Shown piece by piece: positions 1-64,000 of a DNA stretch of 64,000 bases (the stretch's first letter is position 1; each line of letters begins with the position of its first letter). The notes below the pieces were generated by a model. The model was not told the DNA's origin and ran no database searches. It saw only the letters and a list, made by a program, of their open reading frames with translations. The translations under genes and the position numbers were made by a program. Location: positions 3,906,001 to 3,970,000 of the forward strand of contig NZ_CP047166.1 of NCBI RefSeq assembly GCF_016806125.1. The letters are read 5' to 3'. The DNA is from Ponticoccus alexandrii (GTDB taxonomy: Bacteria > Pseudomonadota > Alphaproteobacteria > Rhodobacterales > Rhodobacteraceae).

Positions 1-1
1 T

Positions 2-307
2 CAGGTTAGTCATAAAACTGAACCAGACCAGAAGGATGTTCTTGAAGTATCGACTCTTGAAGACGACATGCTTCGAGAGCAGATAGAAAACCTGCGCTCT
101 GATAGGGCGTTGCGGGAAAAATACGCGGATAGAATCTTGGCGTTCCTTGAAGCTTACGCGGTTCTGGTTTTCTTTTTGATCCTTTTCGATGGTTTGGGTT
201 TTGTCGGTTTTTCGATACCTGAGGCCGCAATTGTCACTCTGGTTGGGAGTACGGCGGTAGCAGCAATCGGCCTCGTTGGATTCGTCGCCAAAGGGCTATT
301 CAAGTAA
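2..307 (+). CDS. partial small membrane protein (5' end outside window)
   Basis: The frame is open to the left edge, so the gene probably starts upstream; the first internal ATG is at 68. The visible 101 residues have a charged, possibly helical N-terminal part and two hydrophobic segments (AYAVLVFFLILFDGLGF and AAIVTLVGSTAVAAIGLVGF), ending in FVAKGLFK. GC is only about 43-52% on the lines I counted, against about 65-70% for the genes that follow, which suggests recent transfer. I do not recognise the family. It could be the C-terminal membrane hairpin of a larger phage-, plasmid- or defence-associated protein, but nothing visible shows that. Confidence 0.55.
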   Translation, partial: QVSHKTEPDQKDVLEVSTLEDDMLREQIENLRSDRALREKYADRILAFLEAYAVLVFFLILFDGLGFVGFSIPEAAIVTLVGSTAVAAIGLVGFVAKGLFK

Positions 308-418
308 ACTGAACTTTTTGCTTGCCAAATGAGGCGCTACCCAAGCGCCGAGGGTCATGGAAACACCGCATTTCCGGGCTTAACAAGACGCCGAACGGAC
401 CGCCGGGGGCAAAGGATC

Positions 419-1600
419 ATGACAGAGGACAGGCTGCGCATCGCCTACCTGTGCGATCTGTCGCCGCTGGACCGCAACCTCTATTCCGGCGGCAACGCGC
501 GGATGTTCGACGCGCTGCAACGCCACGCGGGCGAGGTCACGATCCTGCCCCAGCACTGGGGGGCGGCAGAGCCGTTGCGGCGCGGGATCGAGAGCCTGCC
601 AGAGCGTTGGACGATCCGCCTGCGCTGGCGCGCGCATTTCGCGCTGCGCCGTGTGATCGGCAGGGCGGCGGGACAGGCGCTGCGCGACGGACGGTTCGAC
701 GTGGTCTTCGGGGCCTATTCGCTGCCCGCCTTCTCGGGCGTGCCGGTGCCCGAGACCGTCGTCAGCGCCTTCACCTCTGACGCGGTGCAGACGGTCTATC
801 GCCTGTCCGAGATCGGCCAGCAGTTCGACCGCGCGGGCGGCTTCGGCTCGGCGCTCGACGGCTGGGTGGAGCGGCGAGAGCGCGCGGCCCTGCACCGGGC
901 GGACCTGCTGCTTTGGCCATCGGACTGGCTGAGCGACGCGGTGACGGAGCGCTACGGCACCGACCCGGCCCGCGCGCATGTGCTGCCATGGGGCGCCAAT
1001 ATCGCGCCGCCGCCCCCGCCGGCGCCCCGCGCGCTGGCCCCGGACAAGCCTGTGCGCCTGCTGGTGATCGGGCGCGACTGGTGGGCCAAGGGCGGCCCCG
1101 TTGCCTTCGACTGCATGACGGCGCTGCGCGACAGCGGCATCGACGCGCGCCTGACGGTGATCGGCTGCACGCCGCCGGATTTCCACCGGTCAGAGCATGT
1201 CACCGTCCACCCGCAGTTGAACAAGGCCGTGCCGGACGAATTGCGCACCTTCGAGGCGGCCATCGCCGAGGCGCATTTCCTCGTGCAGCCGTCCTACGAA
1301 TCCTACGGCTTCGCCTTTTGCGAGGCTTCGGCCATGGGGCTACCCGCTCTGTGCCTGCGGGTCGGCGGCGTGCCGGTCCGGGACGGCGTCAACGGCCATG
1401 CCCTGCCCATCGGCGCGAACCCGGCGGACTTCGCCGCGCTGATACGGCGCTATCTGGAGGACGCGCCCGCCTATGCCGCGCTCTGTGCCTCGGCCCGGCG
1501 GGAATACGAGGACCGCCTCAACTGGGATGCCTGGGGAAAGGGCACCGCGGCCCTGCTGCGCCGGGCCGTCGCGCAAAAACGCGGGCGCGCGCTGGCTTGA
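419..1600 (+). CDS. family 4 glycosyltransferase (GT-B fold)
   Basis: A 393-residue cytosolic or membrane-peripheral glycosyltransferase. The N-terminal half opens with IAYLCDLSPLDRNLYSGGN, the usual nucleotide-fold start with a glycine-rich acceptor loop. The C-terminal half carries GRDWWAKGG near residue 220 and the donor-site block YESYGFAFCEASAMGLPALC near residue 300, containing the two spaced glutamates of GT4 enzymes, followed by VGGVPVRDGVNG. The ATG at 419 is chosen because it follows AAAGG and begins the homologous region; an open frame reaches back to 329 without coding character. Donor and acceptor are unknown. No polysaccharide operon surrounds it. Confidence 0.85.
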   Translation: MTEDRLRIAYLCDLSPLDRNLYSGGNARMFDALQRHAGEVTILPQHWGAAEPLRRGIESLPERWTIRLRWRAHFALRRVIGRAAGQALRDGRFDVVFGAYSLPAFSGVPVPETVVSAFTSDAVQTVYRLSEIGQQFDRAGGFGSALDGWVERRERAALHRADLLLWPSDWLSDAVTERYGTDPARAHVLPWGANIAPPPPPAPRALAPDKPVRLLVIGRDWWAKGGPVAFDCMTALRDSGIDARLTVIGCTPPDFHRSEHVTVHPQLNKAVPDELRTFEAAIAEAHFLVQPSYESYGFAFCEASAMGLPALCLRVGGVPVRDGVNGHALPIGANPADFAALIRRYLEDAPAYAALCASARREYEDRLNWDAWGKGTAALLRRAVAQKRGRALA

Positions 1601-1653
1601 CCGGGGGTCGCGTGCTACCTCTGCCGCGACACATCCCGGCAGGAGCGCCACCT

Positions 1654-2532
1654 ATGTCTTACTCTCCGCTGACCGATCACGGCGAAGCCACGAAGCAGAG
1701 ACTGAGCCAGGCCTACGGTCTCTCTGACGAGGCGGTCTCCCAGATGATGAGCGCGGTCGCCAATGGCGGCGGCACGCAGGCCCAGTTCAACATCCCCGAG
1801 CTTGGCGGCATGGGGCAATGGTCCATCGGCGGCATGACCATGGTGGGCGACATGTTCAACCACGGGCTTCAGGCGCGGGTGGCGGGGCTTTGCGCCGACA
1901 TCTCCTCCGCGATGCAGCAGGGCCAGTTCTACCAGCCCGCGCCGCAGTCCTCGGGCAACTGGCAGGGCCAGTCGCAGGGGCAGGGATACGGCGGCACCTC
2001 GATGAGCTTCGGTTTCTCGGGCGGCGGCTGGTGGCCTGAAGAGCTGGGCCAGCCCGCCTCGCAGGGGTCGCAGAACGATCTCAGCTACGCGATCTTTCCG
2101 CATGTGCAGCGCCTTGCGGTGCGGGCGCATGGCAGCGTGACGGTCTACGATACCGGCGACCACCAGATCGGCGGCATCAGCCAGCAGCAGTCGGGCAGCG
2201 CAAGCTGGACCTTCACCAGCCAGTACGGCACCGTCGCGGTGGACCAGTTGCGCGTGGTCTCGGGACCCGGGGCGGGCGACTCACAGCCTTCGGCCCGCTT
2301 CGACCCGGACCCGGCCCCGCAGTCCGATCCCGCGCCGCAGTTCGCTCCGCAGGACCCACCGCAACCGGCACCGATGGCCGCGCCGTCGCAGGCCGCATCC
2401 GGCAGCGCATCGGACCTAAGCGCCGATCAGGTCTTTTCGATGCTGGAAAAGCTGGGGGCGCTGCGCGAGGCGGGCATCCTCACCGAAGAGGAATTCGCCG
2501 CCAAGAAGTCAGAGCTTCTGTCGCGGCTCTGA
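1654..2532 (+). CDS. SHOCT-domain protein with Gln/Gly/Pro-rich centre
   Basis: A 292-residue protein starting at an ATG preceded by AGGAGCG. The N-terminal 90 residues look folded (KQRLSQAYGLSDEAV and GGMGQWSIGGMTMVGDMFNH). The middle is rich in Gln, Gly and Ser, and a Pro/Asp/Gln linker (PDPAPQSDPAPQ) precedes a C-terminal SHOCT helix pair (DQVFSMLEKLGALREAGILT, then EEEFAAKKSELLSRL). SHOCT modules are usually oligomerisation or targeting tags on bacterial proteins. There is no signal peptide or membrane segment, so it is probably cytosolic. The central part resembles proteins that carry a short beta-rich domain before SHOCT, but the function is unknown. It lies 53 nt downstream of the glycosyltransferase. 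Confidence 0.75.
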   Translation: MSYSPLTDHGEATKQRLSQAYGLSDEAVSQMMSAVANGGGTQAQFNIPELGGMGQWSIGGMTMVGDMFNHGLQARVAGLCADISSAMQQGQFYQPAPQSSGNWQGQSQGQGYGGTSMSFGFSGGGWWPEELGQPASQGSQNDLSYAIFPHVQRLAVRAHGSVTVYDTGDHQIGGISQQQSGSASWTFTSQYGTVAVDQLRVVSGPGAGDSQPSARFDPDPAPQSDPAPQFAPQDPPQPAPMAAPSQAASGSASDLSADQVFSMLEKLGALREAGILTEEEFAAKKSELLSRL

Positions 2533-2554
2533 ACCCGTCCTGCCGCGCTGAACC

Positions 2555-3247
2555 GTGTATAAAAACTCCTTTGTCACCATTGCCCGCGCCTTGCCGGTGC
2601 TTGCACCGCTGGTCCTGCTGGCCGCAGCGGCGGAATACATCGAGCCGCGAGTGCCGCGCGCGCTGATGTCCTTCGTGCTTTATGCGCTGATGGCGCTTTT
2701 CGCCCATCGCGCCAGCCTGCTGAAAGAACGCCCGACGGTGCGGCAGGCCCTGTCCGGACGGGCCGCCGACGGCGCCCCGCTGCCGGTACTGGCCTTCCTG
2801 CTGCGCGCCGCCGTCTTCATCGGCGCGCTGGTGGCGCTGATCTTCGGCCTTGGTTATGGGCTTGCGCTGTACTCCGGCGTCGAAGAGCGGCTTCTGCGGG
2901 CCGTGGTCGTGGGGGGCATCCTGCTCGGCATCGTCCTGCATGGCATCCTGCTGTCCTATACCGGTACCATGCTGCCCGCCTGCGCGGTAGGCGACGACGC
3001 CTCTCTTGCGGCGGCATGGGCGCGCGGGAAACAGACCTTCGGTCGCACTCTGGGGCGGCTGTTCTTCGGTTCCTTCCTGTTCAGCGCCTTCACGGTGATC
3101 CTCTTCGTGGTGATCGAGGGCACGCTGGGCGAGGCCACCGGCCTGCGCCTTGCCGCAGAACGCTTGCTGGGCGCGGCCATGGCGCTGGTCTCGACGGTGC
3201 TGGCGGCCATGGCGCTGGGCCGGGCCTACGAGGACGCATCCGCCTGA
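2555..3247 (+). CDS. hypothetical multi-pass membrane protein
   Basis: A 230-residue integral membrane protein with a GTG start at 2555, 22 nt after the SHOCT gene, so the two are probably co-transcribed. I count about six hydrophobic segments, including ALPVLAPLVLLAAAAEYI, AAVFIGALVALIFGLGYGLA, VVVGGILLGIVLHGILLSYT and FGSFLFSAFTVILFVVIEG. No transporter or enzyme motif is visible. The overall pattern, with amphipathic loops containing SLAAAWARGKQTF, resembles the GYF/glycerophosphodiester-type membrane domains often encoded beside metabolic genes, but I cannot assign a family. Confidence 0.7.
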   Translation: MYKNSFVTIARALPVLAPLVLLAAAAEYIEPRVPRALMSFVLYALMALFAHRASLLKERPTVRQALSGRAADGAPLPVLAFLLRAAVFIGALVALIFGLGYGLALYSGVEERLLRAVVVGGILLGIVLHGILLSYTGTMLPACAVGDDASLAAAWARGKQTFGRTLGRLFFGSFLFSAFTVILFVVIEGTLGEATGLRLAAERLLGAAMALVSTVLAAMALGRAYEDASA

Positions 3248-3318
3248 GCCCTTCAATCCCCCTGTTCGCGCCGCCCGTGCCTCGCTAGGCTCCGCGTGAA
3301 CGCAAGGGAGGCGCCGCC

Positions 3319-5094
3319 ATGAAGATGACCACCGAAGAAGCCTTTGTGAAAGTGCTCCAGCGCCACGGGATCGAACATGCCTTCGGCATCATCGGCTCTG
3401 CCTTCATGCCGATTTCGGACCTGTTCCCGCAGGCGGGCGTGACCTTCTGGGACTGCGCGCACGAGGGGTCGGGCGGGATGATGGCCGATGGCTACACCCG
3501 CGCCTCGGGCAGGATGTCGATGATGATCGCCCAGAACGGGCCGGGCATCACCAACTTCGTCACCGCCGTGAAGACCGCCTACTGGAACCATACGCCGCTG
3601 CTGCTCGTCACGCCGCAGGCCGCCAACAAGACCATCGGGCAGGGCGGCTTTCAGGAGGTCGAGCAGATGGCGCTCTTCCGCGACATGGTCGCCTATCAGG
3701 AAGAGGTGCGCGACCCCTCTCGCGTGGCAGAGGTGCTGACCCGCGTGATCTCGAAGGCGAAGCAGGCCAGCGCGCCCGCGCAGATCAACATGCCGCGCGA
3801 TTTCTGGACGCAGGTGGTGGATATCGAGATCCCCGAGCCGATCCTTTTCGAGCGTTCCTCGGGCGGCGAGGAGTCGGTGGCGGCGGCGGCCAGGCTCTTG
3901 TCAGAGGCCAAGGCCCCGGTGATCCTGAACGGCGCGGGCGTGGTGCTGTCGAAGGGCGGCATCGCGGCCTCCATGGCGCTGGCGGAGCGCCTCGATGCGC
4001 CGGTCTGCGTGGGCTACCAGCACAACGACGCCTTCCCGGGCTCTCACCCGCTCTTTGCCGGGCCCTTGGGCTACAACGGCTCCAAGGCGGGGATGGAACT
4101 GATCAAGGGCGCCGACGTGGTGCTGGCGCTGGGCACGCGGCTCAACCCGTTCTCGACGCTGCCGGGCTACGGCATGGACTACTGGCCCAAGGACGCGAAG
4201 GTCATTCAGGTCGACATCAACCCCGACCGCATCGGCCTGACCAAGAAGGTCGCCGTGGGCATCGTCGGGGACGCGGCCAAGGTGGCGCGCGGCCTGCTGG
4301 CGGGCCTGTCGGACAGCGCCGGGGACGCGGGCCGCGACGCCCGCAAGGCCACCATCGCCGAGACCAAGTCGAAGTGGGCGCAGCAGCTGTCCTCGATGGA
4401 TCACGAGGATGACGACCCCGGCACAACGTGGAACGAGCGCGCCCGCGCCGACAAGCCCGACTGGATGAGCCCCCGCATGGCGTGGCGCGCGATCCAGTCG
4501 GCCCTGCCCGCCGATGCGATCATCTCCTCCGACATCGGCAACAACTGCGCCATCGGCAATGCCTACCCGGCCTTCGACGAGGGGCGAAAGTACCTCGCCC
4601 CCGGGCTCTTCGGTCCCTGCGGCTATGGCTTGCCCGCGATCATCGGCGCCAAGATCGGCTGCCCCGACGTGCCCGTCGTGGGCTTTGCCGGGGACGGCGC
4701 CTTCGGCATCTCGGTCACGGAACTGACCGCCATCGGGCGCGGCCAGTGGCCCGCGATCACGCAGATCGTCTTCCGCAACTACCAGTGGGGCGCGGAAAAG
4801 CGGAATTCGACGCTGTGGTACGACGACAACTTCGTCGGCACCGAGCTGGACGAACAGGTGAGCTATGCGGGCATCGCGCAGGCCTGCGGGCTGAAGGGCG
4901 TCGTGGCGCGCACCATGGAAGAGCTGCGCGCGGCGCTGACGCAGGCCATTGCCGACCAGAAGGCCGGAACGACCACGCTGATCGAGGCCATGATCAATCA
5001 GGAGTTGGGAGAGCCCTTCCGCCGCGACGCCATGAAAAAGCCGGTCTCGGTGGCAGGCATCGACCGCGCCGACATGCGTCCGCAGGAGGTCTGA
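3319..5094 (+). CDS. xsc: sulfoacetaldehyde acetyltransferase (Xsc)
   Basis: A 591-residue ThDP enzyme that phosphorolyses sulfoacetaldehyde to acetyl phosphate and sulfite, the central C-S bond cleavage of taurine and related C2-sulfonate degradation. The N-terminal ThDP (PYR) domain has the conserved glutamate in CAHEGSGGMMADGYTRASG (E49) and the family-typical stretch QAANKTIGQGGFQEVEQM. The C-terminal domain has the ThDP/Mg motif starting GDGAFGISVTELTAIG (G458-G460) and ending with FRNYQWG. Length and block order match Xsc rather than acetolactate synthase. The start follows AAGGGAGG. The natural partners pta and soeABC follow. No taurine transporter, transaminase or TauR is in the window, so sulfoacetaldehyde must come from genes elsewhere. 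Confidence 0.96.
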   Translation: MKMTTEEAFVKVLQRHGIEHAFGIIGSAFMPISDLFPQAGVTFWDCAHEGSGGMMADGYTRASGRMSMMIAQNGPGITNFVTAVKTAYWNHTPLLLVTPQAANKTIGQGGFQEVEQMALFRDMVAYQEEVRDPSRVAEVLTRVISKAKQASAPAQINMPRDFWTQVVDIEIPEPILFERSSGGEESVAAAARLLSEAKAPVILNGAGVVLSKGGIAASMALAERLDAPVCVGYQHNDAFPGSHPLFAGPLGYNGSKAGMELIKGADVVLALGTRLNPFSTLPGYGMDYWPKDAKVIQVDINPDRIGLTKKVAVGIVGDAAKVARGLLAGLSDSAGDAGRDARKATIAETKSKWAQQLSSMDHEDDDPGTTWNERARADKPDWMSPRMAWRAIQSALPADAIISSDIGNNCAIGNAYPAFDEGRKYLAPGLFGPCGYGLPAIIGAKIGCPDVPVVGFAGDGAFGISVTELTAIGRGQWPAITQIVFRNYQWGAEKRNSTLWYDDNFVGTELDEQVSYAGIAQACGLKGVVARTMEELRAALTQAIADQKAGTTTLIEAMINQELGEPFRRDAMKKPVSVAGIDRADMRPQEV

Positions 5095-5154
5095 GGCGTT
5101 CGCGCCCACGACAGCGGGACCCGTTTTCGCCGGGCGCGCCCCGGGGCGAAGACT

Positions 5155-5210
5155 GAGGGGGCGCTGCCCCCGCCTTCGGCCCACCGCGGGTATTTGGACC
5201 AGGAAGAAAC
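5155..5210 (+). repeat. intergenic stem-loop repeat, family A
   Basis: This is a copy of a recurring intergenic element: a 5-bp GC hairpin GGGGGcgctgCCCCC (5157-5171), a variable GC-rich stretch, then a conserved tail CGGGTATTTGGACC ending AGGAAGAAAC. It lies just past the xsc stop in the orientation of xsc. Related copies are at 19045-19110 (minus), 20837-20894, 39584-39647 and 39735-39800, with a tail-only copy at 9049-9078 (minus). Placement at 3' ends suggests a terminator or RNA 3'-end role. Confidence 0.7.
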
Positions 5211-5282
5211 AGGGCGGGGGGGTGGTTGTTGCGGGGGCCTTCGCCCCAGGCAGCCACACGCCCCTGCCCCGGGAATGGGCGG

Positions 5283-6140
5283 CTATCCCGGCCCGGATCG
5301 CAGGGCCAGCGTCAGGACGGTGGCATCGGCGATGTCCTCTGGCGTGGCGCCGCGCGACAGGTCGCAGACCGGGCGCGCGAAGCCCTGCAACACCGGCCCC
5401 ACCGCCTGCGCCCCCGCCAGTTCCTGCGCCAGCTTGTAGGCGATGTTGCCCGCGTCGAGGCTGGGGAAGACCAGCACGTTGGCTCCCCCGCCGCCCGTGC
5501 CCTTGCGCCGCGCGATGGCCGGGTTCAGCGCCGCATCCCCCTGAACCGGACCCGCGAAGCCGGTCATTTCGGCGGCGCGCCGCACGGTGTCGACGCTCTC
5601 TCCCGCGCCGCTGGTTCCGGTGGCATAGCTCAGCAGGGCGACCCGCGCCTCTCCCAGCAGCGCCCGGGCCCAGGCGGCAGAGGCGCGGGCGATGGCGGCA
5701 AGCGCCCCGGCATCCGGGGCGACCGTCACCGCGCAATCCGACCAGAGCATCTCTCGCCCGTCGGGAAAGCGCATCAGGAAGAAGGACGAGGCCAGACCGT
5801 CGCGCAGGCCGATCGCCAGCGACGCAGCCTCTATCACGCGGCGGGTCGTCGTCTCGGCGCCCGCGACCATGGCGCAGGCCTCTCCGCAGGCGACCATGGC
5901 GGCGGCGCGGTAAAGCGGCCGCGTCAGCATCCGCCGCGCCACGCCTTCGCGCATCCCGCGCCCCTCGACCAGCGCCGCCAGTTGCGCATCAGTCGCCTCG
6001 GAGACCGGCACCGGCTCTGCCAGCCCCTCGGCCCGCAGGCGGTCGCGGGCGCGGGCGACGCGCGGCTCGTCCCATTCGGGAAAGACCACCCGTCCGGGCC
6101 GGGCCCGCGCCGCCACCCGCGCCCGTTCCAATGCCGTCAT
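5283..6140 (-). CDS. pta: phosphate acetyltransferase
   Basis: A 285-residue single-domain phosphotransacetylase (acetyl phosphate + CoA to acetyl-CoA + Pi), the step after Xsc. Family features are the opening LERARVAARARPGRVVFPE, the central segment PLYRAAAMVACGEACAMVAG, and the C-terminal block VQGDAALNPAIARRKGTG followed by ANVLVFPSLDAGNIAYKL, which forms the CoA/acetyl-phosphate site. It is somewhat shorter than the usual 320-330 residues. It is transcribed toward xsc (convergent), not co-directional as I would expect in sulfonate operons, and is divergent from soeA with 106 nt between the two starts. Confidence 0.93.
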   Translation of the reverse strand: MTALERARVAARARPGRVVFPEWDEPRVARARDRLRAEGLAEPVPVSEATDAQLAALVEGRGMREGVARRMLTRPLYRAAAMVACGEACAMVAGAETTTRRVIEAASLAIGLRDGLASSFFLMRFPDGREMLWSDCAVTVAPDAGALAAIARASAAWARALLGEARVALLSYATGTSGAGESVDTVRRAAEMTGFAGPVQGDAALNPAIARRKGTGGGGANVLVFPSLDAGNIAYKLAQELAGAQAVGPVLQGFARPVCDLSRGATPEDIADATVLTLALRSGPG

Positions 6141-6197
6141 GTCGCCCCCTGTCCGGCGTCATGTCGCCAGCCCCCGCGCCGCCGGTCAAGCCCGCCC

Positions 6198-6225
6198 TTG
6201 CCCAAATCCCGACAATCGCTAGGAT
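6198..6225 (+). promoter_or_regulatory. candidate sigma-70 promoter for soeA
   Basis: In the 106-nt gap between the divergent pta and soeA starts, TTGCCC (6198-6203) and TAGGAT (6220-6225) are spaced by 16 nt, 21 nt before the soeA start, which has the ribosome site AAGGGAGGA. This is pattern matching only. Confidence 0.3.
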
Positions 6226-6246
6226 TTCCCGCAAGGGAGGACGCGG

Positions 6247-9048
6247 ATGAAAGACGAGGCAGAGCTCGACCTGACCCCGGCGGTCTCCGACACGGTCCGC
6301 AAGACCACCTGCTACATGTGCGCCTGCCGCTGCGGCATCGACGTCCACCTGAAGGACGGACGCGTGACCTATATCGAGGGCAACCGCGACCACCCGGTGA
6401 ACCGCGGCGTCCTTTGTGCCAAGGGCAGCGCGGGGCTGATGCAGCACCTCTCCCCGGCACGGCTCCGGGCGCCGTTGAAGCGCACAGGCCCGCGCGGATC
6501 CGGCCAGTTCGAGGAAATCTCGTGGGAGGAGGCGCTGGAGACGGCGCGCGGCTGGCTGGCGCCTCTGCGGGAGACGGCGCCGGAAAAGCTCGCCTTCTTC
6601 ACCGGGCGCGACCAGAGCCAAAGCTTCACCGGCTGGTGGGCGCAGCAGTTCGGCACCCCCAACTACGCGGCGCATGGCGGCTTCTGCTCGGTCAACATGG
6701 CGGCGGCGGGGATCTACACCATGGGCGGCGCCTTCTGGGAGTTCGGCAGCCCGGACTGGGAGCACGCAAAGCTCTTCCTGCTGTTCGGTGTGGCCGAGGA
6801 TCACGATTCGAACCCGATCAAGCTGGGGCTGGCGCGGCTGAAGGAACGCGGCGCCAAAGTCATCGGGGTGAACCCGGTGCGCACGGGCTACAACGCAATC
6901 GCCGACGACTGGATCGGCATCACGCCGGGCACCGACGGGTTGCTGGTGTTGTCGCTCATCCACTGCCTGCTGAAGGCGGGGCGGATCGACACGGATTATC
7001 TGTCGCGTTTCACCAATGCGCCGGTGCTGCTGGTCTCGGACCCGAAGTCGCCGGACTTCGGCCTCTTCCTGCGCGACGACGAGGGCCGCCCGCTGGTGAT
7101 CGACCGTCGCACCGGCAAGCCCGCCGCATGGGACGCGCCCGGGGTGCGCCCGGACCTCACCGGCACCCTGCGCCGCGCCGGGCAAACCCACGTCAGCGTC
7201 ATGCACCGCATCGCCGAGCGCTACCTGTCGGACGACTACACGCCCGAGGCGGTGGCCGAGCGCTGCGGCCTGCCCGCCGCCCGCATCCGCGCGCTGGCGG
7301 CAGAGATCGCCCGCGCCGCCTTTGACGCGCCGGTGGTGCTGGACCGCCCGTGGACGGACTTTCGCGGCAAGCGGCACGAGACCATGACGGGCCGCCCCGT
7401 CGCCATGCACGCCATGCGCGGCGTCTCGGCCCATGCCAACGGCTTCCAGACCTGCCGCGCGATCCACCTGCTGCAGATCCTCATCGGCGCGGTCGAGACC
7501 CCCGGCGGGATGCGGTTCAAGCCGCCCTACCCCAAGCCCGCCGAGGCCCACCCCCGCCCGCATTCCAAGGCCACGCCGGGACAGCCGCTGAACGGCCCAC
7601 ATCTGGGCTACCCGCAAGGCCCCGAGGATCTGGCACTCAAGCCCGACGGCAGCCCCGCGCGGATCGACAAGGCCTTCACCTGGGAGAACGCGCTGTCGGC
7701 GCATGGCCTGATGCACATGGTGATCTCGAACGCCCACGCGGGCGATCCCTACCACATCGACACGCTGTTCCTGTATATGGCCAACATGGCGTGGAATTCC
7801 TCGATGAACACGCGCGGCACCATGGCGATGCTGGCGGATACCGACGACAGCGGCGCCTACGTCATCCCGCATGTCATCGTCTCGGACGCCTACTCGTCGG
7901 AAATGGTGGCCTATGCCGACCTCGTCCTGCCGGACACCACCTACCTCGAACGCCACGACTGCATCTCGCTGCTCGACCGCCCGATCTCGGAACCGGATGC
8001 GGCGGCGGACGCGATCCGCTGGCCGGTGGTGGAACCGGACAGGGACGTGCGCGGCTTTCAGTCGGTGCTCTGCGACCTCGGCGCGCGGCTGGGCCTGCCC
8101 GGCTTCACGGCAGAGGACGGCGGGCCGGCATTCCGCGACTACGCCGACTACATCATGCGCCACGAGCGCCGCCCGGGCATCGGCCCGCTGGCGGGCTGGC
8201 GCATGGGCGCCAAAGGCCTGCAACACGGACGCGGCGGCCCGAACGAGGCGCAACTCGACAGCTACATCGGGCAGGGGGGCTTCTTTCAGGCCCACGTCCC
8301 GGAAGAGGCGGCCTATTTCAAGCCATGGAACAGCGCCTATCAGGACTGGGCGGTGGAGCTTGGCCTGACCGACAAACCCGCCCCCTACCTCTTTCAGCTC
8401 TACGCCGAACCGCTGCGCCGCTTCCAGCGCGCCGCCGAGGGGCATGGGCCAGAGCAGCCGCCCGATCACCTGCGCGCCCGCATCGCGCAGACCCACGACC
8501 CGCTGCCCCTCTGGTATGCCCCCGACGCGGCAGAGGGCTTCCCCCTGCACGCCCTGACCCAGCGGCCCATGGCCATGTATCATTCATGGGGCTCGCAGAA
8601 CGCGTGGCTGCGGCAGATCCACGGGCAGAACCCGCTCTACGTGCCCACGGCGCTGATGCGCGAACACGGGCTGGCGGACGGCGACTGGGCGCGCCTGACC
8701 TCGGCGCATGGCTCGATCACCGTGCCGGTGCTGGAAATGGCCGCGCTGAACCCGCAGACGGTCTGGACATGGAACGCCATCGGCAAGCGCGGCGGGGCAT
8801 GGGCGCTGGACCCCGGCGCCCCCGAGGCCACCAAGGGCTTCCTCATGAACCACATCATACACGAGCTTCTGCCCCCCAAGGGTGACGGCCTGCGCTGGTC
8901 CAACTCGGACCCCATCACCGGTCAGGCCGCATGGTTCGACCTGCGCGTGCGCCTGGAAAAGGCCGAAGGGCCGGAGGCGGCGATCCCGCCGCAGGCCAGC
9001 CCCGTCCCACCGGCACCGGCATCGCGCCCCCGCACAAAGGGCACCTGA
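6247..9048 (+). CDS. soeA: sulfite dehydrogenase (quinone) molybdopterin subunit SoeA
   Basis: A 933-residue molybdopterin oxidoreductase of the DMSO-reductase family. The N-terminus has the [4Fe-4S] ligand set C22-x2-C25-x3-C29-x27-C57 (TCYMCACRCG then VLCAKG). It lacks a twin-arginine signal, which fits the cytoplasmic SoeA type. The MGD-binding regions include GVAEDHDSNPIKLG, NPVRTGYNAIADDWIGITPG and DLVLPDTTYLERHD, and a C-terminal molydopterin dinucleotide-binding domain begins near SWGSQNAWLRQIHGQNPLY. With SoeB and SoeC it should oxidise sulfite to sulfate and pass electrons to quinone. Adjacency to xsc and pta supports sulfite as substrate over polysulfide or thiosulfate. The strong ribosome site AAGGGAGGA precedes the ATG. 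Confidence 0.92.
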   Translation: MKDEAELDLTPAVSDTVRKTTCYMCACRCGIDVHLKDGRVTYIEGNRDHPVNRGVLCAKGSAGLMQHLSPARLRAPLKRTGPRGSGQFEEISWEEALETARGWLAPLRETAPEKLAFFTGRDQSQSFTGWWAQQFGTPNYAAHGGFCSVNMAAAGIYTMGGAFWEFGSPDWEHAKLFLLFGVAEDHDSNPIKLGLARLKERGAKVIGVNPVRTGYNAIADDWIGITPGTDGLLVLSLIHCLLKAGRIDTDYLSRFTNAPVLLVSDPKSPDFGLFLRDDEGRPLVIDRRTGKPAAWDAPGVRPDLTGTLRRAGQTHVSVMHRIAERYLSDDYTPEAVAERCGLPAARIRALAAEIARAAFDAPVVLDRPWTDFRGKRHETMTGRPVAMHAMRGVSAHANGFQTCRAIHLLQILIGAVETPGGMRFKPPYPKPAEAHPRPHSKATPGQPLNGPHLGYPQGPEDLALKPDGSPARIDKAFTWENALSAHGLMHMVISNAHAGDPYHIDTLFLYMANMAWNSSMNTRGTMAMLADTDDSGAYVIPHVIVSDAYSSEMVAYADLVLPDTTYLERHDCISLLDRPISEPDAAADAIRWPVVEPDRDVRGFQSVLCDLGARLGLPGFTAEDGGPAFRDYADYIMRHERRPGIGPLAGWRMGAKGLQHGRGGPNEAQLDSYIGQGGFFQAHVPEEAAYFKPWNSAYQDWAVELGLTDKPAPYLFQLYAEPLRRFQRAAEGHGPEQPPDHLRARIAQTHDPLPLWYAPDAAEGFPLHALTQRPMAMYHSWGSQNAWLRQIHGQNPLYVPTALMREHGLADGDWARLTSAHGSITVPVLEMAALNPQTVWTWNAIGKRGGAWALDPGAPEATKGFLMNHIIHELLPPKGDGLRWSNSDPITGQAAWFDLRVRLEKAEGPEAAIPPQASPVPPAPASRPRTKGT

Positions 9049-9078
9049 CCCATGTTTCTTCTTGGTAAAAATACCGAC
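9049..9078 (-). repeat. tail-only copy of intergenic repeat family A
   Basis: Read on the minus strand, this gives GGTATTTTTACCAAGAAGAAAC, close to the conserved tail of the family A element (GTATTT...GAAGAA). The GC hairpin part is degenerate. It begins directly after the soeA stop and marks the upstream border of the RNA-ligase gene. Confidence 0.5.
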
Positions 9079-9170
9079 TGCCCCGGCCAGCCCCCGGCAT
9101 CTCGGCCCGCTGCGATGAGAACCGTGCATCTCCTCGCGCGAAGAGCGGTTCCCGCGCCCCGGTGGCGGCG

Positions 9171-9815
9171 ATGACGGAAACCCGCTTCAAATATCCCCGG
9201 ACCTTCCACCTGCCGGGCTCGCCCGGCATGACCTCGGACGACAAGCTTGCGCGCGACCTTTCGGCTTTCGCGGGGGCCGAGGTGGTCGTCACTGAAAAGA
9301 TGGATGGCGAGAACACGACGCTATACCCCGACGGCTTTCACGCACGGTCTCTCGACAGCGGTTTCCATCCCTCACGGGCGCGGCTTGCAGCGCTTCACGG
9401 TCAGATCGCTCATCGCATCCCGGCTGGCCGCCGCATTTGCGGAGAGAACCTGTTTGCCCGCCACAGCCTAGCCTATGACGACCTTCCGTCGCATTTTCTC
9501 GTGTTCTCGATCTGGACCGGCGACACCTGCCTGTCGTGGGACGAAACCCGGGCAGACTGCATCAGGCTGTCCCTTACCCCGGTTCCGGAACTTTACCGCG
9601 GCCCGTTCACAACAGACCTGCCCGACCGCATGGCGCGGGCGCTGGACACCGACCGGCAAGAAGGCTTCGTTCTGCGCCTCGCGTCGGAGTTCAAGCGAGA
9701 GGCCTTTTCGCGCTCCGTGGTGAAATGGGTGCGAAAGAACCATGTGCAGACAGACGAACACTGGCGCAGGGGGCCGCTCGTCGCCAACGGCTTCCGCGAA
9801 GGAGAGGGTTCATGA
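9171..9815 (+). CDS. RNA ligase-like nucleotidyltransferase (Rnl2-type core)
   Basis: A 214-residue protein with the ordered motifs of covalent nucleotidyltransferases. Motif I is EKMDGEN (Lys43 the expected AMP-accepting residue), motif III is RICGENLFARHSLAY (about 88-102), motif IIIa is HFLVFSIWT (108-116), motif IV is EGFVLRL (164-170) and motif V is VVKWVRKNHV (183-192). No extra domain is present, so it is a minimal catalytic core resembling small Rnl2-like RNA ligases that join 3'-OH and 5'-phosphate ends. I see no kinase or phosphatase partner nearby. It sits between soeA and soeB, and its TGA overlaps the soeB ATG (ATGA), so it is translationally coupled to soeB. ATG 9171 is preferred over GTG 9162. 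GC is a little lower than the neighbours. Confidence 0.82.
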   Translation: MTETRFKYPRTFHLPGSPGMTSDDKLARDLSAFAGAEVVVTEKMDGENTTLYPDGFHARSLDSGFHPSRARLAALHGQIAHRIPAGRRICGENLFARHSLAYDDLPSHFLVFSIWTGDTCLSWDETRADCIRLSLTPVPELYRGPFTTDLPDRMARALDTDRQEGFVLRLASEFKREAFSRSVVKWVRKNHVQTDEHWRRGPLVANGFREGEGS

Positions 9816-10561
9816 CCACCCTGCCGCCGCCCGGCCCGGTCAAGCTGGGCCTCGTCATCGACCTCGACACCTGCGTCGGCTGTCACGCCTGCGTCGTGGC
9901 CTGCAAGGGCTGGAACGATCAGGCCTATGGCGCGCCGCTGTCGGATCAGGACCCCTACGGCGCCGACCCCTCGGGCACCTTCCTGAACCGCGTGCACAGC
10001 TACGAGGTCACGCCACCGGACGCTCCGCCGCAGCTGGTGCATTTCCCCAAGTCCTGCCTGCATTGCGAGGATGCGCCCTGCGTCACCGTCTGCCCAACCG
10101 GCGCCAGCTACAAGCGTGCCGAGGACGGCATCGTGCTGGTCAACGAGTCCGCCTGCATCGGCTGCGGCCTCTGCGCATGGGCCTGCCCCTATGGCACGCG
10201 AGAGATGGATGGCGCCGAGCAGGTGATGAAGAAATGCACCCTCTGCGTGGACCGAATCTACAACGAGACCCTGCCCGAGGAAGACCGCCAGCCCGCCTGC
10301 GTGCGCACCTGTCCCGCCAAGGCCCGCCATTTCGGCGACCTGAACGACCCGGACAGCGCCGTCAGCCAGCTTGTGGCCGAGCGGGGCGGGATCTCCCTCA
10401 TGCCAGAGATGGGCACGAAACCCGTCAACCAGTACCTGCCCCCCCGCCCCCGCGATACGTGGGAGGGCGAGGTCGATGTGCTCGCCCCGTGGCTGGAGCC
10501 GGTGGCCGAAGAGCCGAAAGGCTTCCTCGCATGGCTCGACAAGACGCTGGAGCGGCTGTGA
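9812..10561 (+). CDS. soeB: sulfite dehydrogenase iron-sulfur subunit SoeB
   Basis: A 249-residue ferredoxin-like electron-transfer subunit of the DmsB/SoeB type. Four cysteine clusters are visible: CVGCHACVVAC near residue 23, CLHCEDAPCVTVCP near 80, CIGCGLCAWACPYG near 113, and CTLCVDRI with CVRTCPAKA near 145-170. This is enough for four [4Fe-4S] centres. It lacks a signal peptide, consistent with a cytoplasmic complex anchored by SoeC. The start is an ATG overlapping the stop of the RNA-ligase gene, with GGAGAGGG upstream. The last part (EPKGFLAWLDKTLERL) is helical and variable in the family. Confidence 0.92.
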   Translation: MTTLPPPGPVKLGLVIDLDTCVGCHACVVACKGWNDQAYGAPLSDQDPYGADPSGTFLNRVHSYEVTPPDAPPQLVHFPKSCLHCEDAPCVTVCPTGASYKRAEDGIVLVNESACIGCGLCAWACPYGTREMDGAEQVMKKCTLCVDRIYNETLPEEDRQPACVRTCPAKARHFGDLNDPDSAVSQLVAERGGISLMPEMGTKPVNQYLPPRPRDTWEGEVDVLAPWLEPVAEEPKGFLAWLDKTLERL

Positions 10562-10578
10562 CAAGACCCGACCGACCC

Positions 10579-10902
10579 GCAGCCTTCGCACCCGCGCGAC
10601 TGCCGACCCGACTCGCAGACGTCGCACCCGCCCGACTGCCGAATCGACTCGCAGGCTTCGCGCCCGCCCGTCTGCCGACACGCCCCGCAGGCCCCGCGCC
10701 AGTTCGACGACCGACCCGACCCGGAGGCCCCGTGCGTGCTCGACGACCGGCGCGGCCCGCAGAGGTCGCGCCCACACGACTGCCAACTCGACCCGAAGGT
10801 CTCGCGCCCGAACGACTGCCGGACCGGCCCGCAGGCTCCGCCCCCGCGCGACTGCAGAACCGGCCCGCAGGCCTCACGTCCGCCCGACGGCCAAACGGGC
10901 CC
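10579..10902 (+). repeat. nine tandem 36-nt degenerate repeats
   Basis: Nine consecutive 36-nt units start at 10579, 10615, 10651, 10687, 10723, 10759, 10795, 10831 and 10867. Most open with GCAGGC and share CGACTGCCG in the middle and CCC or CTC at the end. As the unit is a multiple of three, one plus-strand frame reads a 12-residue repeat with consensus AGxAPARLPTRP, but this frame matches neither soeB nor soeC and has no start. The array begins 17 nt after the soeB stop and separates soeB from soeC. There are no spacers, so it is not a CRISPR. Confidence 0.9.
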
Positions 10903-10953
10903 GCGTGTTCGGGCCCGTCCGGGTCGGACACGGCGCCAGCAGCGCTCCGTAGA

Positions 10954-10970
10954 GTGGGTTTTCAACCCAC
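10954..10970. repeat. perfect hairpin upstream of soeC
   Basis: GTGGGTT, a 3-nt TTC loop, then AACCCAC form a perfect 7-bp stem ending 21 nt before the soeC start. Together with the repeat array it fills the soeB-soeC gap. It could be a small palindromic repeat or a site that attenuates read-through. Confidence 0.55.
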
Positions 10971-10991
10971 CTTCCCCCGCCGGAGGCGCTG

Positions 10992-11873
10992 ATGCATCCG
11001 GCGCGCTCGCTGATCCTGTTCACCACGCTGTCGGGCCTCGGCTTTGGCCTGCTGATCTGGCTGGGCATCGACCCCTCGCCCCCCATGGGCTGGGTCGGTG
11101 CGATCTTCTACGCGCTGGCTTTCGCGCTGGCGCTCGGTGGCCTCGCGGCCTCGGCCTTTCACCTCGGCCACCCGGAACGCGCCCTGCGCGCCTTCACGCA
11201 ATGGCGGTCGAGCTGGCTGTCGCGAGAGGCCTGCCTCTCGGTCGCCGCGCTGACGGTTTCCGGCCTCCACGCCGCCGCTCTGGTGCTCTTTGGGATCCAC
11301 ATCGCGCCGCTGGGGGGGCTCTCGGCGCTGCTCTGCCTCGCCACGATCACCGCGACCGCGATGATCTACACGCAGCTGCGCACCGTGCCACGCTGGCACC
11401 ACTGGTCAACGCCCGCGCTCTTTGCGCTGACCGGGCTGGCGGGCGGGGCGCTGCTGTCGGGGCGCACGACCGCCGCCGCCCTGCTGCTGGCCGCCACGGG
11501 GCTGGCGCAACTGGGCTGGTGGCTAGGCGGCGACCGGCGCGAGGCGACCGACGGCAGCACCCGCGCCACCGCCACCGGGCTTGGGGCGCGCGGCGCGGTG
11601 CGCCCCTTCGAGCCGCCGCACACCGGCGACAGCTACCTGACCCGCGAGATGGCCTTCGTCGTCGCCCGCAAGCATGCGCGGAAACTGCGGATGATCGCGC
11701 TGGTCCTGATGGCGGGCCTGCCGGCGCTTTTGCTGCTGGCGGCTCCGGGCCATGTCAACGGAGCACTGGCGCTGCTGATGCATCTTGCGGGAACCCTTGT
11801 CGCGCGCTGGCTGTTCTTTGCAGAGGCGCGGCACGTCATGGCGCTGTACTACCCGCCGAGGGTCGAAAGGTAG
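10992..11873 (+). CDS. soeC: sulfite dehydrogenase membrane anchor SoeC (DmsC family)
   Basis: A 293-residue integral membrane protein of the DmsC family that should anchor SoeAB to the cytoplasmic face of the membrane and reduce quinone. The family signature AFHLGHPERALRAFTQWRSS lies near residues 55-75, followed by SWLSREACLSV. Seven to eight hydrophobic segments are visible, starting with ILFTTLSGLGFGLLIWLG. The start has CCGGAGG upstream. It is separated from soeB by 430 nt of repeats, unusual for subunits expected in equal amounts. Confidence 0.9.
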   Translation: MHPARSLILFTTLSGLGFGLLIWLGIDPSPPMGWVGAIFYALAFALALGGLAASAFHLGHPERALRAFTQWRSSWLSREACLSVAALTVSGLHAAALVLFGIHIAPLGGLSALLCLATITATAMIYTQLRTVPRWHHWSTPALFALTGLAGGALLSGRTTAAALLLAATGLAQLGWWLGGDRREATDGSTRATATGLGARGAVRPFEPPHTGDSYLTREMAFVVARKHARKLRMIALVLMAGLPALLLLAAPGHVNGALALLMHLAGTLVARWLFFAEARHVMALYYPPRVER

Positions 11874-11876
11874 CCC

Positions 11877-12194
11877 ATGCTGAAACCCGTTCTGCTGATC
11901 CTTTTGCTGCCGCTGCCCGCGCTTGCCGATACCTCTCCGCGCTGCGCGGTCCTTGCGCAAAAGGCGCTGAGCGGCTGGGCGCAGGTGCTGTCGGCGCAGG
12001 ATGCCGGAACGGAAAAGGACGCGCTGGACCGGCTGACCAATGTGGTCTCGCTGCACAATGGGCTGAACTGTCAGCCGAGCGCGCTGGCCGAGGCGATGGA
12101 TTGCGTGGCCCTTCAGGCCCGCGCCGGGCATGATGTCGAACAGGCGGCAGAGACCTGCCTGCAAAAGGCCGATCTGGCACCGCCGCAGCAATGA
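11877..12194 (+). CDS. small secreted protein downstream of soeC
   Basis: A 105-residue protein starting 3 nt after the soeC stop, therefore almost certainly co-transcribed. A clear Sec signal peptide (MLKPVLLILLLPLPALA) is followed by a short mature domain with four cysteines (RCAVL, LNCQPS, DCVAL, TCLQK), consistent with two periplasmic disulfides in a helical protein. I do not recognise the family. Confidence 0.75.
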   Translation: MLKPVLLILLLPLPALADTSPRCAVLAQKALSGWAQVLSAQDAGTEKDALDRLTNVVSLHNGLNCQPSALAEAMDCVALQARAGHDVEQAAETCLQKADLAPPQQ

Positions 12195-12489
12195 GAGGCG
12201 CGGGCGTACCGGCTGGATTCCACCGTTGGGATGATGCGGTTGGGTTCGGGGAAGCCGCGGTCGGCTGAGGCGGGCACGTTTGCTCGGACAGGCCGCGTTC
12301 GCTTTGGGCAAGGCCCCCCTTCGTTCCGAGCAGCCTTTTGCCTCTCGAAAACCCGTGTTCGTAGGGAACGCCGGGTCCGTCAGGAGAGGCCTCGCAGGAC
12401 TTCACCCGAAGCGATCAGGGGGTGATCCGCCGCCGCACAGGCCTCGCGGATCGGCCCATACCCTGACCCGCGAACAGCCGCCCCGCCGC
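12195..12489. other. non-coding gap between convergent genes
   Basis: These 295 nt separate the soe operon from the convergent DUF1523 gene. A plus-strand frame at 12231-12425 has no ribosome site and arginine-rich composition typical of random high-GC frames. I see no clear terminator or repeat. Confidence 0.5.
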
Positions 12490-13101
12490 TTACTTGCCGA
12501 ACCAGCCCTTCACGCGGTCGCTGCCCGCATCAAGGCGGTCGCCCGTCCGCTCCAGCGCCGGGTCGATGCGGCGCTCGCGGAAGCGCAGCCAGCGCACCCG
12601 CAGCGCCCAGAAGACCGCCAGCAGCAGCACCAGCACGACAATCGTCGTCCACGGGATGATGCGCACGTCCGGCCCCTCGACCGGGCGGACCGAGATGGCG
12701 TTCGGGAAGACCGTCATGAACTCGTTGCGCCAGCCATAGTGCTTCAGCGCCACCCATTGCGGGTTGTCCGGGGTCGAGCGCATGTCCGTCGCCTCGGCCT
12801 GCAGGTTCGAGGTGTCGAATTTGAAGTAGGGCGGCCAGCCCCAGCCGGTGTCCTCGTTGCGGTAGACCATGACGTTGCCATTCTCCAGCCGGGTCTGGAT
12901 GAAGAAGACGTCGCGGCTGGGCAGGGTGCCGTCGGTGCCCACGTCCGCCTGTGCCCAGAACCAGCGGTTCTCGCCCGGGTCGACGCGCTTTTCATAGGTG
13001 TCGGTGATCCGCACGATATCGTGCTGCGGCAGGGTGTAATGCAGAACCATGGCCACCAGCAGCCAGAAGACGATGATCAGCGTCCATTTCACGTATGTCA
13101 T
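12490..13101 (-). CDS. DUF1523 family membrane protein
   Basis: A 203-residue protein with one N-terminal membrane helix (WTLIIVFWLLVAMVLHYTLP), a soluble domain of about 110 residues containing DIVRITDTYEKRV and ENRWFWAQADVGT, and a second helix (IIPWTTIVVLVLLLAVFWAL). This layout matches DUF1523 proteins of Rhodobacteraceae, whose function is not known. It is the last gene of a three-gene minus-strand group with 13115-13384 and 13471-13803. Confidence 0.85.
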   Translation of the reverse strand: MTYVKWTLIIVFWLLVAMVLHYTLPQHDIVRITDTYEKRVDPGENRWFWAQADVGTDGTLPSRDVFFIQTRLENGNVMVYRNEDTGWGWPPYFKFDTSNLQAEATDMRSTPDNPQWVALKHYGWRNEFMTVFPNAISVRPVEGPDVRIIPWTTIVVLVLLLAVFWALRVRWLRFRERRIDPALERTGDRLDAGSDRVKGWFGK

Positions 13102-13114
13102 GCGGTGGGGCCTT

Positions 13115-13384
13115 TCATTCGAAGTTGGTGCGGTAGACGATCAGCGCCACAAGACACAGGGGCAGCAGGTAGACAAGCAGCAAGAGCGTCTTCGTGCGGC
13201 GTTTGTCATGCTCTTCCAGTTCGTCCCTGACATAGTCATCCCGTTCGCGCGGCTCGTCCGCCTCTGCCGCCCAGTCGTCCTGCAACAGGTCGCGCCGCCT
13301 TGCCCGTAGGTAGAGCCACAGCGACCCGTAGACCACCGTCAGCACGACGAAACCCATGATCAGAAACCGCGCGAGGGCGAACAT
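13115..13384 (-). CDS. small membrane protein, two helices
   Basis: An 89-residue protein with an N-terminal helix (FLIMGFVVLTVVYGSLWLYL), a charged middle rich in Arg, Asp and Glu (DEPRERDDYVRDELEEHDKR) and a C-terminal helix (LLLLVYLLPLCLVALIVY). It ends 13 nt before the DUF1523 gene, so the two are likely translated together. I recognise no family. Confidence 0.7.
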   Translation of the reverse strand: MFALARFLIMGFVVLTVVYGSLWLYLRARRRDLLQDDWAAEADEPRERDDYVRDELEEHDKRRTKTLLLLVYLLPLCLVALIVYRTNFE

Positions 13385-13470
13385 GCCGTCTCTCCTTTGG
13401 TTTCAGGTGATACGGCTGGCCCGGAAAATCAACGGTCAAAGGCCCCGGCGGGGGAGATAAGCGCGCCCTG

Positions 13471-13803
13471 TCACCATGTTGCGGTCTTCCAGCGGCGCGG
13501 CGCGGTGCTGACCGCCAGCACGAGGACCGGCAGCCAGATCAGCGCGGCCTTCAGCCCCAGCGCGGCGAAGTGGCGAAAGGCCGGGGCGGCGTTCTCTCCC
13601 GCCAGAAGCGCGAAGGTGGCCCCGCGCAGGAGGTAGAGCAGCGCAAAGCCAAGGCCCGACAGCGCCCAGAGCGCCAGCGCCGAGAGGAGGCCCAGCAGCA
13701 CCAGACCGCCGAGGCTTTCGGGGACCACAGGCTCCAGCCCGCGCGGGACGAGGATCGCGGCGGCGATCAGCAAGGCGGCGGGCAGAGCGAGGGACAGGAT
13801 CAT
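13471..13803 (-). CDS. small hydrophobic protein
   Basis: A 110-residue protein dominated by three hydrophobic segments (LALPAALLIAAAILVP, GGLVLLGLLSALALWALSGL and AALIWLPVLVLAVS). The ATG at 13803 is chosen because the homologous-looking hydrophobic region begins there; the open frame upstream to 13953 is arginine-rich and looks non-coding. It is first of the three-gene group leading to DUF1523. The 222 nt upstream, before the hydrolase gene, hold nothing I can identify. Confidence 0.5.
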   Translation of the reverse strand: MILSLALPAALLIAAAILVPRGLEPVVPESLGGLVLLGLLSALALWALSGLGFALLYLLRGATFALLAGENAAPAFRHFAALGLKAALIWLPVLVLAVSTAPRRWKTATW

Positions 13804-14025
13804 GGTCGGGAACTGGGGTGGCGGGCGCGGCGGATCAAGTCCTTGGCCCCTGCCAGCCTTGGCAGAACGGCCCTCGCGTGACCTGGTGCGCCCCATTGCG
13901 GTACCGGCACCCCTGCCATCGCGAGCGCATCGCCGCTCCGGACGCACCTGCAACCCGGCCCTCGCCGCCCCTGCTTCGGCACGGTCGCACCGACCCTTGC
14001 CACTCCAGCACGGTCGCGCCTGCCG

Positions 14026-14823
14026 TCACCGCTCCAGCAGCGTTGTCACCATGGCGCTGTCGGGGTCCTTCAGCGCGTCGATCACGTCGAAGTGGTGCTT
14101 GCCCGGGATCACGACATTGCCGCAGCCCCATGCCTTTTCCAGCCAGCGCGCGTGGTCGAGGAAGACGGGCCGCTCGTCGCCCCCCACCTGAACCGTCACC
14201 GGCACCTTCGGCGGCGCCATGGCGATCGGGCTTTCCGCCATGGCCTCGGCCCGGTCCAGACCCAGCGTCTCGTTCATGGTCAGCTCCAGCAAGGGCCGCA
14301 GATCCGTGAGCGGAGAGATCGGCATCACATGCGCCACCCGCTCTGCCACCGCATCGGGCAGCAGGCCCGGCTCCAGCATCCGCGCCACGAGGTGCCCGCC
14401 CGCTGAATGGCCGGTCAGGCGGATCGGGCCCGCGATTTCCTGCGCGGCGACGGTGATGGCCTGCGCCACCTGCCGCGTGATGTCGCGGATCCGCACCCGG
14501 GGACAGAGATCGTAGGATGGCATCGCCACGGCCCAGCCCCGCGCCCGCGCGCCCTCGGCGAAATGCGACCAGATCGAGCGGTCGAACTTGTGCCAGTAGC
14601 CGCCATGGACGAATACCACGAGACCCTGCGGCGTGCCTTCGGGCAGGAACAGGTCCAGCGCCTGCCGCGTTCCGTGTCCGTACATCAACCCCGGTCGTAT
14701 GCGGATCGCGACGGCGAGGCGGGTGCCGTAGGCTTCGGCCTCGGCCTCCCATCTTGGCGGATAGCTTGCGGCATCGGGGATGTAGGCGGCATTGGCATAG
14801 GCATCGTCTAGGGGCTTGGGCAT
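14026..14823 (-). CDS. alpha/beta hydrolase, arylformamidase-like
   Basis: A 265-residue cytosolic alpha/beta hydrolase. It shows the oxyanion block VVFVHGGYWHKFDRS and the nucleophile elbow LTGHSAGGHLVARM; the catalytic histidine is probably in GKHHFDVIDAL near the C-terminus. The HGGYW form is typical of kynurenine formamidase-like enzymes that hydrolyse N-formylkynurenine, but esterases share it. The start follows AGGA. It is divergent from gabD with only 79 nt between the starts. Confidence 0.82.
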   Translation of the reverse strand: MPKPLDDAYANAAYIPDAASYPPRWEAEAEAYGTRLAVAIRIRPGLMYGHGTRQALDLFLPEGTPQGLVVFVHGGYWHKFDRSIWSHFAEGARARGWAVAMPSYDLCPRVRIRDITRQVAQAITVAAQEIAGPIRLTGHSAGGHLVARMLEPGLLPDAVAERVAHVMPISPLTDLRPLLELTMNETLGLDRAEAMAESPIAMAPPKVPVTVQVGGDERPVFLDHARWLEKAWGCGNVVIPGKHHFDVIDALKDPDSAMVTTLLER

Positions 14824-14902
14824 GGGTTTCCTGTCTCCGGGTCTCGACAAGCACCACAACAGATGCTCAGGCTGATGCCAAGACTCGGACAAGGAGGGCA
14901 AG

Positions 14903-16375
14903 ATGCTCGACCAGGCAACCAACCTGAAATCCCTGCTGAAGGACCCGGCCCTTCTGGAAACCCGCGCCTATATCGACGGCGCCTGGGTGGAGACCGCCAA
15001 GACCTTCGACGTGACCAACCCGGCACGCGGCGATGTCATCGCCGAAGTGACCGACCTGAGCCGCGAAGAGGTGGCGCAGGCCATCGACGCCGCCTACACC
15101 GCGCAGAAGGACTGGGCGCAGTGGACCGGCAAGGAACGCGCCGCCGTCCTGCGCAAGTGGTTCGACCTGATGATGGAGAACCAGGACGACCTCGGCACCA
15201 TCATGACCGCCGAACAGGGCAAGCCCCTGAGCGAGTCGAAGGGTGAGGTCGCCTATGGCGCCTCCTTCGTCGAGTTCTTCGCGGAAGAGGCCAAGCGCGT
15301 CTACGGCGAGACGATCCCCGGCCATGCCCGTGACAAGCGCATCACCGTGATCAAGCAGCCCATCGGCGTCGCGGCCTCGATCACGCCGTGGAACTTCCCC
15401 AACGCGATGATCACCCGCAAGGCTGCGCCTGCTCTGGCTGCCGGCTGCGCCTTCGTCGCCCGCCCCGCCAAGGAAACGCCGCTGTCCGCCATCGCCCTTG
15501 GCGTGCTGGCGGAACGCGCGGGCATTCCGGCGGGCGTCTTCAACGTGGTGCCCTCGTCCTCGTCCTCCGAGGTCGGCAAGGAGTTCTGCGAGAACCCCAA
15601 GGTGCGCAAGCTGACCTTCACCGGCTCCACCGAGGTCGGGCGCATCCTGCTGAAACAGGCCGCCGATCAGGTCATGAAATGTTCGATGGAGCTGGGCGGC
15701 AACGCGCCCTTCATCGTCTTCGACGACGCCGATCTGGATGCGGCGGTCGAGGGCGCCATCGTCTGCAAGTTCCGCAACAACGGCCAGACCTGCGTCTGCG
15801 CCAACCGGATCTACGTGCAGGACGGCGTCTACGACGCCTTCGCCGAAAAGCTGGTGGCGGCGGTGAAGAAACTGAAGGTCGGCGACGGTCTGGAAGAAGG
15901 CACCGACCTTGGCCCGCTGATCAATCAGGACGCCATCGACAAGGTGCAGGAGCATATCGCCGACGCCAAGGCCAAGGGCGCCAAGGTCGTCTACGGCTCC
16001 GAGGATCAGGACCGCGACGGCGCCTTCTTCGGCCCGACCGTGGTCACGGGCGCGACGAAGGACATGGCCTTCTCGACCGAAGAGACTTTCGGCCCGCTGG
16101 CGCCGCTCTTCCGGTTCAAGGACGAGGACGAGGTGATCGAGCTGGCCAACGACACGATCTTCGGCCTTGCCTCCTACTTCTACGCCAAGGACCTCAGCCG
16201 CGTGTACAAGGTCGCCGAGGCGCTGGAATATGGTATCGTGGGTGTGAACACCGGCCTGATCTCGACCGAGGTGGCGCCCTTCGGCGGCGTCAAGCAGTCG
16301 GGTCTTGGCCGCGAGGGCAGCCACCACGGGATCGAGGATTACCTCGAGATGAAATACATCTGCATGACGGTATGA
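14903..16375 (+). CDS. gabD: NAD(P)-dependent succinate-semialdehyde dehydrogenase
   Basis: A 490-residue aldehyde dehydrogenase oxidising succinate semialdehyde to succinate in the 4-aminobutyrate pathway. The opening ALLETRAYIDGAWVE and the block ITPWNFPNAMITRKAAPALA are typical of GabD. The nucleotide-site block FTGSTEVGRILLKQ and ELGGNAPFIVFDDADLD (general-base Glu) are present, and the catalytic cysteine is C297 in NGQTCVCANR. A strong AAGGAGGG ribosome site precedes the start. No GABA transaminase is adjacent. A small gene overlaps its stop codon. Confidence 0.93.
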   Translation: MLDQATNLKSLLKDPALLETRAYIDGAWVETAKTFDVTNPARGDVIAEVTDLSREEVAQAIDAAYTAQKDWAQWTGKERAAVLRKWFDLMMENQDDLGTIMTAEQGKPLSESKGEVAYGASFVEFFAEEAKRVYGETIPGHARDKRITVIKQPIGVAASITPWNFPNAMITRKAAPALAAGCAFVARPAKETPLSAIALGVLAERAGIPAGVFNVVPSSSSSEVGKEFCENPKVRKLTFTGSTEVGRILLKQAADQVMKCSMELGGNAPFIVFDDADLDAAVEGAIVCKFRNNGQTCVCANRIYVQDGVYDAFAEKLVAAVKKLKVGDGLEEGTDLGPLINQDAIDKVQEHIADAKAKGAKVVYGSEDQDRDGAFFGPTVVTGATKDMAFSTEETFGPLAPLFRFKDEDEVIELANDTIFGLASYFYAKDLSRVYKVAEALEYGIVGVNTGLISTEVAPFGGVKQSGLGREGSHHGIEDYLEMKYICMTV

Positions 16376-16728
16376 TGAGCAAAGACCTGACGGCCCCCGG
16401 CGGGCCGTCCCCCCTGTCGCAGTTGCGCGCCGAGGCCCATACCGGGTCCGGCGCGCGCTGGCTTTATTCGGATCAGGCCGACGCCCTGGCGCGCTACGCG
16501 CTGAAGTTCCACGAGGGCGTGCGCCTGATGGAGGCCTGCGCGCCGACCTTCCACGAACCGGTGCGCGATGTTTCGTGGGAGATGATCGGCGCGGATTCGG
16601 ATGGCGAGAACTGGGAGGATCACCGCGACCCCCAGCGCGCCTACAGGCTGTTCCGCGCCAAGCTGCGCCTTGCGGCCCGCGACGGCGTGCGCCTGAAATA
16701 CAAGCTCTGGCTCGGGCGCGGCGCCTGA
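16372..16728 (+). CDS. hypothetical protein coupled to gabD
   Basis: A 118-residue soluble protein whose tandem ATG codons (16372 and 16375) overlap the gabD stop, implying translational coupling. It has a proline-rich first 15 residues followed by a helical, Trp/Tyr-containing domain (GARWLYSDQADALARYALKF and DPQRAYRLFRAKLRLAARDG). No signal peptide, metal motif or known domain is visible. Confidence 0.65.
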   Translation: MMSKDLTAPGGPSPLSQLRAEAHTGSGARWLYSDQADALARYALKFHEGVRLMEACAPTFHEPVRDVSWEMIGADSDGENWEDHRDPQRAYRLFRAKLRLAARDGVRLKYKLWLGRGA

Positions 16729-16852
16729 GGGCGCTCGCCTGCCCGGCAACCGGTGCCCATCCGGGTATTTTTACGGCCACCCCGGTTTACAGAGGGGTCA
16801 TGGCCGGTCAGCCTGCGTCATAGATTTTACACATTTTTCAAGGAGTTTACCG

Positions 16853-17575
16853 ATGCGTTTCCTCGTGTTGTCCCTGACCTGCCTCACCCTTGCCGCCTGC
16901 GAAGAGAGTTCTGGTGGCGGTGGCGTGTCCCCCGGAGAGTGGGGAAAGGCGTCGGCAGCCGCCCCGACGGCGCAAAGCCCCAAGGCTTATGACGATGCGA
17001 AAAAGCGCCTGACCGGAGAGCTGGTGGACATCCACCTGCCGACGCGGAACGTCATGCAACCCTCAGACCTCTGGATCTGCGAAGCGGGCGGCGGGCGCGC
17101 CGACGCGGAACGCCGTGCCCGGGTCGCAGCGGCGGACTGGCAGGGCGTCGTCGGGACGGCCGGGGGCGCAGAGGGCTTTGGCTCTCCGGGCTCTCTCGCC
17201 AAGTTCGAAACGGAATACAGCGCGCTGGTGGCCAGAAACCGCTGCGTGATCAGCCACCCGGGCCTGCGCGGCTACCGCGATGTCACCTATCCGGTCGCCG
17301 CACTCTACGCCTCGCCGCCGGGGATTGGCGTGACAGAGGTCCGGATCCGCTGCTACTACGATATCACCGAGACCGAGGCAGATGCCACGCGCCGCGCCGG
17401 ACAGGCCATGGCCTATGCCAAGGCCCGGCAAACCGAACGATGGGCCATCCGGACCGACTATAGCTCGGAGGCTTCGATCGCGCGCACAAGGGCGCAGCGG
17501 ACCGCCATGCTGCGCGAGGCGCGCAGCGCGGTCGCCGAGCGCTACAAATGCGCCCTGCCCGCGAACGTGTTCTAG
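16853..17575 (+). CDS. hypothetical lipoprotein
   Basis: A 240-residue exported protein with signal peptide MRFLVLSLTCLTLAAC and lipobox LAAC (Cys16), followed by a glycine-rich tether. The mature part is rich in Arg and Ala, with isolated cysteines (WICEAGG, RCVISHP, IRCYYD, YKCALP) that may form disulfides. The final 70 residues form a long helix (RRAGQAMAYAKARQTERWAI). The start is preceded by CAAGGAG. I do not recognise the family. Confidence 0.75.
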   Translation: MRFLVLSLTCLTLAACEESSGGGGVSPGEWGKASAAAPTAQSPKAYDDAKKRLTGELVDIHLPTRNVMQPSDLWICEAGGGRADAERRARVAAADWQGVVGTAGGAEGFGSPGSLAKFETEYSALVARNRCVISHPGLRGYRDVTYPVAALYASPPGIGVTEVRIRCYYDITETEADATRRAGQAMAYAKARQTERWAIRTDYSSEASIARTRAQRTAMLREARSAVAERYKCALPANVF

Positions 17576-17763
17576 CCACCGCGCTCCGCCACCCGCAGGA
17601 CGGCGCATCCCCCCTTGCCAAGGCACGCGCTTTCAGCCATCGCTTGCCCCATGGGCCGGGCGATGGCGTCGCCCCCTTGCGAAGCCCAGTCCGTCCTGCA
17701 CGCCGGGACCTTGCTTTGCCACCGCGGCGGGGAAGGTATGCCCCGCGCGGAAAGGAGGGTTTC

Positions 17764-18966
17764 ATGGAACGTCCCCAGCATTACCGCTTTCATCAGGGTG
17801 AAAAGTCCCTGCCCTTTGCGCCCGCCGAATACGACGCGCGCCTCAAGGGTCTGAGGGCCATCATGGCCGATATGGGCGTCGAGGCCTGCGTACTGACCTC
17901 GATGCACAACATCGCCTACTATTCGGGCTTTCTGTATCTGTCCTTCGGGCGGCCCTACGGGCTGGTCGTGACCGCGACCGACAGCGTCACCATCAGCGCG
18001 GGCATCGACGCCGCCCAGCCGTGGCGGCGCAGCCATGGCGACAACATCACCTATACCGACTGGGCGCGGAACAACTTCTGGCGCGCGGTGGAATCGGTGG
18101 CGGGCACCGGAAAGGTCATCGGCTACGAGGGCGATCACCTGACGCTGGTGCAGATGTCCCTGCTCGAGGAATTCCTGCGCCCCGTCCTGTCGTTGGACAT
18201 CGCCCCCGCCACCATGCGGCAACGCATGATGAAATCCCCCGCAGAGCTTGACCTGATCCGCGCCGGGGCCGCCGTGGCGGACGTGGGCGGCTATGCCATC
18301 CGGGACGCGATCCGCGAGGGCACGCGCGAGATCGACGTCGCCATGGCGGGCCGCGACGCGATGGAACTGGAAATCGCGAAGCGCTTTCCCGAGGCCGAGT
18401 ATCGCGACACATGGGTCTGGTTCCAGTCCGGCATCAACACCGACGGCGCCCACAACCCGGTCACCGCCCGCCAGTTGCAACGCGGGGATATCCTGTCGCT
18501 GAACGCCTTCCCGATGATCTCGGGCTATTACACCGCGCTCGAACGGACGCTTTTCGTCGGAGAGGTCGACGCGGCCAGCCTGAAGATCTGGGAGGCCAAC
18601 GTCGCCGCCCATGAATACGGCATGTCGCTGTTGAAGCCGGGCGCGGTCTGCTCCGAGGTGACGGGCAAGATCAATGCCTTCCTCGCCGAACGCGACCTTC
18701 TGCAATACCGCACCTTCGGCTACGGCCACAGCTTCGGCCTGCTCTCGCATTACTATGGCCGCGAAGCGGGGCTGGAACTGCGCGAGGATATCGACACGGT
18801 GCTTCAGCCCGGCATGGTCATCAGCATGGAGCCGATGCTGACCATCCCCGAGGGCCAGCCCGGCGCCGGGGGCTACCGCGAGCACGATATCCTCTTCATC
18901 ACCGAAGAAGGCGCCGAGAACATCACCGGCTACCCCTACGGCCCGGAAACCAACGTCGTCGGCTGA
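17764..18966 (+). CDS. creatinase (creatine amidinohydrolase), M24 family
   Basis: A 400-residue member of the pita-bread M24 fold, close in length to pseudomonad creatinases, hydrolysing creatine to sarcosine and urea. Family blocks are NIAYYSGFLYLSFGRPYG in the N-terminal domain and WFQSGINTDGAHNPVTAR, FPMISGYYTALERTLFVGE, TFGYGHSFGLLSHYYGREAG and GGYREHDILFITEEGAENI in the catalytic domain. Creatinases do not need the metal site of related aminopeptidases. The start follows GGAAAGGAGGG. No sarcosine oxidase or creatininase lies nearby, so the role is by family only; a related amidinohydrolase or dimethylsulfoniopropionate-lyase-like M24 enzyme is less likely. Confidence 0.87.
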   Translation: MERPQHYRFHQGEKSLPFAPAEYDARLKGLRAIMADMGVEACVLTSMHNIAYYSGFLYLSFGRPYGLVVTATDSVTISAGIDAAQPWRRSHGDNITYTDWARNNFWRAVESVAGTGKVIGYEGDHLTLVQMSLLEEFLRPVLSLDIAPATMRQRMMKSPAELDLIRAGAAVADVGGYAIRDAIREGTREIDVAMAGRDAMELEIAKRFPEAEYRDTWVWFQSGINTDGAHNPVTARQLQRGDILSLNAFPMISGYYTALERTLFVGEVDAASLKIWEANVAAHEYGMSLLKPGAVCSEVTGKINAFLAERDLLQYRTFGYGHSFGLLSHYYGREAGLELREDIDTVLQPGMVISMEPMLTIPEGQPGAGGYREHDILFITEEGAENITGYPYGPETNVVG

Positions 18967-19044
18967 CCCGCCGGGCGGCCCGCTTCCCAGGGCCGCCCCA
19001 CGGATGCACAACACCGCTCCCTGCCTGCGATCCGCGCGGGCGAC

Positions 19045-19110
19045 CCATGTTTCTTCTGTCCCGAAATATCCCGGGGGGAGGCCGCAGGCCGGGGGGCAGA
19101 GCCTCCGCTG
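19045..19110 (-). repeat. intergenic stem-loop repeat, family A
   Basis: Read on the minus strand: GGAGGCTCTGCCCCCC, then a CCTGCGG segment, then the conserved tail CCCGGGATATTTCGGGACAG and AGAAGAAAC. It lies just past the arfB stop in the orientation of arfB, and also after the convergent creatinase gene. Confidence 0.7.
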
Positions 19111-19120
19111 TCTCGCCGGA

Positions 19121-19540
19121 TCAATCCGGCTCCACCCGCCCACGCAAGGCCTTGACCTCGCCGCGCTCCTTCTTGGCCTTCAGGCGCCGCTTCTTCGATC
19201 CCAGCGTCGGCTTGGTAGCAATCCGCCGCTTTGGCTTTTCCAGCGCCTTGCGGATCAGCTCTGCCAGCCGCTCGCGCGCGATTTCGCGGTTGCGGGCCTG
19301 GCTGCGGGTGTCCTCGACCTGCAACACCAGCGCGCCTTCCTTGGTCCAGCGCCGCCCGGCGATCCGGCGCAGGCGGGATTTCACCGGAGCGGGAAGGTTC
19401 GGCGAACGCTCCGCCTCAAAACGCAATTCGACCGCGGTCGAGACCTTGTTGACGTTCTGCCCGCCGGGACCCGAAGAGCGGACAAATTGCTCTGTCAGTT
19501 CCCAATCTTCGATGGCGATGCGGTCGTTGATTCTCAGCAT
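19121..19540 (-). CDS. arfB: alternative ribosome-rescue factor ArfB (YaeJ/ICT1 family)
   Basis: A 139-residue peptidyl-tRNA hydrolase that enters the empty mRNA channel of stalled ribosomes and releases the nascent chain. The catalytic GGQ (residues 26-28) sits in VRSSGPGGQNVNKVST. The C-terminal tail is strongly basic (KPKRRIATKPTLGSKKRRL), as required for binding in the mRNA tunnel. ATG 19540 is preferred; a TTG two codons upstream is also in frame. It lies 133 nt downstream of a 46-codon ORF carrying an extended Shine-Dalgarno sequence, with a hairpin between them. Confidence 0.92.
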   Translation of the reverse strand: MLRINDRIAIEDWELTEQFVRSSGPGGQNVNKVSTAVELRFEAERSPNLPAPVKSRLRRIAGRRWTKEGALVLQVEDTRSQARNREIARERLAELIRKALEKPKRRIATKPTLGSKKRRLKAKKERGEVKALRGRVEPD

Positions 19541-19582
19541 GGGCAATAGATGGGCCGGCGGCCAGCCGTGTAAAGAACTGGA

Positions 19583-19608
19583 AAGGGCCGCCCCGTGGGA
19601 CGGCCCTT
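19583..19608 (-). terminator. hairpin upstream of arfB (terminator or attenuator)
   Basis: AAGGGCCG and CGGCCCTT form a perfect 8-bp stem around a 10-nt loop. On the minus strand it is followed by a weak T-rich stretch. It lies 43 nt before the arfB start and 66 nt past the small ORF at 19674-19814, so it could end the upstream transcript or control read-through into arfB. Confidence 0.5.
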
Positions 19609-19673
19609 CGAGAATTCGGAGGCGGGCCGGTTAGGCACTGCCAATCCGGGGAATTCACCCCAGGGGTCTGCCC

Positions 19674-19814
19674 CTAGAGCGCGCCCTCCCGAACTGTTCC
19701 GACACCCTTCTCCAATGCTTCTCTCGACACTGGATCACCTCCTTTCAGCTGTTGAAAACGCAAGATCAGCGTTGCACGCAATCCCGCATTCACAAAGCCC
19801 TTTTTACCTATCAT
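19674..19814 (-). CDS. small ORF coupled to the queuosine-precursor transporter
   Basis: A 46-codon ORF whose ATG overlaps the stop of the upstream transporter gene (ATGA). The product starts MIGKKGFVNAGLRATLILRF and ends EKGVGTVREGAL; it is basic and probably helical. GC is about 50% in its first half, well below its surroundings. Codons 24-28 (Lys-Gly-Gly-Asp-Pro) are the perfect extended Shine-Dalgarno sequence at 19731-19745, which would also drive an in-frame GTG at 19730 giving an 18-residue product. Either reading is unproven. Confidence 0.4.
   Translation of the reverse strand: MIGKKGFVNAGLRATLILRFQQLKGGDPVSREALEKGVGTVREGAL
19731..19745 (-). promoter_or_regulatory. perfect extended Shine-Dalgarno sequence
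   Basis: On the minus strand this reads AAAGGAGGTGATCCA, the full complement of the 16S rRNA 3' tail (UGGAUCACCUCCUUU), immediately followed by GTG at an ordinary core spacing of 7 nt. Other ribosome sites in the window pair over 4-7 nt. The flanks do not resemble 16S rRNA, so it is not a gene fragment. Confidence 0.6.
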
Positions 19815-20452
19815 GCGAAATTTCGCGACGCGGTTGCCTTCGAAACGATCACTTTGAAAGGCACTAGAGCGATCAACGCCAAAGACAACTTCACCAGCCA
19901 GTCCGCGAGGCCGAGAGAGACCCAGAGCGGCGCCACCGGACCGACGCCCAAGAGCGGCAGGGTCTCGCCCGCCCATGACACGTCGTTGCCCGGCTCGAGG
20001 AAGGTCAGCGCGCCGGAGAAGGCGATGGTAAAGAAGATCGCGGTGTCGAGCGAGGAGCCGACCAGCGTGGAGGCCAGCGGCGCGCGCCACCATTTGCCCG
20101 CGCGCAGGCGGTCGAAGATCGCCACGTCGACCATCTGGGCGGTCAGGAAGGCAAGGCCCGAGGCCAGCGCCACCCGCAGCGTCACGGCGGGGAAGGTGTA
20201 GCCGTCGCCCTGCAGCATGATCTGCGTGCCGATGAGCGAGCAGATGACACCCACGACGAAACCGGCAAAGACCACGCGCCGCGCGGCGGGCGCGCCGTAG
20301 AGGCGGTTCATCAGGTCGGTGACGAGGAAGGCGAGGGGATAGGTGAAGGCCCCCCAGGTCAGCCAGTTGCCGAAGAGGAACTGGACGAGAATGTTCGAGG
20401 CCAGCACGATGGCGGCCATGGCAAGAATGCCGGGAATATGCTTGCGCGTCAT
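19811..20452 (-). CDS. queuosine precursor transporter (VUT/YhhQ family)
   Basis: A 213-residue inner-membrane protein expected to import preQ0/preQ1 for queuosine modification of tRNA. Family blocks are WLTWGAFTYPLAFLVTDLMN near residues 30-50, YGAPAARRVVFAGFVVG, and the C-terminal ASTLVGSSLDTAIFFTIAFS. About six membrane segments are visible. ATG 20452 is chosen; the upstream open frame is Pro/Arg/Thr-rich and non-coding. Its stop overlaps the start of the 46-codon ORF. Confidence 0.88.
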   Translation of the reverse strand: MTRKHIPGILAMAAIVLASNILVQFLFGNWLTWGAFTYPLAFLVTDLMNRLYGAPAARRVVFAGFVVGVICSLIGTQIMLQGDGYTFPAVTLRVALASGLAFLTAQMVDVAIFDRLRAGKWWRAPLASTLVGSSLDTAIFFTIAFSGALTFLEPGNDVSWAGETLPLLGVGPVAPLWVSLGLADWLVKLSLALIALVPFKVIVSKATASRNFA

Positions 20453-20959
20453 GGTTGGACCCGTTTTTGCAAGGTTGCGGGGACTTGGCCCGCCGGTGCG
20501 GACGGGCGGGCTATAACGATGCCGCGCCCTTGTGGCAAGGGGCGTGGAGGGCGGCAGGCGCGTCGGGGGCGGGGTGCTTTGGGCAGCCGTGGCGTGCTCT
20601 AGCGAGCCGTGGCGTGGAGTTCTGACGGGCGCGCAGGGATGTCGGACGGGCGCGCGTGGATGGCGAGCGGCGGGGAGGCTTGCCGTCCGACGGGCGGGCA
20701 CTGCGCGGGCAGGCTCGGTGATCGATTGCCCGGAAAAGCCGTTGGAAGGGTGGGCGTGGCGCGGTGGTTGATCCGCGCGCTCGGGCTGCGCAGGCGGGGC
20801 ACATCAAGCAGGCGCTGGTCTGGATATCGACGGTCGGAGGGGGCGCTGCCCCCGCTCCTGCGGAGCCCCCCGGGATATTTCCGGACAGAAGAAGACGGGG
20901 CCATGTCGCCTTGCGCGCTGCCCGGTTTCGCTGGCGGAGCATGGCAGGGGCGTGGCGGA
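20453..20959. other. 507-nt gap upstream of the queuosine transporter
   Basis: It holds no gene I can support. It contains a family A repeat (20837-20894), two copies of GCCGTGGCGTG about 20 nt apart near 20586 and 20606, and GC-rich sequence with arginine-rich random frames. The transporter promoter presumably lies near 20470-20520, but no convincing -35/-10 pair is visible. Confidence 0.5.
20837..20894 (+). repeat. intergenic stem-loop repeat, family A
   Basis: GGAGGGGGCGCTGCCCCC, then CTCCTGCGGAG, then the conserved tail CCCCGGGATATTTCCGGACA and GAAGAAG. Unlike the other full copies, it is not in the 3' orientation of an adjacent gene: both flanking genes are on the minus strand. Confidence 0.7.
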
Positions 20960-21856
20960 TCAGGAGTCTTCGGGGACGCGGTATTCCACGAATTCGGTGC
21001 GCTGGATCGGTTGGAAGTTGTCGTCCGAGATCATCGTCAGCCGGATGTCGCCTTCCGCGTCGCGCCAGACCGAGAGGCCTTCGAGGTTGTCGTGGCGCAG
21101 GGTGTGCGTGATCAGCAGCGTGTCGTCCTGCACGATCCGGTCGTCCTCCAGCGTGAAGCGCCGCACCCGGCTGCGGAAACCGAAGCCGGAGAAGCCGCGT
21201 TCCAGCGTGTAGAGGCGGCCTTCGTCGTCGAAATCCGCGCCGACCATCAGGAAGCCGTTCGACCGCGCGATGGAAAAGGGCTGCGTCCATGTCTCGCCCT
21301 CGAGGCGGTAGACCGGGAAAGGCCGCGTCAGCTGTCCCGACCGCTCGGGGATGGCGTGAAGGCGCCCCTGCCCGTCCACGGCCAAGGCCTCGAGCCCGCC
21401 GTTCTCGTTGGGGATCGCCTCGAAGGCCGGGGCGACGGGAACCCATTCCGCCCGCTCCAGCGTCGGATAGGTCCAGACGCGGTGATAGCCCTCGAAGGAG
21501 ATGAAGATGCGCCCCTGCCCGTCGATGGCGAGGCCCTCGGCGTCGGCCATGAAAGGGTCGACCACCCGCCCGAAGGTGTTGCCCAGCCGGGTCAGCGTCG
21601 CCTCTTCGATGCCCGCGATCCGGCCCGCTTCGCGCCGGAAGCGGCCCGTCGCCAGCGCGCCCCGGTCCGAAATCGTGGTGAAGCCGGCGCCGTCCGCCGA
21701 GACCTCGAGCCCCGAGAAGCCGCCGAAGCCCTCGGTTTCCCATGTCCACGTATAGCTGCCGAGGTATTCCGCCGGGGTGATCTGCGCCGCCGAGGCCGTC
21801 AGCCAGAGGCACGAGACGAAGAGCGCCGCAAGACGGCGTGTGAAACGCGGAAGCAC
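20960..21856 (-). CDS. secreted esterase-like phytase-family protein
   Basis: A 298-residue periplasmic protein with signal peptide ending SCLWLTASAA. The mature part has beta-propeller-like repeats of the phytase-like esterase family: GGFSGLEVSADGAGFTTISD, GLAIDGQGRIFISFEGYHRV, GLEALAVDGQGRLHAIPE and NLEGLSVWRDAEGDIRLTM. Such proteins are annotated as esterase-like, and the substrate is rarely known. It ends the minus-strand group that contains mepA. Confidence 0.82.
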   Translation of the reverse strand: MLPRFTRRLAALFVSCLWLTASAAQITPAEYLGSYTWTWETEGFGGFSGLEVSADGAGFTTISDRGALATGRFRREAGRIAGIEEATLTRLGNTFGRVVDPFMADAEGLAIDGQGRIFISFEGYHRVWTYPTLERAEWVPVAPAFEAIPNENGGLEALAVDGQGRLHAIPERSGQLTRPFPVYRLEGETWTQPFSIARSNGFLMVGADFDDEGRLYTLERGFSGFGFRSRVRRFTLEDDRIVQDDTLLITHTLRHDNLEGLSVWRDAEGDIRLTMISDDNFQPIQRTEFVEYRVPEDS

Positions 21857-21863
21857 TGGGCGC

Positions 21864-22784
21864 TCAGTTCGCGGCCAGCACGTCTGCGCATTGCGCGGGC
21901 AGGTCGCCCATGGTCAACTCGCGCTTGGGCGGCGCGGGCTTCGCATTGGGATCGGGCGGCGGCGGGTTGAGGATGTTGTTCACCCAGGCCTGTGCGTCGG
22001 CGCAGCCATCCCCGGCGGGCGGTGCGGCCTGATCGACGCAGCCCTTGGCGCCCCGGGGGCAGCTCAGCCGGACGTGGAAGTGGTAGTGGTGGCCGTACCA
22101 CGGGCGCACCTTGCGCAGCCACGCGCGGTCGCCCTTTTCGTCGTTGCACATCTGCACCTTGGCGCCGGGGAAGATGAAGATCCGCGCCACGCGCGGGTCG
22201 CTGGCGGCGGCCTTGACGATCTCGTGGTGCGCGCGGGTCCAGTTGTTGTTGGTGTACGCGCCCGAGGACCGCCGGGTGGAGATCGACGAGATGTTCTCGC
22301 GCTCGCGCGCCGAGAGGGACAGGTTGTTCGCGGGCAACATCCAGACATCGACATCCAGCCCGATCTGGTGGCTGGCATGGCCGGTCAGCATCGGCCCGCC
22401 GCGCGGCTGGCTCATGTCACCGATGTACAGCCCGTTCCACCCGGGCTGCTGCGCGGCCTTGCGGCTGAGGTCCTGCACGTAATCCACAAGCTCGGGGTGG
22501 CCCCAGTTGCGGTTGCGGCTGAGGCGCATCGCCTGCCACGTCGGGCCGGTCTCTGCCAGTTGCGCCCCACCGGCGAGGCACCCGCGCGAGTAGGAGCCAT
22601 AGGGCGCCGAACTCTGCTGCGAAGCGCCGGACTTGGCGCCGAACAGCTGCTTGGCCTGCTTCGAGGACAGCACCGGGTCGATGGAACGCGGACGCTCCAT
22701 CCGTTCGCCGGAGATGTCCCGCGGCGCGGGGCTGCAGGCCACCAGAGCGGCGGCCATGGTCAGGGAAATCAGGGTGCGGATCAT
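21864..22784 (-). CDS. mepA: penicillin-insensitive murein endopeptidase MepA
   Basis: A 306-residue peptidase of family M74 (LAS metallopeptidases) that cuts D-alanyl-meso-diaminopimelate cross-links in peptidoglycan. The signal region MIRTLISLTMAAALVACS contains a possible lipobox (LVAC). Zinc ligands are visible in GHASHQIGLDVDVWM and in RPWYGHHYHFHVRLSCP. Cysteines in GCLAGG, MCNDEK, SCPRGAKGC, GCADA and QCADV suggest disulfides. Its ATG overlaps the stop of the upstream MFS gene (22781-22784). Confidence 0.93.
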   Translation of the reverse strand: MIRTLISLTMAAALVACSPAPRDISGERMERPRSIDPVLSSKQAKQLFGAKSGASQQSSAPYGSYSRGCLAGGAQLAETGPTWQAMRLSRNRNWGHPELVDYVQDLSRKAAQQPGWNGLYIGDMSQPRGGPMLTGHASHQIGLDVDVWMLPANNLSLSARERENISSISTRRSSGAYTNNNWTRAHHEIVKAAASDPRVARIFIFPGAKVQMCNDEKGDRAWLRKVRPWYGHHYHFHVRLSCPRGAKGCVDQAAPPAGDGCADAQAWVNNILNPPPPDPNAKPAPPKRELTMGDLPAQCADVLAAN

Positions 22785-24148
22785 TCTGCTCGTGCTCCGT
22801 CTGGATGGACGTAGCGTAGCAGAAACAACCCCACGAGGAAAAGCAGGATCACCGGCAGGAAGGCCAGCTGGTTCGAATTCGTGATGACGGCGAAGGCGGT
22901 GATCAGCGCGGGCGCGAGGAAGGCAGTGGCCTTTCCGGCGAAGGCGAAAAGGCCGAAGGCCTCGCCCGGGTTATGCGGGTCGGTATGGCGCACCATCATG
23001 CTGCGCGAGGCCGAATAAAGCGCCCCGCCCGCGCCGCCGATGGCCGCGCCGCAGATGTAGAAGAGGATGTCCGGGACCTTCGATCCCTCCGCCAGCGGGA
23101 AGAAGAAGAGGTGCTCGCGCGACATGCCGACGATGATGGCGCCGACGCCGATCATGGCCCAGATGCAAATCGCGATGACGGGCTTCGGCCCCAGCCTGTG
23201 GTCCGCGATGCCGCCGATCCAAGAGATCACGGCGGCGGCCACGGCGGCGATGATGCCGAAGACGCCGATCTGGATCGTCTCCCAGTCCAGCACCTGCCGG
23301 GCGTAGATGCCGCCGTAGGCATAAAGCGCGGTCAGGGCGTCGCGGTAGAACAGCGAGGACAGCAGGAAAGCCCGGGTCGAAGGCTGCTTTGCCACGCGGC
23401 AGATGCTGGTCCAGAGACCGCCCAGAACCTCGTTGAAGCGCGGGCGCTGGCGATCGAGGCGCGGATCTTCACGCGTCCAGAGGATGAAGGGGATCAGGAA
23501 GACGGCGAACCAGATCGCGATGAAAGGCCCGACGAAGCGCGTGCCCTCGCGCATCTCGGGGTCGAGGCCGAAGGCGGGGGCCAGCGCGATCAGGGTCTTG
23601 CCGCTTTCGTTCTCGGCGAAGAAGAGCAGCATCAGGAAAAGCGCGACCACCCCGCCCCAATAGCCAAAGGCGGTGGCCCCGCCCGAGATGCGGCCGATTT
23701 CCTCTGGGGTGCCAAGCTCTGGCAGGAAGGCATTGTTGAGGTTGAAGGCGACCTCGGAGCAGACGAAGCCCAGCCAGAAAAGCGCCAGCGCAAGGATGAG
23801 GTTGGAGCCGTCGGGCATCAGCACCCACAGCGAGGCCGCGCAGGCCACAGCGAGGACGGTGAAGACGAGGATCCATGGCCGCTTGCGCCCCGAGGCATCG
23901 GCCCAGGCGCCGAGGAAGGGCGCCGAGAAGGCGATGATCAGCCCGGCCACGGTCTGCGCCGAGGACCAGAGCGTCTGCGCCTCGACCTTGGCGTCCTCCA
24001 CGGCGGTGCCCTGCGCGATCAGCATGTCGGTGGCGACGGCGGCAAAGTAGGGCGCGAAGATGAAGGTCAGGCCCAGCGTCGCATAGGGCTGCTGTGCCCA
24101 GTCGAAGAACATCCAGCCCCAGATGCGTTTCCTTGGTGAAGTGCCCAT
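22781..24148 (-). CDS. MFS transporter, UMF1 (Atg22-like) family
   Basis: A 455-residue integral membrane protein starting MGTSPRKRIWGWMFFDWAQQ. The FDWAQQPYATLGLTFIF block and the FSAPFLGAWADASGRKRPW loop after the second helix pair are typical of UMF1-family MFS transporters. About 12 membrane segments are present. ATG 24148 is preferred to the upstream ATG 24181 because conserved sequence begins there. It is coupled by a 4-nt overlap to mepA, so export or recycling of an envelope-derived compound is possible, but the substrate is unknown. Confidence 0.85.
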   Translation of the reverse strand: MGTSPRKRIWGWMFFDWAQQPYATLGLTFIFAPYFAAVATDMLIAQGTAVEDAKVEAQTLWSSAQTVAGLIIAFSAPFLGAWADASGRKRPWILVFTVLAVACAASLWVLMPDGSNLILALALFWLGFVCSEVAFNLNNAFLPELGTPEEIGRISGGATAFGYWGGVVALFLMLLFFAENESGKTLIALAPAFGLDPEMREGTRFVGPFIAIWFAVFLIPFILWTREDPRLDRQRPRFNEVLGGLWTSICRVAKQPSTRAFLLSSLFYRDALTALYAYGGIYARQVLDWETIQIGVFGIIAAVAAAVISWIGGIADHRLGPKPVIAICIWAMIGVGAIIVGMSREHLFFFPLAEGSKVPDILFYICGAAIGGAGGALYSASRSMMVRHTDPHNPGEAFGLFAFAGKATAFLAPALITAFAVITNSNQLAFLPVILLFLVGLFLLRYVHPDGARAE

Positions 24149-24236
24149 GCCTGCCCCCGTCTGCGTGGCGCGATAGAACATCCGGGGCGGGGAACTGTCC
24201 AGTGGGATGGGTCCGGTGCTGCCGCCCGCCCTCGTG

Positions 24237-24773
24237 TCAGTCCTGTGCCGGGGGCCAGGGCCGCTGGTCCTCGGAGGCGATCCAGCCCTGCACCCAGTCC
24301 GGCAGCCTCGGCGAGGGTTCGGCGTGGCGCATCGCCCGCATCACCCGCTCCGGCGCGACGATCCCGTTGCGGTCCGTGCAGGCCGTGCGAAAAACCGCGT
24401 GACTGGAGCAGTCCCCGTCCGGGCGCCACATGCTCTGGTCGATGTAGCTGAAGCGCCGGTCCCAGCCCAGAAAGCGCGAGCGGATCTCGATGCGGTCAAA
24501 CATCCGCACCCGGCGGCGGTAACGCACGACCGACCCCGCGACGGTCAGGCCCCAGCGCTCTTCCTTCAGCACGTCCACCAGCCCGGTGCGCACCGCGAAG
24601 GGGATGCGCCCGAGGTCGTAGATCGTCAGCGTGCGCCCGTTGTTGAGCTCGTTCCACGGGTCGAGGTCCCAGGGCAGGCAAAGGTGATGCGAGACATGGG
24701 TGTCGAAGAGGCCCAGCCGGGGCTGGCTCTTGGCGCGGCGGGTGTCCTTGAGGAGGCGGAAGAACGGGTACAT
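24237..24773 (-). CDS. acyl-CoA thioesterase-like protein (hot-dog fold, 4HBT type)
   Basis: A 178-residue protein with a near-ideal ribosome site (AAAGGAG, 9 nt from the ATG). The segment CLPWDLDPWNELNNGRTLTI followed by YDLGRIPFAV is the 4HBT active-site region, in which Asp and Asn replace the more common layout. The middle GLTVAGSVVRYRRRVRMFDR is the usual central strand pair. It resembles THEM6-like thioesterases. It is divergent from yggT with 132 nt between the starts. Confidence 0.8.
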   Translation of the reverse strand: MYPFFRLLKDTRRAKSQPRLGLFDTHVSHHLCLPWDLDPWNELNNGRTLTIYDLGRIPFAVRTGLVDVLKEERWGLTVAGSVVRYRRRVRMFDRIEIRSRFLGWDRRFSYIDQSMWRPDGDCSSHAVFRTACTDRNGIVAPERVMRAMRHAEPSPRLPDWVQGWIASEDQRPWPPAQD

Positions 24774-24905
24774 GGGCGGGTCTCCTTTGTGCCCTCGCTG
24801 CCGCGCTGCCGCGCCCACGTCAACCGCAACCCTGCGGCACACTTGCCCTTTACCCTTGCCGTGCTTAGGTCTGCGCCGACCCCGGTTCATGACGAAAGGC
24901 CCGCG

Positions 24906-25199
24906 ATGCAGTCCCTTTACCAGATCATCATGCTGATCCTCGACGTGGTGTGGTTCATCATCATCGCCCATGTCATCATGAGCTGGCTGATCAATTTCCA
25001 GGTCCTCAACCTGCGTCAGCCGCTGGTCGCGCAGATCTGGGACGGCCTGAACCGCCTGCTGGAACCGATCTATTCCAAGATCCGCCAGGTCCTGCCGCAG
25101 ATGGGCGGGCTGGACCTCGCGCCGCTGGTGGCCCTGCTGGGCCTGCTGGCGATCCGCATCGTCCTGCAGAACAACGCCGGCCTGTTCTACAGCTACTGA
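24906..25199 (+). CDS. YggT family membrane protein
   Basis: A 97-residue protein with two hydrophobic segments (IIMLILDVVWFIIIAHVIMS and DLAPLVALLGLLAIRIVLQ) joined by the conserved loop QPLVAQIWDGLNRLLEPIYS. The layout is typical of YggT/YlmG proteins, which are linked to membrane organisation or division. The start at 24906 follows a weak ribosome site. Confidence 0.88.
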   Translation: MQSLYQIIMLILDVVWFIIIAHVIMSWLINFQVLNLRQPLVAQIWDGLNRLLEPIYSKIRQVLPQMGGLDLAPLVALLGLLAIRIVLQNNAGLFYSY

Positions 25200-25210
25200 C
25201 CGGTGCGGCG

Positions 25211-25265
25211 CGAAGTCTTCGACGAAGACTTCGGACGCGGGCAGAGTCTTCGACGAAGACTCTGC
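25211..25265. repeat. double palindrome element, family B (1-nt centre)
   Basis: There are two near-perfect palindromes: 25211-25233 with 11-bp arms (CGAAGTCTTCG) and 25241-25265 with 12-bp arms (GCAGAGTCTTCG), each with a single central A. Both share the core GTCTTCG-A-CGAAGAC, but their outer arms differ and pair internally. It lies 12 nt after the yggT stop. Related elements are at 60010-60054 and 61010-61052. Confidence 0.85.
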
Positions 25266-25352
25266 GGCGACCCGCCCCGAGTTGGGGGTTGATTCACCGA
25301 ATCTTAATGTGGGATTGTCGATGCTGAGCAGACACAAGATATCGACAGGCCC

Positions 25353-27404
25353 ATGCCAAAGGATCAGCCGCCCGCAGAGGCGTTTCTGAAGGACATCTTT
25401 GGATTCGACAGCTTTCGCCCCGGACAGGGCGAAATCGTCGAAGCCGTGGCCGGTGGCGAGAACGTGCTGGCCATCATGCCCACGGGCGGCGGCAAATCCC
25501 TGTGTTTCCAACTGCCCGCGCTGATGCGCCCGGGCGTGACGGTGGTGATCTCTCCACTGATTGCCCTGATGCGCGACCAGGTGCGCGGGCTGCGCGAGGC
25601 GGGCGTGGTCGCGGGGGCGCTGACCTCTGGCAACACGCCCGAGGAAACCGACGCGGTCTGGGACGCGCTGCACGATGGCTCGCTGAAACTGCTCTATCTC
25701 GCGCCCGAGCGGCTGGCCAATGCCGGCACGCAGCGGATGCTGGCCGAGGCGGGCGTCTCGCTGATCGCCGTGGACGAGGCGCATTGCGTCAGCCAGTGGG
25801 GCCACGACTTCCGCCCCGACTACCTGCGCATCGGCGAGCTGCGGCGCATGCTGGACGTGCCGCTTGCCGCCTTCACCGCCACCGCCGACGTCGAGACCCA
25901 GCAGGAGATCGTCACGCGACTCTTCGACGGGCAGGCACCGCGCACCTTCCTGCGCGGCTTTGACCGGCCCAACATCACGCTGGCCTTCCAGCCCAAGAAC
26001 AGCCCGCGCACGCAGATCCTGTCCTATGCCGCCGCCCGGCGCAGCCAGTCCGGCATCGTCTACTGCGGCACCCGCGCCAAGACCGAAGGCATCGCCAAGG
26101 CGCTGCGCGACGACGGTCACCCGGCCTGCCACTACCACGGCGGGATGGAGGCCGACGACCGCCGCCACGTCGAGGAGCGCTTTGCCCGCGAGGACGGACT
26201 GATCGTCTGCGCCACCGTGGCCTTCGGCATGGGCGTCGACAAGCCCGACATCCGCTGGGTCGCCCACGCCGACCTGCCCAAGTCCATCGAGGCCTATTAC
26301 CAGGAGATCGGGCGCGCCGGGCGCGATGGCGCCCCCGCCGAGACGCTGACGCTGTATGGTCCCGACGACATCCGCCTGCGCCGCGCGCAGATCGACGAGG
26401 GCAATGCCCCGCCCGACCGCCGCGCCGCCGACCACGGGCGCCTGAACGCGCTTCTCGGGCTGGCCGAGGCGCAGGGCTGTCGCCGTCAGGCGCTGCTGGC
26501 CTACTTCGGCGAAAAGGCGGCGCCCTGCGGCAACTGCGACCTCTGCGAGACCCCGCCCGAGCTGTTTGACGGCACCGAAGCGGTGCGCAAGGCCCTGTCC
26601 GCCGCGCTGCGCACCGGCGAAAGCTTTGGCGCCGGGCACCTGATCGACATCCTGATGGGCGCCGACACCGACAAAATCCGCCAGCGTGGCCATGACGGGC
26701 TGCCCACCTTCGGCGTGGGGCGCGACCTGTCCAAGGGACAGTGGCAGGCGGTGTTCCGGCAGATGATGGGCCTCGACCTGATGCGCCCCGATGCCGAGCG
26801 CCACGGCGCGCTTGTTATGACCGACCGCGCCCTGCCGATCCTGCGCGGGGAAGAGACGATCCAGCTGCGCCGCGACGTGCTGAAGGCGCAGGATCGCCGC
26901 CCCGCCGTGCGGGCGCTGGTGGGCGAAGAGGATGCGCCGCTGTTCTCGGCGCTCAAGGCCAAGCGCACCGCGCTGGCGCGCGAGGCGCAGGTGCCGCCCT
27001 ACATGATCTTCCCCGATCGCACCCTGATCGAGATGGCCGAAAAGCGTCCCGCCACGCTGGACCAGTTGGCCCGGATCAACGGCGTCGGCGCCAAGAAGCT
27101 GGACAGCTACGGCGCCGACTTCCTGGCGGTCCTGACCGGCGCGGGCGCGCCGGACCTGCACCCGCTGCGCCGCAAACAGGCAGCTCGGGGCACCGGCGCG
27201 CTTTACGACGCCCTGCTGGAGGCGCAGGCCGACCTGCTGCGCGGCGCCGACGGAACAGAGAAACCGCTGTCCTGTTCGGCCTCGCTGCTGGCAAAACTGG
27301 CCGAACAGAAACCCGACAGCGACGCGGGCCTGACCCGCCTGCTGGGAGAACGGCGGGCGGAACGCTTTGGCGCCGCCTTCCTGGATGTGCTGCGCAGCGC
27401 CTGA
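25353..27404 (+). CDS. recQ: ATP-dependent DNA helicase RecQ
   Basis: A 683-residue superfamily 2 helicase acting in recombination and fork repair. Walker A is MPTGGGKS (Lys48), the DEAH box is AVDEAHCVSQWGHDFRPDY, and motif VI is EIGRAGRDG. The RecQ C-terminal zinc site is visible in CRRQALLAYFGEKAAPCGNC followed by DLCE. A winged-helix region and an HRDC domain follow (LFSALKAKRTALAREAQVPP to GVGAKKLDSYGADFLAVL). About 80 further residues after HRDC are variable. It starts at ATG 25353, 88 nt after the family B palindromes. Confidence 0.95.
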   Translation: MPKDQPPAEAFLKDIFGFDSFRPGQGEIVEAVAGGENVLAIMPTGGGKSLCFQLPALMRPGVTVVISPLIALMRDQVRGLREAGVVAGALTSGNTPEETDAVWDALHDGSLKLLYLAPERLANAGTQRMLAEAGVSLIAVDEAHCVSQWGHDFRPDYLRIGELRRMLDVPLAAFTATADVETQQEIVTRLFDGQAPRTFLRGFDRPNITLAFQPKNSPRTQILSYAAARRSQSGIVYCGTRAKTEGIAKALRDDGHPACHYHGGMEADDRRHVEERFAREDGLIVCATVAFGMGVDKPDIRWVAHADLPKSIEAYYQEIGRAGRDGAPAETLTLYGPDDIRLRRAQIDEGNAPPDRRAADHGRLNALLGLAEAQGCRRQALLAYFGEKAAPCGNCDLCETPPELFDGTEAVRKALSAALRTGESFGAGHLIDILMGADTDKIRQRGHDGLPTFGVGRDLSKGQWQAVFRQMMGLDLMRPDAERHGALVMTDRALPILRGEETIQLRRDVLKAQDRRPAVRALVGEEDAPLFSALKAKRTALAREAQVPPYMIFPDRTLIEMAEKRPATLDQLARINGVGAKKLDSYGADFLAVLTGAGAPDLHPLRRKQAARGTGALYDALLEAQADLLRGADGTEKPLSCSASLLAKLAEQKPDSDAGLTRLLGERRAERFGAAFLDVLRSA

Positions 27405-27425
27405 CGGGTCCCGCCTTCACGAAAA

Positions 27426-27451
27426 AGGGCGCGCCCCGGGGGACGCGCCCT
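27426..27451 (-). terminator. intrinsic terminator of the small secreted-protein gene
   Basis: AGGGCGCG pairs with CGCGCCCT around a GC loop, followed on the minus strand by TTTTTC. It lies 21 nt past the stop of the gene at 27472-27699 and could also serve convergent recQ. Confidence 0.75.
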
Positions 27452-27471
27452 GAGCATCGCATCGCGACGGG

Positions 27472-27699
27472 TCAGCGCGGCTTGCAGACCAGCCTGTTGC
27501 CGACATAGGTCAGGAACTTGTAGGGGTCGGCGCAATACAGCTTCTTGTAGGCCCCCGCGAGATAGGGCTTGCCTGCGACAAAACACAGACCGTCCTTGCA
27601 GTAGGGCGTGGTATCCGGATAGATCAGGTCCGCCTTGGCTGGCGCCCCGGCCATGACAACTCCGACGGCAATAAGTTTCGCTGCAGTTTTCAGTTTCAT
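27472..27699 (-). CDS. small secreted cysteine-containing protein
   Basis: A 75-residue protein with signal peptide MKLKTAAKLIAVGVVMAGAPAKA. The 52-residue mature part contains four cysteines (PYCKDGLCFVAG, KLYCADP, RLVCKPR), suggesting two disulfides. Its body is about 57% GC and its upstream region about 45-52%, below the local average. No family is recognised. Its T-rich terminator and its own upstream region indicate it is monocistronic. Confidence 0.7.
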   Translation of the reverse strand: MKLKTAAKLIAVGVVMAGAPAKADLIYPDTTPYCKDGLCFVAGKPYLAGAYKKLYCADPYKFLTYVGNRLVCKPR

Positions 27700-27864
27700 A
27701 ATTCAACTCCGATTCGAAATAATCAGTAGGTGCAGGATATGCACAATTCGGCATTTTCAAACCTCTTCCCCCTATCGGGCGGAATTTCCGCGACGCTGCC
27801 GCAGCGGCTGGACCTCGCGCGGCGAAACCCGTAACCCCGGAAGCGCACTGGACAGGAGACGGGT

Positions 27865-28635
27865 ATGCTGGTGGTGATTTCTCCGGCCAAACGGCTGGAC
27901 TGGCAGGATCGCGACATCGCAATGACGCGCCCCGCGTTCGAGGATGACGCACAGCGGCTGGTCAGGACCGCACGCAACCTGTCCCTGCGCGATCTCAAGG
28001 CGCTGATGGACCTGTCGGACGACCTTGCCCGGCTGAACCGGGACCGCTTCCGCAGCTTTTCCGACGACCCGCAGGACGCGGCACTGCGTCCCGCGATGCT
28101 GGCCTTTGCCGGGGATACCTACATGGGCCTCGAAGCCGGGTCGCTGGATGCCGAGGAACGGGCCTGGGCGCAGGAGCATCTGCGCATCCTCTCCGGCCTC
28201 TACGGCGTGTTGCGGCCCGCAGACGGCATCCAGCCCTACCGTCTGGAAATGGGCGCCCGGCTGAAGACACGGCGCGGCGGATCGCTTTACGACTACTGGC
28301 GGGACGCGCCCGCCAAGGCCCTGCGCGCGCAGGCCGAGGCCGTTGGCACCGACGTTCTGGTGAACTGCGCCAGCCAGGAGTATTTCGGCGCGGTCGATCT
28401 GAAGGCGCTGAAGCTGCGCGTGATCACGCCGGTCTTTCTGGAAGACAAGCCCGGCGGGCCGAAGGTCGTCAGCTTCTTCGCCAAGCGGGCAAGGGGTGCC
28501 ATGGCCCGGTTCATCGTCCAGAACCGCCTGACCGATGCCGAGGCTTTGACGGGCTTCGACACGGGCGGCTATCGCCACTGCCCCGAGCTGTCGGAGCCCG
28601 ACGCCCCGCATTTCCTGCGCGCCGCCGCAGACTGA
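27865..28635 (+). CDS. yaaA: peroxide stress protein YaaA (DUF328)
   Basis: A 256-residue cytosolic protein of the YaaA family, which lowers intracellular free iron damage during peroxide stress in E. coli and has a DNA-binding fold. Signatures are MLVVISPAKRLDWQD, FAGDTYMGLEA, LRILSGLYGVLRPADGIQPY and the C-terminal FFAKRARGAMARFI. The family length of about 255 is matched. It starts 24 nt or more from any other gene and is convergent with the hybrid kinase. Confidence 0.93.
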   Translation: MLVVISPAKRLDWQDRDIAMTRPAFEDDAQRLVRTARNLSLRDLKALMDLSDDLARLNRDRFRSFSDDPQDAALRPAMLAFAGDTYMGLEAGSLDAEERAWAQEHLRILSGLYGVLRPADGIQPYRLEMGARLKTRRGGSLYDYWRDAPAKALRAQAEAVGTDVLVNCASQEYFGAVDLKALKLRVITPVFLEDKPGGPKVVSFFAKRARGAMARFIVQNRLTDAEALTGFDTGGYRHCPELSEPDAPHFLRAAAD

Positions 28636-28647
28636 CGCGCCCCCCCT

Positions 28648-28663
28648 GTCCGCTCAAGCGGAC
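28648..28663. terminator. short hairpin between convergent yaaA and kinase genes
   Basis: GTCCGC-TCAA-GCGGAC forms a perfect 6-bp stem with a tetraloop, 13 nt after the yaaA stop. There is no T tract on either strand, so its efficiency as a terminator is doubtful. Confidence 0.4.
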
Positions 28664-28761
28664 CCCTCATCCCGGCTTGGGGAGGGTCATGGCGCGGCGG
28701 GGGTCCGGCACAGGCCATCGGCGGCGCGGTTCCGCTCCCCGGCCCGCTATCCCGGCGCCCG

Positions 28762-31269
28762 TCAGGACGCTTGCCGCCCCCCGTCGCGGCTGGCGTAAAG
28801 TTCCAGTTTTTCCGCCAGCGCGGCCTTGCGCAGTGGCTTTGTCAGGTAGTCGGTCAGCCCGGCCTCCAGCACGGCCTCGCGGTCGCCCGCCATGGCATGC
28901 GCGGTGACGGCGATGATCGGAACCCGCGCGCCCTCCCCCTCCAGCCGCCGGATCTCACGCGTGGCCTGCTTGCCGTCCATGCGCGGCATGGAAATATCCA
29001 TGAAGACGATATCCGGCCGCCGCTCGCGAAAGGCCTCGACCGCCTCCAGCCCGTTGTTGGCAAAGCGCAGCGCGATGTCGAAGCCCGCGGCCATCTTCCT
29101 GAAGACCAGCTGGTTGGTCTTGTTGTCCTCAGCCACGAGCACGTCCAGCAGGCTGTCCGCAGGCACCGGCGCAGAGTCCCCACCGGATGTGTCCAGCGGC
29201 GCCTCGACCCGTTCGAGCGCCGCGAAGAGCGTGCGCCGTGCCACGGGCTTTTGCAGGATCACCGGCCCCCCGCCGCCCTCGTCGGCCGCGGGCGCATCCC
29301 CGGTCCGGTCACACAGCAGGATCGCGGCGATATCCCGCCCGCCGCGCCGGAGCTGATCCAGAAGGTCGGGGCCGCTCATGTCCGGAAGATCCTGTTCCGC
29401 GATGACCAGGTCGGGACGCAACCCGAGCAGGTCCAGCGCCTCTGCCCCAGTCTGGCAGAAGGTCACCTCAAGCCCGAGAATCGCCAGCTGCTTGGACAGA
29501 ATCCAACGGTTCGGGCCGTTGTCGTCCACGACCAGCACCCGCTTCAGATGCGCGGGCAGGCTGGCTCTGGGGTAATAGGCGGGCTCTTCAGCGGGCAGCA
29601 CGACGCGAAAGCCGAAACAACTGCCGCGCCCCGGCTCGGACTCGACCCAGATTTCGCCACCCATGAGTTCCACCAGCCTACGGGTGATGGCGAGGCCAAG
29701 CCCCGTGCCCTCGAAGGTGCGGTCGCGCTCTTCCTCGACCTGATTGAACTCGCCGAAGATGTGATCGACCTTGTCGGGCGGGATGCCGATGCCGGTGTCC
29801 TCGACGGTCAAGTGAATGGCGGTCTGGCCGCTGTCGTCCTCGATGCCGACGACGCGCACCCGAACATGGCCCTGCACGGTGAATTTCACCGCGTTGCCGA
29901 CGAGGTTCGTCAGGATCTGCCGGATGCGGCCAACATCGCCGACGAAGCGCGTCGGCAGAAACATGTCGTAATCCAGCAGCAGCGCCACGTCCTTGTCGCG
30001 CGCGGTCGGCTGCAAGAGGGTCACGACCTCGTGGATGGCGCGTTCAAGATCGAAGAGTTCAGGGTGGAGGATCAGCCGGTCCGCCTCGATCTTGGAGTAG
30101 TCGAGGATGTCGTTGATAATGACCAGCAGCGCCTCGCCCGAATTGCGGATCGTGTCGAGATACAGCGCCTGTTCCTCGTTCAGCGCGGTGTCCGCCATCA
30201 GGTCCGCCATGCCGATCACGCCGTTCATCGGGGTCCGGATCTCGTGACTCATATTGGCAAGGAAGGCGGATTTGGCGCGGTTGGCCGCCTCGGCGCGGAT
30301 CGTCGCCTCTTTCAGGCGCTGCTGGTCCTGCTTGATCTGAGTGATGTCGATGCGCAGGCCGACGCGTCCGCCGTCCCGCGTCTCGCGCTCGTAAATGCGC
30401 AGCCAGCGGCCGTCGTCAAGCTGCTGCTCGTGTTCCTGCCCACCCTCGCGGTGGCGCATCATGCGCTCTTCGAGCCATGCGTCCTCGCGGCCCACCGCCT
30501 CGGCGTACTGGCCGCGTTCAAGACCGTAGCGCAGGATCTCTTCGAAGGTGGCGCCGGGCACCATGGCCGGGGCGCTGACCCTGTAACAGTCGCGGTAGGG
30601 CGCGTTGCACATCATCAGCCGGTCTTCGGAATCGTAGATGACGAAGCCGTCGGGCAGTTCCTCGACCGCGGACCACATGCGCATCAGGTCGGTGATGTCG
30701 ACGCTCAGCTTGACGATGCCGCCGTCCGGGCGCCGCCGGTCGCGCAGCTTGACGAACCGCCCGTCCCAAAGGCGCAGCGTCTCTGTCGGGATCGGGTCCT
30801 GCCGCCAGCGCGACAGCATCCGCAGCTGCCAGCCCTGCGGATCCTCGCCCTGAAGGTCGACAAGCCCCTCTTCGGCCATGATTTCAAGGATCTGCGCGTA
30901 GCGCACACCGGGGCGCACCGCTTCGATGCCGTCAAAGGTGGCCAGATAGGCGGGATTGGCCAGTTCCAACCGCCCCTCCTCGTCGAACATGGCGAAACCG
31001 TCGCGGATCGTCTCCATCGCCGACCACAGCTGGTCAGTGACAATTTCCAGATGATGCGTGGCCTGCCCAAGCTCTTTCTTAACGCGCTGGTTCTCGTCGC
31101 GGACGGTCGCCACCTCGCTGCGCGTTTCGCGGATTTCATGGCTCAGCTGAAGCGCGTGCTTGCCCAGGCGCTTGTTCGCCTCGAACAGCTCCTGCTGTTT
31201 CAGGTCCAGCAATCGTTCCGCCGCCAGCCGAGCGCGCCGCTCTTCCGCCAGCCGATCGGCAAGGTTCAT
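28762..31269 (-). CDS. cytosolic hybrid histidine kinase with two PAS and two receiver domains
   Basis: An 835-residue sensor kinase without membrane helices. A coiled coil spans about residues 5-75. PAS domains start at DGFAMFDEEGRLELANPAYL (90) and DGFVIYDSEDRLMMCNAPYR (207). The phosphoacceptor histidine is H342 in NMSHEIRTPMNG. ATPase boxes include NLVGNAVKF (455-463), DTGIGIPPDKV (491-501) and GTGLGLAITRRL. Two receivers follow. In the first (577-690) the phosphoacceptor position is Glu625 (RPDLVIAEQDLPDMSG), and in the second (708-825) it is a normal Asp758 (RPDIVFMDISMPRMDG). The signal is probably intracellular. It is divergent from the A2M operon. Confidence 0.92.
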   Translation of the reverse strand: MNLADRLAEERRARLAAERLLDLKQQELFEANKRLGKHALQLSHEIRETRSEVATVRDENQRVKKELGQATHHLEIVTDQLWSAMETIRDGFAMFDEEGRLELANPAYLATFDGIEAVRPGVRYAQILEIMAEEGLVDLQGEDPQGWQLRMLSRWRQDPIPTETLRLWDGRFVKLRDRRRPDGGIVKLSVDITDLMRMWSAVEELPDGFVIYDSEDRLMMCNAPYRDCYRVSAPAMVPGATFEEILRYGLERGQYAEAVGREDAWLEERMMRHREGGQEHEQQLDDGRWLRIYERETRDGGRVGLRIDITQIKQDQQRLKEATIRAEAANRAKSAFLANMSHEIRTPMNGVIGMADLMADTALNEEQALYLDTIRNSGEALLVIINDILDYSKIEADRLILHPELFDLERAIHEVVTLLQPTARDKDVALLLDYDMFLPTRFVGDVGRIRQILTNLVGNAVKFTVQGHVRVRVVGIEDDSGQTAIHLTVEDTGIGIPPDKVDHIFGEFNQVEEERDRTFEGTGLGLAITRRLVELMGGEIWVESEPGRGSCFGFRVVLPAEEPAYYPRASLPAHLKRVLVVDDNGPNRWILSKQLAILGLEVTFCQTGAEALDLLGLRPDLVIAEQDLPDMSGPDLLDQLRRGGRDIAAILLCDRTGDAPAADEGGGGPVILQKPVARRTLFAALERVEAPLDTSGGDSAPVPADSLLDVLVAEDNKTNQLVFRKMAAGFDIALRFANNGLEAVEAFRERRPDIVFMDISMPRMDGKQATREIRRLEGEGARVPIIAVTAHAMAGDREAVLEAGLTDYLTKPLRKAALAEKLELYASRDGGRQAS

Positions 31270-31456
31270 CCGTCACCCTCCGAGGCACTCGCCCGTCCCT
31301 TGTGGCGAAACTCTCTGAAGAACCGCTTAACCGCGGACGAAACCGGCCGCGAAGGCCTGTCGGTCGGGTATACCTTGCCCCCGCAAGCCCCGAGAATCGT
31401 TGCCGCTCCGGGGGTGCCATGGCACCATCGGGGCATTGACCGCGAAGGAGCTTTTC

Positions 31457-34400
31457 ATGCGCCCTGTTGCCTTGGCCCTTGCCCTCGGGCTTGCCGGACT
31501 GTCCGCCCACGCCCAGGATCTCATTCCCGAAAGACGGCTCGTGGTCACCCGGGACATCGACTATCGCGGCAACGACCTGAGCACGCTTTTCGACACCACG
31601 CTCGACAGTTGCCAGAGGCTGTGCCTGAACGATCCGGCCTGCATGGCCTTTACCTTCAACAGCCGGTCGAACAGCTGTTTCCCCAAATCCACGGTCACTG
31701 ACCGCGAGGCCTATCAGGGCGCGATTTCCGCCCGGGTCGTCGATGTCGACGCGGCGCTGATCGCGCAGGGCGCGACGCGCGCCGGGGATCTGGACTTCCT
31801 GCGCGCCTCGGATCTGGAAAACGCCCGGAAAGAGGCCGGGGCCGTGGCAGAGCGCCATGCCGGGGGCCAGTATTCCGAAACCGCGCTGACCGATGCCGCC
31901 ACGCAGGCGCACGAGGCCGGCAACCTGCGCGACGCGGTCCACTGGACCGGCGCGGCCCTGGCGCAGACCGACAGCGCCGGGCTGTGGCTGCAATATGCGG
32001 AATGGTCCGTGGAATACGCCGACACCGTCAGCGGCGCCGACCAGCGGCGCTATCGCGGGCGGGCGCTGAGCGCCACCGTCAACGCCTACCTGCGCGCCGA
32101 CAGCGACGCCCAACGGTCCACGGCGCTCTACCAGATGGCGCTGGCGCTGGAAGCCGACCGCCGGGGCCGCCAGATGATCCCGACGCTGCGGCTGGCGGAA
32201 AGCATCGCCACGCGCTTCGACACCAGCGAGCTTCTGGACGAGGCGATCCAGAAATACGGCTTCCGCATCACCGAGCATACGGTCGAGGCGGACACCGCCG
32301 ACCCGCGCATCTGCGCCGAGTTCAACGAGGTCCTCAGCCGCGCCGGGCAGGACTACGCGCCCTACGTGCGCCTGCCCGACCCGCGCATGGCCGTGACCCA
32401 TGACGACCAGCGCATCTGCGTGACGGGCGTCGAGCACGGCCAGCGCTACACGATCACCTTCCGCTCTGGCCTGCCGTCGGAAAGCGGCGAGGAACTGGCC
32501 CGCGACGTCGAGATCACCGCCTATGTGCGCGACCGCTCGCCTTCGGTGGTCTTCCCGGGCCGCGCCTACGTGCTGCCCCGCACCGAGGACGCGGGCCTGC
32601 CGCTGCAGACGGTGAACCTCGACGCGGTGGATCTGGTGCTGCGCCGGGTGTCGGACCGCAACCTGATCCGGGCCTTGCAGGACAACTACTTCGGCCAGCC
32701 GCTGAACGAATACGAAGAGCGTTACTTCGCCTCGGACATCGCCGAGGAGGTCTGGACCGGCACCGGCGCGGTGCAGAACACGCTGAACACCGACATGCTG
32801 ACGCGCCTGCCCATGGGGGAGGCGCTGAAGGGCCAGCCCGCTGGGATCTACGCGCTGACCGCCTCCGTTTCAGACGCTGGGGACGACAACAATGCGCGCG
32901 CAACGCAGTGGTTCATCCTCTCGGACATCGGCCTGACGACCATGCAGGGCAGCGACGGGCTGACCGTCTTCGCCCGCCATCTGGGCACAGCCGAACCGCT
33001 GGCGGGGCTGGAGGTCTCGCTTCTGGCGCAGGCCAACCGTGTGCTGGAAACGGTGCAGACCGACGCCGAGGGCATCGCGCGCTTCGACGCGGGGCTTCTG
33101 CGTGGCATCGCAGGCACCGCCCCCGCGCTGGTCATGGCGCAGGACGGCGAGGCGGACCTTGCCTTCCTCTCGCTGACCGATCCGGCCTTCGACCTATCGG
33201 ACCGGGGCGTCGCGGGCCGCGCGCCCGCCGGGCCGCTGGACGCCTTCCTTGCCACCGACCGCGGCGCGTACCGCGTGGGCGAAGAGATCCACGTCACCGC
33301 CCTGTTGCGCGATGCGCAGGCAGAGGCCGTGGCCGACGTGCCCCTGACCGCGATCCTGATGCGCCCCGATGGCGTCGAATATTCGCGCCACCTGTCCAAT
33401 GGCGCCGGGGCGGGGGGCCATGTCTTTACCCTGCCGCTGGGCGGCGACGTGCCGCGCGGGACGTGGCGGCTGGACCTCTTCGCCGATGTGGACGCCGCCG
33501 CGCTGGCCTCTGACACCCTGCTGGTCGAGGACTTCGTGCCGGAGCGCATCGACTTCGAGCTGCTGCTGCCCGAGACGCCGATCAACCCGCTGGCCCCGCC
33601 TCCGCTGGGGGTCGAGGCGCGCTATCTGTTCGGCGCGCCGGGGGCCGATCTGGCCATCGAGGGAGAGGTGCGCCTGTCCACCTCCAACACGCTCGACGCC
33701 TTCCCGGGCTACCACTTCGGACGCCATGACGATGACCGCGCCGTGCGCAGCGGCACCTTCCCCGCTGACCTCGTGACGGACGAGGCGGGCAAGGCGGACC
33801 TGCGTCTGCCCCTGCAGGAGATCGACGCGCTGGGCCGCCCGTTGTCGGCGCGCGTGACCTTGCGGCTGTCCGAAGCCTCTGGCCGCCCGGTCGAACGCAG
33901 TGTGACGCGCGCGGTCGCGCCGGAGACCGCGATGATCGGCATCAGGCCCGCCTTCGACGGCACGCTCTCCGAGGGCGCGACCGCGCGTTTCGACGTGATC
34001 GCGCTGGGGCCGGACCTGTCCCCGGTCGAGATGCCGGTGACTTGGACGGTCAACCGCGTGAACACGCGCTACCAGTGGTACCAGCAATACGGCTCTTGGA
34101 ACTGGGAGCCTGCCACGACCCGCGAGACCGTCGCCCGGGGCGAAGGCACGCTGGGTGCCGATCCCCTGACGATCGAGGCCGCGACCGATTGGGGCGAATA
34201 CGAGGTCGTGGTCGAGCGCGCGGATGGCGCCTACCTCGCCGCCTCCATGAGCTTCTCGTCGGGCTGGTACGCCGCCGCTTCCGAACGCGACACGCCCGAC
34301 ATGCTCGAGATGTCGCTGGATGCCGAGGCCTACGCCCCCGGAGAGACGGCGACCCTGCGCATGGTGCCGCGCTATGCCGGCAAGGCGCTGGTGACGGTGC

Positions 34401-36889
34401 TGGCGGACCGCGTGGTCTCCATGCAGGCCGTCGAGGTGTCGGAGGGCGAGAACACCCTGCAACTGCCGGTGACGGCGGATTGGGGCGCGGGCGTCTACGT
34501 CACCGCGCAGGTGATCCGGCCCATGGATGTGACCGCGGGCCAGAACCCGGCGCGCGCCCTGGGGTTGACCCATGCCGCCGTCGATCCGGGTGAGCGCGCA
34601 TTGGCGGTGTCGCTGGACGCGCCCGCCGAGGCAGCGCCGCGCGAAACGCTCAGCGCCGCCGTGCAGATCGACGGGCTGGCCGAGGGCGCGACCGCCTATG
34701 CCACGGTGGCCGCCGTGGACCTCGGCATCCTCAACCTGACCGGCTTCGAGACGCCGGATCCGGCGGGCTACTACTTTGGCCAGCGCCGTCTGGGCGTCGA
34801 AATCCGCGACATCTATGGCCGCCTGATCGACGGCAGCAACGGCGCCATGGGCACGATCCGCTCGGGCGGCGACGGCGGCGCGTCCATGTCGCTGCAAAGC
34901 CCGCCCCCGACAGAGGCGCTGGTGGCCTTCTTCTCGGGTCCCGTCACGGTGGGCGCCGATGGCCGGGCCGAGGTTTCCTTCGACATCCCCGACTTCAATG
35001 GCACCGTGCGGCTGATGGCCGTGGCATGGTCGCCCGAGGGCGTAGGCTCTGCCGAGGCGGACGTGATCGTGCGCGACCCGGTGGTGATCTCCGCCTCGAT
35101 GCCGCGCTTCCTTGCGCCGGGCGACGAAAGCCGCCTGCTGGTGGAACTGACCCACACCAGCGGCTCGGCGGGCGAGATGCTGTTCGAACTGACCTCGGAT
35201 GGCGTGGCGCTGGACGCCTCGGCGATCCCCGGCTCGGTGACGCTGGAGGACGGCGGCAAGCTGGCGCTCGAGGTGCCGCTGACCGGCGGAGAGATCGGCG
35301 ACCACGGCATCGCGCTGGCGCTGACCACGCCGGACGGCAAGCGGCTGACCAAGGACCTGACGCTGGGGGTGCGGGCGAACGACCCCGCCACCGGCAGCAC
35401 CCTGCGCCTCAGCCTCGCCGCCGGGCAGACCTTCACGCTCGACGACTCCATCCTCGCCGGGCTGCGCCCCGAAAGCGCCGAGGTGCTGGTTTCCGCCGGG
35501 GCGCTGGCGCGCTTCGACGCGCCGGGGCTGCTCGCCTCGCTGGACCGCTACCCCTATGGCTGTACCGAACAGGTGACGTCGAAGGCGTTGCCGCTGCTGT
35601 ACCTGTCCTCGGTCGCCGAACCGCTGGGGCTGGGCAACCGCGACCGGATCAATCTGCGCATCGAGCAATCCATGTCCCAGATCCTGACCCGGCAAGCGTC
35701 GAACGGGGCCTTCGGCCTCTGGGGCGCCTACTCGGGCGACTTCTGGCTGGACGCCTATGTGACCGACTTCCTCTCGCGCGCCCGGGCGGCGGGCCACGAG
35801 GTGCCCAAGGTCGCGTGGCAGAACGCGCTCGACAACCTGAAGAACCGCATCGCCTACGCGCCCGACTTCGACGAGGGCGGCGAAGACATCGCCTATGCGC
35901 TGATGGTGCTGGCCCGCGAAGGTCAGGCCGCCATGGGCGACCTGCGCTACTACGCCGACGAAAAGGCCGATGCTCTGACGACGCCCTTGGCGCAGGCGCA
36001 GCTTGGCGCGGCACTGGCCAGCTACGGCGACCAGCCGCGCGCCGACCGGCTCTTTGCCAAGGCCGCCGCGCGCATCGCAAGCCGCCCGGAGGCGACAGCG
36101 CAGGAGTGGCGCGCCGATTACGGCAGCGTGCTGCGCGACGCGGCGGGCGTGCTGTCGCTGGCCGTCGAGGCGCGGTCGGACGCGGTGGACCGCGAAGCGC
36201 TGACCGCGCGGATCGCCGCCGCCGACGGCCCGCTGTCCACGCAGGAACAGGCGTGGTCGCTGCTGGCGGCGCATGCCATGGTGCAGGACCCGACCGTCTC
36301 CGGCCTTGCGCTGAACGACGAAGCGCTTTCGGGCCCCTTCGTGCGGCGCCTTCAGGGCGCGACGCTGGAGCCGCAGCGCCTGACCAACACGGCGCAGACG
36401 CCGACCTTCGTCACCGTCACCGCGCTTGGCGTGCCCGAGGGCGCGACAGAGGCGGCAGGCTACGGCTATGGCATCACGCGGGAGTACTACACGCTCGACG
36501 GGCAACCGGCGGATCTGGGCAGCCTGAAAGCCGGAGACCGCATGGTCACCGTGCTGACGGTGAAGCCCGCCGAGGACGTCAAGGCGCGGCTGATCGTGGA
36601 CGACGCCCTGCCCGCCGGGTTCGAGATCGACAACCCCTCGCTTCTGCGGGCGGGCGATATCGGCGCGCTCGACTGGCTGAAGACAGCCGAGGCCGAGCAC
36701 TCCGAATTCCGCACCGACCGCTTCGTCGCCGCGCTCGACCAGCAGGACGCGGAGCCGATGCGGCTGGCCTATGTGGTGCGCGCGGTCTCTCCCGGAAGCT
36801 TCCACCACCCGGCGGCGCTGGTCGAGGACATGTACCGTCCGGAATACCGCGCGACGACGGCCTCTGGATCGGTTATCATCGCGGAATGA
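31457..36889 (+). CDS. bacterial alpha-2-macroglobulin with N-terminal PAN domain
   Basis: An 1810-residue exported protein with signal peptide MRPVALALALGLAGLSAHA and no lipobox. A PAN/Apple-like domain follows (about 30-95; SCQRLCLNDPACMAFTFNSR). MG-type beta domains fill the middle; RSGGDGGASMSLQSPPPTEA near residues 1135-1155 looks like the protease-sensitive bait region. The thioester motif GCTEQ (Cys1369, Gln1372) is intact in DRYPYGCTEQVTSKALP, followed by the helical complement-like domain. Such proteins trap proteases that breach the outer membrane. The classical partner PbpC, which repairs peptidoglycan, is encoded two genes downstream. Confidence 0.93.
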   Translation: MRPVALALALGLAGLSAHAQDLIPERRLVVTRDIDYRGNDLSTLFDTTLDSCQRLCLNDPACMAFTFNSRSNSCFPKSTVTDREAYQGAISARVVDVDAALIAQGATRAGDLDFLRASDLENARKEAGAVAERHAGGQYSETALTDAATQAHEAGNLRDAVHWTGAALAQTDSAGLWLQYAEWSVEYADTVSGADQRRYRGRALSATVNAYLRADSDAQRSTALYQMALALEADRRGRQMIPTLRLAESIATRFDTSELLDEAIQKYGFRITEHTVEADTADPRICAEFNEVLSRAGQDYAPYVRLPDPRMAVTHDDQRICVTGVEHGQRYTITFRSGLPSESGEELARDVEITAYVRDRSPSVVFPGRAYVLPRTEDAGLPLQTVNLDAVDLVLRRVSDRNLIRALQDNYFGQPLNEYEERYFASDIAEEVWTGTGAVQNTLNTDMLTRLPMGEALKGQPAGIYALTASVSDAGDDNNARATQWFILSDIGLTTMQGSDGLTVFARHLGTAEPLAGLEVSLLAQANRVLETVQTDAEGIARFDAGLLRGIAGTAPALVMAQDGEADLAFLSLTDPAFDLSDRGVAGRAPAGPLDAFLATDRGAYRVGEEIHVTALLRDAQAEAVADVPLTAILMRPDGVEYSRHLSNGAGAGGHVFTLPLGGDVPRGTWRLDLFADVDAAALASDTLLVEDFVPERIDFELLLPETPINPLAPPPLGVEARYLFGAPGADLAIEGEVRLSTSNTLDAFPGYHFGRHDDDRAVRSGTFPADLVTDEAGKADLRLPLQEIDALGRPLSARVTLRLSEASGRPVERSVTRAVAPETAMIGIRPAFDGTLSEGATARFDVIALGPDLSPVEMPVTWTVNRVNTRYQWYQQYGSWNWEPATTRETVARGEGTLGADPLTIEAATDWGEYEVVVERADGAYLAASMSFSSGWYAAASERDTPDMLEMSLDAEAYAPGETATLRMVPRYAGKALVTVLADRVVSMQAVEVSEGENTLQLPVTADWGAGVYVTAQVIRPMDVTAGQNPARALGLTHAAVDPGERALAVSLDAPAEAAPRETLSAAVQIDGLAEGATAYATVAAVDLGILNLTGFETPDPAGYYFGQRRLGVEIRDIYGRLIDGSNGAMGTIRSGGDGGASMSLQSPPPTEALVAFFSGPVTVGADGRAEVSFDIPDFNGTVRLMAVAWSPEGVGSAEADVIVRDPVVISASMPRFLAPGDESRLLVELTHTSGSAGEMLFELTSDGVALDASAIPGSVTLEDGGKLALEVPLTGGEIGDHGIALALTTPDGKRLTKDLTLGVRANDPATGSTLRLSLAAGQTFTLDDSILAGLRPESAEVLVSAGALARFDAPGLLASLDRYPYGCTEQVTSKALPLLYLSSVAEPLGLGNRDRINLRIEQSMSQILTRQASNGAFGLWGAYSGDFWLDAYVTDFLSRARAAGHEVPKVAWQNALDNLKNRIAYAPDFDEGGEDIAYALMVLAREGQAAMGDLRYYADEKADALTTPLAQAQLGAALASYGDQPRADRLFAKAAARIASRPEATAQEWRADYGSVLRDAAGVLSLAVEARSDAVDREALTARIAAADGPLSTQEQAWSLLAAHAMVQDPTVSGLALNDEALSGPFVRRLQGATLEPQRLTNTAQTPTFVTVTALGVPEGATEAAGYGYGITREYYTLDGQPADLGSLKAGDRMVTVLTVKPAEDVKARLIVDDALPAGFEIDNPSLLRAGDIGALDWLKTAEAEHSEFRTDRFVAALDQQDAEPMRLAYVVRAVSPGSFHHPAALVEDMYRPEYRATTASGSVIIAE

Positions 36890-37446
36890 CAGGAGAAACC
36901 ATTGCAACCATGCATTGGCGCGCGCTCGATCGGGACGGGGAGGACAAGTGCCGCCTCGCCCGGGCGGGCGGCGGCTTCATGCTGGTGGGCCACGCCCGTT
37001 TCCGCGACGGGCAAGGCTGGGCGGCGCTCGATTATGTCGTGCGTCTGGACGAGGACTGGCACGCGCTGGGGGCCGATGTGAGCGGTGACTACGGCGGCGA
37101 GGCCGTGGCCTGGCGCCTTGCGCGGGAGGGCGACGTCTGGACGCTGAACGACGCGACCCTTCCGGGGCTGGAGGGTGCGACGGACGTCGACCTCAGCTTT
37201 ACCCCCGCGACGAACACCATGCCCCTGCGGCGCCTGCCCGAGGTCGGGCGGCTGGACTGCACCGCCGCGTGGCTGCGGCTGCCGGGGCCGAAGGTATCGG
37301 CCCTGACGCAGAGCTACACGCGAGAGCGCGGCGGGCTCGTGCGCTACACCGCCGAGGAAACCGAGTACGAGACCCATCTGGCGGTCGATGCCAATGGCTT
37401 CGTCACGCTTTACCCCGGTCTCTGGGAACGGGCGGACCATGGCTGA
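36886..37446 (+). CDS. putative glycolipid-binding domain protein
   Basis: A 186-residue protein without a signal peptide that resembles the putative glycolipid-binding family: an antiparallel-beta pattern with WRALDRDGEDKCRLARAGGG, RFRDGQGWAALDYVVRLDED and the C-terminal LTQSYTRERGGLVRYTAEET. Its ATG overlaps the A2M stop (ATGA), and its 3' end overlaps pbpC. A second ATG at 36910, better placed after AGGAG, would shorten it by eight residues. Its position between the A2M and pbpC genes suggests an envelope-related role, but the predicted cytosolic location is hard to reconcile with that. Confidence 0.75.
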   Translation: MTGETIATMHWRALDRDGEDKCRLARAGGGFMLVGHARFRDGQGWAALDYVVRLDEDWHALGADVSGDYGGEAVAWRLAREGDVWTLNDATLPGLEGATDVDLSFTPATNTMPLRRLPEVGRLDCTAAWLRLPGPKVSALTQSYTRERGGLVRYTAEETEYETHLAVDANGFVTLYPGLWERADHG

Positions 37447-39577
37447 GAGGGGCAAACCGGCCGGTTCGGATGCCTGTTCCGGCCGGTTCGCCCTGTGGCG
37501 GGGCCGCAAATTTCCAAAATTTCCGGGCCGTTTTCCGCGTCGGAAAACGGCGCCCGCCCGCCGCCTCGCGCTTCTGGCACTGGCGCTCTGGTCGGTCGGC
37601 GCGGCGCACGACGGCTTCGACCGCTTCATCGACGCGACGGAAATCCCCTCGCTGATCCGCGCCACCTCGCCCGAGGTCCGCGACCGCAATGGCACGCTGC
37701 TGCGCGCCTATACCATCGACAACGGGCGCTGGCGCATGGCCCTGTCCCCGGATCAGGTCGACCCGCTGTTCTACCGGATGCTGGTGGCCTACGAGGACCG
37801 CCGCTTTTACGACCACGCGGGCGTCGACCCGGTGGCCACCCTGCGCGCGCTGGCGCAGGCGGTGCGGCACGGGCGCATCGTCTCGGGCTCGTCCACACTG
37901 ACCATGCAGGTCGCGCGCCTGCTGGAGGACGGCACCACCGGCCAGTGGCAGGGCAAGCTGCGGCAGATGCGCCTTGCGCTGGCGCTGGAGCGGCGGTTGT
38001 CCAAGGACGAGATCCTCGCGCTGTACCTTGGCCTTGCGCCCTATGGCGGCAATGTCGAGGGGCTGCGTGCCGCCGCGCTGATCTGGCTGGGGAAGGAACC
38101 CACCCGCCTGACCCCCGCTGAGGCCGCGCTGCTGGTCGCCCTGCCGCAGGCCCCCGAAAGCCGCCGCCCCGACCGCCACCCCGAGGCCGCGCGCCTTGCC
38201 CGCAACCGGGTTCTGGTCCGCATGGCCGAGGCGGGCGTGATCCCCATGAGCGCCGCGCGGTCGGATGCGCTCGACCCCGCGCCGCTGGGCCGCCAGCCGA
38301 TGCCGCAACTGGCGCCGCATATGGCCGACCGGGCGCTGGCCATCGGACCCGGGCGGCACGACCTGACGCTGGACGCGCGCCTGCAACGCAGCCTCGAAGA
38401 CCTCGTGCGCCGACACCGGCGGGGACTGGACCCGCGCCTGTCGCTGGCCATCGTGGTGGCCGCTCATCAGAGCGGAGAGATCCTCGCCGCCATCGGCTCG
38501 CCCGATTACACCGACACGCGCGGGCAGGGCTTCGTCGACATGACGCAGGCGCTGCGGTCCCCGGGTTCGACGCTGAAGCCGCTGGTCTACGGGCTGGCCT
38601 TCGACCGCGGGCTGGCGCATCCCGAAACGCTGATCCTCGACACGCCGGTCCAATACGGTCGCTACGCGCCGCAGAACTTCGACGGGCTCTATCGTGGAGA
38701 GCTGCCGGTGCGGCAGGCGCTGCAGCTTTCGCTGAACATCCCCGTGGTGCGGCTGACCGAGGCGCTGGGCCCGGCGCATCTGATGGCGGCGCTGGACGGC
38801 GCCGGGGTTGAGGCGGTGGTGCAGGGCGGCGCACCGGGGCTGGCGCTGGCGCTGGGGGGCGTGGGCGTCTCGCTGGAGGAGATGGTGCAACTGTATGCGG
38901 CGCTGGCACGCGGCGGCGATCCGGTGGCGCTGCGCTGGCATTCCGGCACGCAACCCGCGCGCGGGACCCGGCGCATCCTGAGCCCCGCCTCGGCATGGCA
39001 GGTCGGCAATATCCTCGCCGGACTGGTGCCGCCGCCCTCTGCCGGGCCGCCGGGGCGTGTGGCCTACAAGACCGGCACCTCTTACGGGCACCGCGACGCA
39101 TGGGCGCTTGGCTGGGACGGGCGGCACGTGGCGGGCGTCTGGATCGGGCGGCCCGATGGCACGCCCGTGCCCGGCGCCTTTGGCGGCGCCCTCGCCGCGC
39201 CGCTGCTCTTCGAGGCGCTTGGCCGCGCCGCACCGCGCCTGACGCCCCTGCCCCCGCCGCCGCCCGAAACGCTGATCACCAGCCGCGCGCGTCTGCCCGA
39301 GGGCCTGCAACGCTTCGGCCCGCGCGAGCCGGTGCCTGCGTTGCAGGTGACCTTTCCGCCCGAGGGTGCACGGCTGGAGGTGTCTGGCGGCGCGGGCATC
39401 CCGGTGAAGCTGCGCGGCGGGCGCCCGCCCTACACGCTGCTGAAGGACGGCGCGGTGGTGGCGACGGGACTGCGGCGGGCCGAGTTCACGGCGCCGCTGT
39501 CGGGCATCGGGTTCACCACGCTGTCGGTGATCGACGCCGAGGGGCATTCGGGACGGGTCTCGGTCGAGCTGCGCTGA
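37439..39577 (+). CDS. pbpC: penicillin-binding protein 1C
   Basis: A 712-residue bifunctional peptidoglycan synthase. A basic cytosolic N-terminus and one membrane anchor (LALLALALWSVGAA, about 42-56) precede the glycosyltransferase domain (VAYEDRRFYDHAGVDP and SGSSTLTMQVARLLE). The transpeptidase domain has the serine motif SPGSTLKP, SLNIP and KTGTSYG. A C-terminal BiPBP_C domain begins near QVTFPPEGARLEVSG. E. coli PbpC has weak transpeptidase activity and works with the periplasmic A2M. The start overlaps the glycolipid-binding gene by 8 nt. Confidence 0.94.
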   Translation: MAERGKPAGSDACSGRFALWRGRKFPKFPGRFPRRKTAPARRLALLALALWSVGAAHDGFDRFIDATEIPSLIRATSPEVRDRNGTLLRAYTIDNGRWRMALSPDQVDPLFYRMLVAYEDRRFYDHAGVDPVATLRALAQAVRHGRIVSGSSTLTMQVARLLEDGTTGQWQGKLRQMRLALALERRLSKDEILALYLGLAPYGGNVEGLRAAALIWLGKEPTRLTPAEAALLVALPQAPESRRPDRHPEAARLARNRVLVRMAEAGVIPMSAARSDALDPAPLGRQPMPQLAPHMADRALAIGPGRHDLTLDARLQRSLEDLVRRHRRGLDPRLSLAIVVAAHQSGEILAAIGSPDYTDTRGQGFVDMTQALRSPGSTLKPLVYGLAFDRGLAHPETLILDTPVQYGRYAPQNFDGLYRGELPVRQALQLSLNIPVVRLTEALGPAHLMAALDGAGVEAVVQGGAPGLALALGGVGVSLEEMVQLYAALARGGDPVALRWHSGTQPARGTRRILSPASAWQVGNILAGLVPPPSAGPPGRVAYKTGTSYGHRDAWALGWDGRHVAGVWIGRPDGTPVPGAFGGALAAPLLFEALGRAAPRLTPLPPPPPETLITSRARLPEGLQRFGPREPVPALQVTFPPEGARLEVSGGAGIPVKLRGGRPPYTLLKDGAVVATGLRRAEFTAPLSGIGFTTLSVIDAEGHSGRVSVELR

Positions 39578-39583
39578 GGCGTG

Positions 39584-39647
39584 GGAGGGGGCTCTGCCCC
39601 CGCGCCTGCGGCGCCCCCCGAGGTATTTGGAAGACCAAAGAAGAGGG
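39584..39647 (+). repeat. intergenic stem-loop repeat, family A
   Basis: GGGAGGGGGCTCTGCCCCC, then GCGCCTGCGGCGC, then the tail CCCCCCGAGGTATTTGGAAG and ACCAAAGAAGAGGGG. It starts 6 nt after the pbpC stop in the same orientation. A second copy follows at 39735. Confidence 0.75.
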
Positions 39648-39734
39648 GCGGCGGCGTTCCCATGCTCCGGCCCGCCTTGGGCGCGCGCCTGCGCCGGTGC
39701 CCAGGACCGTTTGCACTTTTTTTGGGGGGGGCGG

Positions 39735-39800
39735 AAGGGGGCGCTGCCCCCTCGGCCCTTACGGGCCTTACCCCGGGATACTTACGGACAGAAGAAACGG
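39735..39800 (+). repeat. intergenic stem-loop repeat, family A (second tandem copy)
   Basis: GGGGGCGCTGCCCCC, then GGCCCTTACGGGCC as a perfect second hairpin, then CCCCGGGATACTTACGGACA and GAAGAAACGGGG. It lies 88 nt after the previous copy in the same orientation, and 36 nt before the 3' end of the convergent thiolase gene. Confidence 0.75.
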
Positions 39801-39835
39801 GGCCGGCGGTTTGACTGGCCCCCAGAGGGAGTGGT

Positions 39836-41014
39836 TCAGAGGCGCTCTATGGCCAGCGCGATGCCTTGCCCGCCGCCGATGCACATGGTGATCAGCGCCT
39901 TCGAGCCACCGATACGGTCGAGTTCGTACATCGCCTTGACGGTGATGATCGCGCCGGTGGCACCGACCGGGTGGCCCAGAGCGATGGCGCCGCCGTTGGG
40001 GTTCACCTTGGCGGGGTCGAGGTTCAGGCCCTTGTTCACCGCGAGGGCCTGCGCCGCGAAGGCCTCGTTCGATTCGATCACGTCGAAGTCGGAGATCGAC
40101 AAGCCGGTGCGGGCGAGCAGGTTTTCCACCGCCGGTACCGGGCCGATGCCCATGACCTCTGGGCGGACGCCCGCATGGGCGTAGCCCAGCACGCGGAATT
40201 TCGGCGTCAGGCCCGCCTTTTCCGCCGCGCCGGCCCGGGCCAGCACGATGGCCCCCGCGCCGTCGTTGATGCCCGAGGCATTGCCCGCCGTCACCGTGCC
40301 GTCCTTCTTGAAAACCGTGCGCAGGCCGCCCAGCGCCTCTGCGGTGGTCGCCTTGGCATGTTCGTCGGTGTCGAAGGCCACCGTCTCGCGCTTCACCTTC
40401 ACCTCGACCGGGACGATCTGGTCCTTGAAGCGGCCCTCGGCGATGGCCTTGGCCGCGCGCTCCTGGCTTTCCAGCGCGAAGGCGTCCTGCTGATCGCGTG
40501 TGACGTCAAGCTCTGCGGCGACGTTCTCTGCCGTCACGCCCATGTGGCCGGTGCCGAAGGGACAGTTGAGTGCGCCCAGCATCATGTCGAGGGACCGCAC
40601 GTCGCCCATCTTGGCGCCCCAACGGGCGTCGGGCAGGATGAAGGGGCTGCGGGACATGTTTTCGGCCCCACCGGCGAGCGCGAAGTCCGCGTCGCCCAGC
40701 ATCAGCCCCTGCACCGCCGAGACGATGGCCTGCGCACCCGACCCGCAGAGCCGGTTCACGTTCATCGCGGGCGTTTCCTGCGGGATGCCCGCCTGCATCG
40801 CGGCCACGCGGCTGAGGTACATGTCGCGCGGTTCCGTGTTGATGACATGGCCGAAGACGACGTTGCCGATCTGGCCGGGATCGACGCCAGCCCGCTCCAT
40901 CGCCGCCTTCGCCGCCACGGTGGCCAGATCGATGGGGGGCGTGCCTGCTAGGCTGCCTCCGAAAGTGCCGATGGCGGTGCGTGCGCCGCCGAGAATCACG
41001 ATATCGTCGCTCAT
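39836..41014 (-). CDS. acetyl-CoA acetyltransferase / beta-ketothiolase
   Basis: A 392-residue thiolase condensing two acetyl-CoA to acetoacetyl-CoA or the reverse. The active-site cysteine is in NRLCGSGAQAIVSAVQGLML, the second cysteine in ITMCIGGGQGIALAIE, and the histidine in NPNGGAIALGHPVGATGA. The form VFGHVINTEPRDMYLSR is typical of the BktB-like branch, which also accepts longer acyl-CoAs. No acetoacetyl-CoA reductase or PHA synthase lies nearby. GGAGG precedes the ATG. Confidence 0.92.
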   Translation of the reverse strand: MSDDIVILGGARTAIGTFGGSLAGTPPIDLATVAAKAAMERAGVDPGQIGNVVFGHVINTEPRDMYLSRVAAMQAGIPQETPAMNVNRLCGSGAQAIVSAVQGLMLGDADFALAGGAENMSRSPFILPDARWGAKMGDVRSLDMMLGALNCPFGTGHMGVTAENVAAELDVTRDQQDAFALESQERAAKAIAEGRFKDQIVPVEVKVKRETVAFDTDEHAKATTAEALGGLRTVFKKDGTVTAGNASGINDGAGAIVLARAGAAEKAGLTPKFRVLGYAHAGVRPEVMGIGPVPAVENLLARTGLSISDFDVIESNEAFAAQALAVNKGLNLDPAKVNPNGGAIALGHPVGATGAIITVKAMYELDRIGGSKALITMCIGGGQGIALAIERL

Positions 41015-41149
41015 GGGTGTCCTCCAGCTCTGGGTTGCGGACAGGATGACGCCGCGCGGCCGGGATGAAAACCGAAAACGCTGCGGCACGGATGGCCGGG
41101 CGGGCGGCGCGGCTTGACTTCGCCGCGACCCGGGCCGAGCGTGGCGCCC

Positions 41150-42103
41150 ATGATCCTTCCCTCCGTCATCGCGGCCATTGGCCAGACGCCGCTTGTGGAC
41201 CTGTCGCGGGCCTGCGCCGCGCTGCGGGTCGAGGGGCGCATCCTTGCAAAGCTCGATTACCTGCTGCCGGGGTTTTCCAAGAAGGACCGCGCAGCCCGTG
41301 CCATCGTCGAGGCGGCGCGGGCCAGCGGCGTCCTGATGCCCGGGCAGACGGTGGTGGAACTGACCTCGGGCAACATGGGCACCGGGCTGGCCATTGTCTG
41401 CGGCGTGCTGGGGCATCCCTTCGTGGCGGTCATGAGCGAGGGCAACTCGATCGAGCGGGCGCGGATGATGCGGGCGCTGGGGGCCGAGGTGGTTTTGGTG
41501 CCGCAGGCGCCGGGGAGCATCGCGGGCGAGGTCTCGGGCGCGGATCTGGCGCTGGTGGAAGAGGCAGCGCAGCGGCTGACGGCGGAGCGCGGCGCCTTTC
41601 GCGCCGACCAGTTCGGGCACCCGGGCAACCCCGCGGCGCACGAGACCGGCACCGGGCCGGAGATCTGGGCGCAATCGGGCGGCTCCGTCACGGCCTTCTG
41701 CGACTTCGTCGGCTCGGGCGGGACGCTGGCGGGCACGGCGCGGGCGCTGGCCCCGAAGGGGGTCCGCTGCTACGCGGTGGAGCCCGAGGGCACAGAGGCC
41801 CTGTCGGGCGGAAACACCGGCACGCCGGGACATCCGATACTGGGGGGCGGATACGGCATGGCCGCGCTCACCCATCTGCACGGCGCGCCCCTGAGCGGCA
41901 CCCGCATCGTCAGCGGCGTGGGGGCGCGCGACCATGCACGGCTGCTTGCACGAACCGAAGGGATCTTCGGCGGCTATTCCTCCGGCGCCAACCTTGCGGC
42001 TGCGGCAGAGCTTCTGCGCGGGCCGGAAAAGGGCGGCACCGTGGCCATCGTCATCTGCGACAGCGGGCTGAAGTACCTCTCCGCCGACCTCTGGCGCGAC
42101 TGA
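41150..42103 (+). CDS. cysteine synthase family PLP-dependent enzyme
   Basis: A 317-residue fold-type II PLP enzyme. The PLP lysine is in the N-terminal block FSKKDRAARAIVEAA, the phosphate/substrate loop is ELTSGNMGTG (usual form TSGNTG), and the PLP phosphate loop is FVGSGGTLAGTARAL. The C-terminal serine block is VIVICDSGLKYLSADLW. The Met in SGNMG and divergent flanks suggest it is not the main O-acetylserine sulfhydrylase. ATG 41150 is chosen; a TTG at 41114 is in frame but has no ribosome site. Confidence 0.85.
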   Translation: MILPSVIAAIGQTPLVDLSRACAALRVEGRILAKLDYLLPGFSKKDRAARAIVEAARASGVLMPGQTVVELTSGNMGTGLAIVCGVLGHPFVAVMSEGNSIERARMMRALGAEVVLVPQAPGSIAGEVSGADLALVEEAAQRLTAERGAFRADQFGHPGNPAAHETGTGPEIWAQSGGSVTAFCDFVGSGGTLAGTARALAPKGVRCYAVEPEGTEALSGGNTGTPGHPILGGGYGMAALTHLHGAPLSGTRIVSGVGARDHARLLARTEGIFGGYSSGANLAAAAELLRGPEKGGTVAIVICDSGLKYLSADLWRD

Positions 42104-42690
42104 CCGGCATCACCCCCCGCGCCGACAGGGGGAAGCCAGAGCAGCCCGTTGGCAAAAGTGCGTCTCAATCCGGCTCTGTCCCGTGAAAAAGTGCACAGGT
42201 CAGTGACAGACCGCGCACCGGCCCTGCAGGCAAGGTCCGTGGATTATCCGCCCTGCCATGGCCTGTTTGCGCCGGGATGTCCCGGCTGCCGATTCCAGAT
42301 CGGACCGGTCGCCGGGTTTCCTTCGCCCCGACGCAGTCAGGTCAGGACCCCGGTCAGGACCATCAGGGTCAGACCGGCGATTGCGAGGATCATCGCAAGG
42401 CTCACAATGTTCATCGCCGTCGGCATGATCGCCCCCCCGGATCGTGTCGGCCAACGCCCCTCGACGGGAAAGGTTCACCGCCGGGGCGCTTGCGAGACTC
42501 GGGCAAAGCCTGTATTTGCGGCTTCATGACCCATGTCTTCGACCTCGGGGATCGCGCCCGTCTGCGCGAACGTTTTTTCGGTGCCGAGCACTCTGTGCTG
42601 GCGCGCCTAGACGGCTGACATGCCTTTCGGGCCGCCCCCCGGCGCCCACCCCAAGCCATTGCCCAATAGCCAAACCACGGGAGAGGACCC
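42104..42690. other. 587-nt gap upstream of leuC
   Basis: No conventional gene is visible. A 29-codon minus-strand ORF (42337-42426) encodes one predicted membrane helix. A plus-strand frame ending at 42618 includes a 30-codon ATG ORF without a ribosome site. The leuC ribosome site GGGAGAGG lies at its right end. No leucine-leader peptide or T-box is recognisable. Confidence 0.5.
42337..42426 (-). CDS. candidate 29-residue single-helix membrane peptide
   Basis: An ATG ORF reading MPTAMNIVSLAMILAIAGL followed by TLMVLTGVLT and a stop. Nearly the whole product is one hydrophobic helix, unlike random high-GC frames here, which are rich in Arg and Pro. GGGGGGCGATC precedes the ATG as a possible ribosome site. 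It is too short to assign and rests on composition only. Confidence 0.35.
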   Translation of the reverse strand: MPTAMNIVSLAMILAIAGLTLMVLTGVLT

Positions 42691-44106
42691 ATGTCCCCCA
42701 AGACGCTCTACGACAAAATCTGGGACGCCCACGTCGTCCACGAAGACACCGACGGCACCTGCCTTCTGTACATCGACCGCCACCTCGTCCACGAGGTCAC
42801 CAGCCCGCAGGCCTTCGAAGGGCTGCGCATGGCGGGCCGCAAGGTGCGCGCGCCGGAAAAGACCATCGCCGTGCCGGACCATAACGTCCCCACCACCGAG
42901 GGCCGCGAGAACCCCGAGGCGATGACCGAGGACAGCCGCATCCAGGTGGCCGCGCTGGACAAGAACGCCCGCGACTTCGGCGTGCACTATTACCCGGTGG
43001 ATGACATCCGTCAGGGCATCGTGCACATCGTCGGCCCGGAAAACGGCTGGACCCTGCCCGGCATGACCGTGGTCTGCGGCGACAGCCATACCGCGACCCA
43101 CGGCGCCTTCGGCGCGCTGGCGCATGGCATCGGCACCTCGGAGGTCGAGCATGTGCTGGCCACCCAGACGCTGATCCAGAAGAAGTCCAAGAACATGAAG
43201 GTCGAGATCACCGGCAAGCTGCGCCCCGGTGTGACCGCCAAGGACATCACGCTTTCGGTGATCGGCCACACCGGCACCGGCGGCGGCACCGGCTACGTGA
43301 TCGAATACTGCGGCGAGGCGATCCGCGAGTTGTCCATGGAAGGCCGCATGACGGTCTGCAACATGGCCATCGAAGGCGGCGCCCGCGCCGGCCTGATCGC
43401 CCCCGACCAGAAGACCTACGACTACGTCAAGGGCCGGGCGCATGCGCCCAAGGGCGCCCAGTACGAGGCGGCCCTGAACTGGTGGAAGACGCTTTATTCG
43501 GATGACGACGCCCATTGGGACAAGGTCGTGACCATCAAGGGCGAAGAGATCGAGCCGGTCGTGACCTGGGGCACCTCGCCCGAGGACGTGCTGCCGATCT
43601 CCGCCGTCGTGCCCTCGCCCGAGGACTTCAAGGGCGGCAAGGTCGAGGCGGTGAAGCGCGCGCTGGCCTACATGGACCTGACGCCGGGCCAGAAGCTGAC
43701 CGACGTGGCCATCGACACGGTCTTCATCGGGTCCTGCACCAATGGCCGGATCGAGGATCTGCGCGCCGCCGCCGAGGTGGTGAAGGGCAAGAAGATCAAG
43801 GTGACCCGCGCCATGGTCGTCCCTGGCTCGGGTCTTGTCCGGGCGCAGGCCGAGGAAGAGGGCCTGGCCGACATCTTCCGCGAGGCCGGTTTCGAATGGC
43901 GCCTTGCGGGCTGTTCCATGTGCCTTGCGATGAACCCCGACCAGCTGTCCGAGGGCGAGCGCTGCGCCTCGACCTCGAACCGCAACTTCGAGGGCCGTCA
44001 GGGCTACAAGGGCCGCACGCACCTCGTGTCCCCCGCCATGGCCGCCGCCGCCGCACTGACCGGTCACCTGACCGACGTGCGCGAGATGATGACCGAGACC
44101 GCATAA
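42691..44106 (+). CDS. leuC: 3-isopropylmalate dehydratase large subunit
   Basis: A 471-residue aconitase-family enzyme that, with LeuD, isomerises 2-isopropylmalate to 3-isopropylmalate in leucine synthesis. The start [16 protein letters not shown] is typical. The [4Fe-4S] ligands are in [18 protein letters not shown] and in [15 protein letters not shown]. Active-site blocks [20 protein letters not shown] and [14 protein letters not shown] are present. The family length is normal. leuD follows after 12 nt. Confidence 0.97.
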
Positions 44107-44118
44107 GGACCGCCGACA

Positions 44119-44724
44119 ATGGAAAAGTTCGAGAAACTCACCGGGATCGCGGCGCCCATGCCGCTGGTCAACATCGACACCGACATGATCATCCCCAAGG
44201 TCTTTCTGAAGACCATCAAGCGGTCGGGCCTTGGCGTGAACCTCTTCGACGAGATGCGCTATGACCGGCAGGGCAACGAGATCCCCGATTTCGTGCTGAA
44301 CCAGCCGCAGTACCGCGCGGCCGAGATCATCGTGGCCGGTGACAACTTCGGCTGCGGATCGTCGCGCGAGCACGCGCCCTGGGCGCTGAAGGACTTCGGC
44401 ATCAAGTCGGTCATCTCGACCAGCTTCGCCGACATCTTCTACAACAACTGCTTCAAGAACGGCATCCTGCCCATCGTTCTGCCGCAAGAGGCTGTCGATG
44501 TGCTGATGAAGGACGCCGAAAAGGGGTCGAACGCGCGGATGATCGTGGATCTCGAGGCGCAGACCGTGACGACCTCGGACGGCGAAAGCTTTGCCTTCGA
44601 CGTCGACCCCTTCAAGAAGCATTGCCTGCTGGAAGGTCTGGACGACATCGGCCTGTCGATGGAGAAGGCACCCGCCATCGACGCCTTCGAGGCGAAAGCC
44701 GCGCAGGACCGTCCCTGGGTCTGA
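44119..44724 (+). CDS. leuD: 3-isopropylmalate dehydratase small subunit
   Basis: A 201-residue swivelling subunit of isopropylmalate isomerase. Family blocks are [40 protein letters not shown] and [20 protein letters not shown]. The length is normal. A GC hairpin terminator follows at 44754, so leuCD seem to end here, apart from leuB. Confidence 0.97.
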
Positions 44725-44753
44725 CGCGCTGTCGCGATCACCGAGACCGTGTT

Positions 44754-44784
44754 AAGGGGGGCGTCGCGAAAGCGGCGCCCCTTT
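44754..44784 (+). terminator. intrinsic terminator after leuD
   Basis: An arm AAGGGGGGCGTCGC, a GAAA tetraloop and GCGGCGCCCCTTT form a long GC-rich stem followed by CTTG. It lies 29 nt after the leuD stop. Confidence 0.65.
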
Positions 44785-45051
44785 CTTGTGGGCAATTTCC
44801 CTTTCTCTACAAGATGCTGCGGCCTTCCCAAGGTCTGCCAAGACCCGGCCCGCGGAATGATGCAACGCGGCACCACCGGCCCCGCGAAACCGCGCGAAAC
44901 GCGGCGAAGACCGTCAATCGGCCTTGAGGCGTCACGGGAAAAGGGGCAAAACTGGGGCAAGATTGAGGCAACCCGCCGTAAAGTGCGGGAATCGGGATGG
45001 AACAAGGGCGCGGCATTGCATCGTGCCTGTCCGGAACGAAAGGGCAAAAAT

Positions 45052-45882
45052 GTGATCACACGGATGGTGACCGCCGCCGCGCGGGCAATTCTTGTGGCGT
45101 TGCTGATCGCGATGCCCGCGCTGGCCCTGCCCGGGGTTCGCGCCGAAAGCGCTCAGGTGGTCGCGCTGCTGTCCCTTGCCGCGGCGATGCTGACCTTCGT
45201 GGAATACGTCTCCGACAGCCCGTCCCTGATCGAATTCCGCGACGCCGCGCCGTTCAACCGCATCCGCTTTGTCGCCCTCTTCGCCATCGTGGCAATGCTG
45301 ACGCTGATCTGCCGCGGGCTGTTCTACCCCAGCCCGCTGACAGAGACGCTGTCGGGCATCGGCGCCGACGTCGGGGCAACGATGGACTTCCCCTTCTCGC
45401 CGGTGCGCCTGATGGTGCTTGTCCTGCCCGAAGACGCGCCGGACCGGCAGGCCCTGCTGATCCGCGCGCTTGCGGGCCTGTCCTACCTGACCTCTCTGAC
45501 CGTTCTGGTCACCTTCGTCGCGCTGGTGCGGCTGATGGACTGGCCGATCCGCAGGGGCGCCTTCAATTTCTGGGTGAACCTGCCGCTCTACGACCCGACC
45601 GCGGGCGGCGATATTCTGATGCGCCTCAAACGGGGCAGCCATATTAACGTGGCCTTAGGGTTTCTTCTGCCATTCCTGATCCCGGCGGCCCTGAAGGCTG
45701 CCTCGGCCTATGTGACTCCCCTGTCGCCGGTCGATCCGCAAACCCTGATCTGGACGATGGCAGCATGGGCCTTTCTACCGGCAAGCCTGATCATGCGGGG
45801 CGTGGCCCTGATGCGCATCGCCGTGCTGATCGAGGAAAAGCGCCGCCGCGCCTACGCACAGGCCCACGTGCAACCCGCCTGA
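45052..45882 (+). CDS. multi-pass membrane protein between leuD and leuB
   Basis: A 276-residue integral membrane protein with about six hydrophobic segments (AAARAILVALLIAMPALALP, VVALLSLAAAMLTFVEYVS, IRFVALFAIVAMLTLICRGL, LAGLSYLTSLTVLVTFVALV, GFLLPFLIPAALKA, FLPASLIMRGVALMRIAVL). A GTG start at 45052 is chosen after AAAGGG; ATG 45064 is the alternative. The 327 nt upstream contain only the leuD terminator. The gene's stop overlaps the next start. The order leuD - membrane protein - EEP protein - leuB is, as I recall, common in Rhodobacteraceae; the function is unknown. Confidence 0.75.
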   Translation: MITRMVTAAARAILVALLIAMPALALPGVRAESAQVVALLSLAAAMLTFVEYVSDSPSLIEFRDAAPFNRIRFVALFAIVAMLTLICRGLFYPSPLTETLSGIGADVGATMDFPFSPVRLMVLVLPEDAPDRQALLIRALAGLSYLTSLTVLVTFVALVRLMDWPIRRGAFNFWVNLPLYDPTAGGDILMRLKRGSHINVALGFLLPFLIPAALKAASAYVTPLSPVDPQTLIWTMAAWAFLPASLIMRGVALMRIAVLIEEKRRRAYAQAHVQPA

Positions 45883-46835
45883 TCCTTGCGCTGACCTATG
45901 TTCTGGTGCTTGCGCTGGCCGCCTCGGCAGAGCCGGTGCGCCTCGCCACATGGCACGGCGACTTCAGCCGCAAGGGCCCGGGCCTGCTGCTGAAAGAGCT
46001 GGAAAGCCGCGGCCCCGACCTCTCGACCATTCTCGGGGCGGGGCCGGACGTGCTGCTGCTGACGGATTTCGACTACGACGCCGGGGCAGCGGCACTGGGG
46101 GCCTTGCAACGGCGGTTGAAGGCAGCGGGCCTGGACCTGCCCCACCGGTTCGCGGCGCGGCCCAACACCGGGCTGGCGACGGGGCTTGACCTGGATGGCG
46201 ACGGCCTGCTGGGCGGGCCGCGTGACGCGCAGGGCTTTGGCTGGTTTTCCGGGCAGGGCGGCATGGCGGTTCTGGCGCGCTGGCCGGTATCACTGGCCGC
46301 CGATCGCAGCGCGACCCTGTGGAAGGACGTCCCCGACAGCGCGATTGCCGCCGACGACCCCGGCTTTGCGATGCAGCGCCTGTCCTCTGCCGCGCACTGG
46401 CAGCTAAGGGTCGCACTGCCCGGCGCCCCGCTGACCCTGCTGACACTGGCCGCGACGCCGCCGGTCTTCGACGGACCGGAGGATCGCAACGGCAGGCGCA
46501 ACCGTGACGAAGTGCTGCTATGGATCAGGGTGCTGGACGGCGCGCTTGGCCCCGCGCCAGTGGGGCCGGTGATCCTGCTCGGGAATTTCAACGTCGACCC
46601 CGAGCGGGGCGATGGCCGGCATGACGCCGCGCGCACGGTGCTTTCGCATCCCCGGTTCAGCGATCCGCACCCCGGGGCGGACACGGTGACATGGGACAGC
46701 ACGGGGCCGATGCGGGTCAGCTACGTCCTGCCCGACAAGGCGCTGTCCCTTGCCGGTGCCGGGATCACCCCGCCATCGCCGGACCCGGCGCTGGGACCGC
46801 ATCGGCTTGTCTGGGTCGACATCGCGCTCCCCTGA
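45879..46835 (+). CDS. exported endonuclease/exonuclease/phosphatase family protein
   Basis: About 318 residues with the EEP fold: [20 protein letters not shown] near the start, a central [20 protein letters not shown], and late blocks [20 protein letters not shown] (metal-binding Asn/Asp) and [15 protein letters not shown]. The terminal acid/base region is [10 protein letters not shown]. No ATG or GTG begins the frame at a sensible place. A CTG at 45879, overlapping the stop of the upstream gene (CTGA), gives a signal peptide ending LALAASA, so I propose that start. ATG 45765 would overlap the membrane protein by 118 nt. The substrate is unknown. Confidence 0.75.
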
Positions 46836-47079
46836 GCGTGACGGGGTCGCAACGCAGGTTCCATCTGAGCCGGACCCGGTGACGCGGCCCCTCCCTGCGG
46901 TCAAACCTACCTTTCCGGCCCACCGACCCGGATCAAAGCGCAAACTGCTCCGGCCTGCGCCAGCACCTTATCCGGGTACCGATAACGGAACCCCGGCTGG
47001 CCCGAGCGGCGCGCCTTTCTTGACGCCCCGTCCTGCCCGCGCTACGCGACTGCGGACCCACGACAAGAGGATGACCCGC

Positions 47080-48183
47080 ATGACCACCCCTTCGCTTCTT
47101 ATCCTGCCCGGTGACGGGATCGGCCCCGAAGTCATGGCGGAGGTGCGCAAGGTCATCGACTGGTACGGCGCCAAGCGCGATCTCGCCTTCGACGTCTCCG
47201 AAGACCTCGTCGGCGGCTGCGCCTACGACAAGCACGGCACCCCCCTGCACGACGACACCATGGCCAAGGCGCAAGAGGTCGACGCGGTACTTCTGGGCGC
47301 CGTCGGCGGGCCGCAGTACGACTCGCTCGACTTCAGCCTGAAGCCCGAGCGTGGCCTGCTGCGCCTGCGCAAGGAAATGGACCTGTTTGCCAACCTGCGC
47401 CCGGCACAGTGCTTCGACGCGCTGGCGGATTTCAGCAGCCTCAAGAAGGACGTCGTCGCCGGTCTGGACATCATGATCGTGCGCGAACTGACTTCGGGCA
47501 TTTACTTCGGCGAGCCGCGTGGCATCATCGAAGAGGGCAACGAGCGCGTCGGCATCAACACCCAGCGCTACACCGAGTCTGAAATCGACCGCGTGGCGCG
47601 CAATGCCTTCGAGCTTGCGATGCGCCGCAACAAGAAGCTGTGCTCGATGGAAAAGGCCAACGTCATGGAATCGGGCGTGCTGTGGCGCGAGGTCGTGACC
47701 GAGGTCGGCAAGGACTACCCCGAGGTCGAGCTGTCGCACATGTACGCCGACGCGGGCGCCATGCAGCTGTGCCGCTGGCCCAAGCAGTTCGACGTGATCG
47801 TCACCGACAACCTGTTCGGCGACCTCTTGTCTGACGCCGCCGCCATGCTGACCGGCTCGCTGGGCATGCTGCCCTCCGCCAGCCTCGGCGCGCCGATGGC
47901 CAATGGCCGCCCCAAGGCCATGTACGAGCCGGTGCACGGCTCCGCGCCCGACATCGCGGGTCAGGGTAAGGCGAATCCCATCGCCTGCGTCCTCTCCTTC
48001 GCCATGGCGCTGCGCTACTCCTTCGATCAGGGCGAAGAGGCGACGCGCCTCGAGAAGGCCATCGAGAAGGTGCTGGCGGACGGTTACCGCACCGCGGACC
48101 TGCTGGGTGAAGAGGGCAAGGACCCGGTCTCGACCTCGCAGATGGGCGACGCCATCATCGCGGCGCTGGACGCCTCGCTGTAA
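47080..48183 (+). CDS. leuB: 3-isopropylmalate dehydrogenase
   Basis: A 367-residue NAD-dependent beta-decarboxylating dehydrogenase producing 2-oxoisocaproate. It begins [20 protein letters not shown]. The substrate and metal blocks are [34 protein letters not shown], the catalytic Lys in [15 protein letters not shown] and the Asp set in [15 protein letters not shown]. The NAD motif is [23 protein letters not shown] 47080 is preferred over ATG 47071 because the AGAGG site then has a 9-nt spacing. The 244 nt upstream hold no gene. Confidence 0.97.
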
Positions 48184-48192
48184 GACGCTTCC

Positions 48193-48216
48193 GGCCCCTG
48201 CCTCGCGGCGGGGGCC
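48193..48216 (+). terminator. GC hairpin after leuB
   Basis: GGCCCCTGCC, loop TCGC, GGCGGGGGCC forms a 10-bp stem with one G-T pair, 10 nt after the leuB stop. No T tract follows. Confidence 0.5.
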
Positions 48217-48444
48217 ATCGACCGGATGCGCGGCGACCGCTCTCGCCGCGCGCGGATCAAGCTCAGGCCCGCAGTGCGTTGCCTCGGTGTCTTCGATCCG
48301 ACCCAACCTTGTCCAAATATTCACCTTTCGCGCGCATCCATCGGGCGTGGTACGGGAATTGGCCGATGCCCGGTGCGCATGCTTGCATCCCGACAAGGGC
48401 TGTGAATAGCGTCCGGGTACATGCTCCAGACAGGCGACTCCTAC

Positions 48445-49395
48445 ATGACCTCCAATGCGAAAGGCGCGCTCTTCGCGCTGCTCTCCTTCGGTGCTTTCGC
48501 AACCCATGACGTCGTGGTCAAAGCCCTCGGCGCGACCTATTCGCCCTTCCAGATCATCTTCTTCTCGACGCTGCTCTCCTTCCCGCTTGTCACCTTCATG
48601 CTGATGCGCGACCGTACCCCCGGAACACTGATCCCGGTCCACCCGTGGTGGACGGCGCTGCGTACCGGGGCGGCGGTCATCAACGGCATGTGCGCCTTCT
48701 ATGCCTTCACCGTGCTGCCGCTGGCGCAGACCTACGCCATCCTCTTCGCCACACCGCTGGTCATCACCCTTCTGTCGGTGCCGATCCTTGGCGAGAAGGT
48801 CGGCTGGCGGCGCAGCCTGGCCGTCTGCGTCGGGCTGGCAGGGGTCATGGTGGTGCTGCGGCCCGGGTCGCACCCGCTGTCCTCGGGCCATTTCGCCGCC
48901 ATGGGCTGCGCCATCTTCGGCGCGACCTCGGCGATCATCGTGCGCAAGATCGGGCAGGACGAACGGCCCGCCGTGCTGCTGCTGTACCCGATGGCGGCGA
49001 ACTTCGTCGTGGTCGGCGGCCTGATGGTCGCGGTCTACAAGCCCATGCCGCTGCCCGACCTCGGCGGCGCGGCGCTGATTTCAATGCTGGGCTTCGTCGC
49101 GGGGCTGTGCCTGATCGCCGCCTACAAGGCCGGAGAGGCCGCCATCGTGGCGCCGATGCAGTATTCCCAGATCATCTGGGCGACGGCCTACGGCTGGTTT
49201 CTGTTCGACGAGGTGGTGGACCGCTTCACCGTGATCGGCGCCGCGATCATCATCGCCTCGGGCGTCTACATCGTGGTGCGGGAAAGCACGCGGGGCGGCT
49301 CGTCCCAGACGCCAGTGCTGCGCACCCGGTCGCGCGGCTATGGATCGTCTTTTCGGATCTCCCCGTTCCTGCGCCGCACAAATGCCGGAAACTGA
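48445..49395 (+). CDS. DMT-superfamily (EamA) transporter
   Basis: A 316-residue inner-membrane protein with two EamA halves and about ten membrane segments. The N-terminal half has FALLSFGAFATHDVVVKALG and the helix-4 region YAFTVLPLAQTYAILFATP. The C-terminal half has LIAAYKAGEAAIVAPMQYSQ and IIWATAYGWFLFDEVVDRF. The cytosolic tail is rich in Arg and Ser. ATG 48445 (MTSNAKG) is chosen; ATG 48421 is possible. Substrate unknown; such transporters often export amino acids or related metabolites. Confidence 0.87.
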   Translation: MTSNAKGALFALLSFGAFATHDVVVKALGATYSPFQIIFFSTLLSFPLVTFMLMRDRTPGTLIPVHPWWTALRTGAAVINGMCAFYAFTVLPLAQTYAILFATPLVITLLSVPILGEKVGWRRSLAVCVGLAGVMVVLRPGSHPLSSGHFAAMGCAIFGATSAIIVRKIGQDERPAVLLLYPMAANFVVVGGLMVAVYKPMPLPDLGGAALISMLGFVAGLCLIAAYKAGEAAIVAPMQYSQIIWATAYGWFLFDEVVDRFTVIGAAIIIASGVYIVVRESTRGGSSQTPVLRTRSRGYGSSFRISPFLRRTNAGN

Positions 49396-49439
49396 GGCTT
49401 GCCAAAGGCGCCAGCCTCGGCTATCCCGCCCGCCACGGT

Positions 49440-49516
49440 CGGAGTGTAGCGCAGCCTGGTAGCGCACCTGCTTCGGGAGCAGGGGGTCGGAGGTTCGAAT
49501 CCTCTCACTCCGACCA
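49440..49516 (+). tRNA. tRNA-Pro (anticodon CGG)
   Basis: A 77-nt cloverleaf with acceptor arms CGGAGTG and CACTCCG, discriminator A and encoded CCA. The anticodon arm is CCTGC-TTCGGGA-GCAGG, giving anticodon CGG, and the T loop is GTTCGAATC. The first base pair C-G is typical of proline tRNAs. Confidence 0.97.
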
Positions 49517-49521
49517 ATTGA

Positions 49522-49543
49522 AAAGGGCCCCTTGGGGCCCTTT
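49522..49543 (+). terminator. intrinsic terminator of tRNA-Pro
   Basis: AAAGGGCCCC-TT-GGGGCCCTTT forms a perfect 10-bp stem 5 nt after the tRNA, followed by GTCGTTT. Confidence 0.8.
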
Positions 49544-49589
49544 GTCGTTTCCGGCCGTTTCGGCGCCCGTATGGACAGCGATGGGCCCC

Positions 49590-51092
49590 CTATTCGGCGG
49601 CAATCCCGTCCGAGGCGCCAAAGCTGTCGTCAAAGCCCTTCATCTGGTCCTCGGCCCAGAAGCGCACGTCCTGCCGCGCCACGATCTCGCGGTTCTCGGC
49701 CATGCGCCCGCGCCGCTCGTCCTCGGGCAGTTCGAGGGCGAAAAGGATCGCGCTGTCCATGGACTTGTGCGAGAAGGGGTTCGTCGGCACCGCCGCGCCC
49801 AGTTCGACCGCCGCGCCCGCGAATTCCGACAGCACCAGCACGCCGTCGCCGTCCGTCCGCGCCGCGCAGTATTCCTTGCAGACAAGGTTCATCCCGTCCG
49901 CCAGCGGCGTGATCCATGCCACCTCGGCGGCGCGGTAGTAGGCCACCAGATCCTTGAAGGGCACCGGGCGCGAGATCAGCGCCACCGGCTGCCATTCGAA
50001 GGTGCCGTAGCGCCCGTTGATGCGCCCTGCGATGGCCTCCAGCGCCTCTTGGATCTCGACGTAGGCGGTCATGTTGGCATTGGCCGCGACCGAGACATGC
50101 ATCAGGCGCACGGACCCGCGCAGGCCGGGGTTCGATTCCAGCAGGCGCTCGAAGCTTTCAAGCTGTTCGATGCCGCCCTTGGTGTAGTCGGTGCGCCCGA
50201 CCGAGAGGATCAGCTTGGCATCGCCCTTCTCGGCCCGGATCTCCTGCACGCGGGCCTCTGTCTCTTCGCTGGTGGCCAGCGATTCGATATAGCCCACGTC
50301 CACGCCGACCGGGCTGGCCAGCAGCCGGACGGTCCGGCCCTGATAGTCGAGGTCGGTGACGACGGACTGTTCCGACAGCGCCGAGGTTTCGGTCGTCATC
50401 TCGGGCTTCACCTTCTGGCGCTTCAGCGTGTCGACCTCCAGCAGAGAGCGCGCGGCAGAGACGAAGTTGTTCACGTAGCGCGGGATGTGGAAGCCCACGA
50501 CATCGCAGCACAGCAGCGATTCGAGGATCTCCTTGCGCCACGGCAGCACGTTGAAGATATCGGCGCCCGGGAAGGGCGTGTGGTGGAAGAAGCTGATCTT
50601 CACGTCGGGCCGCAGGGTGCGCAGGTAGCCCGGCACCAGCCACAGGTTGTAGTCGTGCACCCAGACCACGGCCCCCTGCGCGGCCTCGGCGGCGGCGGCC
50701 TCGGCAAAGGCCCAGTTCACCTCGCGGAAGGTCGGCCAGTCGACGGGGTCGTAGTTGTAGCGTTCCTTGAAGCCGTGCAGGATCGGCCAGAAGGCCTCTT
50801 TCGACGAGACGTGGTAAAAGCTGCTCACCTGCTCCTTGGTCAGAGGCAGGCGCGAGACGGTGTATGTGCCGTGCTGGTCGTCGATCTCGATCACGCGTTC
50901 GAACCCGGGATTGGCCGGGTCGGCGGCCTCTTTCCATGCCACCCACGCGCCCTTGTCCACACGGCCGAAGAAGCTTTTCAGCGTCGGCACGATGCCGTTC
51001 GGACTTTTGTTCTCGCGGTATTCCGTTTTGCCGCTCACCTCGACCTCTTCGTAAGGCTGGCGGTGGTAGACGATAACTAGATCGGACGGCAT
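49590..51092 (-). CDS. ggpS: glucosylglycerol-phosphate synthase
   Basis: A 500-residue GT20 enzyme that joins ADP-glucose to glycerol 3-phosphate, the first step of the compatible solute glucosylglycerol. The N-terminus LVIVYHRQPYEEV and KSPNGIVPTLKSFFGRVDKG match GgpS rather than trehalose-phosphate synthase. Catalytic blocks include VVWVHDYNLWLVPGYLR, SFFHHTPFPGADIFNVLPWR, LSVGRTDYTKGGIEQLESFE and ITPLADGMNLVCKEYCAA. GAAAGGAG precedes the ATG. It starts 4 nt after the ggpP stop, so the pair forms an operon. Confidence 0.88.
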   Translation of the reverse strand: MPSDLVIVYHRQPYEEVEVSGKTEYRENKSPNGIVPTLKSFFGRVDKGAWVAWKEAADPANPGFERVIEIDDQHGTYTVSRLPLTKEQVSSFYHVSSKEAFWPILHGFKERYNYDPVDWPTFREVNWAFAEAAAAEAAQGAVVWVHDYNLWLVPGYLRTLRPDVKISFFHHTPFPGADIFNVLPWRKEILESLLCCDVVGFHIPRYVNNFVSAARSLLEVDTLKRQKVKPEMTTETSALSEQSVVTDLDYQGRTVRLLASPVGVDVGYIESLATSEETEARVQEIRAEKGDAKLILSVGRTDYTKGGIEQLESFERLLESNPGLRGSVRLMHVSVAANANMTAYVEIQEALEAIAGRINGRYGTFEWQPVALISRPVPFKDLVAYYRAAEVAWITPLADGMNLVCKEYCAARTDGDGVLVLSEFAGAAVELGAAVPTNPFSHKSMDSAILFALELPEDERRGRMAENREIVARQDVRFWAEDQMKGFDDSFGASDGIAAE

Positions 51093-51096
51093 TGGA

Positions 51097-51879
51097 TCAG
51101 GCTCCTTTCGGGATGTCGTGAAGGTCGAGGGCAGCGATGGCTTCCATGATGCCGGCGGCACCATGGGCTTCGGCCCGGTAGACCGTGGCGCAGTCGGCCA
51201 GTTCGGCGACCAGCGCGGGTTCGGAATTGCCGACCGCGACGGCGGGCAGGCCAGAGGCCAGCATCGACAGGTCGTTCAGCGTGTCCCCTGCGCACAGCAC
51301 GCGTGCCTCGGGGATGTTCAGGTGCTGCACCAACCGGCGGATGGACGGCCCCTTCGACACGCCGCGTGGCAGCACGTCGAAATAGCGGTTGTCGGAAATC
51401 AGCCAGTCGTGGCCCAGATCCGCGACGATCTGTTTGGCAGAGGGGTCGAAACCCGCCGCATCGAGGTCATAGCTGACGCGATAGCGAAAGGCGGTGGGTT
51501 GCAGCGTCAGGCCCGGATGCCCCTCCAACAGGGCAGCGACCTGCGGCCCGGCCTCGCCCCAGCGCGCGGCTATGTCCTCCTCCAGTGCCGGGATCGGATC
51601 GACATGGCCGTCGGGGCGCACCTCGGCGATGGTGGTGCCCACGTCACCCACCACGTACTCCGGCCATGGCAGCCCTTCTTCGCGGCACATCTGCATGATG
51701 AACGCCGGGTCGCGCCCGGTGACGAAGATCAGCCCGACAGAAGCGCGGTTTTCTTCGATCCACTGGTAAAGTCTGGCCCGGGCCTCGTCGGACCCGCCAA
51801 GGAAGGTGCCGTCGAGGTCGGTCGCAAGAACCATGCGGCGGTCGGCGATCACGGGGCGGGGGGACGCATGGACGGTCAT
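51097..51879 (-). CDS. ggpP: HAD phosphatase, probable glucosylglycerol-3-phosphatase
   Basis: A 260-residue HAD-IIB (Cof-type/sucrose-phosphatase-like) phosphatase. The nucleophile motif is LATDLDGTFLGGSDE, motif II is LIFVTGRDPAF, motif III includes the lysine in RGVSKGPSIRRLVQHL, and motif IV is VLCAGDTLNDLSML. It is assigned to glucosylglycerol phosphate from its tight linkage to ggpS; sequence alone would allow sucrose- or mannosylglycerate-type substrates. GGAGAAAC precedes the ATG. That ATG overlaps the stop of a 38-codon leader ORF. Confidence 0.8.
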   Translation of the reverse strand: MTVHASPRPVIADRRMVLATDLDGTFLGGSDEARARLYQWIEENRASVGLIFVTGRDPAFIMQMCREEGLPWPEYVVGDVGTTIAEVRPDGHVDPIPALEEDIAARWGEAGPQVAALLEGHPGLTLQPTAFRYRVSYDLDAAGFDPSAKQIVADLGHDWLISDNRYFDVLPRGVSKGPSIRRLVQHLNIPEARVLCAGDTLNDLSMLASGLPAVAVGNSEPALVAELADCATVYRAEAHGAAGIMEAIAALDLHDIPKGA

Positions 51880-51992
51880 CGGGTTTCTCCAAAGTGCAAC
51901 GCCGTGTCGGGCGAGGGCTGCGCCCGCGAGAAGCCGGACGCGGCAGGGTGCGACGGGTCGGCGGTCACGGAACTCGGTGCACATTCTTTCAT
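51876..51992 (-). CDS. 38-codon leader ORF coupled to ggpP
   Basis: An ATG ORF with an excellent ribosome site (AAAGGAG, 5 nt upstream). The product begins MKECAPSSVTADPS, contains SHPAASGFSRAQP and ends ALHFGETR. Its TGA overlaps the ggpP ATG (ATGA). There is no hydrophobic segment. The strong initiation site and exact overlap argue for translation, with ggpP and ggpS expression coupled to it. It may act as a cis leader rather than a functional protein. Confidence 0.5.
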   Translation of the reverse strand: MKECAPSSVTADPSHPAASGFSRAQPSPDTALHFGETR

Positions 51993-52134
51993 AAGAGCTC
52001 CTTTCGGGGGCTCGGGACGGGCTGACAGAGCAGATGACGCGCACCCCGCCGGAGGGGTCCGGCCCTTGTCCGGGGCGAGGGCACGACAGGTGCCCGGCGC
52101 GGCGATGCCCCGAAGACCGCAAGGCCCCCGAGGC

Positions 52135-52153
52135 GGGTCAGGGCGTCTGACCC
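52135..52153. promoter_or_regulatory. inverted repeat between ggpP and the FGGY kinase gene
   Basis: GGGTCAG-GGCGT-CTGACCC, a perfect 7-bp inverted repeat with a 5-nt centre, in the 372-nt divergent gap (51993-52364). It may be a protein-binding site. The rest of the gap shows only the LacI-like site at 52255. Confidence 0.35.
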
Positions 52154-52254
52154 ATGCCCCAAAAGGGTAGGCCCCCGCGCCAGAGGGTCAAGGCAAAATT
52201 GCCGCAGTGCAGCGAAACCCTTGCAAAGCCCCGCCTTTCCGCCTGCCAAATGGG

Positions 52255-52270
52255 ATGTTAGGGGTAACAT
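52255..52270. promoter_or_regulatory. LacI-type operator candidate upstream of the FGGY kinase
   Basis: ATGTTA-GGGG-TAACAT is a perfect inverted repeat (extended to GATGTTA/TAACATC), 94 nt before the kinase start. Its spacing and half-sites resemble operators of LacI-family sugar repressors. No LacI-family gene is in the window. Confidence 0.4.
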
Positions 52271-52364
52271 CGTTCGGAACGCGGCAGGCGGCGGACCCGC
52301 TGGGCAGTTGTGCCCCGGCGGGCTGCGTAACAGCCTGAACCGCAAGCATCAGGGAGCGCGGGGC

Positions 52365-53816
52365 ATGAGTTATCTGGGGATTGATCTGGGCACGTCGGGT
52401 CTGCGCGCCCTTTTGACCGACGAACGCGGCGCGCCCCTTGCTTCGGTTGAACGGCACTACGGTGTGTCGCACCCGCACCCCGGCTGGTCCGAGCAGGACC
52501 CCGCCCTGTGGATCGCGGCACTGGAAGGGGCGGTCGAGGAATTGCGCAGCACCCAGCCCGCCTTTGCCGCGCTGCGCGGGATCGCGGTTGCGGGCCACAT
52601 GCACGGCGCCACGCTTCTCGATGCCTCGGACGCGGTCCTGCGGCCCTGCATCCTGTGGAACGACGCCCGCTCTCACGCAGAGGCGGCGGCGCTGGATGCC
52701 ACGCCGGGCCTGCGCGAGGCCTCGGGCAATATCGTCTTTGCGGGCTTTACGGCGCCCAAGCTGGCCTGGGTGCGGAAACACGAACCCGATATCTTCGCGC
52801 GCGTCGCCAAGGTGCTGCTGCCCGCCGCCTACCTGAACCTCTACCTGACCGGCCTGCATGTCGCGGATATGTCCGACAGCGCCGGAACCGCGTGGCTGGA
52901 CACCGGCGCGCGCGACTGGTCGGACGCGCTGCTGAGCGCCGGGGGCATGCGCCGCGATCAGATGCCCCGCCTCGTCGAAGGGTCAGAAGCCGCCGGCCCC
53001 CTGCGCGAGACGCTGCGCCGTAACTGGGGGCTGGACGGTCCGGTGACCGTCGCGGGCGGCGCCGGGGACAACGCCGCCGCCGCCTGCGGGATCGGCGCGC
53101 TGACCGACGGGCAGGGTTTCGTCTCCCTCGGCACCTCGGGTGTGCTGCTGGCGGCGCGGGACGGCTATGCCCCCGACCCGGCCAGCGCGGTCCACACCTT
53201 TTGCCACGCCGTTCCGGGGCGCTGGTACCAGATGGGCGTGATGCTTTCGGCCACCGACAGCCTGAACTGGCTGTCCTCGATCACCGGCTCGACGCCAGCC
53301 GACCTGACCGCACCCCTTGGCGACACGGTCATGGCACCCGGCCCCGTGCGCTTCCTGCCCTACCTCAGCGGCGAGCGCACGCCCCACAACGACGCCGCCA
53401 TACGCGGCAGCTTTACCGGGTTGGGGTCGGGCACCACGCGCGACGACCTGACGCGTGCCGTGCTGGAAGGCGTGGCCTTCGGCCTGCGCGACTCGCTGGA
53501 TGCGCTGCAGGGCACCGGCGCGCGGCTGGACAGCCTGCTGGCGATCGGGGGCGGGGCGCGCTCGCGCTACTGGCTGAAGCTCATTGCCAGCACCTTCGGC
53601 CTGCCTCTTGTGCTGCCAGCGGACGCCGAGTTCGGCGCCGCGCTGGGGGCCGCGCGGCTGGCGCTGTGTGCCGATACCGGCGCCGCGCCGGAACAGGTCA
53701 TGCGTGCCCCCGGCACCGCCACGCAGATCGACCCCGAACCCGCCCTGGTCGAGGCCTGCGCGGCAGCCCACCGGCAGTTTCGCGCCGCCTATCCCGCCAC
53801 ACGCGCCATCCAGTAG
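52365..53816 (+). CDS. xylB: FGGY-family carbohydrate kinase, probable xylulokinase
   Basis: A 483-residue sugar kinase. The N-terminal phosphate-1 motif is YLGIDLGTSGLRALL, the catalytic region is HMHGATLLDASDAVLRPCIL and WNDARSH, and the C-terminal half has VAGGAGDNAAAACGIG, SLGTSGVLLAA and the adenosine motif LLAIGGGARSRYWLKL. WNDAR and the overall length match xylulokinases, though related pentulose or polyol-derived substrates cannot be excluded. AGGGAG precedes the ATG. It heads an operon with the sulfotransferase-like, dgoK and dgoA genes. Confidence 0.88.
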   Translation: MSYLGIDLGTSGLRALLTDERGAPLASVERHYGVSHPHPGWSEQDPALWIAALEGAVEELRSTQPAFAALRGIAVAGHMHGATLLDASDAVLRPCILWNDARSHAEAAALDATPGLREASGNIVFAGFTAPKLAWVRKHEPDIFARVAKVLLPAAYLNLYLTGLHVADMSDSAGTAWLDTGARDWSDALLSAGGMRRDQMPRLVEGSEAAGPLRETLRRNWGLDGPVTVAGGAGDNAAAACGIGALTDGQGFVSLGTSGVLLAARDGYAPDPASAVHTFCHAVPGRWYQMGVMLSATDSLNWLSSITGSTPADLTAPLGDTVMAPGPVRFLPYLSGERTPHNDAAIRGSFTGLGSGTTRDDLTRAVLEGVAFGLRDSLDALQGTGARLDSLLAIGGGARSRYWLKLIASTFGLPLVLPADAEFGAALGAARLALCADTGAAPEQVMRAPGTATQIDPEPALVEACAAAHRQFRAAYPATRAIQ

Positions 53817-53828
53817 GGACAGGCGACG

Positions 53829-54689
53829 GTGCGGCTGGTCCTTCACGCAGGCTTTCACAAGACCGGGACTACCAGCGTCCAGAAGGCGCTGGCCGACAAT
53901 GCCGCGCTGCTGGAGTCGCACCTGAGGGTGCTCCTGCGTGACGACGTGCAGGTGCTGATCGACATGGCGCGCGGCTATTCGCTGTGGCGGCGCCCGCGCC
54001 ACCGACAGAGCGTCTACGACGCGGCCCTCGCCCTGTTCGGGGGGCTGAGGCGCGAAACCCGTCCGGTGCTTATTTCCGCCGAAGACCTGTCCGGCTTCAT
54101 GCCCGGCCGCCGCGAGGTACAGGACTACGACGCCGTTCCCGTCATCATGGCCGAGATCGAGCGCGCCGCCGGGGCGGTCTTTGGCGACGCGCTGGCCCTG
54201 ACGGTCTTTTTCTCGACCCGGCAGCCGCGCGCGTGGCTTGAAAGCCTGTGGTGGCAGAACCTGCGCAACACCCGGCTGGACCTTGACCTGAAGAAATACC
54301 GGCGCCGGAACGAAAAGATCGCCGACCTCGACGCCCTTGCAGAGGCGACCGCCGCGCAACTGGGCCGAGCCACGGTCGAGGCGGTTTCCCTCGATATCAC
54401 GCGGACCCTGCCAGAGGGGCCGATGACGCCGCTTCTGGAACTGCTGGACCTGCCCGTGGCGGTACGCGGCGCAATGCTCTACGGCCCGCCCGCGAACCAG
54501 CGGCCCGCGGTGGGGCTGGAAAAGGTCTTTCTGGAGCTCAACCGCTCTGGCCTGTCCGACGCGCTTGTGGCGCGGACAAAGGCGACGCTTCTGCGCGAGG
54601 CGCGGATCGAGGCCGGGCGGGGCGACGGTGGGGCCGTGGACAGCGGCGATCAGGACGACAACCGGAACGAAGACGGGGGAAAGACATGA
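53829..54689 (+). CDS. sulfotransferase-like P-loop protein
   Basis: A 286-residue protein with a GTG start, 12 nt after the kinase gene. The N-terminal LVLHAGFHKTGTTSVQKAL is the 5'-phosphosulfate-binding loop of PAPS-dependent sulfotransferases, and VFFSTRQPRAWLESLWWQNL is a plausible 3'-phosphate-binding segment (strand, then Arg and Ser). RPVLISAEDLSGFMPG is also typical of bacterial sulfotransferase-like proteins. The last 40 residues are acidic and low in complexity. Its stop overlaps the dgoK start (ATGA). Acceptor unknown. Confidence 0.72.
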   Translation: MRLVLHAGFHKTGTTSVQKALADNAALLESHLRVLLRDDVQVLIDMARGYSLWRRPRHRQSVYDAALALFGGLRRETRPVLISAEDLSGFMPGRREVQDYDAVPVIMAEIERAAGAVFGDALALTVFFSTRQPRAWLESLWWQNLRNTRLDLDLKKYRRRNEKIADLDALAEATAAQLGRATVEAVSLDITRTLPEGPMTPLLELLDLPVAVRGAMLYGPPANQRPAVGLEKVFLELNRSGLSDALVARTKATLLREARIEAGRGDGGAVDSGDQDDNRNEDGGKT

Positions 54690-55591
54690 CGACAGAAACG
54701 CCGGTGGCCTGGATTGCCGCCGACTGGGGGACCTCGCACCTGCGGGTCTGGCTGATGGACGCAGAGGACCGGGTGATCCGCCGCCTGACCTCTGACAGGG
54801 GCATGGGCGGGCTGGCCCCCGATGCCTTTGAACCGGCGCTGCTGGACCTCGTCGGCGACGCCTTGGGCGAGGGTGTGACGGATGTGCTGATCTGCGGCAT
54901 GGCGGGCGCGCGGCAGGGCTGGGCCGAGGTGCCCTATGTCAAGGTGCCCTGCCCCGCGCCCACCGCCGCAATGACCATCCTGACCACCGACCCGCGCCTG
55001 TCGGCCCGCATCCTGCCGGGTCTGTCGCAGGCGCAGCCACCCGACGTGATGCGCGGCGAGGAAACGCAGATCGGCGGCTTCCTCGCGCTGGAGCCGGGCT
55101 TTGACGGCGTGCTCTGCCTGCCCGGGACGCATTGCAAATGGGCCCATGTCAGCGCGTCCGAGATCGTCTCCTTCCGCACCTTCATGACCGGCGAGGTCTT
55201 TGCCCTGCTGACCAAACACTCGGTCCTGCGCCATTCCACCGGCGGCGACGACTGGGACGCGGCGGCCTTCGACGAGGCGGTGTCGGACGCGCTGTCCAAG
55301 CCCGGGCGGCTGTTGTCCGACCTCTTCACCCTGCGCGCCGACGGGCTGCTGAACGGCACCGGCGCTGGGGTGTCGCGGGCGCGGCTCTCGGGCCTGCTGA
55401 TCGGCGCGGAACTGGCGGCGGCGCGGCCCTACTGGCTGGGCCAGCCGGTGGTGATCCTCGGCGAGGACGCGCTCGCCCGGAACTACCTCGCGGGGCTGAC
55501 CGCACAGGGCGCGGAGGCGCGCAGCGTCGCCGCCGAGGACATTACGCTGGCGGGGCTGACCGCCGCGCGCACCGGAAAGGACAAGACATGA
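54686..55591 (+). CDS. dgoK: 2-dehydro-3-deoxygalactonokinase
   Basis: A 301-residue kinase that phosphorylates 2-keto-3-deoxy-D-galactonate in the De Ley-Doudoroff pathway. Family blocks are [19 protein letters not shown] at the N-terminus, [37 protein letters not shown] followed by CLPGTHCKW, and [19 protein letters not shown]. The start overlaps the sulfotransferase-like gene and the stop overlaps dgoA, so these genes are translationally coupled. Confidence 0.93.
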
Positions 55592-56193
55592 CCCGGGACA
55601 TCATCGCCATCCTGCGCGGGCTGACGCCCGACGAGGCGGAACCCATGGCCGAGGCGCTGATCGCTGCGGGCATCACCCGGATCGAGGTGCCGCTGAACTC
55701 ACCGCAGCCCTTCGACAGCATCGCGCGGATGATCGCCGTGGCAGGCAGCGACGCGGTGATCGGCGCCGGTACGGTGCTGGACCCGGCGGACGTGCTGCGG
55801 CTGGCGCAGATCGGCGCGCAGATGGTCGTTTCGCCCGACTGCAACCCGCGCGTGATCGTGGCGACCAAGGGCGCTGGCATGCTGTCCTACCCCGGCGTCT
55901 TCACCGCGACAGAGGCCTTCACCGCGCTGCGCAACGGCGCCGACGGGCTGAAGTTCTTCCCCGCCTTCAAACTCGGCCTCGACGGGTTCTCGGCGCTGAA
56001 GGCCGTGCTGCCCGCCGAGGCACCGACCTATGCAGTCGGCGGCGTCGGACCCGAGAACTTCGCGGACTGGCGCAAGGCCGGGATCACCGGTTTCGGCATC
56101 GGCTCGAACCTCTACAAGCCGGGCCGGTCGGTGGAGGACGTTACCACGCGCGCTGCCGAGATGGTCGCGGCCTACGACGCGGCCTTCGCCTGA
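55588..56193 (+). CDS. dgoA: 2-dehydro-3-deoxy-6-phosphogalactonate aldolase
   Basis: A 201-residue class I aldolase splitting KDPGal to pyruvate and glyceraldehyde 3-phosphate. It has the catalytic Glu region [17 protein letters not shown], the strand [24 protein letters not shown], the Schiff-base lysine in [14 protein letters not shown] and the phosphate site [14 protein letters not shown]. The length fits DgoA alone, not the fused DgoA-D form. Galactonate dehydratase is not in the window, so earlier steps come from elsewhere. Confidence 0.94.
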
Positions 56194-56206
56194 GGCTTGA
56201 CCGCTT

Positions 56207-56243
56207 TGCATACAGCCTGCATCCTGAATGCAAGCCGTATGCA
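56207..56243. promoter_or_regulatory. large inverted-repeat operator upstream of the GntR gene
   Basis: A 37-bp imperfect palindrome: the left arm TGCATACAGCCTGCAT and the right arm ATGCAAGCCGTATGCA match as inverted repeats at all but two positions. The element ends 9 nt before the regulator start and covers the expected promoter (TTGACC at 56197-56202). It is probably the autoregulatory operator of the GntR protein. Confidence 0.65.
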
Positions 56244-56252
56244 GGGGGAGCC

Positions 56253-56933
56253 ATGGACCGCAAGACCGAAGCGCACAGCACGCTGAAGGCCCGCATCCTG
56301 TCGCAGGCGCTGGCGCCGGGCGCAGAGCTGGACGAAACGCGGCTGGCGCAGGAATTCGGCCTGTCGCGCACGCCCCTGCGCGAGGTCCTGCAGGCCCTTG
56401 CCGCAGAGGGCTACGCCAGCGCGCAGAAACACCGGGGCGCCCGTGTCGCGGGGATGGAAGCCGCCGTGCTGCGCGCCTTCTTCCAGACCGCGCCCGGCTT
56501 TCTGACCACCGCCGCGCGGCTGGCCAGCACCGAAGGCGTTCAGGCTCAGGCGGAGGCTCTGCAAGAGGCGCTCTCCGCCATCCGCGACGCGACAGAGGCC
56601 GACGACGCGACCGCCGCCGCCCTTGCGACCCACGCCCTGCTGCTTCGGGTTGGCGAGATGACGGCGAACCCCTACCTGCGCCCTGCCCTGAACCGCGTGC
56701 TGATTGACTACACGCGCCTCTCGGCCCCGGTCTTCGAGACCGCCGGCAAGAAGGACCGCAAACAGCTGCGCAAGCTTTTGTCGCAGAAGGAAGCGCTTGT
56801 TCAGGCGATCACCGCGCAGGACCCGGACCTTGCCGCAGAGGCGATGCGGACCCTCTGGCAGATGGCGCAGGGGCGCATGATGGCGCGCCTGCAACCGGAC
56901 CCATTGCCTGAAGAGCCGCTGACTGAGGTCTGA
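56253..56933 (+). CDS. GntR-family transcriptional regulator (FCD type)
   Basis: A 226-residue repressor or activator. The N-terminal winged helix shows LKARILSQALAPGAELDETR followed by LAQEFGLSRTPLREVLQALA, the classic GntR recognition helix. The C-terminal all-helical effector domain (about 75-215) resembles FCD but keeps few metal-binding histidines: ATHALLLRVGEM and YLRPALNRVLIDYTRLS. It most likely controls the dgoK-dgoA operon upstream and itself. GGGGGAG precedes the ATG. Confidence 0.88.
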   Translation: MDRKTEAHSTLKARILSQALAPGAELDETRLAQEFGLSRTPLREVLQALAAEGYASAQKHRGARVAGMEAAVLRAFFQTAPGFLTTAARLASTEGVQAQAEALQEALSAIRDATEADDATAAALATHALLLRVGEMTANPYLRPALNRVLIDYTRLSAPVFETAGKKDRKQLRKLLSQKEALVQAITAQDPDLAAEAMRTLWQMAQGRMMARLQPDPLPEEPLTEV

Positions 56934-57002
56934 AGCGGAGGCCGCAGAAAAGCCTGCGACGTCACGGTGCGGGGAAGAATTCCGGCGGGGTCGATGAAGG
57001 CC

Positions 57003-58193
57003 CTAGAGGCCCGCCTCTTGGGCGATCTGGGCCCGCGACTTGCGGGCGCGTTCCGTGGCGGACTTCAACTGACCGCAGGCGGCCATGATGTCCTCGCCCC
57101 GGGGGGTGCGGATCGGCGAGGCGTATCCGGCCTTGTGCACGATATCTGCGAAACGCTCGATCCGCTCCCAGTCCGAGCGCTGGTAGGGCGCGCCGGGCCA
57201 CTCGTTGAAGGGGATCAAGTTGATCTTGGCCGGGATGCCCTGAATCAGCTTCACCAGCCGCCGCGCGTCGGCGTCGGTGTCGTTCACGTCCTTCAGCATC
57301 ACGTACTCAAACGTGATCCGCTCGGAGTTCGACAGGCGCGGGTATTCGCGCAGCGCGTTCAGCAGCGTCTCGATGTTCCAGCGCTTGTTGATCGGCACCA
57401 GCTTGTCGCGCACCTCGTCCGTGGTGGCGTGGAAGCTGACCGCCATCAGGCAGCCGATTTCCTCGGCGCATTTGGCGATCTCGGGCACGACGCCGGAGGT
57501 CGAGAGCGTGATCCGGCGGCGCGACAGGGCAATGCCCTCGCCGTCCATGGCGATCTTCATCGCGTCCCGCACGTTGTCGAAGTTGTACAGCGGCTCACCC
57601 ATGCCCATCAGCACGATGTTCGACAGCAGGCGCGGGCCGCTTTCGCCCGTGCCGGTGCCGGGCGCGGGCCATTCGTCGAGGTCGTCACGCGCCAGCATGA
57701 TCTGGCCCACGATCTCCCCGGCGGTCAGGTTGCGCACCAGCTTTTGCGTGCCCGTGTGGCAGAAGGAACAGGTGAGCGTGCAGCCGACCTGAGAGGAAAT
57801 GCACAGCGTCCCGCGATCAGTCTCGGGGATGTAGACCACCTCGACCTCGTGCCCGCCCGCGATGCGGACGAGGTACTTGCGCGTGCCGTCGGCAGAGACC
57901 TGCTTCGACACGATTTCCGGCAGGTCGATGGTGAATTTCTCGGCCAGCAGCGCGCGGTAGGGCTTGGCGAGGTTGGTCATCGCCTCGAACTCGCGCACAC
58001 CCCAGTGATACAGCCACTGCCAGACCTGATTGACCCGCATCTTCGCCTGTTTCTCGGGCGTCCCGGCCTCGATCAGCGCCTCGCGCAGGGCTGTGCGGGT
58101 CAGGCCGATCAGGTTGATCTTGCCGCCTTCGCCCTCGGGCTGCTTGCGGGGGATCGTCAGGACGTCCTGGGTGATGGGTGTTTCGGCGGTCAC
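57003..58193 (-). CDS. rlmN: 23S rRNA (adenine2503-C2)-methyltransferase RlmN
   Basis: A 396-residue radical SAM methyltransferase modifying A2503 of 23S rRNA and A37 of some tRNAs. The radical SAM cysteines are in [19 protein letters not shown]. The family-specific start [20 protein letters not shown], the [13 protein letters not shown] block and the C-terminal [14 protein letters not shown] (second catalytic Cys) are visible. The length is normal for alphaproteobacteria. Confidence 0.96.
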
Positions 58194-58310
58194 GGCGGCG
58201 AGTCTCCGGGTTCAGAAGCGGCGCGTATACACCATTTGGGGCTTCAGGGAAACGGCATCAACGGGCGCGTCGGGATGACACGCCCGTTCGGCAAGGCCAA
58301 TAACGCAGTC

Positions 58311-58841
58311 TCAGCTCGCGCAGCGCTGCGCGGCATCCTCGACGGCGGCGGTGAAGCCAAGCAGCGAGAAGGTGTCCTTGGTCGTGGTGCCCCGGCTCGA
58401 CCGGGCGGTGGCCACGGCATCGGCGCCGCGCTTCATCGCGGTGATCAGGCGCGCGTCGTCCTGCGGCGTGGCCGGCCAGGCCCATTCGCCCTCGGTATAA
58501 AGCTCGAAGGTGGTGCCGCTGATATCCAGCTCGACCGTAGAGCCGCTGGCGAAGGGATACCCGCCGGTAAAGGCGACCTGACCACTGACACCCGCACCCG
58601 GACGGTGGAAGACCATCAGCAGGATCTCGCCCCGCGTCACGGCGACAACCCGCCCGTCCTTGGTGTTGACGCTTTCCTTGTAGGTGGTCACCGCCCAGCA
58701 TTCTCGCGGATCGTTGCCTTCGAATACAGACCAATCGGTCATCGAATCGACGCGGTTGGTGCTGGAGTCCTGTGCCGATGCCATGCCTGCACCGAGCGCC
58801 AGCACACACGCACCCAAGACCCGCCCAAGTCCTGAAATCAT
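58311..58841 (-). CDS. exported IalB-like (invasion-associated locus B) protein
   Basis: A 176-residue periplasmic protein with signal peptide MISGLGRVLGACVLALGAGMASA. The mature part shows the IalB pattern: WSVFEGNDPRECWAVTTYKE near the start, YPFASGSTVELDISGTTFEL in the middle and TKDTFSLLGFTAAVEDAAQR ending in C-A-S, with two cysteines likely to form a disulfide. The family's function is not established outside Bartonella. It lies 117 nt from rlmN on the same strand. Confidence 0.85.
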   Translation of the reverse strand: MISGLGRVLGACVLALGAGMASAQDSSTNRVDSMTDWSVFEGNDPRECWAVTTYKESVNTKDGRVVAVTRGEILLMVFHRPGAGVSGQVAFTGGYPFASGSTVELDISGTTFELYTEGEWAWPATPQDDARLITAMKRGADAVATARSSRGTTTKDTFSLLGFTAAVEDAAQRCAS

Positions 58842-59009
58842 TTCTGCAGCCTCCAGCTGACTGTGCCCCATTTTCTCTGCCCCTTGCCCGCCTTTTCATG
58901 GCGTTTGAGGTATATGGGCATTGTGTCTCGACGGCAGGACAATAGCCTGAAAAAACCGGGGCGTGAAAGCCCTGTTGGCAGATTATCGCTCAAGCGTGAG
59001 GTGCATGTT

Positions 59010-60005
59010 ATGACCGGCCCCCATCCCATGGTCGAAATTCATCGCGGCGGTTTTGTCGAAAGCCGTCACAGCGGACATGCCGTGGTTTGCGATTCCGGCG
59101 GCGCGATCATCGAAGCCTGGGGCGACCCCGATGCGGAGATCCTGCCGCGAAGCGCCGCCAAGATGCTGCAGGCGCTGCCGCTGGTGGCCTCGGGCGCGGC
59201 GCGGGCGGCGGGTCTGGGGCCGCGCCAGCTGGCGCTGGCCTGTGCCTCGCATCAGGGCGCACCGCTGCATGTGGCCGAGGTCGGCACATGGCTGGAGCGG
59301 CTGGGCCTGACCGGGGAGGATCTGCGCTGCGGCCCCGAACCCTCACGCGACAAGACCCTGCGGTTCGAGATGATCCGCGCCGGACAGAGGCCCGGGCGGA
59401 TCCACAACAACTGTTCCGGCAAGCACACCGGCTTTCTGACGCTGGCACGGCATCTGGGGACAGGGCCGGACTACGTGGCACTCGAGCACCCGGTGCAACG
59501 CGCCTGCCGGGCGCATTTCGAGGACATGACCGGCGCCCCCAGTCCCGGCTTCGGGATCGACGGCTGTTCCGCCCCGAATTTCGCGACAACCGTGGCCGGG
59601 CTGGCGCGGGCCATGGCGCGGATGGCGGGCGCTGCCGGTCGGGCCGGGGCGGCGGAGCAGGCCAGCGCCGCACTGGTCGAGGCAATGATCGCGCATCCGG
59701 ATCTGGTCGCCGGAGAGGGCCGCGCCTGCACGCTGCTGATGCGCGCGGCGTCAGAGCCAGTGGCGATCAAGACCGGCGCCGAGGGGGTATTCGTGGCGAT
59801 CCTGCCCGGGCGCGGGCTTGGGCTGGCGCTGAAAATCGCCGATGGGGCCACCCGCGCCTCGGAGTGCGCGGTGGCGGCGTTGCTGGTCCGGCTGGGCGTG
59901 CTGGAGGCCGGCAACCCGGATGTCGCGCGCTTCCTGAACCCGCCGATCCGCAACTGGGACGGCCAGGTGACGGGCGAGATCCGCACGGCGGACCGTTTCG
60001 GCTGA
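59010..60005 (+). CDS. asparaginase (Rhizobium etli AnsA-type)
   Basis: A 331-residue enzyme of the asparaginase II family common in rhizobia and Rhodobacteraceae, hydrolysing L-asparagine to aspartate. Family blocks are EIHRGGFVESRHSGHAVVCD, LPRSAAKMLQALPLVASGAA, ACASHQGAPLHVAEV, NNCSGKHTGFLTLARHLG, FGIDGCSAPNFATTVAGLAR and GEGVF-like IKTGAEGVFVAILPGRGLGL. It is probably cytosolic. The ATG at 59010 is chosen by homologous start; an open frame extends to 58863 with no ribosome site. It is convergent with serB. Confidence 0.88.
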   Translation: MTGPHPMVEIHRGGFVESRHSGHAVVCDSGGAIIEAWGDPDAEILPRSAAKMLQALPLVASGAARAAGLGPRQLALACASHQGAPLHVAEVGTWLERLGLTGEDLRCGPEPSRDKTLRFEMIRAGQRPGRIHNNCSGKHTGFLTLARHLGTGPDYVALEHPVQRACRAHFEDMTGAPSPGFGIDGCSAPNFATTVAGLARAMARMAGAAGRAGAAEQASAALVEAMIAHPDLVAGEGRACTLLMRAASEPVAIKTGAEGVFVAILPGRGLGLALKIADGATRASECAVAALLVRLGVLEAGNPDVARFLNPPIRNWDGQVTGEIRTADRFG

Positions 60006-60009
60006 ATGC

Positions 60010-60054
60010 GCGAAGTCTTCGAAGACTTCGCATCGGAAATCGGCGCGATTTCCG
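60010..60054. repeat. double palindrome element, family B
   Basis: GCGAAGTCTTCGAAGACTTCGC is a perfect 22-nt palindrome (60010-60031), followed after 2 nt by CGGAAATCG-GCG-CGATTTCCG (60034-60054, 9-bp arms). It sits 4 nt after the asparaginase stop and 35 nt from the convergent serB stop, well placed as a two-way terminator. Confidence 0.85.
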
Positions 60055-60088
60055 CCCCCGGCATCGGGAACGGCGCGCCCGCAGGCCG

Positions 60089-60946
60089 TCACCAGTCGCG
60101 CGTGTAGCCCTGCAGGTACAACAGCGCGGTCAGGTCGCCGTGGTTCACGCGCAACTCGCATTGCGCCTGAACGCTGGGCTTGGCGTGCAGGGCAACGCCC
60201 ATGCCCGCGCAGCCCAGCATGCCCAGATCATTGGCCCCGTCGCCCACCGCGATCACCTCGGCGGGGGTGAGGCCCAGCCGCGCGGTGATCGTCTCCAGCG
60301 CCTGCAACTTGGCCTCGCGGCCAAGGATCGGGCGCCCGACCTCTCCGGTCAGCGTGCCGTCCTCGACCAACAAGGTATTGGCCTGGTTCTCGTCGAAGCC
60401 CAGCAGCGCCGCGACCCGCCCCGTGAAAGCGGTGAATCCGCCGGAAACCAGCGCGCAGTGCCCGCCCTGTGCATGCATACGGTCCAGCAGGGTCCGGCCG
60501 CCCGGCATCAGGGTGATGCGGGTCTCGACCACGCGGTCGATGACGCTTTCGGGCAGGCCCTTCAGCAGGGCGACCCGCTCGATCAGGGCACCTTCGAAAT
60601 CCAGCTCGCCGTTCATCGCCCGTGCGGTGATGTCCTTGACATGGGCGCCCACCCCGGCCTCTTCGGCCAGTTCGTCGATGCACTCTTGCTGGATCATCGT
60701 GCTGTCCATGTCCGCCAGAAGCATCCGCTTGCGACGCCCTTCGGCGGCCACGAGGTTCAGGTCGGCCATTTCGGCCACCTCTGCGCGAACCCGGTCGAAA
60801 TCGGCGGGGCGCGTGGCGACCGGAAATTCCGCGGCCTCGTCCGGGGCAAGCCAGCCCACGGTACCGCCACCGAAGGCATTGCGGAGGCTTTCGACAAGGC
60901 TGGCGTCGAGCCCGCCGGGCCGGGCGATCAGCGATACGATGAACAT
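60089..60946 (-). CDS. serB: phosphoserine phosphatase
   Basis: A 285-residue HAD enzyme completing serine synthesis. An N-terminal ACT-like region (about 1-70, starting MFIVSLIARPGGLDASLV) precedes the catalytic domain. The nucleophile motif is LLADMDSTMIQQECID (D79 and D81), motif II is CALVSGGFTAFTG, the lysine is in GREAKLQALE and motif IV is AVGDGANDLGMLGCAG. The length matches alphaproteobacterial SerB. The 316 nt upstream hold a family B element and the MscS terminator. Confidence 0.95.
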   Translation of the reverse strand: MFIVSLIARPGGLDASLVESLRNAFGGGTVGWLAPDEAAEFPVATRPADFDRVRAEVAEMADLNLVAAEGRRKRMLLADMDSTMIQQECIDELAEEAGVGAHVKDITARAMNGELDFEGALIERVALLKGLPESVIDRVVETRITLMPGGRTLLDRMHAQGGHCALVSGGFTAFTGRVAALLGFDENQANTLLVEDGTLTGEVGRPILGREAKLQALETITARLGLTPAEVIAVGDGANDLGMLGCAGMGVALHAKPSVQAQCELRVNHGDLTALLYLQGYTRDW

Positions 60947-61009
60947 GGGCGGTCCCTTTGTCGGTTTCGGCGCGGTTTTGGCATCAAGCGCCCCGCTTGA
61001 CCAGAGCGC

Positions 61010-61052
61010 CAAATGTCTTCGAAGACATTTGCCCGGATTTTCGAAAATCCGG
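61010..61052. repeat. double palindrome element, family B
   Basis: CAAATGTCTTCGAAGACATTTG (61010-61031) and CCGGATTTTCGAAAATCCGG (61033-61052) are both perfect palindromes, separated by 1 nt. The core GTCTTCGAAGAC matches the 60010 copy while the outer arms differ (CAAAT against GCGAA), each still pairing. It lies upstream of serB and downstream of the MscS gene. Confidence 0.85.
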
Positions 61053-61210
61053 CACCCGGTTCGGGCGACGCGGCCCGAACAGAACCCGCGCGGCCTCTTT
61101 CCGGGGGTATGGCGTTGCGCCGGATGACCGATCAGAGGCTTGCCGTCCATCTTGGGAGTGCTGGCTGAACACGCCCGTCAGACGACGGGCGACAAATGCA
61201 AAACGGAAAT

Positions 61211-61236
61211 ACCCCCCGCAGTCTCCTGCGGGGGGT
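61211..61236 (-). terminator. intrinsic terminator of the MscS gene
   Basis: ACCCCCCGCA and TGCGGGGGGT form a perfect 10-bp stem with a 6-nt loop, 27 nt past the MscS stop; the minus strand continues ATTTCCGTTTT. Confidence 0.8.
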
Positions 61237-61262
61237 GTCCGATAGGGCCTGACGGCGCCCTG

Positions 61263-63734
61263 TCAGCTCTCTTCCGGGGCCGTGCGGACGTGGAAGGGCT
61301 GGGTCGCGCCCTGTTTCGATTCACCCAGGAAGATGGTCTGGTGCGGGAAGGGGATCTCGATGTTGCGCTCGTCGAAGACCTGCTTGAGGTAGCCGTTGTA
61401 CTCGCGCCCCACGCCCCACTGCGTGCCCGGCTCGCACTTGATCCGGGCGCGCACCACGACGGCGCTGTCGCCGAAGGAATTCACACCGAACCATTCCAGC
61501 TCGCCCATGATCTTCGCGGCCTGCTCGGGGTCGGCCCGCAGCATGTCGAAGGCATCGTGCATCGCCTGTTTCACCTCTGCGATGTTCTCGCGGTAGGCCA
61601 CGCCCATGTCGCAGACGAAATAGCCGAAATCACGCATGAAGTTCGACACCATGTCCACCGAGGAGAAGGGGATCAGGTGATAGGCCCCGCTGACGTCGCG
61701 CAGCGAGACAGAGCGGATCGTCAGCTTTTCCACCACGCCGGTGGTGCTGCCCGCCGTCACCACGTCGCCCACGTTCATCGCGTTCTCGAACTGGATGAAG
61801 ATGCCGGTGATGATGTCCTGCACCAGCTTCTGCGCGCCGAAACCGATGGCGAGGCCCAGCACCCCGGCGGAGGCCAAGAGCGGCGCGATGTCCAGCCCGA
61901 TCTCGGACAGCACGAACATCAGCGTGATCACGAAGAGCGCGATGGTGAAGGCGTTGCGGGCCAGCGTCAGCAGCGTCTTTTCCCGCGCCGTGGCGACGGT
62001 GCCGAACTCTGGGTTCAGACGGAAATCCACCCAGGACGTCATGGCGACCCAGATGACGAAGGCGACCAGAAGCACCGCGCCAACCGAGAAGATCGTGCCG
62101 GTCAGGCGCAGGCCGATCTGGCTGGCCATCCAGCCCCGCAGGTCGATCAGGCTGATCGCGTTGAGGGCCACCGCCACCACACCGATGAAGATCAGCGTCC
62201 TGAGCACGAAAAGCGCCTTGGGCACGAAGGTGTTCAGGCGCCGTTCCAGAAGCGGCAGGCGGGCGTTGACGTTCTCGGGCAGTTGCACGCCGCGGACCAT
62301 GGCCCGCGTCAGGATGCCCGACAGCGTGATGCCCAGAAGGATCACCGCAAGCACCTGCCCCGAGTTCATCAGCGACCGGAAGGCGGCGTCGGCGGGCTGC
62401 ACCAGCACCAGCATCAGGATCACCAGAAGGTACAGCAGCGCGGGCCAGTGCCAGTGCCGCATGAGGAAGCCCAGCGCACCGGCGCGCCGCGTTTGTTGCG
62501 GTTCGGGGTCGGGCTGGGGCTCTGCCATCGGGAATTCCTCTGGCGTGCTTTCCGTCTCCGGCGCATCCGCCGTGTAGAGCGTGCGCTCCGCCGGCATCGG
62601 CCCCTCGGCGACGATGGCGTCATCCGCAGAAATCGTCCGCTCCGCAACCACGGTGTCGTCCTCGATCACGGTGCCGTCCTCGGTCACGGTTGCGGGCGTC
62701 CCGGTCTGGGCGAGGTGCTGCTCCGCCACGTGGTGGTGGGCAGGCTGTGCGCCGCGCTGAAGCCAGTCCGCCACGGCCTTGCGGTTGCGCAGGACCATGC
62801 CGATGGCGATCATCACGACCACCACGGCGATCAGCGCCGACAGCGCGCGCCCGGCCGCCAGCGAGACATTGGCGTTGATGATCGGCACCACCAGAAGCTG
62901 GCCGTAGCCCACAAGGCTGATGATCCAGTTCAGGCGGGTTGCCAGATAGGCCGCCGCCTCGTCCGAAACCGGCAGGGGGCGCAGGTCGCGCGCGGTCGGC
63001 GACAGCGCCAGCCGCATCACGACCTTGGCCATCTCGACCAGCAGGAAGGCGTTCAGGTACAGCGTCTGTCGGATGCCGATTTCGCCGAAGTTGCCAAGAA
63101 GCAGCGTGGCGATCAGGTAGCCCGTGGCCCAAGCCGCCACCACGATCAGCGCGTCGATCACCGCCGAGGCAAGGAACAGCATCACCGTCCGGACCGCCCC
63201 GCTTTCCGCCGCGCTGGCGCCCATGCGGCGGTAGACGCCTTTCCCGATCCATCGCAGCACGAGGTAGACCGCCACCGTCACGACGATGATCAGCGCCAGT
63301 TGCTGGAGCGCTTCGAGCAGCACGCCGGCCTCGTTGCCGCTGAAGCCGTCGAACACGTCCGGGATCGCCCCCACCTGCGTCCAGAGCGCCGCAAGCCGGG
63401 CGGCAGAGCTCTCTGCGACCTCTTGGGTGATCAGCGCGATGCGGCGGCTGAAGGACAGGCTTTCCGGCGGCGGTGCCTGATCCCCGGCCAGCGCATCGAC
63501 CACCTGATCGCCCACCGGCTCCTTGGCGGTCTCCTGCGCGGCACGCAGTTCCTCGATGAGGGCGGCGCGGCTCTTGTCGTCTTCTATGACGTCGAGAAGA
63601 AGGTCGAGGTTGCTGGGCGGTGGAGGCGTCGCCTTTGCCGTGTCCTGAGCGAAGGCGCCCGAAGGCGAGAGGGACCCCAGCGTCAGCGCAAGCAGCGCGA
63701 TCAGGGTCAGGAACCAAAATCTGAATATCGTCAT
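61263..63734 (-). CDS. large MscS-family mechanosensitive channel
   Basis: An 823-residue protein with signal peptide MTIFRFWFLTLIALLALTLG and cleavage near GAFAQD. It has a periplasmic helical region (about 30-140), several membrane helices, a long acidic linker rich in Glu, Thr and Val (EDGTVIEDDTVVAERT, about 370-430), then further helices and the MscS core near residues 560-780. The pore helix is APLLASAGVLGLAIGFGAQK, followed by LVQDIITGIFIQFENAMNVG and DVV. The C-terminal cytoplasmic domain has FSSVDMVSNFMRDFGYFVCD. It should release osmolytes during hypo-osmotic shock, which fits a marine bacterium that makes glucosylglycerol. Confidence 0.9.
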   Translation of the reverse strand: MTIFRFWFLTLIALLALTLGSLSPSGAFAQDTAKATPPPPSNLDLLLDVIEDDKSRAALIEELRAAQETAKEPVGDQVVDALAGDQAPPPESLSFSRRIALITQEVAESSAARLAALWTQVGAIPDVFDGFSGNEAGVLLEALQQLALIIVVTVAVYLVLRWIGKGVYRRMGASAAESGAVRTVMLFLASAVIDALIVVAAWATGYLIATLLLGNFGEIGIRQTLYLNAFLLVEMAKVVMRLALSPTARDLRPLPVSDEAAAYLATRLNWIISLVGYGQLLVVPIINANVSLAAGRALSALIAVVVVMIAIGMVLRNRKAVADWLQRGAQPAHHHVAEQHLAQTGTPATVTEDGTVIEDDTVVAERTISADDAIVAEGPMPAERTLYTADAPETESTPEEFPMAEPQPDPEPQQTRRAGALGFLMRHWHWPALLYLLVILMLVLVQPADAAFRSLMNSGQVLAVILLGITLSGILTRAMVRGVQLPENVNARLPLLERRLNTFVPKALFVLRTLIFIGVVAVALNAISLIDLRGWMASQIGLRLTGTIFSVGAVLLVAFVIWVAMTSWVDFRLNPEFGTVATAREKTLLTLARNAFTIALFVITLMFVLSEIGLDIAPLLASAGVLGLAIGFGAQKLVQDIITGIFIQFENAMNVGDVVTAGSTTGVVEKLTIRSVSLRDVSGAYHLIPFSSVDMVSNFMRDFGYFVCDMGVAYRENIAEVKQAMHDAFDMLRADPEQAAKIMGELEWFGVNSFGDSAVVVRARIKCEPGTQWGVGREYNGYLKQVFDERNIEIPFPHQTIFLGESKQGATQPFHVRTAPEES

Positions 63735-63930
63735 GTCACCACGTTTCTTGTCGTTCTGCCCGGCAGGCGCGCCCCGGTCTTCTGCCTGCGGAACGTCATG
63801 GCCTGCGCAGGGGCCTTGCGCCCCCGCCGTCCAGCGGCGAAGTAGTTCACGGGTCGCCGGATGCCACCCAATGCTTGGCGTCGAGAGCGCTTTCTGCCAG
63901 TTTCGCCCCAGACGACACCAGGATAACGCG

Positions 63931-64000
63931 ATGCGCAACCGGATCAGGGGCCTTTATGCCGGAGAAAGCGACGCGGCGCACAGGTTCCGCTATGCGCTTC
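63931..64000 (+). CDS. partial gene, possible ion-channel (VIC-type) transporter
   Basis: An ATG at 63931 after CAGGATAA opens a frame running off the right edge: MRNRIRGLYAGESDAAHRF followed by RYAL. This opening resembles voltage-gated-like ion transporters of Rhodobacteraceae, which start with a short basic segment and an RFRYALL motif before the first helix. Only 23 residues are visible, so the assignment is tentative. The 196 nt upstream hold nothing definite. Confidence 0.4.
   Translation, partial: MRNRIRGLYAGESDAAHRFRYAL

Follow-up and report, generated by a model that had tools for sequence, protein, structure and literature searches.

The window, that is, the whole stretch of 64,000 nucleotides from Ponticoccus alexandrii analysed here, carries on its forward strand the genes xsc (positions 3319-5094; sulfoacetaldehyde acetyltransferase, matching NCBIfam TIGR03457 with 915.8 bits, above the cut-off), soeA (6247-9048; the molybdopterin oxidoreductase subunit of sulfite dehydrogenase, 933 amino acids), soeB (9812-10561; the 4Fe-4S, ferredoxin-like subunit, 249 amino acids), and soeC (10992-11873; a DmsC-like membrane anchor). 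The molybdopterin, 4Fe-4S, and anchor genes stand in the SoeABC order near xsc. Their soe names are based on this gene context and on the annotation of soeCBA beside pta in Ruegeria pomeroyi, as they reached no soe-specific model of NCBIfam. The interval between xsc and soeA contains a pta gene on the reverse strand (5283-6140), whose family profile is matched only from position 81 onward. Between soeA and soeB, a further forward-strand ORF (9171-9815, with an alternative GTG start at 9162) encodes a stand-alone protein of 214 amino acids, which was identified as a DRB0100-type nucleotidyltransferase with an RNA ligase fold on the basis of the ORF, Pfam and PHROGs matches, an alignment, and a predicted structure. 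It was confirmed that the stop codon of this ligase gene (TGA, 9813-9815) overlaps with the start codon of soeB (ATG, 9812-9814), forming a 4-nt ATGA overlap at 9812-9815. The Shine-Dalgarno-like site of soeB, AAGGAG (9799-9804, forward strand), lies within the ligase gene and scores -10.4 kcal/mol, while the ribosome site of the ligase itself is weaker (-6.4 kcal/mol). On the other side, 122 bp separate soeA from the ligase gene, so that the overlap exists on the soeB side only. The idea of a structured leader ahead of the ligase gene was rejected, since the segment 9030-9185 folds no better than its shuffles (z 0.47). The repeat that had been predicted to border the ligase gene upstream is real; it is a dispersed repeat at 9055-9075 on the forward strand (TTTCTTCTTGGTAAAAATACC), with a second window copy at 5189-5209 (three mismatches). 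Its supposed tie to the ligase did not hold, since a ligase-free congener (G002) has a close copy at the same place.

All of the RNA ligase motifs that had been read from the ORF, namely motifs I, III, IIIa, IV, and V with Lys43, were found again in an alignment of the window protein with 46 relatives. Motif I is TEKMDGEN (9291-9314), in which Lys43, equivalent to Lys40 of DRB0100, is the predicted adenylylated lysine. The alignment also located motif III (GENLFA, residues 91-96, 9441-9458), motif IV (EGFVLR, residues 164-169, 9660-9677), and motif V (KWV, residues 185-187, 9723-9731), all on the forward strand, and motif IIIa is present as FSxW. In motif I, every residue but M44 is constant, T41, E42, K43, D45, G46, E47, and N48 being identical in 47 of 47 sequences; G91, F112, E164, G165, V167, R169, K185, and V187 are constant as well. 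The protein matches Pfam RNA_ligase (PF09414) at 1.8e-29 with 103.5 bits against a curated cut-off of 27, and PHROGs phrog_34045 at 8.9e-70 and an RNA ligase family at 7.1e-56. NCBIfam gave no match, and a sequence search of the PDB found no relatives, its hits (E 0.32 at best) being attributed to chance. The predicted structure (pLDDT 91, pTM 0.89) consists of a single nucleotidyltransferase domain of about 210 residues and little else; 27 residues follow KWV, the very end being of low confidence. It matches the catalytic domains of RNA ligases, T4 Rnl2 being the top match (Z 15.6, rmsd 2.9, 174 residues). A minimal, motif-complete protein of RNA ligase fold is supported. Within the RNA ligase superfamily, it is predicted to be an ATP-dependent lysyl-adenylyltransferase of the DRB0100 type, having the Rnl2-like catalytic domain only.

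Is this arrangement found in other Rhodobacteraceae? Among 394 sampled genomes of the family, 16 (the window genome counted) have a relative of the ligase better than 1e-30 and 28 have one at 1e-3, while SoeA was found at 1e-100 in 287. The soeA-ligase-soeB order is present in five species of four genera: the window, G219 (whose ligase protein is the same as that of Actibacterium ureilyticum, L030), G274 and G397 (both of the genus g274), and G157. Four of them were in the 394-genome draw, and G397 came from a search of its genus. When 389 genomes around G219 were drawn in a second round, no new soe case appeared, and the 26 genomes listed there had all been in the first draw. Since the order recurs in five species, the possibility of a single-strain accident was rejected, and the case that the original prediction had set against itself, a random single-strain insertion with decayed motifs, does not apply to the window, where the motifs are intact. 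In G274 and G397, the ligase gene shares 4 nt with each neighbour (ATGA on the soeA side, GTGA on the soeB side), and both overlaps are ATGA in G157. In Actibacterium, the ligase gene overlaps on the soeA side only and ends 84 bp before soeB. No earlier description of an RNA ligase between soeA and soeB was found in the literature searched, most subscription journals lying outside it.

The ligase gene is absent from some close relatives. The congener G002, whose SoeA is 95% identical, has the same junction and the same repeat without the ligase; the segment missing there corresponds approximately to 9108-9810 of the forward strand of the window in a pairwise alignment. Of the seven species in genus g274, five have a direct 4-nt overlap of soeA and soeB, and two have the ligase gene at that place; in the SoeA tree, the ligase-free G398 is the sister of the ligase-bearing G274 (98/97). 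The G157 copy (L015:1498-2136) still occupies the soe slot with an open frame and has lost E42, D45, G46, and N48 of motif I. Decay is also seen in a separate clade of Rhodobacteraceae ligases, where two copies (L012 of G304 and L014 of G038) are interrupted by in-frame stops. In the SoeA trees, the window groups with G002 among ligase-free genomes; the ligase tree, built from 48 sequences, conflicts with them at some points. In this ligase tree, the window groups with Actibacterium (100/97), the G157 ligase forms a long branch of unsure placement, and the five soe copies (G274 being L031 and G397 being L032) lie on one side of a supported branch (99/90) together with L036 of Roseobacter sp. 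CCS2, in which (region L036:6134-8636) the ligase gene is 49 bp behind a fused ATP-sulfurylase/APS-kinase gene. AU tests reject neither a single soe clade (p 0.078; 0.077 without G157) nor a grouping like that of SoeA (p 0.135). The ligase gene may have been inserted once, long ago, and then lost many times; it may have been transferred in one piece with soeA and soeB around it; or it may have entered repeatedly.

Could the ligase be a passenger on its way out, which was acquired, tolerated in a harmless slot, and has no present function? The patchy presence within two genera and the long-branched G157 copy with its decayed motif I would suit this reading, as would the third-position GC content, which is 0.75 in the ligase gene and 0.90 in soeA. 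The ligase value is lower than that of soeA in four of four hosts compared and lower than that of soeB in three of four. However, no residue that is invariant across the family alignment has changed in the window copy, and the two pairs whose dS is near or below 1 give dN/dS values far under 1 (0.12 for G274 versus G397 and 0.22 for the window versus Actibacterium); for the other ligase pairs, dS is at least 1.48 or outside the range of the method. These sequence comparisons suggest that the ligase is under purifying selection, and a mere passenger is rather improbable. Between G274 and G397, dS is 0.78 for the ligase gene as compared with 0.34 for soeA and 0.41 for soeB, roughly a twofold difference that would be consistent with a weaker codon constraint or with a separate history.

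The original prediction also held that soeA and soeB are normally adjacent, so that the insertion would be a sign that RNA ligation is specifically tied to sulfite or sulfonate metabolism. In an explanation of this kind, the ligase would repair RNA damaged in sulfite oxidation or couple the state of RNA to SoeB synthesis, and it would have been placed in soeABC for co-regulation. The recurrence of the position across five species from four genera, with 4-nt overlaps on one or both sides, speaks for it, as do the presence of xsc upstream also in L030, L031, and L032 and the position of the sixth clade member behind the ATP-sulfurylase/APS-kinase gene. To see what lies at this junction elsewhere, 156 soeA-soeB loci were collected and 155 were read, one (L279) being dropped with its soeB out of view. 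The 155 junctions comprise the 30 best SoeA matches, 116 usable ones of 117 further matches, and nine added on purpose (G219, G157, and seven g274 species); the set thus follows SoeA similarity instead of a random draw, and of the five ligase junctions in it, four were included knowingly. The gap between soeA and soeB is 0 bp or less in 37 junctions, 21-100 bp in 45, 101-400 bp in 47, and more than 400 bp in 26. Without the added nine, the numbers in the same bins are 32, 45, 47, and 22 of 146, so that 69 gaps exceed 100 bp and the window is the only ligase case. Normal adjacency therefore fails, and the insertion as a pointer to such a specific link is not supported. The soeB-soeC gap served as a control: it is 20 bp or less in 141 of the 149 loci with soeC in view and more than 100 bp only in G002 (364 bp), a list from which the window gap of 430 bp, as given by the ORF ends, is missing. 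Of the soeA-soeB gaps in the same 149 loci, 67 are longer than 100 bp and 20 longer than 400 bp. In the window, the soeB-soeC gap contains a degenerate tandem array of 36-bp units (10568-10904, about nine copies).

The 26 inserts longer than 400 bp are of eight unrelated kinds according to homology and Pfam searches of representatives: an alpha/beta hydrolase (nine junctions), the RNA ligase (five), a LysE-type protein (four), DUF6882 (three), an opposite-strand ORF resembling a secreted protein (two), and one each of an M42 peptidase, a membrane-like protein of unknown kind, and a methyltransferase-like protein (21.8 bits with a cut-off of 21.2). Since the junction accepts unrelated genes, the location alone says little about the role of the ligase. 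Moreover, of the 287 sampled genomes in which SoeA was found, only 4 were found with the ligase at the junction, the congener and five of the seven g274 species lack it, and one copy has lost most of motif I. The specific link to sulfite or sulfonate metabolism is thus unsupported, and I regard it as quite unlikely.

An ATGA overlap of stop and start codons ends 134 of the 155 soeA genes. Among the short ORFs in the gaps, 33 of 46 have both 4-nt overlaps, a number that arises in part by itself, since every open gap whose frame fits will show both. Among the cassettes recognised by homology (hydrolase, LysE, DUF6882, and ligase), both overlaps are present in 12 of 21, with L123 and L271 left uncounted as their listed ORF is not the DUF6882 frame. 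In 29 junctions (for example, L117 and L118), there is a conserved small membrane-like ORF of 46-77 amino acids with a hydrophobic stretch and a TWDPE-like motif, which overlaps both soeA and soeB by 4 nt in 20 of the 29; two examples had no Pfam match. This ORF could encode an unrecognised small subunit. In L140 and L251, there are serial inserts, a LysE-type gene starting from the soeA overlap being followed by a small membrane-like ORF running into the soeB overlap. A tentative idea, which I hold to be possible rather than probable, is that the operon has a natural slot for genes at the soeA-soeB junction. The ATGA seam might let unrelated single genes enter and leave without a scar, each taking over one or both overlaps and being translated with the sulfonate operon while SoeB is still made; the RNA ligase, the alpha/beta hydrolase, and the LysE exporter would then be alternative payloads. 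If the overlap is indeed such a seam, it offers a model for how single genes enter operons that stay unbroken and are expressed at once.

Relatives of the ligase were found in 32 phage records, of which 30 are longer than 200 kb, and in 70 plasmid records; a GTDB scan gave 338 confirmed stretches, of which the best 80 were kept. With an iterated profile built from DRB0098, HD-Pnk genes were sought within 4 kb on the same strand as the ligase genes. HD-Pnk is found beside the ligase in 73 of the 76 kept loci of other groups, and two of the three loci without it (L050 and L107) end within 250 bp behind the ligase gene. In Rhodobacteraceae, none of 18 loci (17 genomes) with close relatives of the window ligase (42-100% identity) has an HD-Pnk gene beside it, a count in which L189 was left out and L001 covers just 1.5 kb per side. 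HD-Pnk is not foreign to Rhodobacteraceae, as 9 of the 13 loci with distant ligase matches (L017-L029) have an HD-Pnk-like gene. A 12-row HD-Pnk profile found none in the window genome (best E 0.005, in a long HD-like frame) or in G274 and G397, gave a partial match in G157 (4e-4; the genome is 80% complete), and matched strongly in G551, G203, and G219, in the last of which the gene is next to a distant ligase. Thus, the lack of an end-healing partner nearby, as originally predicted, was borne out for HD-Pnk, the partner covered by the search, both beside the ligase and genome-wide. Relatives of DRB0099, the PARG partner, were not found in the GTDB loci.

DRB0100 is reported to self-adenylylate, the AMP adduct being lost in a K40A mutant; no ligation of DNA or RNA was detected under any condition used, nor was DNA ligation when the two operon partners were added (PMC1997131). 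Self-adenylylation is thus shown for this homologue and is only predicted for the window ligase. These results and the one catalytic domain of the model, with no second, would agree with an enzyme that adenylylates a target other than an RNA break, such as a protein, a small molecule, or a special nucleic acid, and that is no ligase in vivo. However, the frequent neighbour HD-Pnk is an end-healing enzyme, and the relatives in jumbo phages, described (PMC7824862) as carriers of RNA repair genes, point to strand sealing. A non-RNA acceptor therefore seems unlikely.

I consider it fairly probable, taking all of this together, that the window ligase is a working RNA-sealing enzyme without its partner and that an insertion-tolerant soeA-soeB junction carries its gene as a cassette, one among several that consist of single, unrelated genes. 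The best reading of its recurrence is a gene-accepting junction and not a functional link. Lys43 would most likely be charged with AMP, which would be passed to the 5′-phosphate of a broken RNA, and the end would be sealed to a 3′-OH. As no HD-Pnk was found in the genome, the substrate would be ends already bearing 5′-phosphate and 3′-OH. Through the stop/start overlap, the operon mRNA would express the ligase with SoeB synthesis unbroken. The main fact against this explanation is the six-member clade, every member of which is beside a sulfur gene; this is not predicted by chance placement. In addition, no ligation by DRB0100 was detected, the junctions were ordered by SoeA similarity, and the AU tests do not separate an old insertion with losses from repeated entry. 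The observation behind the original prediction is confirmed, and its interpretation is partly supported: the motif-complete ligase fold, the position in the soe operon, the overlap with soeB, and the missing HD-Pnk hold, but normal adjacency and the link drawn from it do not. RNA sealing and co-transcription are inferred, as is the lack of a specific role in sulfite oxidation. The case calls for caution in using operon position as evidence of function: a gene between two subunits of one enzyme looks linked, although unrelated genes have repeatedly been accepted at this junction. In one bacterial family, moreover, these sealing enzymes occur without the end-healing partner that usually accompanies them, which offers a simpler system for finding the substrate of DRB0100-type enzymes.

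The Ruegeria pomeroyi SoeABC (SPO3557-3559) likewise has three subunits with pta nearby, but its soeB and soeA locus tags are consecutive and no gene is listed between them (PMC4334477). When the window ligase was set against the known ligase families, an Rnl2-like catalytic fold was found, but neither the C-terminal domain of Rnl2 nor the N-terminal domain of Rnl5. T4 Rnl2 has its own C-terminal domain, while the window ligase has no further domain after motif V; the identity of the two in the structural alignment is 20%. The 'RNA ligase (ATP)' DR_RS15930, known as DRB0094, DraRnl, or Rnl5, belongs to the RNA ligase superfamily and is encoded 4 kb from DRB0100 in D. radiodurans. It has 342 residues with the lysine at 165, 164 residues lying ahead of it, in contrast to 42 before Lys43, and the window ligase did not match it at 1e-6. 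Membership in Rnl5 was rejected, since the window ligase lacks the long N-terminal part. The match on the Deinococcus megaplasmid MP1 is followed by PARG and then by an HD/AAA kinase, and its start, MRVKYPS, agrees with the cloning primer for DRB0100 given by Blasius et al. 2007 (PMC1997131). DRB0100 is induced by DNA damage according to two reports (PMC1997131, PMC11833690), and the three-gene repair operon DRB0100-0099-0098 is also described in the latter, a 2025 paper. DRB0100, the first gene of this operon, shares with the window ligase 50% identity over 98% of the query, a single adenylyltransferase domain, and the same motifs. It is followed by PARG and HD-Pnk, whereas the window ligase adjoins neither and sits in soeABC.
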